Positions 1 to 49,138 of a stretch of DNA of 49,138 bases are shown here, piece by piece. Source of the DNA: Microcaldota archaeon (GTDB lineage Archaea > Micrarchaeota > Micrarchaeia > Micrarchaeales > CABMGC01). A model generated the notes under the pieces. The model did no database searches. It was not told the origin of the DNA and saw only the letters and a list, made by a program, of their open reading frames with translations. Every line of letters starts with the position of its first letter. Within the stretch, counting starts at the first letter, position 1. The translations under genes and the position numbers were made by a program. The stretch is taken from contig JAGWHJ010000008.1 of NCBI GenBank assembly GCA_028866835.1, forward strand, positions 1-49,138, given 5' to 3'.

Positions 1-563
1 TGTTCCATTGTTTTATCAGCTATTCCGATCGCTGCGATATGCCCTAATACGTTGCCAAGCGAACCAAATGCGGAGAATAGATTTGGGTAATTTATATCGC
101 CTAAACAGCTTTCAATATTGCCAAGAGAAAGAAGATTTTTTGCATGCAACTCTGAGCTGTCCTCACATGAAATTACTGATGCGCAAAATGCTGCAATTGC
201 TTCCTCGTATACAAAGCTGTGGATACCCACTTCAGGTGCAAGGGCTTCCTTAACATGCTTCTTTCTTATGTAATGTATAAATTCATGGATTACATCATCG
301 GGATATAATTCGGATTCTACATTTAAGTGCACATTTCCATTGTCTGAATGAAACCGCGAAGATTCACGTCCGAACTTTTCAATGAGTTCATCATTAGTTG
401 AAAGGATAATTTGGGGAGGGTCCATCTTCTCTACCCCGAGAACCTTAAGAAGCTGGTCGAATACGCTATTTGTGAGAGCCGCATTTCTCCTATCAGATTC
501 AAGTTCAATTAGCATGGTCTGCAAACGACTAAGTGCGACAGCAGGATTGCGTCTATAAGCCAT
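1..563 (-). CDS. Putative zinc metallopeptidase-like protein (HEFIH...E), truncated by window start
   Basis: Manual minus-strand translation from ATG at 563 stays open to position 1 (MAYRRNPAVALSRLQTMLIELESDRRNAALTNSVFDQLLKVLGVEKMDPPQIILSTNDELIEKFG...ELYPDDVIHEFIHYIRKKHVKEALAPEVGIHSFVYEEAIAAFCASV...). Contains HEFIH and a downstream EE. TATA-like tttatata lies upstream on the minus strand. Absent from the ORF track because it runs off the edge. Confidence 0.75.
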   Translation of the reverse strand, partial: MAYRRNPAVALSRLQTMLIELESDRRNAALTNSVFDQLLKVLGVEKMDPPQIILSTNDELIEKFGRESSRFHSDNGNVHLNVESELYPDDVIHEFIHYIRKKHVKEALAPEVGIHSFVYEEAIAAFCASVISCEDSSELHAKNLLSLGNIESCLGDINYPNLFSAFGSLGNVLGHIAAIGIADKTME

Positions 564-821
564 TTTATAACCTTTAAACTAACTTGGGTAAAAATATGTC
601 CTTCGAAAGGAAATTACTTTTTCACCTATATAAATATTGCCATTTATTCGTCAGTATCTATAGGAATAGAGCATAAAATTCATTCATAGCCTTCAAAAGC
701 CTTCATAGAACATGACTCAAAGAAAGAACCCAGGTCGGAGCAATTCGCTTTGGGATTATACATGGATCCCCCTGCAATTGCAACTCAAGGATGAGGGCGC
801 ATATGCACTTGGATCTTCTAG

Positions 822-1271
822 CTAGATTTTTATTATCAGAGACGAATCCAGTCCTTCTTTGACAGCCGCTTCGTGCACTCGCCTGTCGGCAGTAAAGAAT
901 TTATCGCACTTGGCCTCGCTACAGGAGGCTATCTGCAATGCATCTGCAATGTAGAGTTTGTGCTTTACAAGAATATATGATGCACTGAAAATAAGCGGCA
1001 ATGTTATGCCTATTGTCTCTATCGAGCCGTTCTTATTCAATCGCCCCAGTTCATTTACGAAGTCGCTCATTGATTCCGACACTTTCCTGCGCCTCCTGTT
1101 GTTTCTATCCAATACGCCCACTACCTCGCCTATGTTCCATATGGAAAAGCACAATTTCGCGCCTTTGGCTTCTGCCTGCTTGAATAGATCGTCAACGATT
1201 TCTGTGCCATCTTCTTTTAGGTATCTTTTGATTATGGCGCTACTGTCCAAATAGGCGGTTCTCACGGTCAT
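822..1271 (-). CDS. vapC: PIN-domain toxin, VapC-like
   Basis: N-terminal YLDSSAIIKRY, central E and C-terminal YIADALQIAS...FFTADRR match PIN acidic residues. Overlaps an upstream small RHH-like ORF. Confidence 0.85.
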   Translation of the reverse strand: MTVRTAYLDSSAIIKRYLKEDGTEIVDDLFKQAEAKGAKLCFSIWNIGEVVGVLDRNNRRRRKVSESMSDFVNELGRLNKNGSIETIGITLPLIFSASYILVKHKLYIADALQIASCSEAKCDKFFTADRRVHEAAVKEGLDSSLIIKI

Positions 1272-1518
1272 CCCTCATCGACCTTATCAAACGCTCCGAC
1301 GAAGATCCCTTTGGCCTTCTCTTTATTACATCCTCGTAGCTTACGAACTTTTCCTGGATTTTTAGCTTTGCCCTCAGTTCGTCTACCCATGAGCGGCCTA
1401 CCGACCTGAGGAAATCCTCTACCAAATCGCTTATGCTGCTATCGGTCAGCACAGCCTGGCTTTTTGCATCCTTTATGACCTCCTTGTCCACAGACAATGT
1501 CAACTTTGTTTTTGACAT
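1240..1518 (-). CDS. vapB: VapB-like antitoxin (ribbon-helix-helix-like N-terminus)
   Basis: KTKLTLSVDKEVIKDAKSQAVLTDSSISDLVEDFL is RHH-like. Overlaps the PIN gene by 32 bp. ATG at 1518 preferred over the track's TTG at 1527 because of TATA spacing. Confidence 0.75.
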   Translation of the reverse strand: MSKTKLTLSVDKEVIKDAKSQAVLTDSSISDLVEDFLRSVGRSWVDELRAKLKIQEKFVSYEDVIKRRPKGSSSERLIRSMRDDRENRLFGQ

Positions 1519-1528
1519 AAAGATCAAT

Positions 1529-1544
1529 ATACGTATATACGTAT
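1529..1544. promoter_or_regulatory. Candidate VapB operator: two tandem copies of the palindrome ATACGTAT
   Basis: Exact ATACGTATATACGTAT just upstream of the antitoxin start and next to a minus-strand TATA-like tttatatttata (about 1543-1554). Confidence 0.6.
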
Positions 1545-1588
1545 AAATATAAAAGCCTTGGCTTCGGCAAATCGGAGATAGGCTAGAT

Positions 1589-2362
1589 TCATGGAAGGAA
1601 CTTCTCCCTTTTTATGAGCTTCCCGGACATGAGGAGAAGGATTATCGCGATGATCGCTAATACTACTCCGACCGCAATGTCTGCCATCAATGCGTCCTGG
1701 TATGAAAATGCGAATGCAGTCGCGTAGGCGGGAAGGGTGGTGGCCATTCCCACCATGGTTGCCATTGGCTGGTTGCTGCCCGCCCTCGTCTTCTGCAGCG
1801 AGCTGAATATCATCATCATTGTGATCATGAACGCCATTCCGGAGAGGCCGATGAGGGCAACCGGGCCCAGGATCAGGGCCGTCCTGTACGCCCCGTCAGC
1901 GCCGTAGAGCAGATACGAGTATGCGAGGTCAGCGGGTACGAAGAACGCAAGGAACACTACCGCAAGCAGCATCGCGCCGCCAAGATAGCGCATGTAGATA
2001 TCGCGCTGCGTCATGCCCAGGGAGAGGAGGTACTCCAATACGCCATTGTTCTTGTCATAAACGAAAAGGATTACTATTGGACTAACTGTCAGCAACATCG
2101 GAAGCACATCAAGTGGTACGGTGAGCAGGCCTATGCCGGAAAACGAGCCTGCGGCCAGAGCGGCTTTTCCTGCAGCGGCGTTTGCAGTCATTACATTGCT
2201 CGTTTCATTGGATGCAGTCACATTGGCCTGGCTTGATGGGGTTACGTAAAGATTGAAGTTCCATGCAATAAGCGCGATAAAAAACATCAGCACGGTGAGC
2301 GCGACATAGATCTTGCCCAGGCTGAGCGCCCTTTTCGCCGTAACAACTGATTGGTTGCTCAT
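1589..2362 (-). CDS. ABC transporter permease (ABC-2-like)
   Basis: Multi-TM protein directly downstream of an ABC ATPase; contains PIVILFVYDKNNGVLEYLLSLGMTQRDIYMRYLGGA. Confidence 0.8.
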   Translation of the reverse strand: MSNQSVVTAKRALSLGKIYVALTVLMFFIALIAWNFNLYVTPSSQANVTASNETSNVMTANAAAGKAALAAGSFSGIGLLTVPLDVLPMLLTVSPIVILFVYDKNNGVLEYLLSLGMTQRDIYMRYLGGAMLLAVVFLAFFVPADLAYSYLLYGADGAYRTALILGPVALIGLSGMAFMITMMMIFSSLQKTRAGSNQPMATMVGMATTLPAYATAFAFSYQDALMADIAVGVVLAIIAIILLLMSGKLIKREKFLP

Positions 2363-2389
2363 CGTTTAACCTATTGTGATAGTCATATG

Positions 2390-3244
2390 CTATTTGCTGC
2401 CGAATAGCTCCTGCAGCGGATTGTCGAGTTCGCGCATCTCGGTCACGAGTATGCCTGCCTTGACGATCTTGCTGAGCGCTATGCCCGCTTCCTCAGGGCT
2501 GGACACCCTAAGCACGTAATACCCGCTCTGCTCCTTCTTCGCATCGACTATCTTCGAGATGTCCTTCGATGCCTTTATCCCGACACGGTATTCCTTAGGC
2601 CTTATGTTCGATATCTTGTCGAACATGGCGAGCTTGCCCTCCTTTATCAGTATGAGGTTCATCCCTATGTCCGTTGCCTCGTAAAGGTTGTGCGAGGAGT
2701 AGAGCACGAGCTTGTTCCTGCTCAGCTTCAGTATTATGTCCCTTATCTCCTTGGACAGTCCCGGATCGAGGTTTGCAGTGGGTTCGTCCAGAAGGTAGAC
2801 ATCCCGCTCCTTGAGGAACACCTTCGCTATGGACACCCTCTTCTTCTGGCCCTGCGAGAGATCCGATACCTTCCTGTCCTTCAGGCCTTCGAGCCCGAGC
2901 ATCTCCATTACCTTCCCCGTATCGCCGCCCTCCATGTCGGAATAGAACTCGAGGGCGTTGTACACCGTCATTTCCTCGGGGATGGCATTGTAGTGCGAGA
3001 GATAGTTTATGCTGCTCCTGCCCTCCTTTGAGGATTCCAGATCCTTGCCATCAAGCAGTATCTTTCCGGAAATGGGCTCAAGTATGCCTGCAATAGTCCT
3101 GAAAAGCGTTGTCTTGCCCGCACCGTTCGGCCCAAGCACGACATAAATCGAGGATTCCTTGGCTGTGAAGCTTATGCCCTGCAGCACAGGCTTGCCATTG
3201 TAGCCGGAATCCACGCCATTGAGTTCCAGAGTGTGCATGCCCAC
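2390..3244 (-). CDS. ABC transporter ATP-binding protein
   Basis: Walker A GPNGAGKTT, signature LSQGQKKR, Walker B VYLLDEPTANLD. Confidence 0.95.
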   Translation of the reverse strand: MGMHTLELNGVDSGYNGKPVLQGISFTAKESSIYVVLGPNGAGKTTLFRTIAGILEPISGKILLDGKDLESSKEGRSSINYLSHYNAIPEEMTVYNALEFYSDMEGGDTGKVMEMLGLEGLKDRKVSDLSQGQKKRVSIAKVFLKERDVYLLDEPTANLDPGLSKEIRDIILKLSRNKLVLYSSHNLYEATDIGMNLILIKEGKLAMFDKISNIRPKEYRVGIKASKDISKIVDAKKEQSGYYVLRVSSPEEAGIALSKIVKAGILVTEMRELDNPLQELFGSK

Positions 3245-3266
3245 CAGTGTATATCATTGCAGGGCA

Positions 3267-3497
3267 ATGAATTTATTTGTTGCACAATGTTTAGGTTGCT
3301 TTAAGTTTTTAATCCATGTAAAGGATCCAAACCGAAATCGAAGGAAAACATTATATAAAATAAAATTCAAGTCTAATATTGAGTGCCGTAGGGAGGATCT
3401 AGAGTTTGTGCATGCAGATGGAATTAAAAACATTTATAAATCTATCGGACAAGCTTTAAAAATAAAGAAAGCGGTAATAGATATCAGAGAACTTTGA
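3267..3497 (+). CDS. Possible small hypothetical protein in an AT-rich island
   Basis: ORF with in-frame ATG at 3267 (MNLFVAQCLGCFKF...IKKAVIDIREL). No recognised domain. Confidence 0.25.
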   Translation: MNLFVAQCLGCFKFLIHVKDPNRNRRKTLYKIKFKSNIECRREDLEFVHADGIKNIYKSIGQALKIKKAVIDIREL

Positions 3498-3568
3498 TTC
3501 TTTCTTGGCGCCATTCTCGGATATTGGGGGAAACCATATTCCTGGGAAAATAGCAAGATAGAAGTGGT

Positions 3569-6500
3569 ATGATGAATCTTAGAATAGTTACAGTTGTAGC
3601 GACCCTGTTTGCTCTGCTTCTTGCGCAGTCTGCATTCGCATGGCCCACAACGGCACACCCTACGGTGATATACGTTGGCCAGAACTCGGTACTCTCGAAC
3701 ACGGGGCCGGACTTCGGCCCAGGCGGCACTGTTTATGCATACCAATGGCTTGAGAGCACCTCGCAAAGCGGCGGATTCACGAGCGCACCATGCTTCCCTG
3801 AGAACGGCACCTACAACAGCACCATAGGAGGCCCAGTAAATTGCAGCTTCACTGGCACGGCCCCGGGCGTCTTCTACTTCGAACTACAGGCCACGTACAA
3901 GAGCTCAGACTGGCGCAGAAGCACTAACGTGACACAGCAGTCAAACTCTGCCAGCGTCACGGTGAAGAGCGTTCCTGCACTGTCGGCAGGCAACATACAG
4001 GTATCAAATAATCCGATCGACATGGACCAGCAGCTCTCCGTGAATACGGTATCGAGCGGTGGAATCACTCCTTACACTGCAACATTATATGCATCATTGA
4101 ACTCCTCAACCGGGCCTTTCTCCAATGTGGGCACATGCGCGGTGAGCGGAAGTTCGATAGCGTGCACTTATACAGATACATCATATACAAGGGGCGGGCT
4201 TTTCTTCAAGATACAGACAATTGACAGCACATCCAATACCGTGAATACAAGCGTCTCCCCGGCAATCGTAATAGAGAACCTCACATTAAGCCCGCATTCA
4301 TCTACAGTGACTTCTGGCGGCAGCGTGGCATTCACAAACAAGACCACTCCTGGGGAGGATGTCTATACCAACAATTATACCTACTCTGCCAGCCCTAACT
4401 CCGGTTTTGTGGAGGCAGGAAACAAGCTCACATTCATGGCTCCTGGCAATTATATCGTTACGCTTAGGGCGCATGCGCAACAGGACAGCCTGCCCGAAGG
4501 GAATGAGACGGTAAGCGACAGCGCCTTTGTGACCGTAACGTCCAATTTCGGCAACTCCAACGTCTCGGTTTCTATACCGAACTCCGTTATTGACGTAGGG
4601 CAGAGCGAGATCATAACCGCTGCTGTGCACGGAGGGACAGCACCCTATTCTTATCAGTGGAAGGTCAACGGCAACAGCGTAGGAGGCAATTCAAACGCAT
4701 TGACGTTCAACGGCAATGCAACCACGCTTGCGCATTCGCCTGACAGCGTCATGGTCACAGTGACAGACAAGACCGGCCAGAGCGGGAGCGCAAATGGCAC
4801 AGTGACGGTGACGCCATCTTTCGGCAACTCAAATGTCTCCGTGATGATACCCAATTCAATGATAGACTTCGGCCAGAGCGAAACGATAACTGCTGCGGTT
4901 CATGGGGGCAAGGCACCATACACATACCAATGGAAGGTCAACGGAAACAGCGTCGGCAGCAACTCAAACAGCATAACATTCAACGGCAACGCGACCACTC
5001 TATCAAATTCACCTGACAATGTCATGGTAACGGTAACCGACAACAACGGCCAGAGCGGCACGGCAAGCGGCACGGTTACCGTGAATAAGCAGCTGAATTC
5101 TTCAGCCATAAAGGTGCTGATACCCAACTCGATAATAGACGTCGGGCAGAGTGAGACGATAACAGCCAGCGTCTCCGGAGGCACCTCCCCGTATTCATAT
5201 CAGTGGAAGGTCAACGGCGCCCCTGTGGGGATAAATAGCAACTCACTTGTGTTCTTCGGCAATGCAACCACGCTTGCGCATTCGCCTGATACTGTCAGCG
5301 TGCTGGTTACCGACCTCGCAGGAGAGAATGCCATGGCTTCAAACGCAGTAACGGTAAACAACATGCTTTCGTTCGGAACTCCGCAGGTAACGGTGCCCAA
5401 CAGCGTCATAAGCGTGGGGCAGTCGGAATCTATAACTGCGAACGTGATCGGAGGCACCGGCCCATACACATTCCAGTGGAAGGTCAACGGCAATACCCTT
5501 GGCCAGAACACTGGCACAATAACATTCAATGGAAATGCCTCTGATGTAGGCATAGACAGCATCCAGGTCTTCGTAACCGACCACGTCGGCCAGACAGCGA
5601 ACGCGATGGCGACAGTGACGGTGACGTCATCTTTCGGCAACTCGAACGTAACGCTAACGGAATCCAACTCGCTCATAGACGTCCCCCAGATAACGGTGCT
5701 CACCGCGCACGTGCATGGAGGAAATGCCCCGTTCTCATACGCATGGACGGCAAACGGCAATCCGGTAGGGACAAACAGCAATACGCTTGTTTTCAACGGG
5801 AATGCCTCGACTGTCGGCGTTGATTTGATACACGTAACGGTTACGGACAGCAGCGCGCAGCATGCAACTTCGCAGAACAGCGTCATGGTGAACAAGCAGC
5901 TTGTGCTGAAGGGCTTCAACATCCTGTTCCCCATCGTGGACACAGGGGAGAACGAGACATTGATTGCAAACGTGACTGGAGGCACGGCCCCGTACACGTA
6001 CACATACACGGTCTTCAATGCAACAAACACCATTGTAGCGAATGTAGTCTATCATAATGTAGCATCAACATCGAACACATTTACGTTCAAGATACTGCCT
6101 CAGTTTGGCATAGGCAACTTCAGTGCAGACGTCAATGTGAGCGACAGTGCGCAGGTGCCAGAGACGGTTTTGGACCCGATAAAGTTCCACGTCAACGCAA
6201 AGCCTGGAATAAAGGTCACGCCTTCAACTGCGGTGGTCTCCATCGGCGGATCTGCATTCACCTTCAATGCTTTCGTAGTAAACGGGACTGCGCCGTACAG
6301 CGCCAACTGGCTCTACAGCGGGCCTTCCGGCACCAGCGGCAACACCCTGACAGCAGCGCTTAAGGGGAGGTACACTAACCTGACGGTGCAGGCGCCTTCC
6401 CCGAACGCATTGGTATTGACCTTCAATGGAGTTGCTTACACAATATCGAGCGCAAACGTGCTCGGCACATGGACATTCAACGGGCTTGCCACTGACAGCA

Positions 6501-8317
6501 GGGGCGCAAGCCTCAGCACATTCAACGTGCCTACGCTGACCGTGGTGAATGGGTTCGGCGCTTCAATATCGCCTGCAAGCGCAAACGTTGACGTGAACCA
6601 GTCCGTAACATTCATAGGCGTACTGGCAGGGGGCATGCAGCCCTACACCTACAGCTGGTTCTTCCAGCCCTCAGGAAGCAACACGCTCACAAGCATATGC
6701 GCCTCGGCAACCACGACTTGCACATACACGTTCACTACATCCGGCAATGTGACATTCAGCGGCACTGACAGCGAGACGCCTTCCAAGACGGCGAACGCAG
6801 TCTCAAGAATAACGGTTGTGGGGAACGCGCTAAGCGTCTCGGTATCGCCAACATCCGCTACGATAACCCAGCCAGACTCGCAGGTATTCACAGCAACAGC
6901 ATCAGGAGGCACCGGGTCGTATGAATACCAGTGGTACAATATCACGAGCGGCAACGCAATAGCGATATCAGGAGCGACGTCAAATACGCTTTCGGTGCTT
7001 GGAGGTGCAACAGGCACATTCTCTTACAATGTCGTGGTCACGGACACAGGCACGACAGGGCCTAACACTGCCAACTCCATACCTGCACTGCTTACCGTCA
7101 ACGCGCAGAACAACGGCGGTGGCGGAGGTGGGGGCGGAGGCGGCGGTGGCGGAGGTGGGGGCGGAGGCGGAGGCAGCTTCCTGCCTACGGTAAAGGCGAA
7201 CAACACCTGCGTTACCATAAGCAACTTCTCGAAGTACAACTCCGAGACTGTGACGCTCTACAACAGCACGTTCACGGTGGTTGACAACTTCATAACGCCC
7301 AACACCACAGGCGTCAGCGTTAATGGAGGCACCTATACCCTCATGGCGCATAGCCCGGTGAACATCACATCAAGGGCATCCAACAGCATAAACAACACAT
7401 ACCTCATGACGCTGCTGGACATCACCTACATACCGATACTGCACGACGTAAAGCTCGACATCTGTGTGGTGCCGCAGGTAAAGACGCCGGTGATAACGGT
7501 ACCTAACCAGACGACGACAACCACGATACCGCCGGTAGAGACGCTTAACGTGACGATCAATCCGATAAACCAGACCATACAGACTGGATCGAACACCTTG
7601 CTCACGGCCAACACAATGGGAGGAACAGGCCCGTTCGGATACCAGTGGTACAACTTCACCACGGGAACGGCCGCAACAATACCTGGGGCAACATCAAGGA
7701 CGTTCCTGCTCGTTGCGGGGAACAAGACAGGCACGTACAAGTATTACGTGGTGGTCACGGACCTCGGCGCAAACCCGCCATTCAAGAGCAAGTCCAACGT
7801 CGCAGTGATAACAATAAAAAAGAAGCCTGGCAACATAGCGACCGTGCCTGCAGGAAACCCATGGGGCTGGCTCATCGCCATACTGCCTGAGCTCATAGGC
7901 ATACTGCTTGCGATACTCATAGGCACCATTCTCTACAGGAGGAGAAGGAAGCCTGCGCCTGGAACCACGGCAAGTTCCGGATCTTCGGCAGCGCCTGATT
8001 CAGGGCCTGCCCAGGGAAGCTGGAGCGTATCAGGCTCCCCTCTCATTGCGGCAAGCACTATAAATGGGAGTTCTACAATCACGGGCATGGAGACAACCAG
8101 CAACATAGAGAAGGTCACGCCCGGACCGTTCGCGGCGCCTGAATCGATATCACCGGCAATAGCGGTGCCTGAACAGATTGCGGCAGGCCAACCCGTTCCA
8201 GCGGATAGCGTGCAGCCTGCGATACTTTCAGAGGAGTCAATGCCTGCGTCACAGGCAAGCATCGCGGTTCCTGGTCCCAATCCTGCAACAGAGGAGCAGA
8301 TAAATACATTGAAATAA
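3569..8317 (+). CDS. Giant secreted/membrane-anchored surface protein with tandem Ig-like repeats, poly-Gly linker, C-terminal TM and long tail
   Basis: Signal peptide-like MMNLRIVTVVATLFALLLAQSAFAWP; repeated xxVxxPNSxIDVGQSExITAxVxGGxxPYxYQWKVNG units; 20 Gly; TM NPWGWLIAILPELIGILLAILIGTILYRRRRK; many N-x-S/T sequons. Confidence 0.93.
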   Translation: MMNLRIVTVVATLFALLLAQSAFAWPTTAHPTVIYVGQNSVLSNTGPDFGPGGTVYAYQWLESTSQSGGFTSAPCFPENGTYNSTIGGPVNCSFTGTAPGVFYFELQATYKSSDWRRSTNVTQQSNSASVTVKSVPALSAGNIQVSNNPIDMDQQLSVNTVSSGGITPYTATLYASLNSSTGPFSNVGTCAVSGSSIACTYTDTSYTRGGLFFKIQTIDSTSNTVNTSVSPAIVIENLTLSPHSSTVTSGGSVAFTNKTTPGEDVYTNNYTYSASPNSGFVEAGNKLTFMAPGNYIVTLRAHAQQDSLPEGNETVSDSAFVTVTSNFGNSNVSVSIPNSVIDVGQSEIITAAVHGGTAPYSYQWKVNGNSVGGNSNALTFNGNATTLAHSPDSVMVTVTDKTGQSGSANGTVTVTPSFGNSNVSVMIPNSMIDFGQSETITAAVHGGKAPYTYQWKVNGNSVGSNSNSITFNGNATTLSNSPDNVMVTVTDNNGQSGTASGTVTVNKQLNSSAIKVLIPNSIIDVGQSETITASVSGGTSPYSYQWKVNGAPVGINSNSLVFFGNATTLAHSPDTVSVLVTDLAGENAMASNAVTVNNMLSFGTPQVTVPNSVISVGQSESITANVIGGTGPYTFQWKVNGNTLGQNTGTITFNGNASDVGIDSIQVFVTDHVGQTANAMATVTVTSSFGNSNVTLTESNSLIDVPQITVLTAHVHGGNAPFSYAWTANGNPVGTNSNTLVFNGNASTVGVDLIHVTVTDSSAQHATSQNSVMVNKQLVLKGFNILFPIVDTGENETLIANVTGGTAPYTYTYTVFNATNTIVANVVYHNVASTSNTFTFKILPQFGIGNFSADVNVSDSAQVPETVLDPIKFHVNAKPGIKVTPSTAVVSIGGSAFTFNAFVVNGTAPYSANWLYSGPSGTSGNTLTAALKGRYTNLTVQAPSPNALVLTFNGVAYTISSANVLGTWTFNGLATDSRGASLSTFNVPTLTVVNGFGASISPASANVDVNQSVTFIGVLAGGMQPYTYSWFFQPSGSNTLTSICASATTTCTYTFTTSGNVTFSGTDSETPSKTANAVSRITVVGNALSVSVSPTSATITQPDSQVFTATASGGTGSYEYQWYNITSGNAIAISGATSNTLSVLGGATGTFSYNVVVTDTGTTGPNTANSIPALLTVNAQNNGGGGGGGGGGGGGGGGGGGGSFLPTVKANNTCVTISNFSKYNSETVTLYNSTFTVVDNFITPNTTGVSVNGGTYTLMAHSPVNITSRASNSINNTYLMTLLDITYIPILHDVKLDICVVPQVKTPVITVPNQTTTTTIPPVETLNVTINPINQTIQTGSNTLLTANTMGGTGPFGYQWYNFTTGTAATIPGATSRTFLLVAGNKTGTYKYYVVVTDLGANPPFKSKSNVAVITIKKKPGNIATVPAGNPWGWLIAILPELIGILLAILIGTILYRRRRKPAPGTTASSGSSAAPDSGPAQGSWSVSGSPLIAASTINGSSTITGMETTSNIEKVTPGPFAAPESISPAIAVPEQIAAGQPVPADSVQPAILSEESMPASQASIAVPGPNPATEEQINTLK
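4540..5900 (+). repeat. Tandem ~90-aa Ig/PKD-like coding repeats
   Basis: At least five closely related units. One exact 33-bp tract, cggcaatgcaaccacgcttgcgcattcgcctga, occurs at 4711-4743 and 5257-5289. Confidence 0.85.
7115..7174 (+). repeat. Poly-glycine linker (20 Gly codons) containing an exact 27-bp tandem duplication
   Basis: ggcggtggcggaggtgggggcggaggc occurs at 7115-7141 and 7142-7168, followed by ggaggc. Confidence 0.95.
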
Positions 8318-8394
8318 CATAACAGGCAATGCTTCTTATAGCTCCTTCGGCAAATCATTAACTACATGGGTTATTACAACTTAGTGGTAATTTT

Positions 8395-9525
8395 ATGGGC
8401 GGCGTACAAAGGCGTATGAATGGCGGAAAGCATGAGCCATACGACGCGACGAAGCCTTTCAACGAGCACATAAGGGAGCTTATTAGGGCAACGCATCCCG
8501 ACGGAGGGCCTTTGGCAGTGGTACCGGAAGGCAAAAGGTTCAGAGTTGAGCTGCATCCATCGTTCGTTGCCGCTCACTACGGCGCGCGGTACCCCGACGG
8601 AATGGGTACGAAGGGGAAGCTGCATTGGGAGATGGACACGCTGGAGAACGGCGCAAGGGATGCGCTGGCGATGGTCTTTGACGATGCGATCGAGAGCGGG
8701 CGGGTGCCGATCGAGCTGGTGGATCACCTCATGGTGCAGGAGGAGGATGAGGGCAGGATATTCAGGATAATAAAGAAGCTCTCGGACCTTTGCATCGAGC
8801 ACCAATGGCCTGTTTCAAACGGGACGACGTATCCTGTTGCCATAACCGCAGGCGAAACGGCGATACTTGACACCATCCAGGGATTTGAGCTTGGAGTCAC
8901 CGCGATTGCCTATGCGATGAAAGGGCACGTAATAACACCGATAATCAGGCCGGGAGACGCGGTCATTGGCATAGCAAGCAGCGGCGTGCATTCCAACGGT
9001 ATCACATTCCTTAGGGAGGCCTTTGAAGGTAGGCGCATGGACCTGGACCATCAATTGCCCTGGGGTACATCGGTTGGCAGGGAGCTTACGGTGCCTACCA
9101 ACATATACCTGCCCGCAATAAGGGCCCTGATAGACGAATTCAGGGAAGGGGACATACCTGCAAACAGGTTCATCACTGGGATGGTGCACATCACTGGAGG
9201 AGGCTTCTACAAGCTTAAGAAGGAGCTTATCGGAGACAGGAGGGACATAGATATCGAGATAACCAGGGCGCATGGCCTAGATCCGCAGGAGATATTCAAG
9301 TTTGCCCAGCGGGAATTCAAGGTGACTTCAGGCAACATGTATATGAGGTTTAACAATGGAATAGGTTACGTTGTTGTGGTATCGGGGCACAGGGAAGGAG
9401 ATGCCTTGGAGGTGCTGAACAGGCACTTCAAGGCTGAAACTATAGGACGCGTCGTGGAAGGCATAGGCAAGGTCAGGATAGAATCGAAGTACGAGAGCAA
9501 CAATGTGGTCTATTCTGCACGGTAG
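8395..9525 (+). CDS. purM: Phosphoribosylformylglycinamidine cyclo-ligase (AIR synthetase)-like
   Basis: PurM-family features: GVTAIAYAMKGHVITPIIRPGDAVIGIASSGVHSNGITFLREAF and FITGMVHITGGGFYKL. Exact start uncertain (8395 or 8416). Confidence 0.85.
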   Translation: MGGVQRRMNGGKHEPYDATKPFNEHIRELIRATHPDGGPLAVVPEGKRFRVELHPSFVAAHYGARYPDGMGTKGKLHWEMDTLENGARDALAMVFDDAIESGRVPIELVDHLMVQEEDEGRIFRIIKKLSDLCIEHQWPVSNGTTYPVAITAGETAILDTIQGFELGVTAIAYAMKGHVITPIIRPGDAVIGIASSGVHSNGITFLREAFEGRRMDLDHQLPWGTSVGRELTVPTNIYLPAIRALIDEFREGDIPANRFITGMVHITGGGFYKLKKELIGDRRDIDIEITRAHGLDPQEIFKFAQREFKVTSGNMYMRFNNGIGYVVVVSGHREGDALEVLNRHFKAETIGRVVEGIGKVRIESKYESNNVVYSAR

Positions 9526-9546
9526 CATTTATTGTAAGTGAATCTT

Positions 9547-10971
9547 ATGGCAAAGGAGATGGATAATAAAAGGAAATGGCTTGCATTCTTCATACTGTGC
9601 CTGGGCACACTCATGATCGTGCTCGACACGACGATAGTCAATGTCGCGCTTCCCTCGATCAGAAACGATCTTGGCTTCACGGAGAGCTCCCTCGCATGGG
9701 TGGTCAATGCCTACCTCTTGACTTTTGGAGGATTCCTGCTTCTCAGCGGTCGTCTTGGAGACATCTTTGGCAGGAGGAAGCTCTTCATGAGCGGCATAGC
9801 GCTGTTTACGCTGGCTTCGCTCTGCTGCGCGCTCTCAAACACGCAGGACCTGCTTATCGCGGCCAGGGCGGTGCAGGGCTTTGGAGGCGCGATAGTGTCC
9901 GCTGTGGGACTTTCGCTGATAATGAGCATCTTCACGCAGCCAGGTGAAAGGGTCAGGGCAATGGGCGTTTACGGATTCATCGCTGCTGGAGGCGGAAGCA
10001 TAGGCGTCCTTCTAGGGGGCTTCCTTACAGCGGCACTCAACTGGCACTGGATCTTCCTGGTCAACCTGCCGATAGGCATAATGGTATTCATCCTGTGCCT
10101 CATGCTTCTGCCAGAGAGCCGTGTTTCGGCAGAGGCAAAGCACCTTGACGTTCAGGGCGCAATCGCCATCACCGGCTCGCTGATGATCGCCGTCTATGCA
10201 ATAGTTAACGGAAACCAGATAGGCTGGACCTCGCTGCAGACTGCCGGATTATTGGCGCTGTCGGTTGCATTGCTGGCGCTCTTCATAAGGATAGAATCCA
10301 AGGCGCACGCACCGCTGGTGCCGCTTCGCCTGTTCAGGCTCAGGAACCTCGCAACTGCAAACGCCATAGGTGTCCTATGGGCGGCATCGCTGTTCGCATG
10401 GTTCTTCATATCGGCGCTCTACATGCAGCTCGTTCTCGGCTATAGCGCCCTCCAGATTGGGCTCTCCTTCCTTCCCGCAAACATCATCATGGCGATATTC
10501 TCCATAAGCATCTCCGCGAAGCTCGTCATGCGCTTTGGCATAAGGACGCCGCTCGTTGCAGGGCTTGTGCTTGCTGCGATAGGGCTCGCCCTGTTCTCAA
10601 GGGCTCCTGTAAACGGGAACTTCGTAACGGACATACTTCCTAGCATGATTCTCATAGGGATTGGCGCGGGAATGGCATTCAATCCGGTGCTGCTAGCTGC
10701 AATGAGCGATGTGGTGCAGTCCGAATCTGGCCTTGCCTCGGGAGTTGTCAATACCTCCTTCATGATGGGAGGGGCCTTGGGCTTATCCGTGCTGGCCAGC
10801 ATCGCCGTGGCTCAGACTAACAGCCTTCTCGCCGTAGGCGCTGCGCAGATAGTAGCCCTTAACGGCGGGTATCATTTTGCATTCATCGCAGGCGCGATCT
10901 TCTCAGCTATAGCCGCAGCCCTTGGCGCGAAGTACCTTGGCACCTCGATGGAGACGCCGCACAGGGTCTGA
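9547..10971 (+). CDS. MFS multidrug transporter, DHA2/EmrB-QacA-like
   Basis: LGTLMIVLDTTIVNVALPSIRNDLGF, GRLGDIFGRRKLF and about 14 TM segments. The ATG at 9547 (MAKEMDNKRK) is preferred over the upstream start. Confidence 0.92.
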   Translation: MAKEMDNKRKWLAFFILCLGTLMIVLDTTIVNVALPSIRNDLGFTESSLAWVVNAYLLTFGGFLLLSGRLGDIFGRRKLFMSGIALFTLASLCCALSNTQDLLIAARAVQGFGGAIVSAVGLSLIMSIFTQPGERVRAMGVYGFIAAGGGSIGVLLGGFLTAALNWHWIFLVNLPIGIMVFILCLMLLPESRVSAEAKHLDVQGAIAITGSLMIAVYAIVNGNQIGWTSLQTAGLLALSVALLALFIRIESKAHAPLVPLRLFRLRNLATANAIGVLWAASLFAWFFISALYMQLVLGYSALQIGLSFLPANIIMAIFSISISAKLVMRFGIRTPLVAGLVLAAIGLALFSRAPVNGNFVTDILPSMILIGIGAGMAFNPVLLAAMSDVVQSESGLASGVVNTSFMMGGALGLSVLASIAVAQTNSLLAVGAAQIVALNGGYHFAFIAGAIFSAIAAALGAKYLGTSMETPHRV

Positions 10972-10992
10972 CTATCTTCCATAGGTTGTCAA

Positions 10993-11856
10993 TTGGATTT
11001 CATAATAGGGCTGCTATTGGGAATAGTGGCGTTGGCCGCATTCGGATTCCAGGATTTTGTCATCGCCAAGAGCTCCAGGGTAATGGGCGTTTTCAGGACA
11101 TCTTTATGGTTCCAGCTGGTAACAATGGCAACGCTTCTCGGCCTCTCGCTGTTTTTGTTCCACTACCAGCCCGTAGGACTTCTAACTCTTGCAGTGGTAA
11201 TGCTCGCATCCTTCCTGTTCATGATAGTCATGCTTGTCTTCACCAAGGGCCTCGAGATAGGAAACGTTTCCATAGTCGCAACGATCGCGAACAGCTGGGG
11301 AGCTGTTACCGCAATACTAGGGGTCGTGTTCCTTGGGAACATGATGACGGGAATGCAGGCGTTTTACATAGCAACAATCATTGCCGGAACCGTTCTTGCT
11401 TCCCTTAACCTTAGGCAGGTATTTAGCGCTGGGGCATCGAAATTGACGACTTCGGGGATAGAGCATGCGATAGCTACCATGATGCTTCTCGGGATCTTCT
11501 TTTTCTTGGTTAGTTACCTGACAACGGTGATAAACTGGTTTTCGGTCTCCCTTTTCATAACCTTTTTCTCGATATTATTTACGCTGGTTTATTGTGTCCT
11601 GACCAAGGTGGAGATAAAGCCGGTAAGAAAAGGGGCGGGCCTTCTCATCGCAGGGGGCGTGATAGGCGCAGTGGCTGGCCTGGCTTATAACCTTGGGGTC
11701 ACATATAACTATGCATCGATAGTGGCACCGGTGGCCGCAGCGTCTCCCATTGTAACTGTAGTGCTGGCGCTTATCTTCATGAAGGAGAGGCTGGCGCTTG
11801 ACCAGAAGGTCGGGATAGTGCTCGTCCTGGCAGGGATAGTATTATTGGCCGTTTGA
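10993..11856 (+). CDS. EamA/DMT-type membrane transporter
   Basis: About 10 TM segments in two halves, C-terminal ASPIVTVVLALIFMKERLALDQKVGIVLVLAGIVLL; TTG start. Confidence 0.8.
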   Translation: MDFIIGLLLGIVALAAFGFQDFVIAKSSRVMGVFRTSLWFQLVTMATLLGLSLFLFHYQPVGLLTLAVVMLASFLFMIVMLVFTKGLEIGNVSIVATIANSWGAVTAILGVVFLGNMMTGMQAFYIATIIAGTVLASLNLRQVFSAGASKLTTSGIEHAIATMMLLGIFFFLVSYLTTVINWFSVSLFITFFSILFTLVYCVLTKVEIKPVRKGAGLLIAGGVIGAVAGLAYNLGVTYNYASIVAPVAAASPIVTVVLALIFMKERLALDQKVGIVLVLAGIVLLAV

Positions 11857-11905
11857 TGCCTGATTAATCAAAGAATATAAAAAGAACAACATCAAGAAAT
11901 TAAGC

Positions 11906-13129
11906 ATGGAAAAGACTTTTCAGCAGTCCATCGACGACCTGAAGAGATTCTACAATTTTTCAGACGTGGAATTGAAGATCCTGGAGCAGGTGGACAGGGC
12001 AGCTGAGGAGCTCTCGCTGTCAGAATTCGAGCATCACATAAACCATGAGGTAAATCCAGAGATACCCAAGATCGCGAAGAAGTACAATCTGCTTGGGATA
12101 CCGATAGGCAAGGAGTACGGAGGGTATGGCGCGAACATGCTCATCGCCGTCCTTTGCAATGAAAGGTTCGGGCAGCTGAGCCTCGGTTTTCCCACATTCT
12201 ATGACGTTGACGTCTTCATAGGCGCGCTCAGCCTGCAGCGATGGGGAACTGAAGCGCAGAAGGAGGGCTACCTGAAACCTGTGGTGCGCGGGGAGAAGGT
12301 GCTTGCCTTCGCATTGACGGAGCCGGACGTGGGCAGCGACCCGCCGGCGATGGCCACTAGCTACGAGAAGCGCGGAGACAAGTTCGTGCTGAACGGCACC
12401 AAGTACCTGATAACCAACGGATCCATAGCGGACAACATAATCGTCTTTGCCAAGTCGAAGGAGAACAAGAGGGACATAACAGCGTTCATCGTGGATACCA
12501 AAAGGAAGGGGTTCAGCGTTGAGATGCACCTGGGCGCAAAGATAGGGCTTTTCACCTCCGACACGGCGATGCTCGGCTTCGCCGACCTTGAAGTCCCTTC
12601 CGCAGATGTGCTTGGAGAGGAGGGCAAGGGCCTTCACGTAGCATACTCCGCCTTGCTGAACGGCAGGCTTGGGATAGCGTCAGGATGCATAGGTGTCATA
12701 GAGGGCAGCCTGAACGCCGCAACGGCAAGATCTGAGGAGCGCGTGCAGCACGGGAAGCTTATTGGGAAGCACCAGCTTATACAGCGCCATATAGCGGAGA
12801 TAAGGGAGAACCTCGAGATGGCGAAGTGGCCGACGTACTTCGCCGCGATGAGGAAGTCCGTGTACGACAAAAATCCCGCTGACCGCGCCTTCATGGACGA
12901 GATGGACCTGCGCACCGCGCTTGCGAAGAAGATAGCCTCGAGGCTCGCGTTCGAATCGGCGGACCGCGCAGTGCAGGTGTTCGGAGGGTTCGGATACTCG
13001 CTTCTTGCGCCGGTCGGCGCGTTGTTCTGCGACAGCAGGGTCACGAGGATATACGAGGGCACGGACGAGATAATGGAGCTCAAGATAGCGTCGAAGCTGC
13101 TGGGCAAGGATTTCGAGGCGTTCACATGA
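11906..13129 (+). CDS. Acyl-CoA dehydrogenase (copy 1)
   Basis: LAFALTEPDVGSDPPAM, VQVFGGFGYS, RVTRIYEGTDEIMELKIASKLLG. TATA-like aatataaaaag lies about 28 nt upstream. Confidence 0.95.
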   Translation: MEKTFQQSIDDLKRFYNFSDVELKILEQVDRAAEELSLSEFEHHINHEVNPEIPKIAKKYNLLGIPIGKEYGGYGANMLIAVLCNERFGQLSLGFPTFYDVDVFIGALSLQRWGTEAQKEGYLKPVVRGEKVLAFALTEPDVGSDPPAMATSYEKRGDKFVLNGTKYLITNGSIADNIIVFAKSKENKRDITAFIVDTKRKGFSVEMHLGAKIGLFTSDTAMLGFADLEVPSADVLGEEGKGLHVAYSALLNGRLGIASGCIGVIEGSLNAATARSEERVQHGKLIGKHQLIQRHIAEIRENLEMAKWPTYFAAMRKSVYDKNPADRAFMDEMDLRTALAKKIASRLAFESADRAVQVFGGFGYSLLAPVGALFCDSRVTRIYEGTDEIMELKIASKLLGKDFEAFT

Positions 13130-13572
13130 GGATAAGCCTTTCCGGCAATGCCGCCATGAATGCGCCTGTTGACAAGACGTTTAAGTTTGCGACAACGATC
13201 AGCCAGGTTGGTGTGTGCATCCCCAATGTCCAGGATTTCAAGCAGCTAGACGGGAAAAACTTCACGATGAACGTGGTAACCGGAGTTGCCTTCATAAAAG
13301 GCACCTTCGCGGTGAAGGGTGCGCTGACAGAGCAGGGCGAAAACCATGTTGCATACAGCGTGGAGTGGAAGGGAGTTGGAAGCACGATAAAGGTAAACCT
13401 GTCGTTCAACATGAGCCCCAAGATCAACGGCTATACCGATGTAGCGTGGACCGCAGACGCTGAGATGAGCGGCCTTATATCAGGCGTAAGCGAATCTGTA
13501 TTGAGGAAGGTGACGGAGGAGAAGATAGAGGAGATCGTGGCTAACGTCAAGGCCAGGCTCGAGAAAAGCTGA
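13126..13572 (+). CDS. CoxG-like/SRPBCC-fold protein
   Basis: SLSGNAAMNAPVDKTFKFATTISQVGVCIPNVQDFKQLDGKNF... resembles the CoxG family. Overlaps the upstream stop by ATGA. Confidence 0.75.
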   Translation: MRISLSGNAAMNAPVDKTFKFATTISQVGVCIPNVQDFKQLDGKNFTMNVVTGVAFIKGTFAVKGALTEQGENHVAYSVEWKGVGSTIKVNLSFNMSPKINGYTDVAWTADAEMSGLISGVSESVLRKVTEEKIEEIVANVKARLEKS

Positions 13573-13578
13573 TGCGCA

Positions 13579-14799
13579 ATGGAGAAACTATTCCAGCAAT
13601 CGATCGAGGACCTTAATTCCGTATGCAAGTTCACCGAAGAGGAACTCATGATACTAGACAATGCGGACAAGGCAACCGAGGAGATGGCGGCTCCGGAGTT
13701 CGAGCATTACCTCAAGCATGAGGTAAACCTTGAGGCTCCGAAGATTGCCCAGAAGCACGGCATACTCGGGATACCGATAAAGAAGGAGTACGGGGGCCTT
13801 GGTTCCAGCCACCTGATCGCGGTGCTTGCCAAGGAGCGGCTTGGGCAGCTCGGCCTGGGCTTCTCGAGCTTCTATAACGTGCAGGTCTTCCTTGGGGCAC
13901 TGAGCATACAGCGCTGGGGGAACGAGGCCCAGAAGCAGAGATACCTGAAGGCCGCGGTCAACAACGAGCTTGTGCTCGCCTTCGCGCTGACGGAACCGGA
14001 GGCGGGGAGCGATCCGGCATCGCTGAAGACCAGCTATGAGAGGCGTGACGGAAAGTTCGTGCTCAATGGCACGAAGTACCTGATAACCAACGGATCGATC
14101 GCGGATTACATAATAGTCTTTGCGAGGTCGAAGGAAAAGCCGACCGAGATAAGCGCCCTGATAGTCGATGCGAAGAGCTACGGCGTCAGCAGGATGCCGC
14201 TTACGGCCAAGATAGGACTCTTCACCTCCGACACGGCTATGATAGAGCTAAAGGACGTCGAAGTGCCTGAGGAGAACCTCCTCGGCGAGCTTGGGAAGGG
14301 GATGCACGTTGCTTATGCTGGGCTGCTCAATGGAAGGATAGGAGTTGCATCAGGATGCATAGGCATAATAGAGGGGTCGCTGAATGCGGTCATCGCAAGG
14401 TCGAAGGAGCGCGTGCAGCACGGGAAGCTTATTGGGAAGCACCAGCTGATACAGAGGCACATAGCCGAGATACGGCAGAACCTTGAGATGGCGAAGTGGC
14501 CGACGTACTTCGCCGCGATGCAAAGGGCCGACTATGAGAAGGACCCGAACAACCGCGCGCTCATGGATGAAGCGGAGCTCAGGACCGCGCTCGCGAAGAA
14601 GATAGCCTCGAGGCTCGCGTTCGAATCGGCGGACCGCGCAGTGCAGGTGTTCGGAGGGTTCGGATACTCGCTTCTCGCGCCGGTTGGCGAACTGTTCTGC
14701 GACAGCAGGGTCACGAGGATATACGAGGGCGCGGATGAGATACTTGAGCTCAAGATAGCCTCAGAGGTACTTGGAAAGGGCTTTGAGGCATACAGCTGA
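13579..14799 (+). CDS. Acyl-CoA dehydrogenase (copy 2)
   Basis: Close paralog of 11906-13129; LAFALTEPEAGSDPASL, VQVFGGFGYS, RIYEGADEILELK. Confidence 0.95.
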   Translation: MEKLFQQSIEDLNSVCKFTEEELMILDNADKATEEMAAPEFEHYLKHEVNLEAPKIAQKHGILGIPIKKEYGGLGSSHLIAVLAKERLGQLGLGFSSFYNVQVFLGALSIQRWGNEAQKQRYLKAAVNNELVLAFALTEPEAGSDPASLKTSYERRDGKFVLNGTKYLITNGSIADYIIVFARSKEKPTEISALIVDAKSYGVSRMPLTAKIGLFTSDTAMIELKDVEVPEENLLGELGKGMHVAYAGLLNGRIGVASGCIGIIEGSLNAVIARSKERVQHGKLIGKHQLIQRHIAEIRQNLEMAKWPTYFAAMQRADYEKDPNNRALMDEAELRTALAKKIASRLAFESADRAVQVFGGFGYSLLAPVGELFCDSRVTRIYEGADEILELKIASEVLGKGFEAYS

Positions 14800-14808
14800 T
14801 GTGCGAAT

Positions 14809-15330
14809 ATGGCAATACGTGAATATCTGGCATTGAAGCCAAAGATAAATCCCACCGCATACATTGAGAAGACCGCGGAGATAATAGGCGACGTGAGGAT
14901 AGGGATGGACAGCAGCGTGTGGAACGGAGCGGTGCTGAGAGGGGACATGCACTTCATAGAGATAGGCAGGAACTCAAGCGTGCAGGACAACGCGGTAATG
15001 CATGGGACAGAGAACAAATACCCTACGATTGTCGGAGACAACGTGTCGATAGGCCATGGCGCGATTGTGCACGGCTGCACGATAGGAGACAACTGCCTCA
15101 TAGGCATGGGCTCCATAATACTTGAAGGCGCTGTCATCGGGGACTGGTGCATCATAGGTGCGGGCGCATTGGTTACCGAAGGCGCAAGGGTACCCAAGGG
15201 CAGCATAGTGCTAGGCGTCCCGGGGAAGGTTGTAAAGAAGGTAACTAAGGCGCACAAGGACAGGATAACGAGGAACTGGCAGAATTACGTCAAGCTGAAG
15301 AATTCCTACATGATGGAATCAGAGCAGTGA
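14809..15330 (+). CDS. Gamma-carbonic anhydrase/PaaY-like hexapeptide-repeat protein
   Basis: Left-handed beta-helix repeats SSVWNGAVLRGDMHFIEIGRNSSVQDNAVMHG and IGHGAIVHGCTIGDNCLIGMGS, with metal-ligand-type His residues. Confidence 0.9.
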   Translation: MAIREYLALKPKINPTAYIEKTAEIIGDVRIGMDSSVWNGAVLRGDMHFIEIGRNSSVQDNAVMHGTENKYPTIVGDNVSIGHGAIVHGCTIGDNCLIGMGSIILEGAVIGDWCIIGAGALVTEGARVPKGSIVLGVPGKVVKKVTKAHKDRITRNWQNYVKLKNSYMMESEQ

Positions 15331-15334
15331 CACG

Positions 15335-16177
15335 TCACGGGTAGTCGTAGAACCCCTTCTTGTTCTTCCTGCCTAGCCTCCCTTCCTTGACCATCCTTAC
15401 AAGGAGGGGCGAGGGCTTGAACTTCTCGTCGTTGCTCTGCTGGTATATGGCGTCCATTATGTCCATGCATACGTCGAGCCCTATGAAATCGGCAAGCTCG
15501 AGAGGGCCCATGGGATGATGGAAGCCCAGTCTGGCTATGGTGTCTATCGCATCCCTGTCCGCGATCCCCTGATCGAACGCGTTTATGGACTCGTTTATGT
15601 ATATCATGAGTATCCTGTTGGATATGAAGCCGGGGGAATCCTTCACCTCCACCGGCGTCTTCGAGAGCGTCTCCACAAACGACTTTGCGTTATTGACCGT
15701 CTCCGCGGAGGTTTTTTCGCCAAGGACGACCTCTATGACCTTCATGACAGGCGCTGGGTTGAAGAAGTGCAGCCCGAGGAACCTCGACGGATCCTTGAGC
15801 GAATTTGAAAGCGTGGAGATTGATATGGAAGAGGTATTTGTTGCTATTATGGCATTTTTGTCGAGGTATTTTTCGGCCTCGGAGATAACCGCTGACTTTA
15901 TCTTCAGCTCCTCGGGGACCGCCTCTATTAAGATGCCTGCGCCTCCGACATCGCTGATCGTGCTCGATGTCTTGACATGCCCGAGGCATGCGGCCTTCTG
16001 CTCTGCGCTCATCCCTCCCTTCGCCATGGCCTTGTCCAGGTTGGCGTTCAGGCGGCCGAGCCCAGCCTTGAGCGAAGCCTCGTGGTCGCTTATAAGCATT
16101 ACATCATAGCCGGCGCTGGCCACTACCTGCGCTATCCCTATCCCCATCGTTCCGGCTCCAATAACAGCAACCTTCAT
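15335..16177 (-). CDS. 3-hydroxyacyl-CoA dehydrogenase
   Basis: VAVIGAGTMGIGIAQVVASAGYDV, LGLHFFNPAPVMKVIEV, DSPGFISNRILM, HHPMGPLELADFIGLD. Confidence 0.95.
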   Translation of the reverse strand: MKVAVIGAGTMGIGIAQVVASAGYDVMLISDHEASLKAGLGRLNANLDKAMAKGGMSAEQKAACLGHVKTSSTISDVGGAGILIEAVPEELKIKSAVISEAEKYLDKNAIIATNTSSISISTLSNSLKDPSRFLGLHFFNPAPVMKVIEVVLGEKTSAETVNNAKSFVETLSKTPVEVKDSPGFISNRILMIYINESINAFDQGIADRDAIDTIARLGFHHPMGPLELADFIGLDVCMDIMDAIYQQSNDEKFKPSPLLVRMVKEGRLGRKNKKGFYDYP

Positions 16178-16181
16178 AACA

Positions 16182-17408
16182 TCACGTTCTACGCACGATT
16201 ATAGATGCAGCGCCTCCGCCGCCGTGGCACAGGGTGGCAAGCCCGATCTCCTTTCCGCGGTCCTTCAGCGCATAGACAAGCGTGGAGAGTATGCATGCCC
16301 CAGATGCCCCAAGGGGATGCCCTATTGCAGTCGCTCCGCCGTTGACGTTCAATCTGCTCTCGTCTATGCCGAGCTCCTTCACTACCGCAAGCGCCTGGAC
16401 GCAGAATGCCTCATTGATCTCGATAAGATCGACGTCGCTTAGCTTGAGATTTGCCTTGGCAAGTGACTTATTCACAGCTGCAACAGGCGCAATTCCGTAC
16501 ATCTCCGGATCGCCTCCCGACGCCGCGAATGACTCTATCTTCGCGAGCGGCTCCAGGCCGTAATCCTTCAGTTTCTTCTCCGATACAAGTATAAGGAACG
16601 ATGCCCCGTCGCTCAGCTGCGATGCGTTCCCCGCTGTTATCATGCCGTCGCTCTTGAAGGCAGGCTTCAGCGCCGAAAGCTTCTCGATGCTCGTGTCCCT
16701 CCTTATCCCTTCATCAGCCTGGAGGATGTAGCCATCGGGCAGCTCCATCGGTATTATCTCGCGCTTGAACTTTCCGCTGTCGGTGGCCTGCGCGGCCCGC
16801 TGGTGGCTCTGCAATGCGAACCGGTCCTCGTCCTCGCGCGTTATGCCGTATTTCCCTCCGAGGGTCTCTGCTATGGTGCCCATGTGAAGATTGCTGTAGC
16901 AGTCCATAAGGCCCTCGCTGAGCATCTCGTCGACAAGCTCGAAGTCCGAAGCCTCGGACTTGCCCTGGTTCAGCTTCTCAAGGAATGCGTCGAGTTTTAT
17001 GTTCCCGAACTTCTGGATCTGCCTTGCCCCGCTTATCGAGAAGGGCGCGTTCGACATGCTCTCTATGCCTCCGGCGATGATGACATCGGAGTTCCCGCAC
17101 GATATCGCCTCTGCTGCAAGCCCTACGGCTTTCAGGCTCGAGGCGCAGACCTTGTTGACCGCATATGCAGGTATCTTGTCGGGCAGGCCTGCGTACCTGA
17201 CGACCTGCTTCGCCACGTTCTGCCCCAGTCCCGCCGATATGACGTTTCCCACTATGACCTCGTCTATCTCGTCGGCATTGACATGCGTCCTGTCCAGCTC
17301 TGCCTTCACGACCTCCGCTCCGAGATGCGTGGCGTCAATACCGGAAAGCGATCCGAGAAACTTTCCTACCGGGCTCCTTGCCGCATCAACGATGTAAACT
17401 TCCGCCAT
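16182..17408 (-). CDS. Acetyl-CoA acetyltransferase / thiolase
   Basis: VNKVCASSLKAVGLA, INEAFCVQALAV, NVNGGATAIGHPLGASGACIL, LCHGGGGAASIIV. ATG at 17408 (MAEVYIVDAARSPVG) preferred. Confidence 0.95.
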   Translation of the reverse strand: MAEVYIVDAARSPVGKFLGSLSGIDATHLGAEVVKAELDRTHVNADEIDEVIVGNVISAGLGQNVAKQVVRYAGLPDKIPAYAVNKVCASSLKAVGLAAEAISCGNSDVIIAGGIESMSNAPFSISGARQIQKFGNIKLDAFLEKLNQGKSEASDFELVDEMLSEGLMDCYSNLHMGTIAETLGGKYGITREDEDRFALQSHQRAAQATDSGKFKREIIPMELPDGYILQADEGIRRDTSIEKLSALKPAFKSDGMITAGNASQLSDGASFLILVSEKKLKDYGLEPLAKIESFAASGGDPEMYGIAPVAAVNKSLAKANLKLSDVDLIEINEAFCVQALAVVKELGIDESRLNVNGGATAIGHPLGASGACILSTLVYALKDRGKEIGLATLCHGGGGAASIIVRRT

Positions 17409-17417
17409 GGTAAACAC

Positions 17418-18191
17418 TCACTTGAACCTGGGCTTGCGATGCTCGAGAAAAGCGCTTATGCCCTCCTTCCTATCGGCATGGCCGAAGCACGCAAGAAACC
17501 CTTTCTTCTCAATCGCATTGTTCAGTCTGGTATTTGCATTAACCGCCCATTTGGCGTTTTTGACAGCGTTGTAGCTGCCCTGATTCATCTTAAGCGCAAT
17601 CGACTTTGCCTCTTTTACGACGGATCCGCTGGCAACGATCCTGTTTACGAGGCCTATTTTCATTGCCGTATCGGCACTTATCGTATCGCCAGCGAGTATC
17701 ATCTCTTTGGCCCTGCCGATCCCGATCAGGGCGGGAAGCCTGTACGTTCCGCCGCCTCCCGGCAGTATCCCGAGCTTTACTTCAGGCTGGCCGAACATCG
17801 AATCAGGCGTAGCGATCCTGATGTCGCAGGCCATTGCGAGCTCGCAGCCTCCGCCAAGGCAGTATCCATTGACGGCTGCGATCACTGGTTTTCCCATGCC
17901 CTCTATCCTGTCGAACACGGAATGCACTTTGTCGACGAAACGTGCGGCATCTCTCTCGGTTTTGAGGCTGCTTAGATAGTTTATGTCAGCGCCGGTGCAG
18001 AACGATTTGTTTCCGGAACCAGTTATGATCACGGCACGGCACGACTTATCCTTGGCAACAGCATCAACAGCGGCGGAGAGGCTTTGGAGCATGTCCCGGT
18101 CTATGGAGTTGAGCTTGTCAGGCCTGTTCAAGGTTATGACGGCCACCGGGCCCTCAGACTTTACAAGAATGTTCCTGTACTTCATGCCCAA
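17418..18191 (-). CDS. Enoyl-CoA hydratase/isomerase
   Basis: SFCTGADINYLSSL, VIAAVNGYCLGGGCELAMACDIRIA, FGQPEVKLGILPGGGGTYRLPALIG. Confidence 0.95.
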   Translation of the reverse strand: MGMKYRNILVKSEGPVAVITLNRPDKLNSIDRDMLQSLSAAVDAVAKDKSCRAVIITGSGNKSFCTGADINYLSSLKTERDAARFVDKVHSVFDRIEGMGKPVIAAVNGYCLGGGCELAMACDIRIATPDSMFGQPEVKLGILPGGGGTYRLPALIGIGRAKEMILAGDTISADTAMKIGLVNRIVASGSVVKEAKSIALKMNQGSYNAVKNAKWAVNANTRLNNAIEKKGFLACFGHADRKEGISAFLEHRKPRFK

Positions 18192-18265
18192 TCACTCAAT
18201 CATCTATATTTAGTTCAGATTATATATCCTTGCATGCAATTCTTATGTAAATCTCTGGTGGGAAT

Positions 18266-18985
18266 TTGACTGCTTACAAAGTCAGGCATGAGCACACTGA
18301 GGACCACGCACATCCCACCTTCCTCTCCGACTTCATCCTTGGAAGCCAGGACGGGCTGGTCAACGTTCTTGGAATATTGCTAGGAGTAGCGGCGGCAACT
18401 TCCGATATACGCATCCTTTTTGTAGCCGGACTTGCCGCACTTGGCGCAGAATCAATCTCGATGGGTGCCGTTGCATATACCTCCACTCTATCTAGAAGAA
18501 GGCTCTACCTGAAGGAAGTCGACCAGGAGATGCGCGAGATGAGGGAGATACCGAAGGTCGAGAGGAAGGAGGTGGAGGACGTTCTCGTGGAATGGGGCTA
18601 CAAGGGCAGCGATCTCAGGAAGATGCTCGGCCTGATCTGCTCCAACCCGAAGGCCTGGCTCGAATTCATGATGGCATTCGAGCTGAAGCTCTCCCCCGTG
18701 CCGGAATCCGCACCGTTGAGGAGCTTCCTTACGGTCTTATTCGCCACAATAGTAGGTTCCGTGATACCTTTGGTGCCGTTCGCGTTCTTCGGCAACAACA
18801 TGCCAGAGGGCATGATCGCATCGGTCATAATCAGCGGCGCAACATTGTTCATGATAGGGTATTACGAGGCAAAGGTCACGAAGGGCTCGATATGGGCGAG
18901 CGGCCTGAGGATGATGGTGATAGGGCTCGTTGCGGGCTTTGCGGGATACCTGATAGGGCATTTCATAGGCGCGACGCCTGTCTGA
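18266..18985 (+). CDS. VIT1/CCC1-family Fe2+/Mn2+ transporter
   Basis: FLSDFILGSQDGLVNVLGILLGVAAATSD, AALGAESISMGAVAYTSTLS; C-terminal TM pairs; TTG start. Confidence 0.88.
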   Translation: MTAYKVRHEHTEDHAHPTFLSDFILGSQDGLVNVLGILLGVAAATSDIRILFVAGLAALGAESISMGAVAYTSTLSRRRLYLKEVDQEMREMREIPKVERKEVEDVLVEWGYKGSDLRKMLGLICSNPKAWLEFMMAFELKLSPVPESAPLRSFLTVLFATIVGSVIPLVPFAFFGNNMPEGMIASVIISGATLFMIGYYEAKVTKGSIWASGLRMMVIGLVAGFAGYLIGHFIGATPV

Positions 18986-18994
18986 GTTGATTCT

Positions 18995-19237
18995 ATGGTC
19001 GATGGAGGCTCAAAGGAAGACGCGATAAAGATAGACGTATCCAACGAGCTGGAGGGCTCGCAGGCGGAGGATTCGTACATAGCAAGGCTTTACGGGAGAA
19101 GGAACAAGGACTGGAGGTTTGAGAGCCAGAGGCAGATCGAGGAGGATGGCAAATCCTATGATATCGTCACGATAGTCCTGAACGATGGGACGAAGCGCGA
19201 GATCTACTTCGATACCTCGGAATATTTCGCTAAATAG
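18995..19237 (+). CDS. Small hypothetical protein between two metal transporters
   Basis: ORF in collinear context; charged, ends DIVTIVLNDGTKREIYFDTSEYFAK; no recognised family. Confidence 0.6.
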   Translation: MVDGGSKEDAIKIDVSNELEGSQAEDSYIARLYGRRNKDWRFESQRQIEEDGKSYDIVTIVLNDGTKREIYFDTSEYFAK

Positions 19238-19245
19238 CTGGTGCC

Positions 19246-20280
19246 ATGGCAGTCAAGTTGAGCAGCGATGAAAAGGCAAAGCTGCTAGCAGTATACGGCA
19301 TAATAATCGCGGTCACGCTCGCAGGATTCACGGCATCGGTATCCGTAGGCAGGACGTATGTGCTGCTGGCCGGGCTCAGCGTGCTCGCATACGTCCTGGG
19401 CCTGAGGCACGCGGTCGATGCGGACCACATAGCCGCGATAGACAACACGACCAGGAAGCTTATGCAGGAGGGAGGGCGGCCGCTTACCGTGGGTACATGG
19501 TTCTCGCTCGGCCATTCGACGATAGTGGTGTGCATGATCCTTGCCCTTGTCTTCGTTGGAAGGGCTGCGGTCATCGCGCTGCCATGGCTCCAGAACGCCG
19601 GACCGGTTCTCGGGACAACGATATCGGGCATATTTCTTTGGATAATCGGCATACTCAATCTTGTGGTGATCCTTGACATATACCGCGTCTTCGCCAGGCT
19701 TCGTGCCGGAGAACTCAACGAGCCGGAGCTGGAGGAGCTGCTGAACAAGCGCGGCTTCATGAACAGGTACCTTGGGGGCATGTTCAGGCTGATCAGGAAG
19801 CCATGGCAGATATATCCGATAGGCCTGCTGTTCGGCCTAGGCTTTGACACGGCGAGCGAGGTTGCCCTGATAGCGATAAGCCTTGGAGTGGGCGTTGCCT
19901 CGGCGATGCCGGTATGGATGGTGCTCGTGCTGCCGCTCATGTTCACCTGCGGCATGGTCATAGTGGACACCTCCGATGGGGTTGCCATGAGCCTCGCTTA
20001 CGGATGGGCTTTCCTTAAGCCGATACGCAAGGTCTACTACAACCTCACGATAACTATCATCTCCGTCCTTGTGGCATTGTTCATAGGCACGGTCGAGCTT
20101 ATCCAAGTGCTCTCAGGCGAGTTCGGCCTGAGCGGCGGCGTCTGGGCGTGGCTGGCAGGGCTTGATTTCGAGACCATGGGCATCTGGATAATAGCACTAT
20201 TCATAGCCTCCTGGATGGTCGCCATAGCGATATACCGCTACAAGGACTTTGAGAACAGAGGCTACCAGCTCCAGGCGTGA
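19246..20280 (+). CDS. NiCoT-family nickel/cobalt transporter
   Basis: Signature LGLRHAVDADHIAAIDNTTRKL; FGLGFDTASEVALI; multi-TM. Confidence 0.93.
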   Translation: MAVKLSSDEKAKLLAVYGIIIAVTLAGFTASVSVGRTYVLLAGLSVLAYVLGLRHAVDADHIAAIDNTTRKLMQEGGRPLTVGTWFSLGHSTIVVCMILALVFVGRAAVIALPWLQNAGPVLGTTISGIFLWIIGILNLVVILDIYRVFARLRAGELNEPELEELLNKRGFMNRYLGGMFRLIRKPWQIYPIGLLFGLGFDTASEVALIAISLGVGVASAMPVWMVLVLPLMFTCGMVIVDTSDGVAMSLAYGWAFLKPIRKVYYNLTITIISVLVALFIGTVELIQVLSGEFGLSGGVWAWLAGLDFETMGIWIIALFIASWMVAIAIYRYKDFENRGYQLQA

Positions 20281-20283
20281 GAC

Positions 20284-21315
20284 CTAGCGCTCTATGGTCT
20301 GGTTGCAGCCCTCCACGCTCGATAGCTGGCCGCTGAGTATCAGCTTGAGGTAGCCCACCACAGGCACCCTTGCGACGACGTAGCCCACCACATCGCTCTG
20401 GTTCACTGGGTAGTTGGCGTACTCCATGTCAAGGCCCGGGTTGTTGTCGCCCTTCGTAAGCAGGTAGTAGCTGCCGCCCGAGTGTATTGCTGCATAGACC
20501 CTGTGGATTATGTCCTCCTTGGGGAAGAAGTCCCTGCTCGTAGTCGAGTACACTATTATCGGGTTGCTGTAGTTCTCAATTATCGGCTGCCCGTTTATCC
20601 TTATCGGAGAAGTGACGACCTCGTTTGCGCTCTGCTGCCCGGATATCGCAACCCTGCTTACAGTAAAGTTGTACTGTATGAGCTTGCCCTCCTGCGCGCT
20701 CCCGTTGACGTAGCACGATGCATAGTTCTGGTACTGCTGCAGGTATTGGTACGTGTATATGCACTTGTTGTTGTAAAGGCCTATGCTGTATCCATTCCGG
20801 AGCATGCTCGTCACCATCGACTTGTCAGCAGGATCGTATGCGTAATACGACACCCATTCGCCGCTCATGTCCGAGAGCGTGGAATTGAAGGTGCTCGCAG
20901 GGACATTCACGACAGGCACGTGCTCTGATGACAGGAACTGGGACATGTTGCCTATGCCGTGTAGCAGCACGAGATCTCCCCTCTGGAGGTTGGGCAGCAT
21001 GCTGCAGCTCGCGACGACGTCGACAGGCGAGGTGGTCTGGAGCACGAGGATGAGGACCACCCAGATCACCGCTATCACGCCGATGGTTATGGCTATGTCG
21101 TAGAGGCTCTGCTTCGTGCCCCTGCTCTTGAGGCTGGCCCTGAACTCCATGAAGAGTATGTAGACTATCAGTATGAGCGCGAACGCCCCTATGAAGGCGT
21201 TGTTCCACAGGGCGTAGAGCACCACGATGAGGCCGAGCAGGCCGTAAAGGATCCATATCCTGTTCTCGTTCGCGGCTTCCTGCCTCTGGGCCTTGGTCTG
21301 TCTCCTATCCGCCAA
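20284..21315 (-). CDS. Signal peptidase I-like (S26, archaeal Ser/His type) with extra N-terminal TMs
   Basis: ASCSMLPNLQRGDLVLL, DIIHRVYA, YLLTKGDNNPGLD, DVVGYVVARVPVVGYLKL. Confidence 0.85.
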   Translation of the reverse strand: MADRRQTKAQRQEAANENRIWILYGLLGLIVVLYALWNNAFIGAFALILIVYILFMEFRASLKSRGTKQSLYDIAITIGVIAVIWVVLILVLQTTSPVDVVASCSMLPNLQRGDLVLLHGIGNMSQFLSSEHVPVVNVPASTFNSTLSDMSGEWVSYYAYDPADKSMVTSMLRNGYSIGLYNNKCIYTYQYLQQYQNYASCYVNGSAQEGKLIQYNFTVSRVAISGQQSANEVVTSPIRINGQPIIENYSNPIIVYSTTSRDFFPKEDIIHRVYAAIHSGGSYYLLTKGDNNPGLDMEYANYPVNQSDVVGYVVARVPVVGYLKLILSGQLSSVEGCNQTIER

Positions 21316-21326
21316 TAAATCGCCAG

Positions 21327-24300
21327 CTAGTGCTTATTATTGGTAGCGATCTTTGATAAATCTAAGCCCACTGCCTTCGATTCGCCGTCCATCTTCGTGA
21401 CGCCTATCGCAACGTCTGCGTTGACCACCATCGCGTCGTTGTGCGTCACGAGCAGGAACTGGGCGTCCTTGCTCATCTGCTTTACCAGGAGCGAGAGCTT
21501 CTTCGAGTTCTCCCTGTCAAGGGCCTTGTCTATCTCGTCGAAGATGTACATCGAGGAGGGCTTGCACGCGTGTATCGCGAAGATGAGCATCATCGAGATG
21601 AATGTTCGCTCGCCTCCGGACTTCGACGTCAGCGACTGCGCGGTCTCGCCGTTGTTTATCTGTATCTTGAGGCCGCTCACAAGCGGATCCTTCGGCTCCT
21701 CGAGCATCAGGCTTGCCTTCCCTGGGAAGACGTAATTGTACATCTTCATGAAATTCTTGTTTACCTCGTTGAGCGTGTCAAGGAATGTCTGCATCTTCTT
21801 CGATTCTATTTCCGAGATCATGCGCATTATCGCGTTCTTCTCGGTGTCGAGGGTCGTGAGCTTCAGCTGGGCGTCGTCAACTGACTTCTTCTTCTCGTTG
21901 TAGACTTCTGGCGCCTTCATGTTCACGTTGCCGAGCTCCCTGAGCTTGGACTCGAGTATGTTCGCCTCGCTCTCCATCTCGTCGGACTTGCCCTTGACCA
22001 GGGCTATGCCCTGGCCGTATGCGGCAAGCTCCGCAGAAACGTCGTTGAACCTTGTCTCGGACCTGCCGCGCTCTATCTTTATCTCGCTTATCTGCCTGTC
22101 GAGATTCGCTATCTCGGCCGAGATCCTGCCGCGCTCCTTGCTCAGCGCCTCGAGCTCGACGTTGAGCTCCGAGATCCTGCCGAGCGACTTCTTGCTCGAC
22201 TCGTTGCTGTGCATTATGCTGTATTCGATATCCACGCGGCCCTTGTCAAGGACCTCCTTCCTTATGCGCTTCTGCTCAAGCGCATGCTCCGTCTCCTTGG
22301 CAAGCTTTTCCTTCTCCTTGATCGAGACAGACAGGCCCTCTATCCTCTTCGAGAGCAGCTCGTTCTCCTTCTCCGCCTGCGCGATGGCTATCCTGAGCTT
22401 CTCCACATCGTCGCGCAGGGCCTTGGCCTTCTCCGCATTGTGCTTGCCGGCGAGCTTTGCAGTCTTGGCCTTTGCCGCAGACTTGCTTATGTGGTCCTTG
22501 AGCGCGTTCTTGTTCGCGGTAAGCCTCGCGGCGAGCTCGGCCTTCTGCCTGTCCGCCTCAATTATCTCCCCGTTGAGCTTCACCATCTGCTGCTCTATGG
22601 ATTTAAGCTCCTTCTCAGTGGCGGCCATCGAGGTGTTGTACCTCTTGAGCTCGGAATCGAAGCGCCTGGCATCGCCTTCGGCAGAGGCCGACGCGAGCTC
22701 GGCCTTCGCGTACTCCTTTCTAAGCCCCGCAAGCCTGATCGCGGTCTGCTCAAGCTGCTCCTTGAGGTTAGCCCTCGTGGCAGACTGCGAGGCAAACTCG
22801 CTCTCAAGCCTCACCAGGGAGAGTCTTGCCCTCTGCGAGCCTCCCGAGACAACCCCCGATTGCTCCACAAGCTCGCCCTCCATTGTCACGTACCTGTGCC
22901 TCCCTATCCCAAGGCGTTTCGAATCCTCTATGTCGTCTATCACGTAAGTATTGTTGAACACGTACTCAAAGACCTTCGAGAACCTCTTGTCAAAGGCCAC
23001 GAAGTCTATCAGGGCGGGAACGCCTATCGCCCTCCTGCCGTCTCCCTCGACCCTGAGGTCCTCTATCGGCATGAACGTCGCACGTCCCATGCCGTTGTCC
23101 TTGAGGTACTTTATTATCCTGTTTGCAGTGGATATGGAATCCACGATGAAATATTCAAGCCTGCTTCCGGCGCCAACCTCGACAGCCGTAGCGTACTTGC
23201 CATCGTAGCTGCACAGCTCAGCGGCCTTCCCGTAGAAGCCGTCCTTTTCGCCGAACTTGCTGGACAGCTTTGCGGCGGTGGAGCCCTCCCTCGGGCGCGC
23301 CATTGCCATCTGCTCCCTGAGGTTGAGCAGCCTGACATCGATATCGCCGATGCCCGAATCGAGCTTCTTTTCTGCGCCCTCGAGCCCCTCCATCTCCTCG
23401 CGGAGGCGCTTCATCTCTGACTTGGTTGAGGACGCGGACTTGGAAACTGCGTTCCTTTGCGAATCCGTCTCAGCGACAGAGCCGGCGGCCTCGGAGAGCC
23501 TCCTCCCGGAATCGGTCTGCCTCTCCTTGAGCACCGCGAACTCCGACTGCAGCTTCGAGAAGTAGCCGGCAGCATCCAGCAATTTCGCCTCGTCCTCGTC
23601 TATCGACTTGCTCAGCGTTTCCGCTATCTTTCCCAGCTCGTCCTCTGCCGTCTCCTCGCCCAATGCAGCCAGGCTTACCTGCTTGGCATTCAGCTCCTTG
23701 GTAATCTGCTCTATGCGGGAGGCGTTTGCCTTGACCGCGGCGGCCGCATCGGACTTCTCCTGGATATCAAGCTTGAGCGTGCCTGTCGTGTCCTCGAGCA
23801 GCTTCTTCTGGCTGAGTATCTCAGCCTCTACATGGGTCAGCTCCTTGTTTACGGCCTCGCGCCTTGCGTTCGTCTCGCTCATCGCGGTGCTGCTCTTGTT
23901 GAGCTCTGCGGTGAGGTGCTGCGATTCCTGGTTGATCTGGTCGATCTTCTTGGAAAGCTCGTCTGCCTTGTATGATGCCTCGTTCTTCTTGGAATCGAGC
24001 AGCGCCATGTCCTTCGTATAGTCCTCGAATGATGCCTTAAGCTGCTCCTTCCTCATGAAGAGTATGCTGAAACGCAGGCTCTTCAGCCTGCCGGACATGG
24101 CTATGTAGTTCTCAGCGGCCTCCTTCTCCTTCTCTATCTCCTTGAGGAAACCGAGGCGTTCATTAAGCACCTGCTGCTCTGTGCTGACCTTTACCGACAC
24201 CTTGTCAAGCTCCTTCACCGCCTCGCTCTTCTTGTACTCAAACTCCGTTATGCCGGCCGCTATGTCTATAAGCTGCCTGCGCTCCTTGGGATTCAGCTTC

Positions 24301-24728
24301 GTGTATTGCGATATCTCGTCCTGCGCGATGGTAGTGGTGTCATCCACCCTTACGTTGTACTTCCCGAGCATGTCCACCACCTCCTTCCTGCTCATCTTCT
24401 TGCCGTTCACCTTGTACTTCGTCTTGCCGTCGGACCTTACCATCTTAGTTATCGCTATCTTCTCGTCGCCGTTGAAATTGAGCGTGACATACGCAATCTT
24501 GGTGTTCGGGCTCTTCCAGTTTATCAGCTGCTTCAATCCCTCCCCGCGCTCCAGCCTGAGCCTGTTCATCGAGGGTTCCCCGAAAACGAAGAGCAGAGCG
24601 TCCATTATGTTGCTCTTCCCGCTGCCGTTGGGGCCTATTATGCAGGTGAAGCCCTTGCTTAGGAGAAGTTCAGCGTGCGTGAAGGACTTGAACCTGTGCA
24701 GTATCATTGACTCTAAGTAAAGCATCAC
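21327..24728 (-). CDS. smc: Chromosome segregation protein SMC
   Basis: GFTCIIGPNGSGKSNIMDALLFVFGEPS, long coiled coils, hinge region, LTSKSGGERTFISMMLIFAIHACKPSSMYIFDEIDKALD. Confidence 0.96.
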   Translation of the reverse strand: MMLYLESMILHRFKSFTHAELLLSKGFTCIIGPNGSGKSNIMDALLFVFGEPSMNRLRLERGEGLKQLINWKSPNTKIAYVTLNFNGDEKIAITKMVRSDGKTKYKVNGKKMSRKEVVDMLGKYNVRVDDTTTIAQDEISQYTKLNPKERRQLIDIAAGITEFEYKKSEAVKELDKVSVKVSTEQQVLNERLGFLKEIEKEKEAAENYIAMSGRLKSLRFSILFMRKEQLKASFEDYTKDMALLDSKKNEASYKADELSKKIDQINQESQHLTAELNKSSTAMSETNARREAVNKELTHVEAEILSQKKLLEDTTGTLKLDIQEKSDAAAAVKANASRIEQITKELNAKQVSLAALGEETAEDELGKIAETLSKSIDEDEAKLLDAAGYFSKLQSEFAVLKERQTDSGRRLSEAAGSVAETDSQRNAVSKSASSTKSEMKRLREEMEGLEGAEKKLDSGIGDIDVRLLNLREQMAMARPREGSTAAKLSSKFGEKDGFYGKAAELCSYDGKYATAVEVGAGSRLEYFIVDSISTANRIIKYLKDNGMGRATFMPIEDLRVEGDGRRAIGVPALIDFVAFDKRFSKVFEYVFNNTYVIDDIEDSKRLGIGRHRYVTMEGELVEQSGVVSGGSQRARLSLVRLESEFASQSATRANLKEQLEQTAIRLAGLRKEYAKAELASASAEGDARRFDSELKRYNTSMAATEKELKSIEQQMVKLNGEIIEADRQKAELAARLTANKNALKDHISKSAAKAKTAKLAGKHNAEKAKALRDDVEKLRIAIAQAEKENELLSKRIEGLSVSIKEKEKLAKETEHALEQKRIRKEVLDKGRVDIEYSIMHSNESSKKSLGRISELNVELEALSKERGRISAEIANLDRQISEIKIERGRSETRFNDVSAELAAYGQGIALVKGKSDEMESEANILESKLRELGNVNMKAPEVYNEKKKSVDDAQLKLTTLDTEKNAIMRMISEIESKKMQTFLDTLNEVNKNFMKMYNYVFPGKASLMLEEPKDPLVSGLKIQINNGETAQSLTSKSGGERTFISMMLIFAIHACKPSSMYIFDEIDKALDRENSKKLSLLVKQMSKDAQFLLVTHNDAMVVNADVAIGVTKMDGESKAVGLDLSKIATNNKH

Positions 24729-24758
24729 TTTCCACCGGTCGCATATAGATAACCGAGA

Positions 24759-25832
24759 TTAAACTTTAAAAGCCTTACCATCTTTTTTTGACATTATGTG
24801 CAACGATATCATGGTGCGGAGATACCTAGTTGAGGTTATGCCGATGAGCTTGTCGCCCTTGACAACCGCGCCTACGCCGTAGTCGCTGCCCTCAAGCTTG
24901 TAAAGCGCGTCGGCAACATCGGTGTTGGACGGTATGTTGGGTATTGGCACGGCAAGCTCGCTGACCTTCCTGTGGCTGCCCTGCTGTGTCTTGCCGAAGA
25001 TGTTCACGAGGAAGAACCTGCCGTCGATCTTCGTGAGCGTTGTGTACTCGCCCTTCTTCTTTATCATGGGGAACAGGGAGTTTGTCTTGGCGCCGGGATC
25101 AATCAGCAGATACCTGTTGCTTACCGCATCGGAAAGCGTGATGCCCTCGGCCTCCTTCTTTATCGTGACGTTCTCCTCTTCGGCCTTCATGCCGCCGTAA
25201 AGGAAGAATACCACTATCATGTCGATAAGCAGGCTGAAGAGCGACTGCTGCACCAAGATGAAGTATGCGACGCTCACGATCACTATCAGCGCGAGTATGT
25301 ACTTAGTCACCTTTACCGTAATCATGGTAGAAGCGTAAAGGCCGCGGCTTCTCTGCAGGTAGCTCCTTAGTACCCTGCCGCCGTCCATAGGGAATGCGGG
25401 CAGGATGTTGAAGACGCCGAGTAGCATGTTTATCACAAAGAGGTCCTGCGAGATGAGCGTCGGAAGTCCCGGCGGGGTGAAGAGCACAAGTATGCCGAAC
25501 AGGCCGCCGAGGGCTAGGCTCGTTATCGGTCCAACTATTGCGGTATTGAACTCCACTACAGGATTGATGCGTATGTCCTCGATCACGGAGATGCCCCCTA
25601 TCGGCAGGAGTATTATCCGGCTTACCTTCACGCCGTTTCTTATCGCGGTGATTGAATGGAACAGCTCGTGCACCAGTACGCATGCGAAGAGCAGCACTAT
25701 GATGATGAAAAAGAAGATGTCGCCGCCGACTATGCTTATGTAGAGTATGCCGAGAAGCAGCGCCGTGAATGTCCAGTGGAGCTCTATGTCTATCCCGAAA
25801 ATGCTGAACAGTTTTGGGGAGCCTTGACTCAT
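24759..25832 (-). CDS. Site-2 protease family (M50) membrane metalloprotease
   Basis: ACVLVHELFHSITAIRNG and FNILPAFPMDGGRVLRSYL. Confidence 0.92.
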   Translation of the reverse strand: MSQGSPKLFSIFGIDIELHWTFTALLLGILYISIVGGDIFFFIIIVLLFACVLVHELFHSITAIRNGVKVSRIILLPIGGISVIEDIRINPVVEFNTAIVGPITSLALGGLFGILVLFTPPGLPTLISQDLFVINMLLGVFNILPAFPMDGGRVLRSYLQRSRGLYASTMITVKVTKYILALIVIVSVAYFILVQQSLFSLLIDMIVVFFLYGGMKAEEENVTIKKEAEGITLSDAVSNRYLLIDPGAKTNSLFPMIKKKGEYTTLTKIDGRFFLVNIFGKTQQGSHRKVSELAVPIPNIPSNTDVADALYKLEGSDYGVGAVVKGDKLIGITSTRYLRTMISLHIMSKKDGKAFKV

Positions 25833-25894
25833 CTATTATACCCGGTATAGTTGCGCAGTAAAGCCTTATTAAGCTCTGGCATTAGCGTATTATC

Positions 25895-26605
25895 ATGACG
25901 ATATCATTCGTGAGCGGCGTGCCGTTGATGCTCGTTGAGAAGGAGCGGATGCTGGTTGCGGGGGACCTGCACATAGGCATCGAATACGGCTTCGCTGACC
26001 GCGGTTTCTACTTTGCCGATTCAGCAGCAAAGATGTCAGAGGAGATTATGGAAGCGGTGCATAAGTCATCGGCGAAGGGCATAATCCTGCTGGGTGACGT
26101 TAAGGACAGGCTGATGAACGTGACGATGGATGATGAGCGTTCGCTCAGAAAGTTCTTCGGCGGCCTTGATGGCATCGAGGTAAGGATAGCCAAGGGGAAC
26201 CATGATGGGTATCTTGCGAAAATACTGGAAAGACTAGGCATACGCGCAAGCGTAGAGAACGAGATACTCCTGAGCGGTGTGGCACTACTTCATGGCAATA
26301 CCATGCCATCGAATGACGCAATGAAGAAGGATTTCGTAGTCACGGGACACGCTCATGTCGCTGCCAACGTGAATGGAAGGGACGAAAAGGTATGGGCGGT
26401 GCTAAAGGCCGGAAAGGGTGCGAGAAGGGTTTACAAGGAGTACAACAAAAAATGCAAGCTTGTAATGGCACCCGCCTTCAACAGCATGATAATAGGCACC
26501 GCCATAGGCAAGGAATCGAGCACAAACCTGCCGCTTGTCAGAAACGGCGTGTTTGATATCAAGAGCCTGGAGATCTACGACATATGGGGCAACAAGCTTT
26601 CATAG
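25895..26605 (+). CDS. Metallophosphoesterase (COG1407-like)
   Basis: AGDLHIGIEYGF, ILLGDVKD, AKGNHDGYL, LLHGNTMP, VTGHAHVA. Confidence 0.9.
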   Translation: MTISFVSGVPLMLVEKERMLVAGDLHIGIEYGFADRGFYFADSAAKMSEEIMEAVHKSSAKGIILLGDVKDRLMNVTMDDERSLRKFFGGLDGIEVRIAKGNHDGYLAKILERLGIRASVENEILLSGVALLHGNTMPSNDAMKKDFVVTGHAHVAANVNGRDEKVWAVLKAGKGARRVYKEYNKKCKLVMAPAFNSMIIGTAIGKESSTNLPLVRNGVFDIKSLEIYDIWGNKLS

Positions 26606-27538
26606 ATGTGTATTCATGTCCTTTCTTGCAAGTACATAGAACACCTGCTCGCCGCGGACTCTTTCAAAATATACCTGCCTGCTGCCATCTCCAACGTCTA
26701 TCGAGTAGGCCCTGTAGTTATGCAGCCCGGACATATGGATTTCTGCAGGTATGGGTGTGGCCTCAAAGCCATTTATCATGAAACTGTCAGGTATCAGTGA
26801 AGGATTGGAATCTGGAGCATCCACAAGCCCGTATAGCGGATCCGCCACGCGGTGAGACCCCTCCCTGACCCACGAATGCGCCCCTCTGTAGTCCCCAACC
26901 TCTATAAAGTCCTGCCCATCGCGTACAATCCCAGAGAACCCATTCGCGAGCCTGAAGGCGTCTGGATTTGCCCCGACTCTAGGTACATCGTAATATGCAT
27001 TAAGCAGCATGGTCAGAACCATCGAGTATTCATAGCATTCGCCATGCCTGGAAGCCAGGAGATCCTCAATTGTTATTACAGTCCTAGCGGTATGCTCTTT
27101 CTGGCCGCCAAAATAGAAATTCAAAAGACCATTCTTGAAGTATGTGTGGATGAGATCGTTTGCTATCATTAGCCTTCCTGACCCCGTGACTTGCGGCTCT
27201 TTTAGGTTAAGCCTGCCAAGCAGCCTATCAAAACGTTCGCCAGTAATTATCTCTATGGCGTTGCCCAGGAAGCTTATTTCAGCACTGCTCCCATCCCTTT
27301 CTGTTATTTTCGGCATCATGGGCAGCCCCAGTACCAAGTCGCCGGCTACCGGCTGGTAACTGTGCGTTTCTATAAGCACGTACGCGTTTCCGCAGAAATG
27401 GAGGGTGTTCCTGCGATCAAGCATGAATATCCTGGCTTCCAGTTCTTCACTTGAACCCTCGTCCAGGTCTGGCTTCCTCAGCTCCTCCCTGAGCGCAGTC
27501 AGTAGTTTTTTTGAGGCAAATCTTGACATGCTGCACAC
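26600..27538 (-). CDS. Transglutaminase-like cysteine protease/NTase-fold candidate
   Basis: Ordered Cys/His/Asp candidates: SRHGECYEYSMVLTMLLNAYYDVPRV ... GAHSWVREGSHRVADPLYG. Confidence 0.6.
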   Translation of the reverse strand: MCSMSRFASKKLLTALREELRKPDLDEGSSEELEARIFMLDRRNTLHFCGNAYVLIETHSYQPVAGDLVLGLPMMPKITERDGSSAEISFLGNAIEIITGERFDRLLGRLNLKEPQVTGSGRLMIANDLIHTYFKNGLLNFYFGGQKEHTARTVITIEDLLASRHGECYEYSMVLTMLLNAYYDVPRVGANPDAFRLANGFSGIVRDGQDFIEVGDYRGAHSWVREGSHRVADPLYGLVDAPDSNPSLIPDSFMINGFEATPIPAEIHMSGLHNYRAYSIDVGDGSRQVYFERVRGEQVFYVLARKDMNTHL

Positions 27539-27617
27539 TAATTCGATGAATATCGACTGTAAATAGTATCCTTTTCATCATATTTAAAGGTACTTGAACG
27601 AGAGAAAGGATAGCGTC

Positions 27618-29054
27618 TTAGACAGGGGCGGGCTTGAACTTTTCCTTAACTTCGGCCATCTCCGCATTGACAAGCTGCTTCCACTGCTTGAACTCGCCAA
27701 CCTTTGCGGGGTACCTTGCGTACAGCGCATTTAGCTTCTTCATCTTGTCGACAGTGTACAGCAGGTTGCGGAATGCAGTTATGTTCGATATGCCGCTGAG
27801 TATCTTGTTGAAGGTGCTCGCGATCGTCAGCTTAGGTATCCTGCCGTAGCTTATCTCAACCGCCTCCTCCTCTGTTATGAAATGCCCGAAGCCGTAGTCT
27901 ATGAGGTCGTTGTTGAGTGACTGAAGGTAGACGCGGAAGATCTCCAATCCGGCGGTCTTGTTGCCGTACGACTTGTTGTAGCTGAGGTTGTACCTCCAAA
28001 GCGATTCTATCCCCGTGTCATTGTCCCTTATCGCCTCCGCGGCGGCCTTGCCCGCGAGAACTCCAGCTACCATGGCAGGCCCTATGCCGCCTGCGCTTAT
28101 CGGGTTTGGCATCGCCATGCTGTCCCCGGCGCCCATGTACCCGGGATAGACAAGGCTGTCGAACTGCCTCCTCACTGTCACTGACCAGTAGCCCTTGCCG
28201 TTCTCGTCGCTTGGGTCCATCTCCTTGCTTGCTATTACAGGATTCCAGTCAACGTACTGGTCTATGAGAGAGTGCAGCGTGTCGTTCTTGCTGAGCTTGG
28301 CGTTCCTTATCTCAAGGCTCTTCTTCTCCACGCCCACGCCGACGTTCATCCTCTTGTTCCTCTTTGGGAAGACCCAGCCGTAGCCGCCAGGCGCAAGCAC
28401 CTGGTTGAGATGTATGAGCGCGTTCTTGGGATCGTAATACCTGAGGTCATCCGCCTTGGCCTCGAATCTGTAGATGTACCTGCCCGTTGATTCGATGTCA
28501 TCGGTGCTTACCGTCTGCTCTATGTAGTCGTTGGTCGGGAGCTTCCTCCTTATCATGCTGGCTATTCCAAGGGCATCTATGACGACCTTCGCCCTCAGCT
28601 TCACCTGCTCCTTCTTGTGGTCGCGCCCGAAAACCCCCACGACCTTGTTATCCTCGATTATGGGGCCTTCGACCTCGAAGTGCTGTTCATACTCTGTGCC
28701 GTTCTTTGTAGCGTAGTCGACAAGCTTCTTTGCGAGCTTTGGCCTGTCAAGGCTGTAGCCCTCTCCCTCGAAGATGAACCTGTGCTCGAGGTTAGGGCTG
28801 AAGGCATAAACTCCATCTACCTTCAGGTCTAGTTCCGGATCGCCGAACCTGAGGTCTATCTCGTTTGTTATGAAATCGATGTGGCTCTTAGCAACAGCGT
28901 CGCCGCAGACCCATCCCCAGTTTGTCTTCTTGCCCACCTTGGTGTAATCGTTCCGGTCAAGCATGAGTACCTTTGCGCCTCCCTTCGCCGCGGAGGCTGC
29001 CGCAAGTGAACCGGCAATTCCAGCGCCGGCGACTATAACATCGTAATCTGGCAT
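27618..29054 (-). CDS. Geranylgeranyl reductase family / digeranylgeranylglycerophospholipid reductase-like flavoprotein
   Basis: DVIVAGAGIAGSLAAASAAKGGAKVLMLDR, GYGWVFPKRNKRMNVGVG, MGAGDSMAMPNPISAGGIGPAMVAGVLAG. Confidence 0.9.
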   Translation of the reverse strand: MPDYDVIVAGAGIAGSLAAASAAKGGAKVLMLDRNDYTKVGKKTNWGWVCGDAVAKSHIDFITNEIDLRFGDPELDLKVDGVYAFSPNLEHRFIFEGEGYSLDRPKLAKKLVDYATKNGTEYEQHFEVEGPIIEDNKVVGVFGRDHKKEQVKLRAKVVIDALGIASMIRRKLPTNDYIEQTVSTDDIESTGRYIYRFEAKADDLRYYDPKNALIHLNQVLAPGGYGWVFPKRNKRMNVGVGVEKKSLEIRNAKLSKNDTLHSLIDQYVDWNPVIASKEMDPSDENGKGYWSVTVRRQFDSLVYPGYMGAGDSMAMPNPISAGGIGPAMVAGVLAGKAAAEAIRDNDTGIESLWRYNLSYNKSYGNKTAGLEIFRVYLQSLNNDLIDYGFGHFITEEEAVEISYGRIPKLTIASTFNKILSGISNITAFRNLLYTVDKMKKLNALYARYPAKVGEFKQWKQLVNAEMAEVKEKFKPAPV

Positions 29055-29056
29055 GA

Positions 29057-29248
29057 CTACTCTCCTTTCTTTGTCCTGGCCTTCCTTAGCACGACAATCG
29101 GAATTACGCCTTCTTCAAACTCCTTCTCTGAAAGGAAAAGCGGGTCCGTTACCCCTGCGCCAACCTTTATCAGCGGCGGTGCTCCGTACGCAAGCTGCAG
29201 CGCCCTGGCGCCTATGATCGCGGCTCTCTCGAACTTAGTATAATCCAT
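29057..29248 (-). CDS. rpoK: DNA-directed RNA polymerase subunit K (Rpb6/omega)
   Basis: YTKFERAAIIGARALQLAYGAPPLI ... EFEEGVIPIVVLRK. Confidence 0.92.
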   Translation of the reverse strand: MDYTKFERAAIIGARALQLAYGAPPLIKVGAGVTDPLFLSEKEFEEGVIPIVVLRKARTKKGE

Positions 29249-29401
29249 GGTATCGCCTCGGTATTTTGGAGGATTTCAAAAGGTGAATATTATTGACACG
29301 AATAGCCTTTTATAGTTTGTGATTAAAAGCCGGCGTTGTGCAAAAAGCAATAAGAAGCAGCAAGTGTATTGATTACTAGAAACGGCGCTCGTTATGGTAA
29401 C

Positions 29402-29614
29402 ATGATGGAACGAAAGGCTGCACCAAAAGTACAGGTGCCTTTTGCAGACTACTACATGCGCGACGGCAAAGGCGTGGGCGTTGTGAGGCTGAGGATACCC
29501 ACCAAGGACAGGAATGGCGGACTCTCAAGAAGGCCAGATGGCACCCTGTTCTTCATAATGGGAACAGTCAGCGAGACAAGTGCTGGGAGAAACGTTCTGC
29601 GCGTTGAGGTATAA
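29402..29614 (+). CDS. Small conserved-looking hypothetical protein
   Basis: MMERKAAPKVQVPFADYYMRDGKGVGVVRLRIPTKDRNGGLSRRPDGTLFFIMGTVSETSAGRNVLRVEV. ATG at 29402 favoured over TTG at 29369. Confidence 0.55.
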   Translation: MMERKAAPKVQVPFADYYMRDGKGVGVVRLRIPTKDRNGGLSRRPDGTLFFIMGTVSETSAGRNVLRVEV

Positions 29615-29639
29615 TCTTAAGGAGGATAGAGGTTGGACC

Positions 29640-30367
29640 TTACCTTATAGGCTCGTAGTCCTCCCTGGACCTCTTGAGCACATGGTACATGAACATGTTC
29701 ACCATGTGGTACCTGAAGTAGAACCAGACGCCCCACGCCATCGCCCTCCTGGCGCTTGTCCTCACCGATGCCTTCTTCTTGTACACGATCTTCCCCACCT
29801 TGTCGAGCCTTGCCGAGAGGTCCCAGTCCTCGTATGTTATGAGCGTTGGGTCGAAGCCGCCTATCTCCTTGAAGGCCTTTGCCCTCACGGCGAAGTTGGA
29901 ACCGACAAGGGCTGCGCGCCCCATTAGTATCGTTGCCTTCACGAAAACAATGGTTACGAACTTGTATCCCAGATGAATCTTCTTGTTTGTCTTCTCTATC
30001 GGGAGTATCGGGCCGGTAGCTGCAACAACCGTTGGGTCATTCTTGAATACATTGTAATACGTCCTAAGAAGATTTTTTGAGGGCTTGGTGTCTGCATCGA
30101 GGAATACGAGCAGGTCTCCCCTGGCGTATCTTGCGCCGGTGTTCCTTGCGATGCCGGCGCCCCTGCCCTCCTCGATGACGACCTTCGCGCATCTCTTCGC
30201 TATCTCCCGAGTCTTGTCCTGGCTGTTGCCATCAACTACTATTATCTCGAAGTCCTTGAAGGTCTGCTCCGAGAGAGCCGCGAGCGTGACAGGTATATAT
30301 TTTTCCTCGTTTAACGCCGGTATGATAACGCTTAATGCAGGCCGTGATCCGTTCATTGCTATAACCA
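29640..30367 (-). CDS. Family 2 glycosyltransferase
   Basis: LSVIIPALNEEKYIPVTLAALSEQTFKDFEIIVVDGNSQDKT, LVFLDADTKPSKN; C-terminal hydrophobic stretch. Confidence 0.92.
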
Positions 30368-30396
30368 TAATTATCAATGTTTATAAAAGGGAGGGT

Positions 30397-30924
30397 CTAT
30401 CCAACCATATTAAGGCCATCATAAAGCGAAAATGCCTTGTGAAGTACGTCTTTTACACTCGGGTATGTATCGAGGCCGTCTACATCGGCTTCGGCCACCC
30501 ACCTTATCTCCTTCGATTCGCTTTCCGCGATGGAAACTGGCTTGCCTTTCGCCTTCGCAAGATAGATCATGTCGAAATGCATGTGCGGTTCATCCTTGTA
30601 GCGCACATGCTCGTAGAGCATCGCCAGGGGCTGCGGCAGTTTGGTAACGTCCCCAATCTTAATTGCCTTGCCTGGCACCGTATCAATTATCTCAGTATTA
30701 CATCCGATCTCCTCAAGCGCCTCCCGAACCGCAGTGTCTGTAGGGACCTCGTTCTCCTCAAGATGGCCACCAGGATAAATCCAAACGCCGAGCTTCTTGT
30801 GCTTTATGACAGCTATCCTGTCATCCCTCATCACGACAGCACTGGCGCAGATGCATTTTTTCGTCAAATAATTACCTTGTCGCTTCCCATATTTCAGCCG
30901 CGCCCCTGAGGAGTATGTATGCAA
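30397..30924 (-). CDS. NUDIX hydrolase
   Basis: Nudix box GGHLEENEVPTDTAVREALEEIG. The true start is probably internal to the ORF, since the annotated 5' end overlaps the next gene. Confidence 0.88.
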   Translation of the reverse strand: MHTYSSGARLKYGKRQGNYLTKKCICASAVVMRDDRIAVIKHKKLGVWIYPGGHLEENEVPTDTAVREALEEIGCNTEIIDTVPGKAIKIGDVTKLPQPLAMLYEHVRYKDEPHMHFDMIYLAKAKGKPVSIAESESKEIRWVAEADVDGLDTYPSVKDVLHKAFSLYDGLNMVG

Positions 30925-31519
30925 CCAGTATCGCCGTTAGGGCATAGCCTACCCAAAGCGGATATCCGAGTATGTATACAAGCGCAAGATACGAGAATGC
31001 TGCGAACTTAACGACGTTTATGCCGAACCTGCCAATTTTCGATGAGTAGACCGCGTCGGCGAATCTGGTTCGCATGTGCGATGAGGTGCCCTTTGCGCCC
31101 ATGAATGCATCTGCAAACGAGTGCCTTATTATTACGATGAATGTCACGAAAAGAGGCACGAGGCCGAGGTATGTGAAAAGCACCCAGTAGGTATACTCGA
31201 CAACCCTGTCGCCTGCGACATCCATCCTTGCGCCGAACTTCGCGTTCGTCGATGCCTTCTTCCTGAACTTCTGCACGAGGCTTTTCGCCTTCATGTCGCC
31301 CATCTGCGACTTGGCATATGACATGAAGTCGACCTCGCCGTAGCTCTCCGCCCTTATCGCAAGGAAGCCGTCCACTGCATCAAGGAAGATTATGACGGCG
31401 ATGAGCAGCACTATGAACCAGGGATTGTACTTCATCAGGACGAGATACGCCGACCCTATTGCAAGCGCCGATCGGAATAGGGTTACCGCGTCTGCACCTC
31501 TCATAGGGTTATCTTGCAC
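30872..31519 (-). CDS. CDP-alcohol phosphotransferase-like membrane enzyme with interrupted signature
   Basis: DAVDGFLAIR - 39 residues - GARMDVAGD, in a multi-TM protein. Confidence 0.7.
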   Translation of the reverse strand: MQDNPMRGADAVTLFRSALAIGSAYLVLMKYNPWFIVLLIAVIIFLDAVDGFLAIRAESYGEVDFMSYAKSQMGDMKAKSLVQKFRKKASTNAKFGARMDVAGDRVVEYTYWVLFTYLGLVPLFVTFIVIIRHSFADAFMGAKGTSSHMRTRFADAVYSSKIGRFGINVVKFAAFSYLALVYILGYPLWVGYALTAILVAYILLRGAAEIWEATR

Positions 31520-31557
31520 GAAAGCATTTATAACTGTTAATGCGAAATCTGATAGAC

Positions 31558-34500
31558 ATGCAGTCTTCTGATCTTGTCGTCATTGAAAGTGAGATGCTCA
31601 AAAGATGGAGCGAGCTTGGAACGAGGGCAAAGCTCAACAGGGCCAACAGCGGTGGCAAGCTCTTCTTCTTCCTAGAGGGACCGCCGTACGCCAACGGAGA
31701 GCTCCACATGGGCCACGTCAGGGGGTACGTGAGAAAGGACGCGATACTAAGGTACAGGCGCATGCGCGGATACAGCGTCTTCGACAGGTCCGGCTTCGAC
31801 GTCCACGGGCTTCCGATAGAGAACAAGGTTGAGAGGCAGCTGGGCATCAAGTCGAAGAAGGAGATAGAGACGACGATAGGCATACAGGAGTTCGTCAACG
31901 CCTGCATAGAGCTCTACAAGGGATACATGAAGGCGCAGATAGACGTCGCGATAAAGTACGGCGTATGGTTTGATTTTGACAACCCGTACGTACCGGCAAC
32001 TGCAGAGTACATCGACAGGAGCTGGAAGGTCTTCAAGAGGATCTACGACAAAGGGCTTGTATACAAGTCCGTACAGGTAATGCCGTACTGCATACACTGC
32101 GGCACTGTCCTCGCCAAGGGCCCCGAGGTAGAGGAGCAGGAGGATACGGATCCTTCCGTTTATGTCGCCTTCAGGATAAACAAGGAGCTTTCGAGGACGC
32201 ACCTGAAGATCGAGGAGGGCACATCGCTGCTCATATGGACCACAACGCCATGGACGCTCGCTGGCAACATGGCTGTATGCGCAAACCCCAAGGCGCGGTA
32301 TGTCACGATAGAGGTGGAGGGGAGACGATACATACTCGCGAAGGACAGGCTTGACCAGGTGGCGAAGGAGCTCGGCATCTCCCCTGTGGTGATAATGGAG
32401 TTCGATGGCTCCGAGATGCAGCATCTCTTCTACACCAATCCGCTCGAGCAGAGCATACCGAAGCAGGCTGAGGTCAAGAGGTTCCACAAGGTGGTTTTCT
32501 CAGAGGAAATGGTATCCCTTGAGGAGGGAAGCGGTCTTGTGCACATAGCACCCGCATTCGGGCCGGAGGACTTCGAGATCGGCAAGAGGAACGGCATACC
32601 ATTGCTTGCGGTGGTCGGCCTCGATGGCATATACAACAAGGATGCAGGGAAGTATTTCGGCATTCCGCTCATACATGAGGCAAACCGCGCGATAGAGAAT
32701 GAGCTCGGCGCGCTTGGAGCGCTTGTCGGCAAGAACAGCGTGAGGCACAGCTACCCGCACTGCTGGAGGTGCAAGGAGAAGCTGGTCTTCCTGCCAACCG
32801 AGCAGTGGTTCATCAACGTGGAGCGGATGAAGAAGAAGATAAAGAGGCAGATGGAGAAGGTGCAGTGGCACCCGAGGGAGATGAAGGATTGGTTCGGCGA
32901 GGGCATAGACAACGCGCCGGACTGGGTGATAAGCAGGCAGCGATACTGGGGGACCCCGATACCGCTGTGGATATGCAAGGCCTGCGGCGACGTCATGGCG
33001 GTCGGCTCCTTCGAGGAGATGAAGCAGGACGCCGGCGCAGAGCTCGAATACAAATCCGAAACGCTCCACAGGCCAATCATAGACGGCATAATGCTCAAGT
33101 GCAGGAAGTGCGGCAAGAACGCCCAGAGGATAAGGGACGTCTTTGACGTCTGGTATGATTCCGGAGTTGCGCACACTGCCGCCGTGCCGAGCGACAAGTT
33201 CGATGTAATGCTCGGCAAGGCGTTTGTAACCGAGGGGCCCGACCAGCTTAGGGGGTGGTTTGCGGCGCTTATGAAGACGGGGGTTGCCGCATACGGCATA
33301 AGCCCCTTCAATTCAATACTGCTTCAGGGCTGGGTTGTCGACGAGAAAGGGGAGGCAATGCACAAGAGCAAGGGCAACTACGTCTCCGCGGAGGAGCTGA
33401 TTGGCAAGAGCTCAGTCGACGGAATAAGGGCATTCACGCTCTCCCACGTGACGCACGACCCGTTGAAGTTCTCGAAGAAGGAGATAGCGGAGATGGAATC
33501 GATGCTGACGCTGCTGCACAACATAGGCACGCTCATGGACGAGTACGGCTCTGCCATCGGGTACAAGCCGAAGGTCAGGAAGCCGAGCAGCAGGGCGCTG
33601 AAGGATTCCGAGGACGCGTGGATAATATCCCGCCTGAATACGGTCATGACGGAGGTGACCGACAGCTTTGAAGGATACGAGACTTGGAAGGGCGTCATGG
33701 CGCTCAACAGCTTCGTTGTGAACGACCTGAGCAGGTTCTACCTAAAGCTCTCGAAGAAGAAGATGCTGAACAGCTCGTCGAAGGCGTCGGCAAAGAGGGC
33801 GATGGACATCGTGAACTACGTGCTGTACAACATACTTCTGCTTATGGCTCCGGTAACGCCGTTCAACTGCGAGCACATCTACCTGAAGCATTACGGCGAC
33901 AAGGAGAGCATCTTCATGAACAGGTGGCCGAAGCCGAACAAGCCGGCGATAAGGAAGGACCTCGAGAGGGAGTTCGAGGTCGCCTCGGCCGCAATAACCT
34001 CGATACTCAACAGCAGGGAGAAGAACGGCATAAAGCTCAGGTGGCCCATATCGACTGCATACCTGGAGCTCAACAGCGACTTCGCCTTCACTTCAGTCAA
34101 CAACCTGTCGGATCTCATAAAGGAGTACGTGAATGCCAAGGAGCTGCTTGTCACGAGGATGCAGGGGATGAACAGGGGCATAAAGCCCGTGTTCCAGAAG
34201 CTTGGACCGGAGTTCAAGGGCAATGCATCGGCAGTGGCGCAGGCGTTGAAGGACGCGAATCCCGAGACGGTGATAGCGGACGTGGAGGCGAACGGCTTCC
34301 ATGAGCTCCATACTTCAAAGGGCAAGTTCAGGATAAAGAAGGAGCATTTCGACATTTACGAGAGCTTCAGCAAGGAGGGCGCGATACAGTTCAGGCATGG
34401 CATAGCCTACATAGACAAGAAGATAGACGACGAGCTGAGGCAGGAGGCGCTCCTGAAGGAGTTCGTGAGGAGGGTGCAGCTTCTGAGGAAGGAGAGCGGC

Positions 34501-34695
34501 CTGAAGAAAGCAGACAAGATCGCGCTGTACTACGTGGTACCGCAGGAGTACTCGGACGCGATAAATACGAACATGGCACTGCTCAAGAAGTACGTCTCCG
34601 CCAAGGTGGTCAGGGAGGGCAAACCCGAAGGAGTAGCGTTCAAGGATTTCGAGATAGAGGATGAGAGCATAAGGCTTGGGCTCACTAAGCTCTAG
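31558..34695 (+). CDS. ileS: Isoleucyl-tRNA synthetase
   Basis: HIGH motif GPPYANGELHMGHVRGYV, KMSKS-region EAMHKSKGNYVS, CxxC metal motifs. Start moved to ATG 31558 because of TATA-like catttata at about 31525-31532. Confidence 0.95.
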   Translation: MQSSDLVVIESEMLKRWSELGTRAKLNRANSGGKLFFFLEGPPYANGELHMGHVRGYVRKDAILRYRRMRGYSVFDRSGFDVHGLPIENKVERQLGIKSKKEIETTIGIQEFVNACIELYKGYMKAQIDVAIKYGVWFDFDNPYVPATAEYIDRSWKVFKRIYDKGLVYKSVQVMPYCIHCGTVLAKGPEVEEQEDTDPSVYVAFRINKELSRTHLKIEEGTSLLIWTTTPWTLAGNMAVCANPKARYVTIEVEGRRYILAKDRLDQVAKELGISPVVIMEFDGSEMQHLFYTNPLEQSIPKQAEVKRFHKVVFSEEMVSLEEGSGLVHIAPAFGPEDFEIGKRNGIPLLAVVGLDGIYNKDAGKYFGIPLIHEANRAIENELGALGALVGKNSVRHSYPHCWRCKEKLVFLPTEQWFINVERMKKKIKRQMEKVQWHPREMKDWFGEGIDNAPDWVISRQRYWGTPIPLWICKACGDVMAVGSFEEMKQDAGAELEYKSETLHRPIIDGIMLKCRKCGKNAQRIRDVFDVWYDSGVAHTAAVPSDKFDVMLGKAFVTEGPDQLRGWFAALMKTGVAAYGISPFNSILLQGWVVDEKGEAMHKSKGNYVSAEELIGKSSVDGIRAFTLSHVTHDPLKFSKKEIAEMESMLTLLHNIGTLMDEYGSAIGYKPKVRKPSSRALKDSEDAWIISRLNTVMTEVTDSFEGYETWKGVMALNSFVVNDLSRFYLKLSKKKMLNSSSKASAKRAMDIVNYVLYNILLLMAPVTPFNCEHIYLKHYGDKESIFMNRWPKPNKPAIRKDLEREFEVASAAITSILNSREKNGIKLRWPISTAYLELNSDFAFTSVNNLSDLIKEYVNAKELLVTRMQGMNRGIKPVFQKLGPEFKGNASAVAQALKDANPETVIADVEANGFHELHTSKGKFRIKKEHFDIYESFSKEGAIQFRHGIAYIDKKIDDELRQEALLKEFVRRVQLLRKESGLKKADKIALYYVVPQEYSDAINTNMALLKKYVSAKVVREGKPEGVAFKDFEIEDESIRLGLTKL

Positions 34696-34887
34696 CTATG
34701 CGTCCTTGGTTGCGCTCTTGAACAACTTCCTCGAGCCCATCTTGGACCAGTCGTCCTTGCAGATTACGAGCCTTATGGTCTTGCTTACCTTCCTCGAGCT
34801 CTTCACGCAGTTGTTGCAGATGTTCCTCTTGCAGTAATTGCAAGTGCCGTACTTGTACACTTCCGTACCACATCTTTGGCATATCAT
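34696..34887 (-). CDS. Small zinc-ribbon protein
   Basis: MICQRCGTEVYKYGTCNYCKRNICNNCVKSSRK: CxxC...CxxC...CxxC. Confidence 0.75.
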   Translation of the reverse strand: MICQRCGTEVYKYGTCNYCKRNICNNCVKSSRKVSKTIRLVICKDDWSKMGSRKLFKSATKDA

Positions 34888-34939
34888 ATGATCATGTTGC
34901 GTTAATCGTGTTAATTGTTGTATCTGAATAGGATTTTAA

Positions 34940-35542
34940 TTGTTTGCATGGGCAAGTCAGATCATGGGCAGGGGCAGGAAGACGGTGGGCATAGACGTGG
35001 ATGGCGTACTTGCCGACAGCATACGGATATGGCTGCAGGAAGCGGAGCAGAGGTTCGGGATAAAGGCGGACAAGGAGGACATAGTAAAGTACGACCTTCC
35101 CGGGCTTTTCAATTCCATAGACTACAAGGATACAATAGACCTGTTCAGGCTTGCCTGGAAGGGGCATCATAGGATAGGCCTGGAGGATCCGGCCATACCA
35201 TCGATATTGGACAACCTGCGCGATAGGTTCAGGATCTGCATAACGACAGCTTCTGATGCGGAGACTTCTGAGGTAAGGGCATGGCTTAAGAACAACAGGA
35301 TCTTCTATGACGAGCTGTTCCACCTTCCAACGCCCGATGACAAGCATCGGCTCGATTCCATTGACATATACATCGATGACCATGCAGAGGTCATAGAGAA
35401 CGTCGCGAGGAGCGGCAGGGTCGGCATAATGCTGAGGCAGCCCTGGAACGACGATGCGATAACGACCATGAACCACCCAAGGATAGTCGTTGCGTATAAC
35501 TGGAGGGAGATAGAGCAACTTCTGCTGGCCAGGTTTGACTGA
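34940..35542 (+). CDS. HAD-like phosphatase / 5'(3')-deoxyribonucleotidase-like
   Basis: TVGIDVDGVLADS, CITTAS, YIDDHAEVIENVA. Confidence 0.8.
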   Translation: MFAWASQIMGRGRKTVGIDVDGVLADSIRIWLQEAEQRFGIKADKEDIVKYDLPGLFNSIDYKDTIDLFRLAWKGHHRIGLEDPAIPSILDNLRDRFRICITTASDAETSEVRAWLKNNRIFYDELFHLPTPDDKHRLDSIDIYIDDHAEVIENVARSGRVGIMLRQPWNDDAITTMNHPRIVVAYNWREIEQLLLARFD

Positions 35543-35583
35543 CATACATATGCATATTTAAGACTTATAGTGGTGTTTCTATT

Positions 35584-36504
35584 ATGGCGATGCGGCTGCA
35601 GACGGTGTACGAATTCCTGGTGACGTATTTCTGGGCAATAGCCGCGATAGCCCTCGTGGTAGTCGTCCTGATAGGTACTGGCATATTCAACAGGAATGCA
35701 CTGGAAGCAAGGGTGCCGCCTGGAGGATGCGATATCTCAAGGCCTTACGGGCCTGGCACGGTGCAGGGGATGAACCTTGTGGGAGCATGCCAGGGAGAGC
35801 TGCCCCAGTTCGTCCTCACATCGAGGGGGCCGGGAGACTACGTGAACGTTGTGCGTTCAGGATCGCCGCAGAGCCTCCTCAACATAACGAACACGCTCAC
35901 GGTAACAGTGTGGGTGTTCATAACCGGCACACCGTTCCACGACATAGTCGACAAGGAGTACCAGTATGGCATGAAGATCGACATAAACAACAAGCCCCAT
36001 GCATGCAGCCCGAGCAACAACAAAGGGTTTTGCCTTGAATGGGACACCAACTGCTCCTGGATAGGGGAGGGGGCGCCGATACCGAATGCAAAGTACGGCC
36101 ACTGGATGTTCCTCGCCGCGAGCGTGGATGGGAAGAACAAATACTGGTACGCCAACGGCAGCCTGATAGGCACGCAATCTACAGGGTGCTACATGAAGTC
36201 GCTCCACTCGACGGTCACTATAGCCGCAATAACCCCCGGCTGGTCCGGGTACGGTGAAGCAGAATGGTTCAATGGGAGCATAGCCAACGTCCAGATCTAT
36301 AACCGCACCCTGACCGCGAATGACATTCATGCGCTTTATCTGGAGGGGATAGGAGGCGCGCCAATAGACCTCAAGCACATCGCCGGCTGGTGGCCGCTGA
36401 ACGGCGACGCCAAGGACTACAGCGGTAACAACAATACCGGATACATATACAACCAGTCATTCTACGGCGACAAGTCATGGCAGACCAATTACTCTGTACC
36501 TTAA
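35584..36504 (+). CDS. Pilin-like N-terminus fused to LamG/concanavalin-like domain (paralog A)
   Basis: LQTVYEFLVTYFWAIAAIALVVVVLIGTGIF N-terminal TM, then LamG-like LNITNTLTVTVWVF...GWWPLNGDAKDYSGNNNTG. Confidence 0.8.
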   Translation: MAMRLQTVYEFLVTYFWAIAAIALVVVVLIGTGIFNRNALEARVPPGGCDISRPYGPGTVQGMNLVGACQGELPQFVLTSRGPGDYVNVVRSGSPQSLLNITNTLTVTVWVFITGTPFHDIVDKEYQYGMKIDINNKPHACSPSNNKGFCLEWDTNCSWIGEGAPIPNAKYGHWMFLAASVDGKNKYWYANGSLIGTQSTGCYMKSLHSTVTIAAITPGWSGYGEAEWFNGSIANVQIYNRTLTANDIHALYLEGIGGAPIDLKHIAGWWPLNGDAKDYSGNNNTGYIYNQSFYGDKSWQTNYSVP

Positions 36505-36517
36505 ACCGGTTCTTATT

Positions 36518-37822
36518 ATGCCGAAAGTGAGGATAGAAACATATGGATGCACGCTCAACCAGGCCGACAGCGACATGATGGAGCGGTTCCTGGGCAAGGA
36601 AGGGATCGAGGCTGCGCAGACGGCGCATCTTGACAGCAGGGAATCCGATTTTGTGATACTCAACACGTGCACCGTCAAGAACACAACAGAGCAGAAGACG
36701 CTCAGCAGGCTGAGGAAGCTCGCGAAAACCGGCACAAAGATAATAGTAACAGGGTGCATGGCGAGCGCGAATGCGGATCTCATAAGGGAGGCGGCGCCGC
36801 TTGCGGGCATAGTCACTACGAGCAACATAGCAAACATTGGCAATGCGGTTCGCGAGATGGAGCTCGGCGGAGTGCCCGTTTACAAGAGGTACAATCCCAT
36901 AGACAAGGCAGGTTTCTACGCCCCGCAAAGCGGGGCGATAGCGAGGATACCGATCAGCGAGGGCTGCCTGAGCAGTTGCAGCTTCTGCGAAACGAAGTTC
37001 GCGCGAGGCCCGCTGAGGAGTTTCGCGTCAGAGAACATACTCAAGGCCATAGAGATGAGCGTCGGGCACGGGGCAAGGGAGATCGAACTTACATCGCAGG
37101 ACGTGGGCGCATACGGCCTTGACAGGAAGACGGACATCTCGGAACTGCTTCTTGCGGCTGCAGAGATAGAAGGCGATTTCAGGATAAGGATCGGGATGCT
37201 GAACCCGGAGCACATCAGAGGGTATCTCGATGGCCTGATAGCCTCGTTCAGGAGCAGGAAGCTCTACAGGTTCCTGCACCTTCCGGTGCAGTCGGGCAGC
37301 GACAGGGTCCTCGCAAGCATGAAAAGGAACTACACCGTTGGAGAGTTCGATGCTTATGTAAGGGAGCTGCGCGAAAAGGTCGAGGGCATAGGCATCGCGA
37401 CGGACATCATAGCAGGCTATCCCACGGAGACGGAGGAGGATTTTGGGCGGTCCCTGGAACTTGTCAGGAACACGAGGCCTGCTGTCACCAACATGTCGAG
37501 GTTCGGGCTGAGGCCGCATGCTGCTGCATCGAGGCTTAGGCAGCTCGACAGCAGGACGATAAAGCGCAGGATAGCCGACCTTTCCAGGACGGCAAGGCAG
37601 GTCCAGAAGGAAGACCTCTCAATGCTCGTGGGCGTCAAGGAGAGGGTGCTGATAACGGAGCGGAACGAGAGGTCGCTTATAGGGCGGGACGATTCTTACA
37701 GGACCATTGCGATAAACGGCCACAGTGCAGGCGTGGGCATCGGCGATTTCATCGAGGTTGAGACATATGGGAATACCTCGGTGTGCCTTTTTGCCAATGC
37801 CATAGGTAACGTTTTAAATTAA
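36518..37822 (+). CDS. Radical-SAM tRNA t6A methylthiotransferase (e-MtaB/CDKAL1-like)
   Basis: Methylthiotransferase Cys (TYGCTLNQADSD, LNTCTVKN, VTGCMAS), radical SAM CLSSCSFCETKFARG, C-terminal TRAM-like region. Confidence 0.9.
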   Translation: MPKVRIETYGCTLNQADSDMMERFLGKEGIEAAQTAHLDSRESDFVILNTCTVKNTTEQKTLSRLRKLAKTGTKIIVTGCMASANADLIREAAPLAGIVTTSNIANIGNAVREMELGGVPVYKRYNPIDKAGFYAPQSGAIARIPISEGCLSSCSFCETKFARGPLRSFASENILKAIEMSVGHGAREIELTSQDVGAYGLDRKTDISELLLAAAEIEGDFRIRIGMLNPEHIRGYLDGLIASFRSRKLYRFLHLPVQSGSDRVLASMKRNYTVGEFDAYVRELREKVEGIGIATDIIAGYPTETEEDFGRSLELVRNTRPAVTNMSRFGLRPHAAASRLRQLDSRTIKRRIADLSRTARQVQKEDLSMLVGVKERVLITERNERSLIGRDDSYRTIAINGHSAGVGIGDFIEVETYGNTSVCLFANAIGNVLN

Positions 37823-37856
37823 TTCAGCGCATATTGACGCATAGAGTGCCGAGCGC

Positions 37857-39683
37857 ATGGACGAAGAATACTACAAAAACATAGGCTTCAAGTGCGGGCT
37901 CGAGATACACCAGAGGCTGGCCACTAAAAGGAAGCTGTTCTGCTCATGCAGGACAACGCAGGAAAACGAGAAGAAGGTGGGCGTTATTGAAAGGCACCAG
38001 AGGGCGGTCACCGGAGAGCTCGGCGCGATCGACAGGTCATCGGCATTCGAGAGCGGCAAGGGAAGGAAGTTCATCTACAACCTTTTTGACGAGACAACCT
38101 GCCTGGTAGACAGCGACGAGGAGCCGCCCCACACGGTCGGCGAGGATGCTGTGCAGATAGCGCTTGGAATAGCGTCATCACTCAACGCAGAGATGCCGGA
38201 CGAGATAGAGCCGATGAGGAAGGGAGTTGTAGACGGAAGCGATCCAAGCGCCTTCCAGAGGAGCATGCTGGTGGGGTACGGCGGATGGCTTGACGTCGAT
38301 GAAAGGCGCATAAACATACCCTCGATCTTCCTTGAAGAGGAATCGAGCGGCATTGTGGGGAGCACATCCGAGACGGTTGAGTACAACATCGACAGGCTTG
38401 GCATTCCATTAATAGAGATCGATACTGGGCCGGAGATATCATCGCCTTCGCAGGCGAAGAGGGTAGCATTGAAGATAGGCCTCCTGCTGAGGCTGACGGG
38501 CAGGGTCCAGAGGGGCATAGGGACGATAAGGCAGGACGTGAACGTATCGGTGAGGGGAGGCACCAGGGTCGAGATAAAGGGGGTGCAGGACCTCGGCACG
38601 ATGGACCTCCTTGTGGAGAATGAAGTGAAGAGGCAACTCAACCTCATAAAGATAAGGGAGGAGCTAAGGAAGCGGAAGGCGGCAGTTGGCGATATAAAGG
38701 ACGTTACCAACGCCTTCAAGGGAACAAATGCGAAGATAATCGGCGCGAGCCTAAAGTCTGGTGGCGTCGTGCTTGCATTCAGGCTGTCGGGATTCAAGGA
38801 CGTGATAGGCAGGGAGATAAATCAGGACAGAAGGCTCGGCAGCGAGATAAGCGACTATGCGCGAATGGCAGGGGTGAAGGGCATAATACACAGCGATGAA
38901 GACCTCTCGAAATACGGCATAGGCGAGAAGGAGCTTGCCGGACTAGGGAAGATCCTTGGCCTTGGGAGCGGCGATTCCTTCATTCTTGTGACAGCACCGC
39001 AGGAAATCGCGCGCAGGGCGATAGAGTTTGCAAGGGGCAGGAGCGAGATGGCCGTGTCCGAGGTTCCAGGAGAGACAAGGACGGCGATGGAGAACGGCGT
39101 CACAAGGTTCATGAGGCCGATACCTGGCGGCTCGCGGATGTACCCGGAGACCGATGCGATGCCCATAGAGGCGAAAAGCGGCCCAAAGAGGAGCGCGTTC
39201 GGCAGGATAGAGGTAGATGCAATTGCGAAGAGGCTTGAGAATGAGATAGGCAACCGGCAGCTTGCGGAGCAGATGCTGTGGTCCGAGGAGCTCCCTTTGT
39301 ACGAAAAACTGATTGGAAGGAAGGCTGCTAGTCCGGAGTTTGTCGCAACAATCCTTCTTGACAGGTTCAGCGAGATGAGAAGGGAGGGTGTAGACGTCGC
39401 AAGGATCAGCGACGAGATACTCGCATACATACTTGGCAAGTACACCAGCGCAGAGATAACGAAGGCCGGCGTGGTGGAGCTGTTGAAGCACACTCCGGTA
39501 TCTGATAGGGACGTGGACAGGCTCGTGGAACAGAGAAACCTAAGGCGCATCAAGGGCAAGGAGCTTGAGCGGCTACTCAAGGACTTCAAGGGAAGCAACA
39601 TCGCAGCGGAGGTCATGTCGAAGTACAGGCTCAATATCGATGGTGAGGAGCTTAACTCCTTTATTAAAAAGGCGAGAGCATGA
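37857..39683 (+). CDS. gatE: Glutamyl-tRNA(Gln) amidotransferase subunit E
   Basis: GLEIHQRLATKRKLFCSC, GIPLIEIDTGPEISSPSQAKRVALKIG, GTIRQDVNVSVRGGTRVEIKGVQDL. Confidence 0.95.
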   Translation: MDEEYYKNIGFKCGLEIHQRLATKRKLFCSCRTTQENEKKVGVIERHQRAVTGELGAIDRSSAFESGKGRKFIYNLFDETTCLVDSDEEPPHTVGEDAVQIALGIASSLNAEMPDEIEPMRKGVVDGSDPSAFQRSMLVGYGGWLDVDERRINIPSIFLEEESSGIVGSTSETVEYNIDRLGIPLIEIDTGPEISSPSQAKRVALKIGLLLRLTGRVQRGIGTIRQDVNVSVRGGTRVEIKGVQDLGTMDLLVENEVKRQLNLIKIREELRKRKAAVGDIKDVTNAFKGTNAKIIGASLKSGGVVLAFRLSGFKDVIGREINQDRRLGSEISDYARMAGVKGIIHSDEDLSKYGIGEKELAGLGKILGLGSGDSFILVTAPQEIARRAIEFARGRSEMAVSEVPGETRTAMENGVTRFMRPIPGGSRMYPETDAMPIEAKSGPKRSAFGRIEVDAIAKRLENEIGNRQLAEQMLWSEELPLYEKLIGRKAASPEFVATILLDRFSEMRREGVDVARISDEILAYILGKYTSAEITKAGVVELLKHTPVSDRDVDRLVEQRNLRRIKGKELERLLKDFKGSNIAAEVMSKYRLNIDGEELNSFIKKARA

Positions 39684-40369
39684 ACTTTGAGATAAACGGG
39701 GACAATATGCAATCCCTCAAGATAGATCTCGGCGAGGGCGAGAGCATTTACGCGGATTCCGGCAAGCTGATAAGCAAAACGGCGAACGTCATCATGACGC
39801 CGAGATTGGCAGGCGGCGTGATGAGCGCGCTGAAGAGGGAGATGACCGGCGCGAGCGGATTCCTGACGGAGTTCCAGCCAAAGAAAGGGGATGGATTTGT
39901 CGAGATAGCAGGCGTATTCCCGGGCAAGATATTCGAGATAGACCTCACGCCGGGGCAGGAGTTCGTAGCTGAGAAGTACGCATTCCTGGCAGCTGAAGAG
40001 TCCGTCAAGTTCGGGCTTGATGTAGTCAGCATGGGACCCGGCTTCTTCGGAGGGGAGGGGTGGATACTCCAGAAATTCCGCGGCCCGGGGAAGGTGTTCA
40101 TACACGTAGTCGGGGACAAGATAGAGTACAATGTTGATGACAGGACAGTGATCGAGGTAGATCCGGGCCACGTGGCTGGCTTCGATGCGACAGTCAACTA
40201 CAAGGTAAGGTTTGTGGACAACATAAGGACCGCGATGCTGGGCGGCGTAGGCCTCTTCCTGGCTACCTTCACGGGCAACGGCAGGATAATAACGCACAGC
40301 GAATCAAGGACCAAGCTCGCGCTCGAGATAAGGGCGACCACGCCGAAGAGCGGAAGCAGCGCACCGTGA
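39680..40369 (+). CDS. TIGR00266/AIM24-like family protein
   Basis: QSLKIDLGEGESIYADSGKLISKTANVIMTPRLAGGVMSALKREMTG ... GPGKVFIHVVGD. ATGA overlap with gatE. Confidence 0.85.
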   Translation: MNFEINGDNMQSLKIDLGEGESIYADSGKLISKTANVIMTPRLAGGVMSALKREMTGASGFLTEFQPKKGDGFVEIAGVFPGKIFEIDLTPGQEFVAEKYAFLAAEESVKFGLDVVSMGPGFFGGEGWILQKFRGPGKVFIHVVGDKIEYNVDDRTVIEVDPGHVAGFDATVNYKVRFVDNIRTAMLGGVGLFLATFTGNGRIITHSESRTKLALEIRATTPKSGSSAP

Positions 40370-40373
40370 CCTT

Positions 40374-40895
40374 ATGCTGAAGGGGAAAACGGTATTCAGG
40401 AGCAAGAGATTCAGCGTGGAGAGAGTCATCCATAGGGTCAGGGGGCAGAGCCTTGTAAGGGACAGGATAGTAAGCAGGGATTCTGCTGTATTGATAGCAT
40501 TCGTCGACAAGGACCACGTGCTGCTTGAAAGGAATTACAGGTTCAGCGTGGGAAAATGGCTCTGGGAGATGCCCGCCGGATATCTTGAGGAGGGCGAAAA
40601 GCCGGAAAAGGCGGCCGCAAGGGAACTGCAGGAGGAAACGGGATACGCGGCGGAGAAAATTGAATTCATGTTCAGCGGATACGTTGCAGTAGGATCAAAG
40701 ACGGAAAGGTCGCACTTCTTCGTTGCGACAGGGCTTCGGAAGACGAGCAAGCGCCTGGATCCCGGCGAGCAGATCAAGATATCAGAGGTAAGGCTGGGGA
40801 AAGTCGTGGAGATGATTGACAGCAAGGAGATAGAGGACAACAAGTCGATACTCTGCGTCCTTTATTATCTGCACAGGTACAGGGGAATGCGCTGA
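40374..40895 (+). CDS. NUDIX hydrolase, ADP-ribose pyrophosphatase-like
   Basis: WLWEMPAGYLEEGEKPEKAAARELQEETGYAAEKIEFM. No other start assessed. Confidence 0.92.
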   Translation: MLKGKTVFRSKRFSVERVIHRVRGQSLVRDRIVSRDSAVLIAFVDKDHVLLERNYRFSVGKWLWEMPAGYLEEGEKPEKAAARELQEETGYAAEKIEFMFSGYVAVGSKTERSHFFVATGLRKTSKRLDPGEQIKISEVRLGKVVEMIDSKEIEDNKSILCVLYYLHRYRGMR

Positions 40896-40910
40896 CTGCC
40901 AAGGGCAGGA

Positions 40911-41807
40911 TCACGGCTGCGCGTATCCGTTCCACCATGAATCCACGAATGTAGCTGCGCCTACGGTCTGGCCGTTGTTGCCATTTGCAGAATAGTCGTT
41001 TACGTCACCGTTGAGAGGCCACCACCCAACAATGTAGCGGGGCGAGATAGGAGCGCCGCCTATCCCCTCCTGGTAAAGGGCCTTGACCTGGGTCGCAGAA
41101 AGGGAGGTATTGTATACCTGTACATTTGAGATCTGGCCAGCGTAGTAATACGCTGCACCGTTGTTATAGTACGACGTTCCTATAGTGAGTGGCTGCACGG
41201 AGGTGCGTATTGCACCGCCGGCCTCCGGAGTGCTGCTGATAAGCTGCCCATTGACATACATGTTTGCATAACTTCCGTTATACGTGCCTACAAAATTGTA
41301 CCACGTGCCTGCGGTGGGATGGGAAGACGCAGTTATGTCGAATACTCCGCCTACGGACCAGCGCCAGTCGTTTGTGGTGCACGTGAGCCCCAGCTGGAAA
41401 TCGCTTGCGGCAGTCACGACACTGTTGAACTGCTTGGATACGATTCTCTGGAAGCACAATGAGGAACTGGCCATGTTTATCCACGCAGAGACCGTGATGT
41501 TGTTCGTTACGTTCAGGCTAGGGCCGTTTCCTGCATTAACGTAGTTTGTCCCGCTTAACTGGATCGCATATTTGGGAAGGACGCCATTGCATTGGCCCTC
41601 AAGGTTCACGCCCTGCGCGCTCCTGGAGATCTGGCATGCACCTGGAGTGGCCTTCGGAGAGAAGTAGTAGGGGTTGAAGACGCCTATCTCGAACAGGGCA
41701 ACAAGCACGATCGCGATTACAAGTATAGCCCAACCATAAGTCATGAGGTACTCCATTGCGGACTGCAACCTGAATCTGTTGCTGAAAGCTTTGGGCAAAT
41801 TTGCCAT
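40911..41807 (-). CDS. Class-III-signal pilin-like N-terminus fused to LamG domain (paralog B)
   Basis: RLQSAMEYLMTYGWAILVIAIVLVALFEIGVF, then LamG-like LNVTNNITVSAWINM...GWWPLNGDVNDYSANGNNG. ATG at about 41807 (MANLPKAF) preferred. Confidence 0.85.
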   Translation of the reverse strand: MANLPKAFSNRFRLQSAMEYLMTYGWAILVIAIVLVALFEIGVFNPYYFSPKATPGACQISRSAQGVNLEGQCNGVLPKYAIQLSGTNYVNAGNGPSLNVTNNITVSAWINMASSSLCFQRIVSKQFNSVVTAASDFQLGLTCTTNDWRWSVGGVFDITASSHPTAGTWYNFVGTYNGSYANMYVNGQLISSTPEAGGAIRTSVQPLTIGTSYYNNGAAYYYAGQISNVQVYNTSLSATQVKALYQEGIGGAPISPRYIVGWWPLNGDVNDYSANGNNGQTVGAATFVDSWWNGYAQP

Positions 41808-41862
41808 GTTCTTCGTATTGAATGGACCTAAAAAGAGATAAAAACGTTTGCAATATGCCTGC

Positions 41863-42123
41863 TCATCGATCCAGCAACTTGAATCTCGGCATGCCTGGGG
41901 ATGGCTCCTTGACCCAATCATCTAAATCCCTGACAAAGATGAGCTCCTTGCCGTACTGAGCCTGGTATATCACGCATATACCGTCATCTACTTCCTGTAC
42001 GCCAAGGCCAATTACCTTGTACAGCCTGTCCGGATTCTTGTAATGGGAGTATGTGCCGCCTATCCTGACCTGCTTTCGCGCCGCTTCCAATTCCCTTGCC
42101 AGTACTTCATGGTCCTTGTGCAT
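41863..42123 (-). CDS. DUF1653-like protein
   Basis: GGTYSHYKNPDRLYKVIGLGVQEVDDGICVIYQAQYGKELIFVRDLDDWVKEP. Confidence 0.8.
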   Translation of the reverse strand: MHKDHEVLARELEAARKQVRIGGTYSHYKNPDRLYKVIGLGVQEVDDGICVIYQAQYGKELIFVRDLDDWVKEPSPGMPRFKLLDR

Positions 42124-42202
42124 GGAATGAATCTTTCCCTAAAGGCTATTAAACAGGTGCCAGACCGCTAATCTTATATAATTGAGAAGCATATCACATA
42201 TC

Positions 42203-42514
42203 ATGGCAAAGATAGCGTTAAAGGAAGTACTGACGGCACTCAAGGGCTGCGTCGACCCCGAGATAGGGATAAACATAGTCGACCTCGGGCTTATCCAGGG
42301 CATAGCCGTCAGCGAGAGGAATGACATAACGCTGAGGCTTACAATGACGAGCCCGATGTGCCCCGTCACCAGCGTGATACTGGCTGACGTGCAGCTCAGG
42401 CTGGAGCATCTTCACGACATAGGCAACGTAAACATCGATCTTGTCTGGGATCCTGCCTGGACGCCTGAAATGATAAGCGATGAAGCCCGCATGAACATGA
42501 ACGTGCAGGTTTAG
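42203..42514 (+). CDS. MIP18/SufT-like (DUF59) Fe-S assembly family protein
   Basis: LKGCVDPEIGINIVDLGLIQGIAV...TMTSPMCPVTSVI. ATG 42203 is preceded by cttatata at 42173-42180. Confidence 0.92.
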   Translation: MAKIALKEVLTALKGCVDPEIGINIVDLGLIQGIAVSERNDITLRLTMTSPMCPVTSVILADVQLRLEHLHDIGNVNIDLVWDPAWTPEMISDEARMNMNVQV

Positions 42515-43074
42515 CCGTACATTGCCTTCTCATCTGCGCGCTCATAGGAATTGACCTCCGCTTCCGTGAACCAGACCCTTATCTCCTTCTCTGCTATTTC
42601 AGGGCTCTCCGATACATGTACCACGTTCCTCACCGATCTCTTCTTTATGTCTGCAAGTGCATAGCTGTCGCTTGCGTACATGCCCCTTATGGTAGATGGG
42701 TCGGCCTTCCTCGGCTCGGTTGAGCCGGCTATCTTCCTTGCAACATCGACGGCGGCATTGCCCTCGAGCACGAATGCGACTATGGGCATCCTCGTGAGCT
42801 CGCGTATCAGCGCGTTCCTCACCCTGACGCCTATCTCGCGCTCGGTCTCGCTGATCTTCTCACCTTTTTCCGCGGCGGAGGCCTTCGCCTTCCTGCCTAC
42901 GGACATGAACCAGTCCTCATCAGCAACGTAATGCTTCTCGACAAGCTCCTTCTTCGCCTTGAGCAGCTTAAGTGCGACGACCTTGAGACCGGCATCCTCG
43001 AACTTGCTTATGATCCTGCCTATCAATGCGCGCTCCATGCCGTCAGGTTTTATAACAACAAGTACACGTTCCAT
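42511..43074 (-). CDS. ndk: Nucleoside diphosphate kinase, extended variant
   Basis: ERVLVVIKPDGMERALIGRIISKFEDAGL, PSTIRGMYA, active-site-like NVVHVSES. Confidence 0.88.
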   Translation of the reverse strand: MERVLVVIKPDGMERALIGRIISKFEDAGLKVVALKLLKAKKELVEKHYVADEDWFMSVGRKAKASAAEKGEKISETEREIGVRVRNALIRELTRMPIVAFVLEGNAAVDVARKIAGSTEPRKADPSTIRGMYASDSYALADIKKRSVRNVVHVSESPEIAEKEIRVWFTEAEVNSYERADEKAMYG

Positions 43075-43152
43075 ATCTCATCAACCTTAAATATATACGG
43101 TTAGATATTAGTTGGGACGCATATTTTATACCTTGCTGTAAAGGGCGATCGC

Positions 43153-44913
43153 ATGATAAGGCAGCCGATAATAACAGTAATGGGCCACGTAGACCATGGC
43201 AAGACTTCGCTTCTTGATAGGATAAGGAGCAGCACTATTGCCAACAGGGAAGCTGGGGGCATAACGCAGCACATAGGCGCCAGCGAGGTTCCAATCGACG
43301 TAATAAGGAAGATAGCTGGTCCGCTGCTCAAGAAGCTGAACGCCGACCTTGCCATCCCAGGCCTTCTCTTCATAGATACGCCAGGGCACGAGGCGTTCAC
43401 GAACCTCAGGCGCAGGGGAGGCGCGGTGTCGGACCTTGCCATACTCGTGGTGGACGTGAGCAAGGGCTTCGAGCCGCAGACTTTCGAGGCCATAGACATA
43501 CTGAAGAGCTACAAGACGCCGTTCGTCGTGGCCGCCAACAAGATAGACCTCATCACGGGATGGAGGCCGCAGGGTACATCATCGCTTCTAGAATCGCTTG
43601 AGAAGCAGCAGCCGCAGGTGGCCGGAGAGCTCGATTCAAGGGTCTACGAGCTCGTTGGGAAGCTGAGCGAGCTTGGTTTCAACAGCGAGCGCTTCGACAG
43701 GGTAAAGGACCCCAGGGCGGAGCTCTCCATCATACCGCTAAGCGCCAAGACCGGTGAGGGCATCGCAGAGCTCCTTGTCTTTACAGCCGGACTGGCACAG
43801 AGGTTCCTGGGAAAACGGCTTGAGATAGACCAGAATGAGCCGGGAAGGGGGAGCATCATAGAGAAGAAGGAGGAGCGCGGGCTTGGCGTAACCCTTGACG
43901 TGATACTTTACAATGGCACGCTCAGCACCAACGATTCCGTTGCCTTTGCAACGCCTACTGGAGTGAAGACCGCAAAGATACGCGCGCTGCTGAAACCGAA
44001 GCCTCTGCAGGAGATGCGCGAATCATCGGCGAAGTTCTATTATGTGGACAATGTCAGTGCTGCATCCGGGGTGAAGATAAGCGGCAGCGGCTTCGATGAT
44101 GCGCTTGCGGGCTCGCTCATAGTATCGACAAAGCAGCAGAGCTACGAGAAGGAGATAGAATCTGAGATAAAGGGCGTCTTCGAGACCGATGAATCTGGCA
44201 TAATACTCAAGGCTGACACGATAGGCAGCATAGAGGCGATATCAAGGCTCTTGAAGAACGCGAACGTGAAGATAAGCAGGAAGGAGATAGGAAGCGTCAC
44301 AAAGAGGGACGTGATGGCTGCGTTTGCGATGCGCGGAACCGATCTCTACAGCTCGGTGGTCATGGCATTCAATGTGGCGGTCGAAGACGAGGCTACAGCT
44401 GAGAGCCAGACCGTCAGGGTTCCGATAATAAGCAGCAACATCATATACAAGCTGCTTGACGATTACAAGGAATGGTCTGACAATGAGAGGAAGATGGAGC
44501 AGAAGAGGCTTGAGGAATCGCTAATCTTCCCTGCAGAGATAAGGGTCCTGCCGAACTCGTGCTTCAGGGTCTCGCACCCCGCTGTGTTCGGGATATCGGT
44601 AACGGTTGGCAGGATAAAGCCAGGATATGCGCTGATGAACGGCAGCGGCGAGGTTGTGGGCAGGATAAAGGAGCTGCAGGAAAACGGGGCGAGCCTCCAG
44701 CAGGCAAAGAAAGGCGACAGCGTTGCGATGTCAATGGAGGACGTCACTTTCGGGAGGCAGGTGAAGGAGGAGGACAGGCTGTACACTTACGTGAATGACC
44801 AGACAATAAGGCTCTTCAGGTACAAGTATGTGGACCTGCTCGACCAGGAGGAGAAGGCGCTGCTTGACAGGATATTTGAGATAAACAAGCTGAGGAAGAA
44901 GGTTGAGGAGTAA
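43153..44913 (+). CDS. infB: Translation initiation factor aIF-2/IF5B
   Basis: ITVMGHVDHGKTSLLDRIR, FIDTPGHEAFTNLRRRGG, AANKIDLI. No intein seen. Confidence 0.96.
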   Translation: MIRQPIITVMGHVDHGKTSLLDRIRSSTIANREAGGITQHIGASEVPIDVIRKIAGPLLKKLNADLAIPGLLFIDTPGHEAFTNLRRRGGAVSDLAILVVDVSKGFEPQTFEAIDILKSYKTPFVVAANKIDLITGWRPQGTSSLLESLEKQQPQVAGELDSRVYELVGKLSELGFNSERFDRVKDPRAELSIIPLSAKTGEGIAELLVFTAGLAQRFLGKRLEIDQNEPGRGSIIEKKEERGLGVTLDVILYNGTLSTNDSVAFATPTGVKTAKIRALLKPKPLQEMRESSAKFYYVDNVSAASGVKISGSGFDDALAGSLIVSTKQQSYEKEIESEIKGVFETDESGIILKADTIGSIEAISRLLKNANVKISRKEIGSVTKRDVMAAFAMRGTDLYSSVVMAFNVAVEDEATAESQTVRVPIISSNIIYKLLDDYKEWSDNERKMEQKRLEESLIFPAEIRVLPNSCFRVSHPAVFGISVTVGRIKPGYALMNGSGEVVGRIKELQENGASLQQAKKGDSVAMSMEDVTFGRQVKEEDRLYTYVNDQTIRLFRYKYVDLLDQEEKALLDRIFEINKLRKKVEE

Positions 44914-45601
44914 GGCGATGCGAATGGATGGCACTCTTGACATATCAGGGGAAAGGATAGGCTATGAGCTGGTCAGGGACCGCAGCATAAGGAACTCGTA
45001 CATAAAGTTCAGGGACGACAAGCTCGTGGTCCTCTCGCCGAACAGCACGGACATAAACAAGGTGATAGAGAAGCACGGCTCCTGGATACTGAAGCACTAC
45101 AGGATGATAAAACAATCGGCAAGGATAATGGACAAGGACGCGATCTTCGTCTCCGGGGCAAGGCGCGCAGCAGTCTTCAGGCAGGTGGGATACGGCTTCG
45201 GCGTTGAGCTTACCCAGGACTGCGTAATAGTGTCCGCCAGGGACAGGGACCACGCCAACGCGCTGATTGAGCGGTGGCTTAGGGAGAGGAGCTACGAGCA
45301 GATGTACAGGAAGACGCTTGAGAGGGCGGAGCAGCTCAGTGCAAGCCCGAAGAAAGTTCTGCTGAGACGCTCGAAGAAATGGGGGCTTTGCACCAGCGCC
45401 GGCGTGATAAGCTACAATCCCTACGTTGCCGGAGTGCCCGAGGAGCTGGTCGATTACATCGCGGTACATGAGGTCTCGCATCTCAAGGTCATGAGCCATT
45501 CTGCGGAATTCTGGAGGGTGGTCGGAAGCGCCTACCCTGACTATAAGACGGCAAGGAAAAGGCTCCATTATTATGATAACAGATACAGGCCTGTCTTCTG
45601 A
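44903..45601 (+). CDS. YgjP/DUF45-type metallopeptidase-like protein
   Basis: KKWGLCTSAGVISYNPYVAGVPEELVDYIAVHEVSHLKVMSHSAEFWRVV. Confidence 0.9.
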   Translation: MRSKAMRMDGTLDISGERIGYELVRDRSIRNSYIKFRDDKLVVLSPNSTDINKVIEKHGSWILKHYRMIKQSARIMDKDAIFVSGARRAAVFRQVGYGFGVELTQDCVIVSARDRDHANALIERWLRERSYEQMYRKTLERAEQLSASPKKVLLRRSKKWGLCTSAGVISYNPYVAGVPEELVDYIAVHEVSHLKVMSHSAEFWRVVGSAYPDYKTARKRLHYYDNRYRPVF

Positions 45602-45720
45602 CCTTTATAAATGGCCTCTCTGTGGTTAATCCCGTATCCGAGGCATAGATTTAAATATAATAACAGCAGTATTATTATCAAGTAGTAAAGCGGAAACGCT
45701 AATTCTACAGAGGAAAAACA

Positions 45721-46035
45721 ATGAGAGATTACGGCGGAGGAAGAGGAGAAGGCAGAGGAGAAAGTAGAAGGGGCATGAACCCGAACTATTTCCTGCCAAA
45801 GCCAGTGAAAGTAGGAGATGAAGTAGAAGTGACTATAGAAGCCACAGCGTCTAAAGGAGACGGAATAGCCAAGAAGGACGGCTTTGTTATCTTTGTAAAA
45901 GATGCAAAGCAGGGCCAGACGGTGAAGGTAAGAGTAACCGACGTTAGGGCAAGGTTCGCAATAGGCGAGCTGCTTGGCCAATCTTCGGAAGCGCCTGCTT
46001 CTGCACCACAGCCAGAGGAACAGCCTACAAACTAA
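45721..46035 (+). CDS. TRAM-domain protein with RG-rich N-terminus
   Basis: MRDYGGGRGEGRGESRRG then VKVGDEVEVTIEATASKGDGIAKKDGFVIFVKDAKQGQTVKVRVTDVRARFAIGEL. Confidence 0.92.
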   Translation: MRDYGGGRGEGRGESRRGMNPNYFLPKPVKVGDEVEVTIEATASKGDGIAKKDGFVIFVKDAKQGQTVKVRVTDVRARFAIGELLGQSSEAPASAPQPEEQPTN

Positions 46036-46073
46036 AAAAGCAGTTTACTTTTTTTTATTTTTTCTGCTTTTTT
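46034..46073 (+). terminator. Stem-loop/T-rich terminator candidate after TRAM gene
   Basis: Perfect inverted repeat AAAAAAGCAG (46034-46043) / CTGCTTTTTT (46064-46073) with a T-rich loop; T-rich tail continues. Confidence 0.7.
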
Positions 46074-46102
46074 CTTATTTTATTTATCAGATTACTAGAG
46101 AG

Positions 46103-46726
46103 CTAGGAATGCCATTTTGATTCCACAAACTTAGATATCTCGGTCAGGGTATCCTTGTAATTCGTGTTGTCAAAGACCTTTATGCCCTTTTTCTTGCATG
46201 CCTCTATGGAATATTCGGCCATGAACCTGTACGCATCGAGATGAGGCAGCAGCCTGTCTCCTGGCTGGCCAGGATGTGTATAATCCTTCCTTTCCAGTAC
46301 CATCTGCTCGTACCTTTTTGGATCCGATACCTGTATGTAGAAAGGAAGTACACCGGGATTGCTAAGGGCCGGCAAGAAGTCGGGTATGAAATAGAGTGTC
46401 TCGACGATCATCCTCTCACCGTTCTTTAGCGCACGTTCTACTGTTGCATTGATTCCTCTTGACATTATCTCGCCCTGCTCTAGATACCCCTTGACTATGT
46501 TGTATTTGTTTCTTTAACCGAATTTTTTCCAAGAATCGTATACGCTTGTATTGAGGACAGTGTACCTGGAATCCTCGGCGATTATGGGTCTTATGAACTC
46601 CCTGAGATAATCTCCGGAAAGCACGATGCCTATGCCAAGGCTCTTGGCAAGGGATGCGCATATGCTAGATTTCCCAACGCACGGAATTCCGCCTACGATG
46701 ATGACTGTGGTCTTGGAAGTCGCCAT
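46103..46726 (-). pseudogene. P-loop small-molecule kinase (2-phosphoglycerate-kinase/mevalonate-3-phosphate-5-kinase-like candidate), interrupted by in-frame TAA
   Basis: 46514-46726 encodes MATSKTTVIIVGGIPCVGKSSICASLAKSLG...NTSVYDSWKKFG*; the same frame continues RNKYNIVKGYLEQGEIMSRGINATVERALKNGERMIVETLYFIPDF...SKWHS to 46103. TAA at 46514-46516. Confidence 0.75.
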
Positions 46727-46730
46727 ATCT

Positions 46731-47894
46731 TCACCTCAATGATTCAAGGAATGCTGAAGCCGTGTGCGCAGCCTTGGGATCAGGCGAATAATTCACGCTC
46801 TGCGGTATTTTTCCATATAATGGCTTTGCAGACTGCGTTGCTATGAACCTTTTGAGTTCACCCTCGTCAGTTGACATCACAACTATCGACGGGCCGGTAT
46901 CCGCGGTCATGAAGATGTTCCCGCCCGACTGCTGGAAGCTCTTGACCGCGTTTATGAGCTTTATGCTTCTTTCAGTGTCTATTATAACTCCTCCCGATGT
47001 TAAAAGGGAGCGCAGAAAGAACATGTCCTCTTGCGCATTTCTCATGAGATCCTCTATCTTCGGGCCGGACTTTATCAGCTTGAGTATCCTGTCGTACTTG
47101 TTTATGACCCAGGTAGGATAGAATGGGGAGCTTGAGGCTATGCCGTGCGCATCCATGGTCTGGATGTTATGGAAGTCAGGGAAGACTGCAAAATGGAAAT
47201 TGCTCGTATCGACATCGAGCCTGCAGGCGTATGATTGGCTCTCCTCTATCTCCGGAAATGCGATCCATATGGACATCCCGCCGGCTGCAGATCTTGTTCC
47301 TGAACCAGATGCGAACCTCGCGAACCGCGACACAAAAATATCGTCATGCGCGGCATCTTCGCCGAAAACGTTTGCTATTAGGGCCCGCGCAGTTGCAGCC
47401 GCTACCGCAGCGGATTCGCCCAGCCCTTTTGCTTTGTCGTATCTCTTGACCCTTTCTATGGTAAACTCGAAAGAACCGGTTATTCCAGTTATGCTCCGGA
47501 AGTTGTCAAGGGCCTTTCTTGCCCTCTTGTCGTATCTTTCGTTGGATTCCCCATCCAGGAAGACCTTGTCCCTACCGGGCTCCCGCACGTACCTGCAGAA
47601 ACAACGCACGACACTGAAATCTGTAACCATCGATATGGATGGAGAAAAAGCAAGATTGGCATCCTTTTTCCAATATCCCAGGAATTTTTCAAATGCTGTT
47701 ATAGGATAGCCTTCGCCGTATGTGACCTTACCGTCCTCAGGTTGCGCCCTGTAACTCCCCAGGGGCTTGTAAAGGCCCCTTGATTCAAGGTGCTTTAGAA
47801 TCTCTGTTCCTTTTTCATGCAGCTCCCTTAGCTCGGCTGCGCTGAATTGAGGTTTTGTAGCAGGCCTATCAGCATGCCTAACCGGCATATTCAC
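46731..47894 (-). CDS. Diphosphomevalonate decarboxylase-family GHMP enzyme
   Basis: ITAFEKFLGYWKKDANLAFSPSISM, KGLGESAAVAAATARAL, FARFASGSGTRSAAGGMSIW, and decarboxylase-type D-x-G-P (FMTADTGPSIVV). Confidence 0.85.
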   Translation of the reverse strand: MNMPVRHADRPATKPQFSAAELRELHEKGTEILKHLESRGLYKPLGSYRAQPEDGKVTYGEGYPITAFEKFLGYWKKDANLAFSPSISMVTDFSVVRCFCRYVREPGRDKVFLDGESNERYDKRARKALDNFRSITGITGSFEFTIERVKRYDKAKGLGESAAVAAATARALIANVFGEDAAHDDIFVSRFARFASGSGTRSAAGGMSIWIAFPEIEESQSYACRLDVDTSNFHFAVFPDFHNIQTMDAHGIASSSPFYPTWVINKYDRILKLIKSGPKIEDLMRNAQEDMFFLRSLLTSGGVIIDTERSIKLINAVKSFQQSGGNIFMTADTGPSIVVMSTDEGELKRFIATQSAKPLYGKIPQSVNYSPDPKAAHTASAFLESLR

Positions 47895-47988
47895 CGACTA
47901 TATAGTCATTTATTAAGGATTATAAGACTTATTATTGGGCTTGGCCCCTGCCGTTAGTACGTATTAAAGCGCCGTAAAGTTATGTTAA

Positions 47989-49138
47989 ATGGGATCTATT
48001 TTATGGTTTGCGTTTCAAATGGAATCCATGCGGAAGATGATGTATGGGATAATTGCTGTCATAGTGATGGTAGCGATTGCTGTGATGGCCTTTTATATAC
48101 TAAATAACTCCCCCTCCCCGCCGATTCACTATTCCAGTAAGAATGCGACAAATGTAACTAATGGTATAAACAACTTTGCTTTTAAGGCATATTCAGAGCT
48201 AAACGCGGGATCTGACAATGGATCTACTAACATTTTCTTTTCGCCATTTTCCGTATACACCGCTATGTCAATGGTGGCTGAGGGAGCTGGCGGTAATACG
48301 GCTTCACAGATGCACGATGTCCTGGGCCTTTCGCCAAACTCATCGGATAATCACGCAGGCTTTGGGCTGTATTTAGCAGTATCAATGCTCACGGAACCGG
48401 GTATAATCTCTCAACTGCTGATTCGGTGTGGATCGAAAAGAATTTTCCAATCAATCAGGGGTTTACAAAAAATCTCTCTACTTACTACTTTGCATCTTCA
48501 TCTTCGGCTGATTTTGTTAATGACGCTTCTGGAGAGACAACAGATATTAACAATTGGGTTTCAAACAAAACAGATGGCAAGATTACTGATTTAATTCCGC
48601 CGGGTGGCTTAGATTCCAGCACTGTTTTAGTTCTCGTTAATGCAATATACTTTAAGGGAAAGTGGTTACAAGAATTTAATAGGAATAATACACGTTCGGA
48701 ACCATTTTACATTTCACCGGATCAAAAAACAAACGTTTCTATGATGTATTCGGAATTAAGTAACGCTTCTTATTACGGTAACGGCAATTATCAGGCTCTG
48801 GAAATGGACTATGCAGGAGGAAATCTATCAATGCTTATAGTATTGCCTAATCAGACTAGCCTTTCACAGATAGAGACAGGCCTTTCTTCCACTGAAATAA
48901 ATAGTATCCGTTCAAGACTTGTAAAACAGCAAGTAGACGTTTGGCTCCCTAGATTTAATATTACCAAGTTTGAGGATATGAGAGACCTGCTCGAATCACT
49001 TGGTATTCAAGATGCGTTTAATCCGAGCGCAGCTAATTTTTCTGGCATAGGTTCGGGGGGGCTTTCCATCTCTGATGTCTACCATAAAGCTTATATTCAA
49101 GTAAATGAGTCAGGCACTACGGCGGCAGCCGCAACAGG
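47989..49138 (+). pseudogene. Membrane-anchored serpin, frameshifted near 48364-48368 and truncated by window end
   Basis: Frame 1: TM MYGIIAVIVMVAIAVMAFYIL and NIFFSPFSVYTAMSMVAEGAGGNTASQMHDVLG. Shifted frame: INAHGTGYNLSTADSVWIEKNF...VLVNAIYFKGKW...FNPSAANFSGI...SDVYHKAYIQVNESGTTAAAAT, open to the edge. Confidence 0.88.

Follow-up and report, generated by a model that had tools for sequence, protein, structure and literature searches.

In the genome of a micrarchaeon, a tiny archaeon of the symbiont type, two adjacent genes very probably code for successive enzymes of the Thermoplasma-type mevalonate pathway, the acid-adapted route to the precursors of membrane lipids. These are the bisphosphomevalonate decarboxylase (MBD) and the mevalonate-3-phosphate 5-kinase (M3P5K). 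The features of the locus are collected in Table 1, with coordinates that refer to the whole stretch of DNA that was analysed (49,138 nucleotides; the window). The original prediction, made from the sequence alone, had placed the pair in the same branch of the pathway, and the profile scores, the trees and the presence of mevalonate 3-kinase (M3K) and isopentenyl phosphate kinase (IPK) elsewhere in the genome argue for this placement. That the genome is micrarchaeal, as had also been suggested, agrees with the related contigs, which belong to MAGs named Candidatus Micrarchaeota.

Table 1. Features of the putative MBD/M3P5K locus (window positions)
Feature	Position	Strand	Basis
MBD gene	46731..47894	-	NF040847 match, 7T71 match, tree position, motif table
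M3P5K gene, P-loop kinase, one in-frame TAA inside	46103..46726	-	NF008996 match, AlphaFold model
In-frame TAA, kinase codon 71	46514..46516	-	codon table, 28 aligned kinases
GAGGTGA, ribosome-binding-like motif for kinase, overlaps MBD stop codon	46731..46737	-	sequence
GGTGA, ribosome-binding-like motif for MBD	47891..47895	-	sequence

The MBD gene lies upstream of the kinase gene, both on the minus strand. As predicted, the first open reading frame, which ends at 46731, carries the GHMP-family motifs TADTGPS and SGSGTRS, and the second, which begins with an ATG at 46726 after a gap of 4 bases, carries the P-loop motif GGIPCVGKSS. The frame of the kinase does span the 207 codons that had been proposed for a joined protein, but the prediction was silent on the TAA, which is number 71 of these codons. 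Similarly, the predicted end of the decarboxylase gene stands, whereas its start is more likely the ATG at 47888 than the listed GTG at 47894, because the GTG is overlapped by a GGTGA motif; the same type of motif precedes the start of the kinase. As the ribosome-binding-like GAGGTGA of the kinase shares bases with the MBD stop codon, the translation of the kinase is likely to be coupled to that of the decarboxylase. Scores to equivalog models of 421 bits (decarboxylase) and 206 bits (kinase) show that the matches are not due to chance.

Among the NCBIfam models the decarboxylase scores highest against NF040847 (bisphosphomevalonate decarboxylase), its 421 bits being below the cut-off of 560 bits, as compared to 62.8 bits for TIGR01240 (diphosphomevalonate decarboxylase, MDD) and 57.1 bits for NF040704 (phosphomevalonate decarboxylase, PMD). 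The closest solved structure is 7T71, the MBD of Picrophilus torridus (PtoMBD; E=7e-77, runner-up 4e-12). In a tree of 34 sequences all MDD and PMD proteins split off with a support of 100/99, and the window protein clusters with the proteins of the micrarchaeal genomes G039, G201 and G054 (99/98), among the MBDs of the Micrarchaeota and the Thermoplasmata; its identity to the main MBDs of the Thermoplasmata is 38-44%. The profile scores, the structure match and the tree thus bear out the predicted identity of the decarboxylase. The residues Lys70, Arg201 and Asp332 (numbered from GTG 47894) are retained in the alignments, and Asp332 aligns with Asp309 of PtoMBD, the replacement of which abolished activity (PMC9254496). 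At the nucleotide site, the motif ASS(A/S)SG of the MDD and PMD proteins is changed to GLGESAAVA, like in the Picrophilus-type and Thermoplasmata MBDs. Judged on this motif alone, the ATP site appears to have been lost from the protein, as would be expected if the enzyme works without ATP (PMC5177888). As the residues for elimination and decarboxylation are kept while the ATP-site motif is lacking, the phosphorylations would have to come from separate kinases.

Read through the stop, the kinase matches NF008996 (mevalonate-3-phosphate 5-kinase) over positions 2-190 of the 193 in the profile, with 205.7 bits (cut-off 250 bits, so under the threshold). Scored separately, its two halves reach 73.6 and 97.8 bits to NF008996, versus 43.9 and 53.4 bits to 2PGK, and in the kinase tree the protein is found together with the micrarchaeal and Thermoplasmata M3P5Ks, apart from the 2-phosphoglycerate-kinase-like proteins. 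The AlphaFold model of the read-through kinase (pLDDT 93) has an adenylate-kinase-like P-loop fold, resembling the adenylate and UMP kinases; the fold search returned nothing more specific, and a phmmer search of the PDB gave no match. The NF008996 score, the codon alignment and the tree point to a kinase of the Ta0762 type, as had been anticipated, and not to an unrelated one.

The remainder of the pathway was sought in the genome assembly (1.09 Mb in 40 contigs, with a completeness of 88%). Only two GHMP proteins of this assembly matched PF00288, MBD itself and an M3K on contig C9. The M3K scores 128 bits to NF040848 (under the cut-off of 440 bits) and its best PDB match is Ta1305 (4RKP); the decarboxylation Asp is replaced by a Gly (TAGGG where MBD has TADTG). 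The gene is located 22 bases upstream of the gene for IPK (NF040647, 213.9 bits, above the cut-off of 120), on another contig than M3P5K and MBD. The NCBIfam strict cut-offs are missed by MBD, M3P5K and M3K alike, and the thresholds are apparently tuned to Thermoplasmatales sequences. HMG-CoA reductase (HMGR) is encoded on contig C3 and two prenyl synthases on contigs C29 and C36, and the window also holds an acetyl-CoA acyltransferase (thiolase) and a homologue of digeranylgeranylglycerophospholipid reductase. Two acyl-CoA dehydrogenase genes near the thiolase gene (11906-14799, plus strand; 16182-17417, minus strand) give a fatty-acid-oxidation-like cluster. Neither the Rfam scan nor the tRNA scan of the window produced a match.

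M3K and IPK, for which the original prediction had proposed a search, were thus recovered, and AcnX was not found in the 88% complete genome. Mevalonate kinase (MVK), PMK and MDD were not found either, an absence that is not absolute at this completeness, and a family search of the genome gave no second M3P5K. The assembly contains neither the set MVK, PMK and MDD nor MVK with AcnX, so that a complete classical or archaeal mevalonate pathway, which would have spoken against the prediction, is lacking from it. As MVK, PMK and MDD were not found, a route from mevalonate to IPP in this genome would have to be Thermoplasma-type, provided that M3P5K is made. In such a route mevalonate would be converted by M3K to mevalonate-3-phosphate, and this by M3P5K to mevalonate-3,5-bisphosphate, from which the ATP-independent MBD would release isopentenyl phosphate, CO2 and Pi; IPK would then form IPP from isopentenyl phosphate. 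The genes are identified by their sequence, and we infer this chemistry from the homologues that have been assayed in Thermoplasma and Picrophilus. If the TAA is genuine and is not read through, no active M3P5K would be formed and the route would halt at mevalonate-3-phosphate.

The kinase frame is not uninterrupted: it comprises codons 1-70 (46726-46517) and the TAA (46516-46514), after which it is open to 46103. M3P5K is present in 17 of the 301 genomes of the phylum, and the internal stop occurs in the window copy only (none of the 16 others). In the alignment of 28 kinases the column of codon 71 contains, in the nearest relatives, GAG (Glu; G039) and GAA (Glu; G232), with E, D, N, Q or P across the M3P5Ks and a stop in no relative. 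The identity between the window kinase and that of G039 is 44/68 before the stop (65%) and 79/132 after it (60%), to be compared with 44/68 (65%) and 75/132 (57%) for the intact pair G039-G232; these identities were used, and dN/dS was set aside as the synonymous sites are saturated. Because the values resemble those of the intact pair, the sequence after the stop is uneroded. A frameshift was rejected as the source of the interruption, since the frame is the same on both sides of the TAA, and so was a genome-wide recoding of TAA, with which 8 of the 24 window genes end. As the stop is private among the 17 M3P5Ks and the downstream part is uneroded, the TAA is either a single recent nonsense substitution or a sequencing or consensus error. 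The window further contains a serpin gene (47989-49138, plus strand) with an N-terminal hydrophobic stretch, which has a frameshift near 48370-48430 and runs off the end of the contig.

We consider the chance about even that the TAA is an error of sequencing or of the assembly consensus, or else a minority allele, and that the population carries an intact gene. A private stop within an otherwise conserved frame would fit such an origin, as would the second broken gene nearby, the serpin gene, 1.3-1.9 kb away and close to the contig end. However, a single substitution is concerned and not a homopolymer indel, and the conserved enzymes that were checked elsewhere in the genome are free of stops. 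Only tentatively could the stop be taken as genuine, in which case M3P5K would be a fresh pseudogene, the pathway would be broken after M3K and the isoprenoids would come from a host. The TAA does stand in the assembled consensus, the 88% complete assembly lacks both a second M3P5K and MVK, and in Ca. Micrarchaeum harzensis, where the variant-III pathway is incomplete (no HMGR, no G1PDH), reliance on the host has been proposed (PMC8975820). Against a genuine stop speak the equal conservation on its two sides and the unbroken frames of HMGR, M3K, MBD and IPK, and base errors are possible in an assembly in which the serpin gene is also frame-broken. That the TAA has even become fixed in the population seems unlikely; it would imply that a micrarchaeal symbiont, its Thermoplasma-type pathway complete in all other respects, has just lost M3P5K and obtains isoprenoids from its host. 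Mevalonate-3-phosphate would then lead nowhere or be exchanged as an intermediate, in a pathway caught in the middle of its decay.

It is improbable that the kinase functions as two polypeptides or by read-through of the TAA. A candidate restart ATG (46463-46465) is present 48 bases past the stop, and the AlphaFold model places the TAA in a loop that joins two helices, but the restarted fragment would begin within a long helix (74-102) and without the conserved N-I-x-K-G-Y-x-x-Q segment, and the TAA is an ordinary stop codon in the window. To our knowledge, recoding of TAA is not known from archaea. A genuine stop would be a sub-question within the main explanation and leaves the gene names untouched. 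These names would change if the pair consisted of an MDD or PMD, classical or haloarchaeal, and an unrelated nucleotide-type kinase, with which the proteins share superfamilies and the kinase a predicted adenylate/UMP kinase-like fold. We rejected this combination, which is hardly credible: both scores and trees assign the two genes to MBD and M3P5K, the ASS(A/S)SG motif is missing, and no MVK or PMK that could feed an MDD was found in the 88% complete genome.

MBD and M3P5K are found together in 3 of the 79 genomes of the family to which the window belongs. Many other genomes of this family give a distant match, and the three that were checked against NCBIfam are classical MDDs, above the TIGR01240 cut-off; the locus thus adds one member to the few Thermoplasma-type genomes of a family whose other checked decarboxylases are classical. 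This distribution supports the view that in DPANN archaea the final part of the mevalonate pathway has been exchanged more than once. Across the phylum 15 genomes have a strong M3K match, and all 15 also encode M3P5K, usually adjacent and often in an operon M3K-M3P5K-MBD. This is the usual gene order in a second family, whereas in G039 M3K is divergent from MBD-M3P5K and in G054 the order is M3P5K-M3K-MBD. The MBDs of G254 and G255 (loci L055 and L056), unlike those of the other Micrarchaeota, fall inside the Thermoplasmata MBDs (100/97), while G254 has an M3K and an M3P5K of micrarchaeal type, which points to a separate, second acquisition of MBD.

In four genomes (loci L052 in G232, L049 in G234, L050 in G246 and L051 in G233) M3K and M3P5K adjoin an ATP-dependent, MDD-type decarboxylase in the place of MBD (TIGR01240: 290 bits in G232, 299 in G233), and MBD was not found in any of the four. 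G233 and G246 also have a mevalonate kinase homologue, and G232 has IPK. The arrangement may represent a chimeric or transitional pathway, and such operons bear on the mutual replacement of MBD and MDD. The PMD of Roseiflexus decarboxylates mevalonate-3,5-bisphosphate with ADP (PMC5177888). In G148 (L054/L064) a diverged M3P5K-like kinase, extended at its N-terminus, is encoded beside an MBD-like protein in which a GLSASASG motif has been kept; this MBD-like protein may use ATP and stand between PMD and MBD. Among the Thermoplasmata, L115 (G377) and L116 (G345) represent an additional MBD paralogue that has diverged (295 and 244 bits); the one of L116 is without the SGSGTRS arginine. In G326 (L095/L108), also of the Thermoplasmata, M3P5K and MBD are adjacent with an overlap of a few bases, and MBD has the Asp-loop motif of the P. 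torridus enzyme; the linkage of the two genes is therefore not confined to the Micrarchaeota.

The enzymes of the Thermoplasma-type (variant III) pathway are known from Ta1305 (M3K), Ta0762 (M3P5K) and Ta0893 or the Picrophilus MBD (PMC5177888, PMC9254496). Variant-III genes and their horizontal origin from Thermoplasmatales have been described for Micrarchaeota, among them Ca. Micrarchaeum harzensis (PMC8975820), MBD was reported in 16.3% of the Micrarchaeota (PMC8407392), and the pathway has members in DPANN and Asgard archaea, with some MAGs combining Thermoplasma-type genes with a eukaryote-type PMK and DMD (PMC11052028). The route has thus already been published for Micrarchaeota, and the window locus is a further member. 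New are the premature stop, and the ATP-dependent decarboxylase that replaces MBD in the operons of relatives. Neither the stop nor the contrast in HMGR with M. harzensis is mentioned in PMC8975820, PMC8407392 and PMC11052028, as far as searched. The stop raises the question whether isoprenoid synthesis is lost stepwise in such symbionts, with reliance on the host.

With the Thermoplasma-type pathway the genome shares the same three enzyme families, the same catalytic residues of MBD, the presence of IPK and the absence of MVK; it differs in that M3K and the M3P5K-MBD pair lie on separate contigs, the kinase has a stop and the identity of MBD to the main Thermoplasmata enzymes is 38-44%. Ca. 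M. harzensis and other Micrarchaeota with variant III belong to the same phylum and have the same gene set, with a likely horizontal origin involving Thermoplasmatales, but HMGR, reported absent in Ca. M. harzensis, is present here, and the kinase frame is interrupted here. Finally, the window MBD has the GHMP fold and the Lys/Arg/Asp triad in common with classical MDD (TIGR01240), whereas the ASS(A/S)SG motif that the MDDs have kept has been lost from it.
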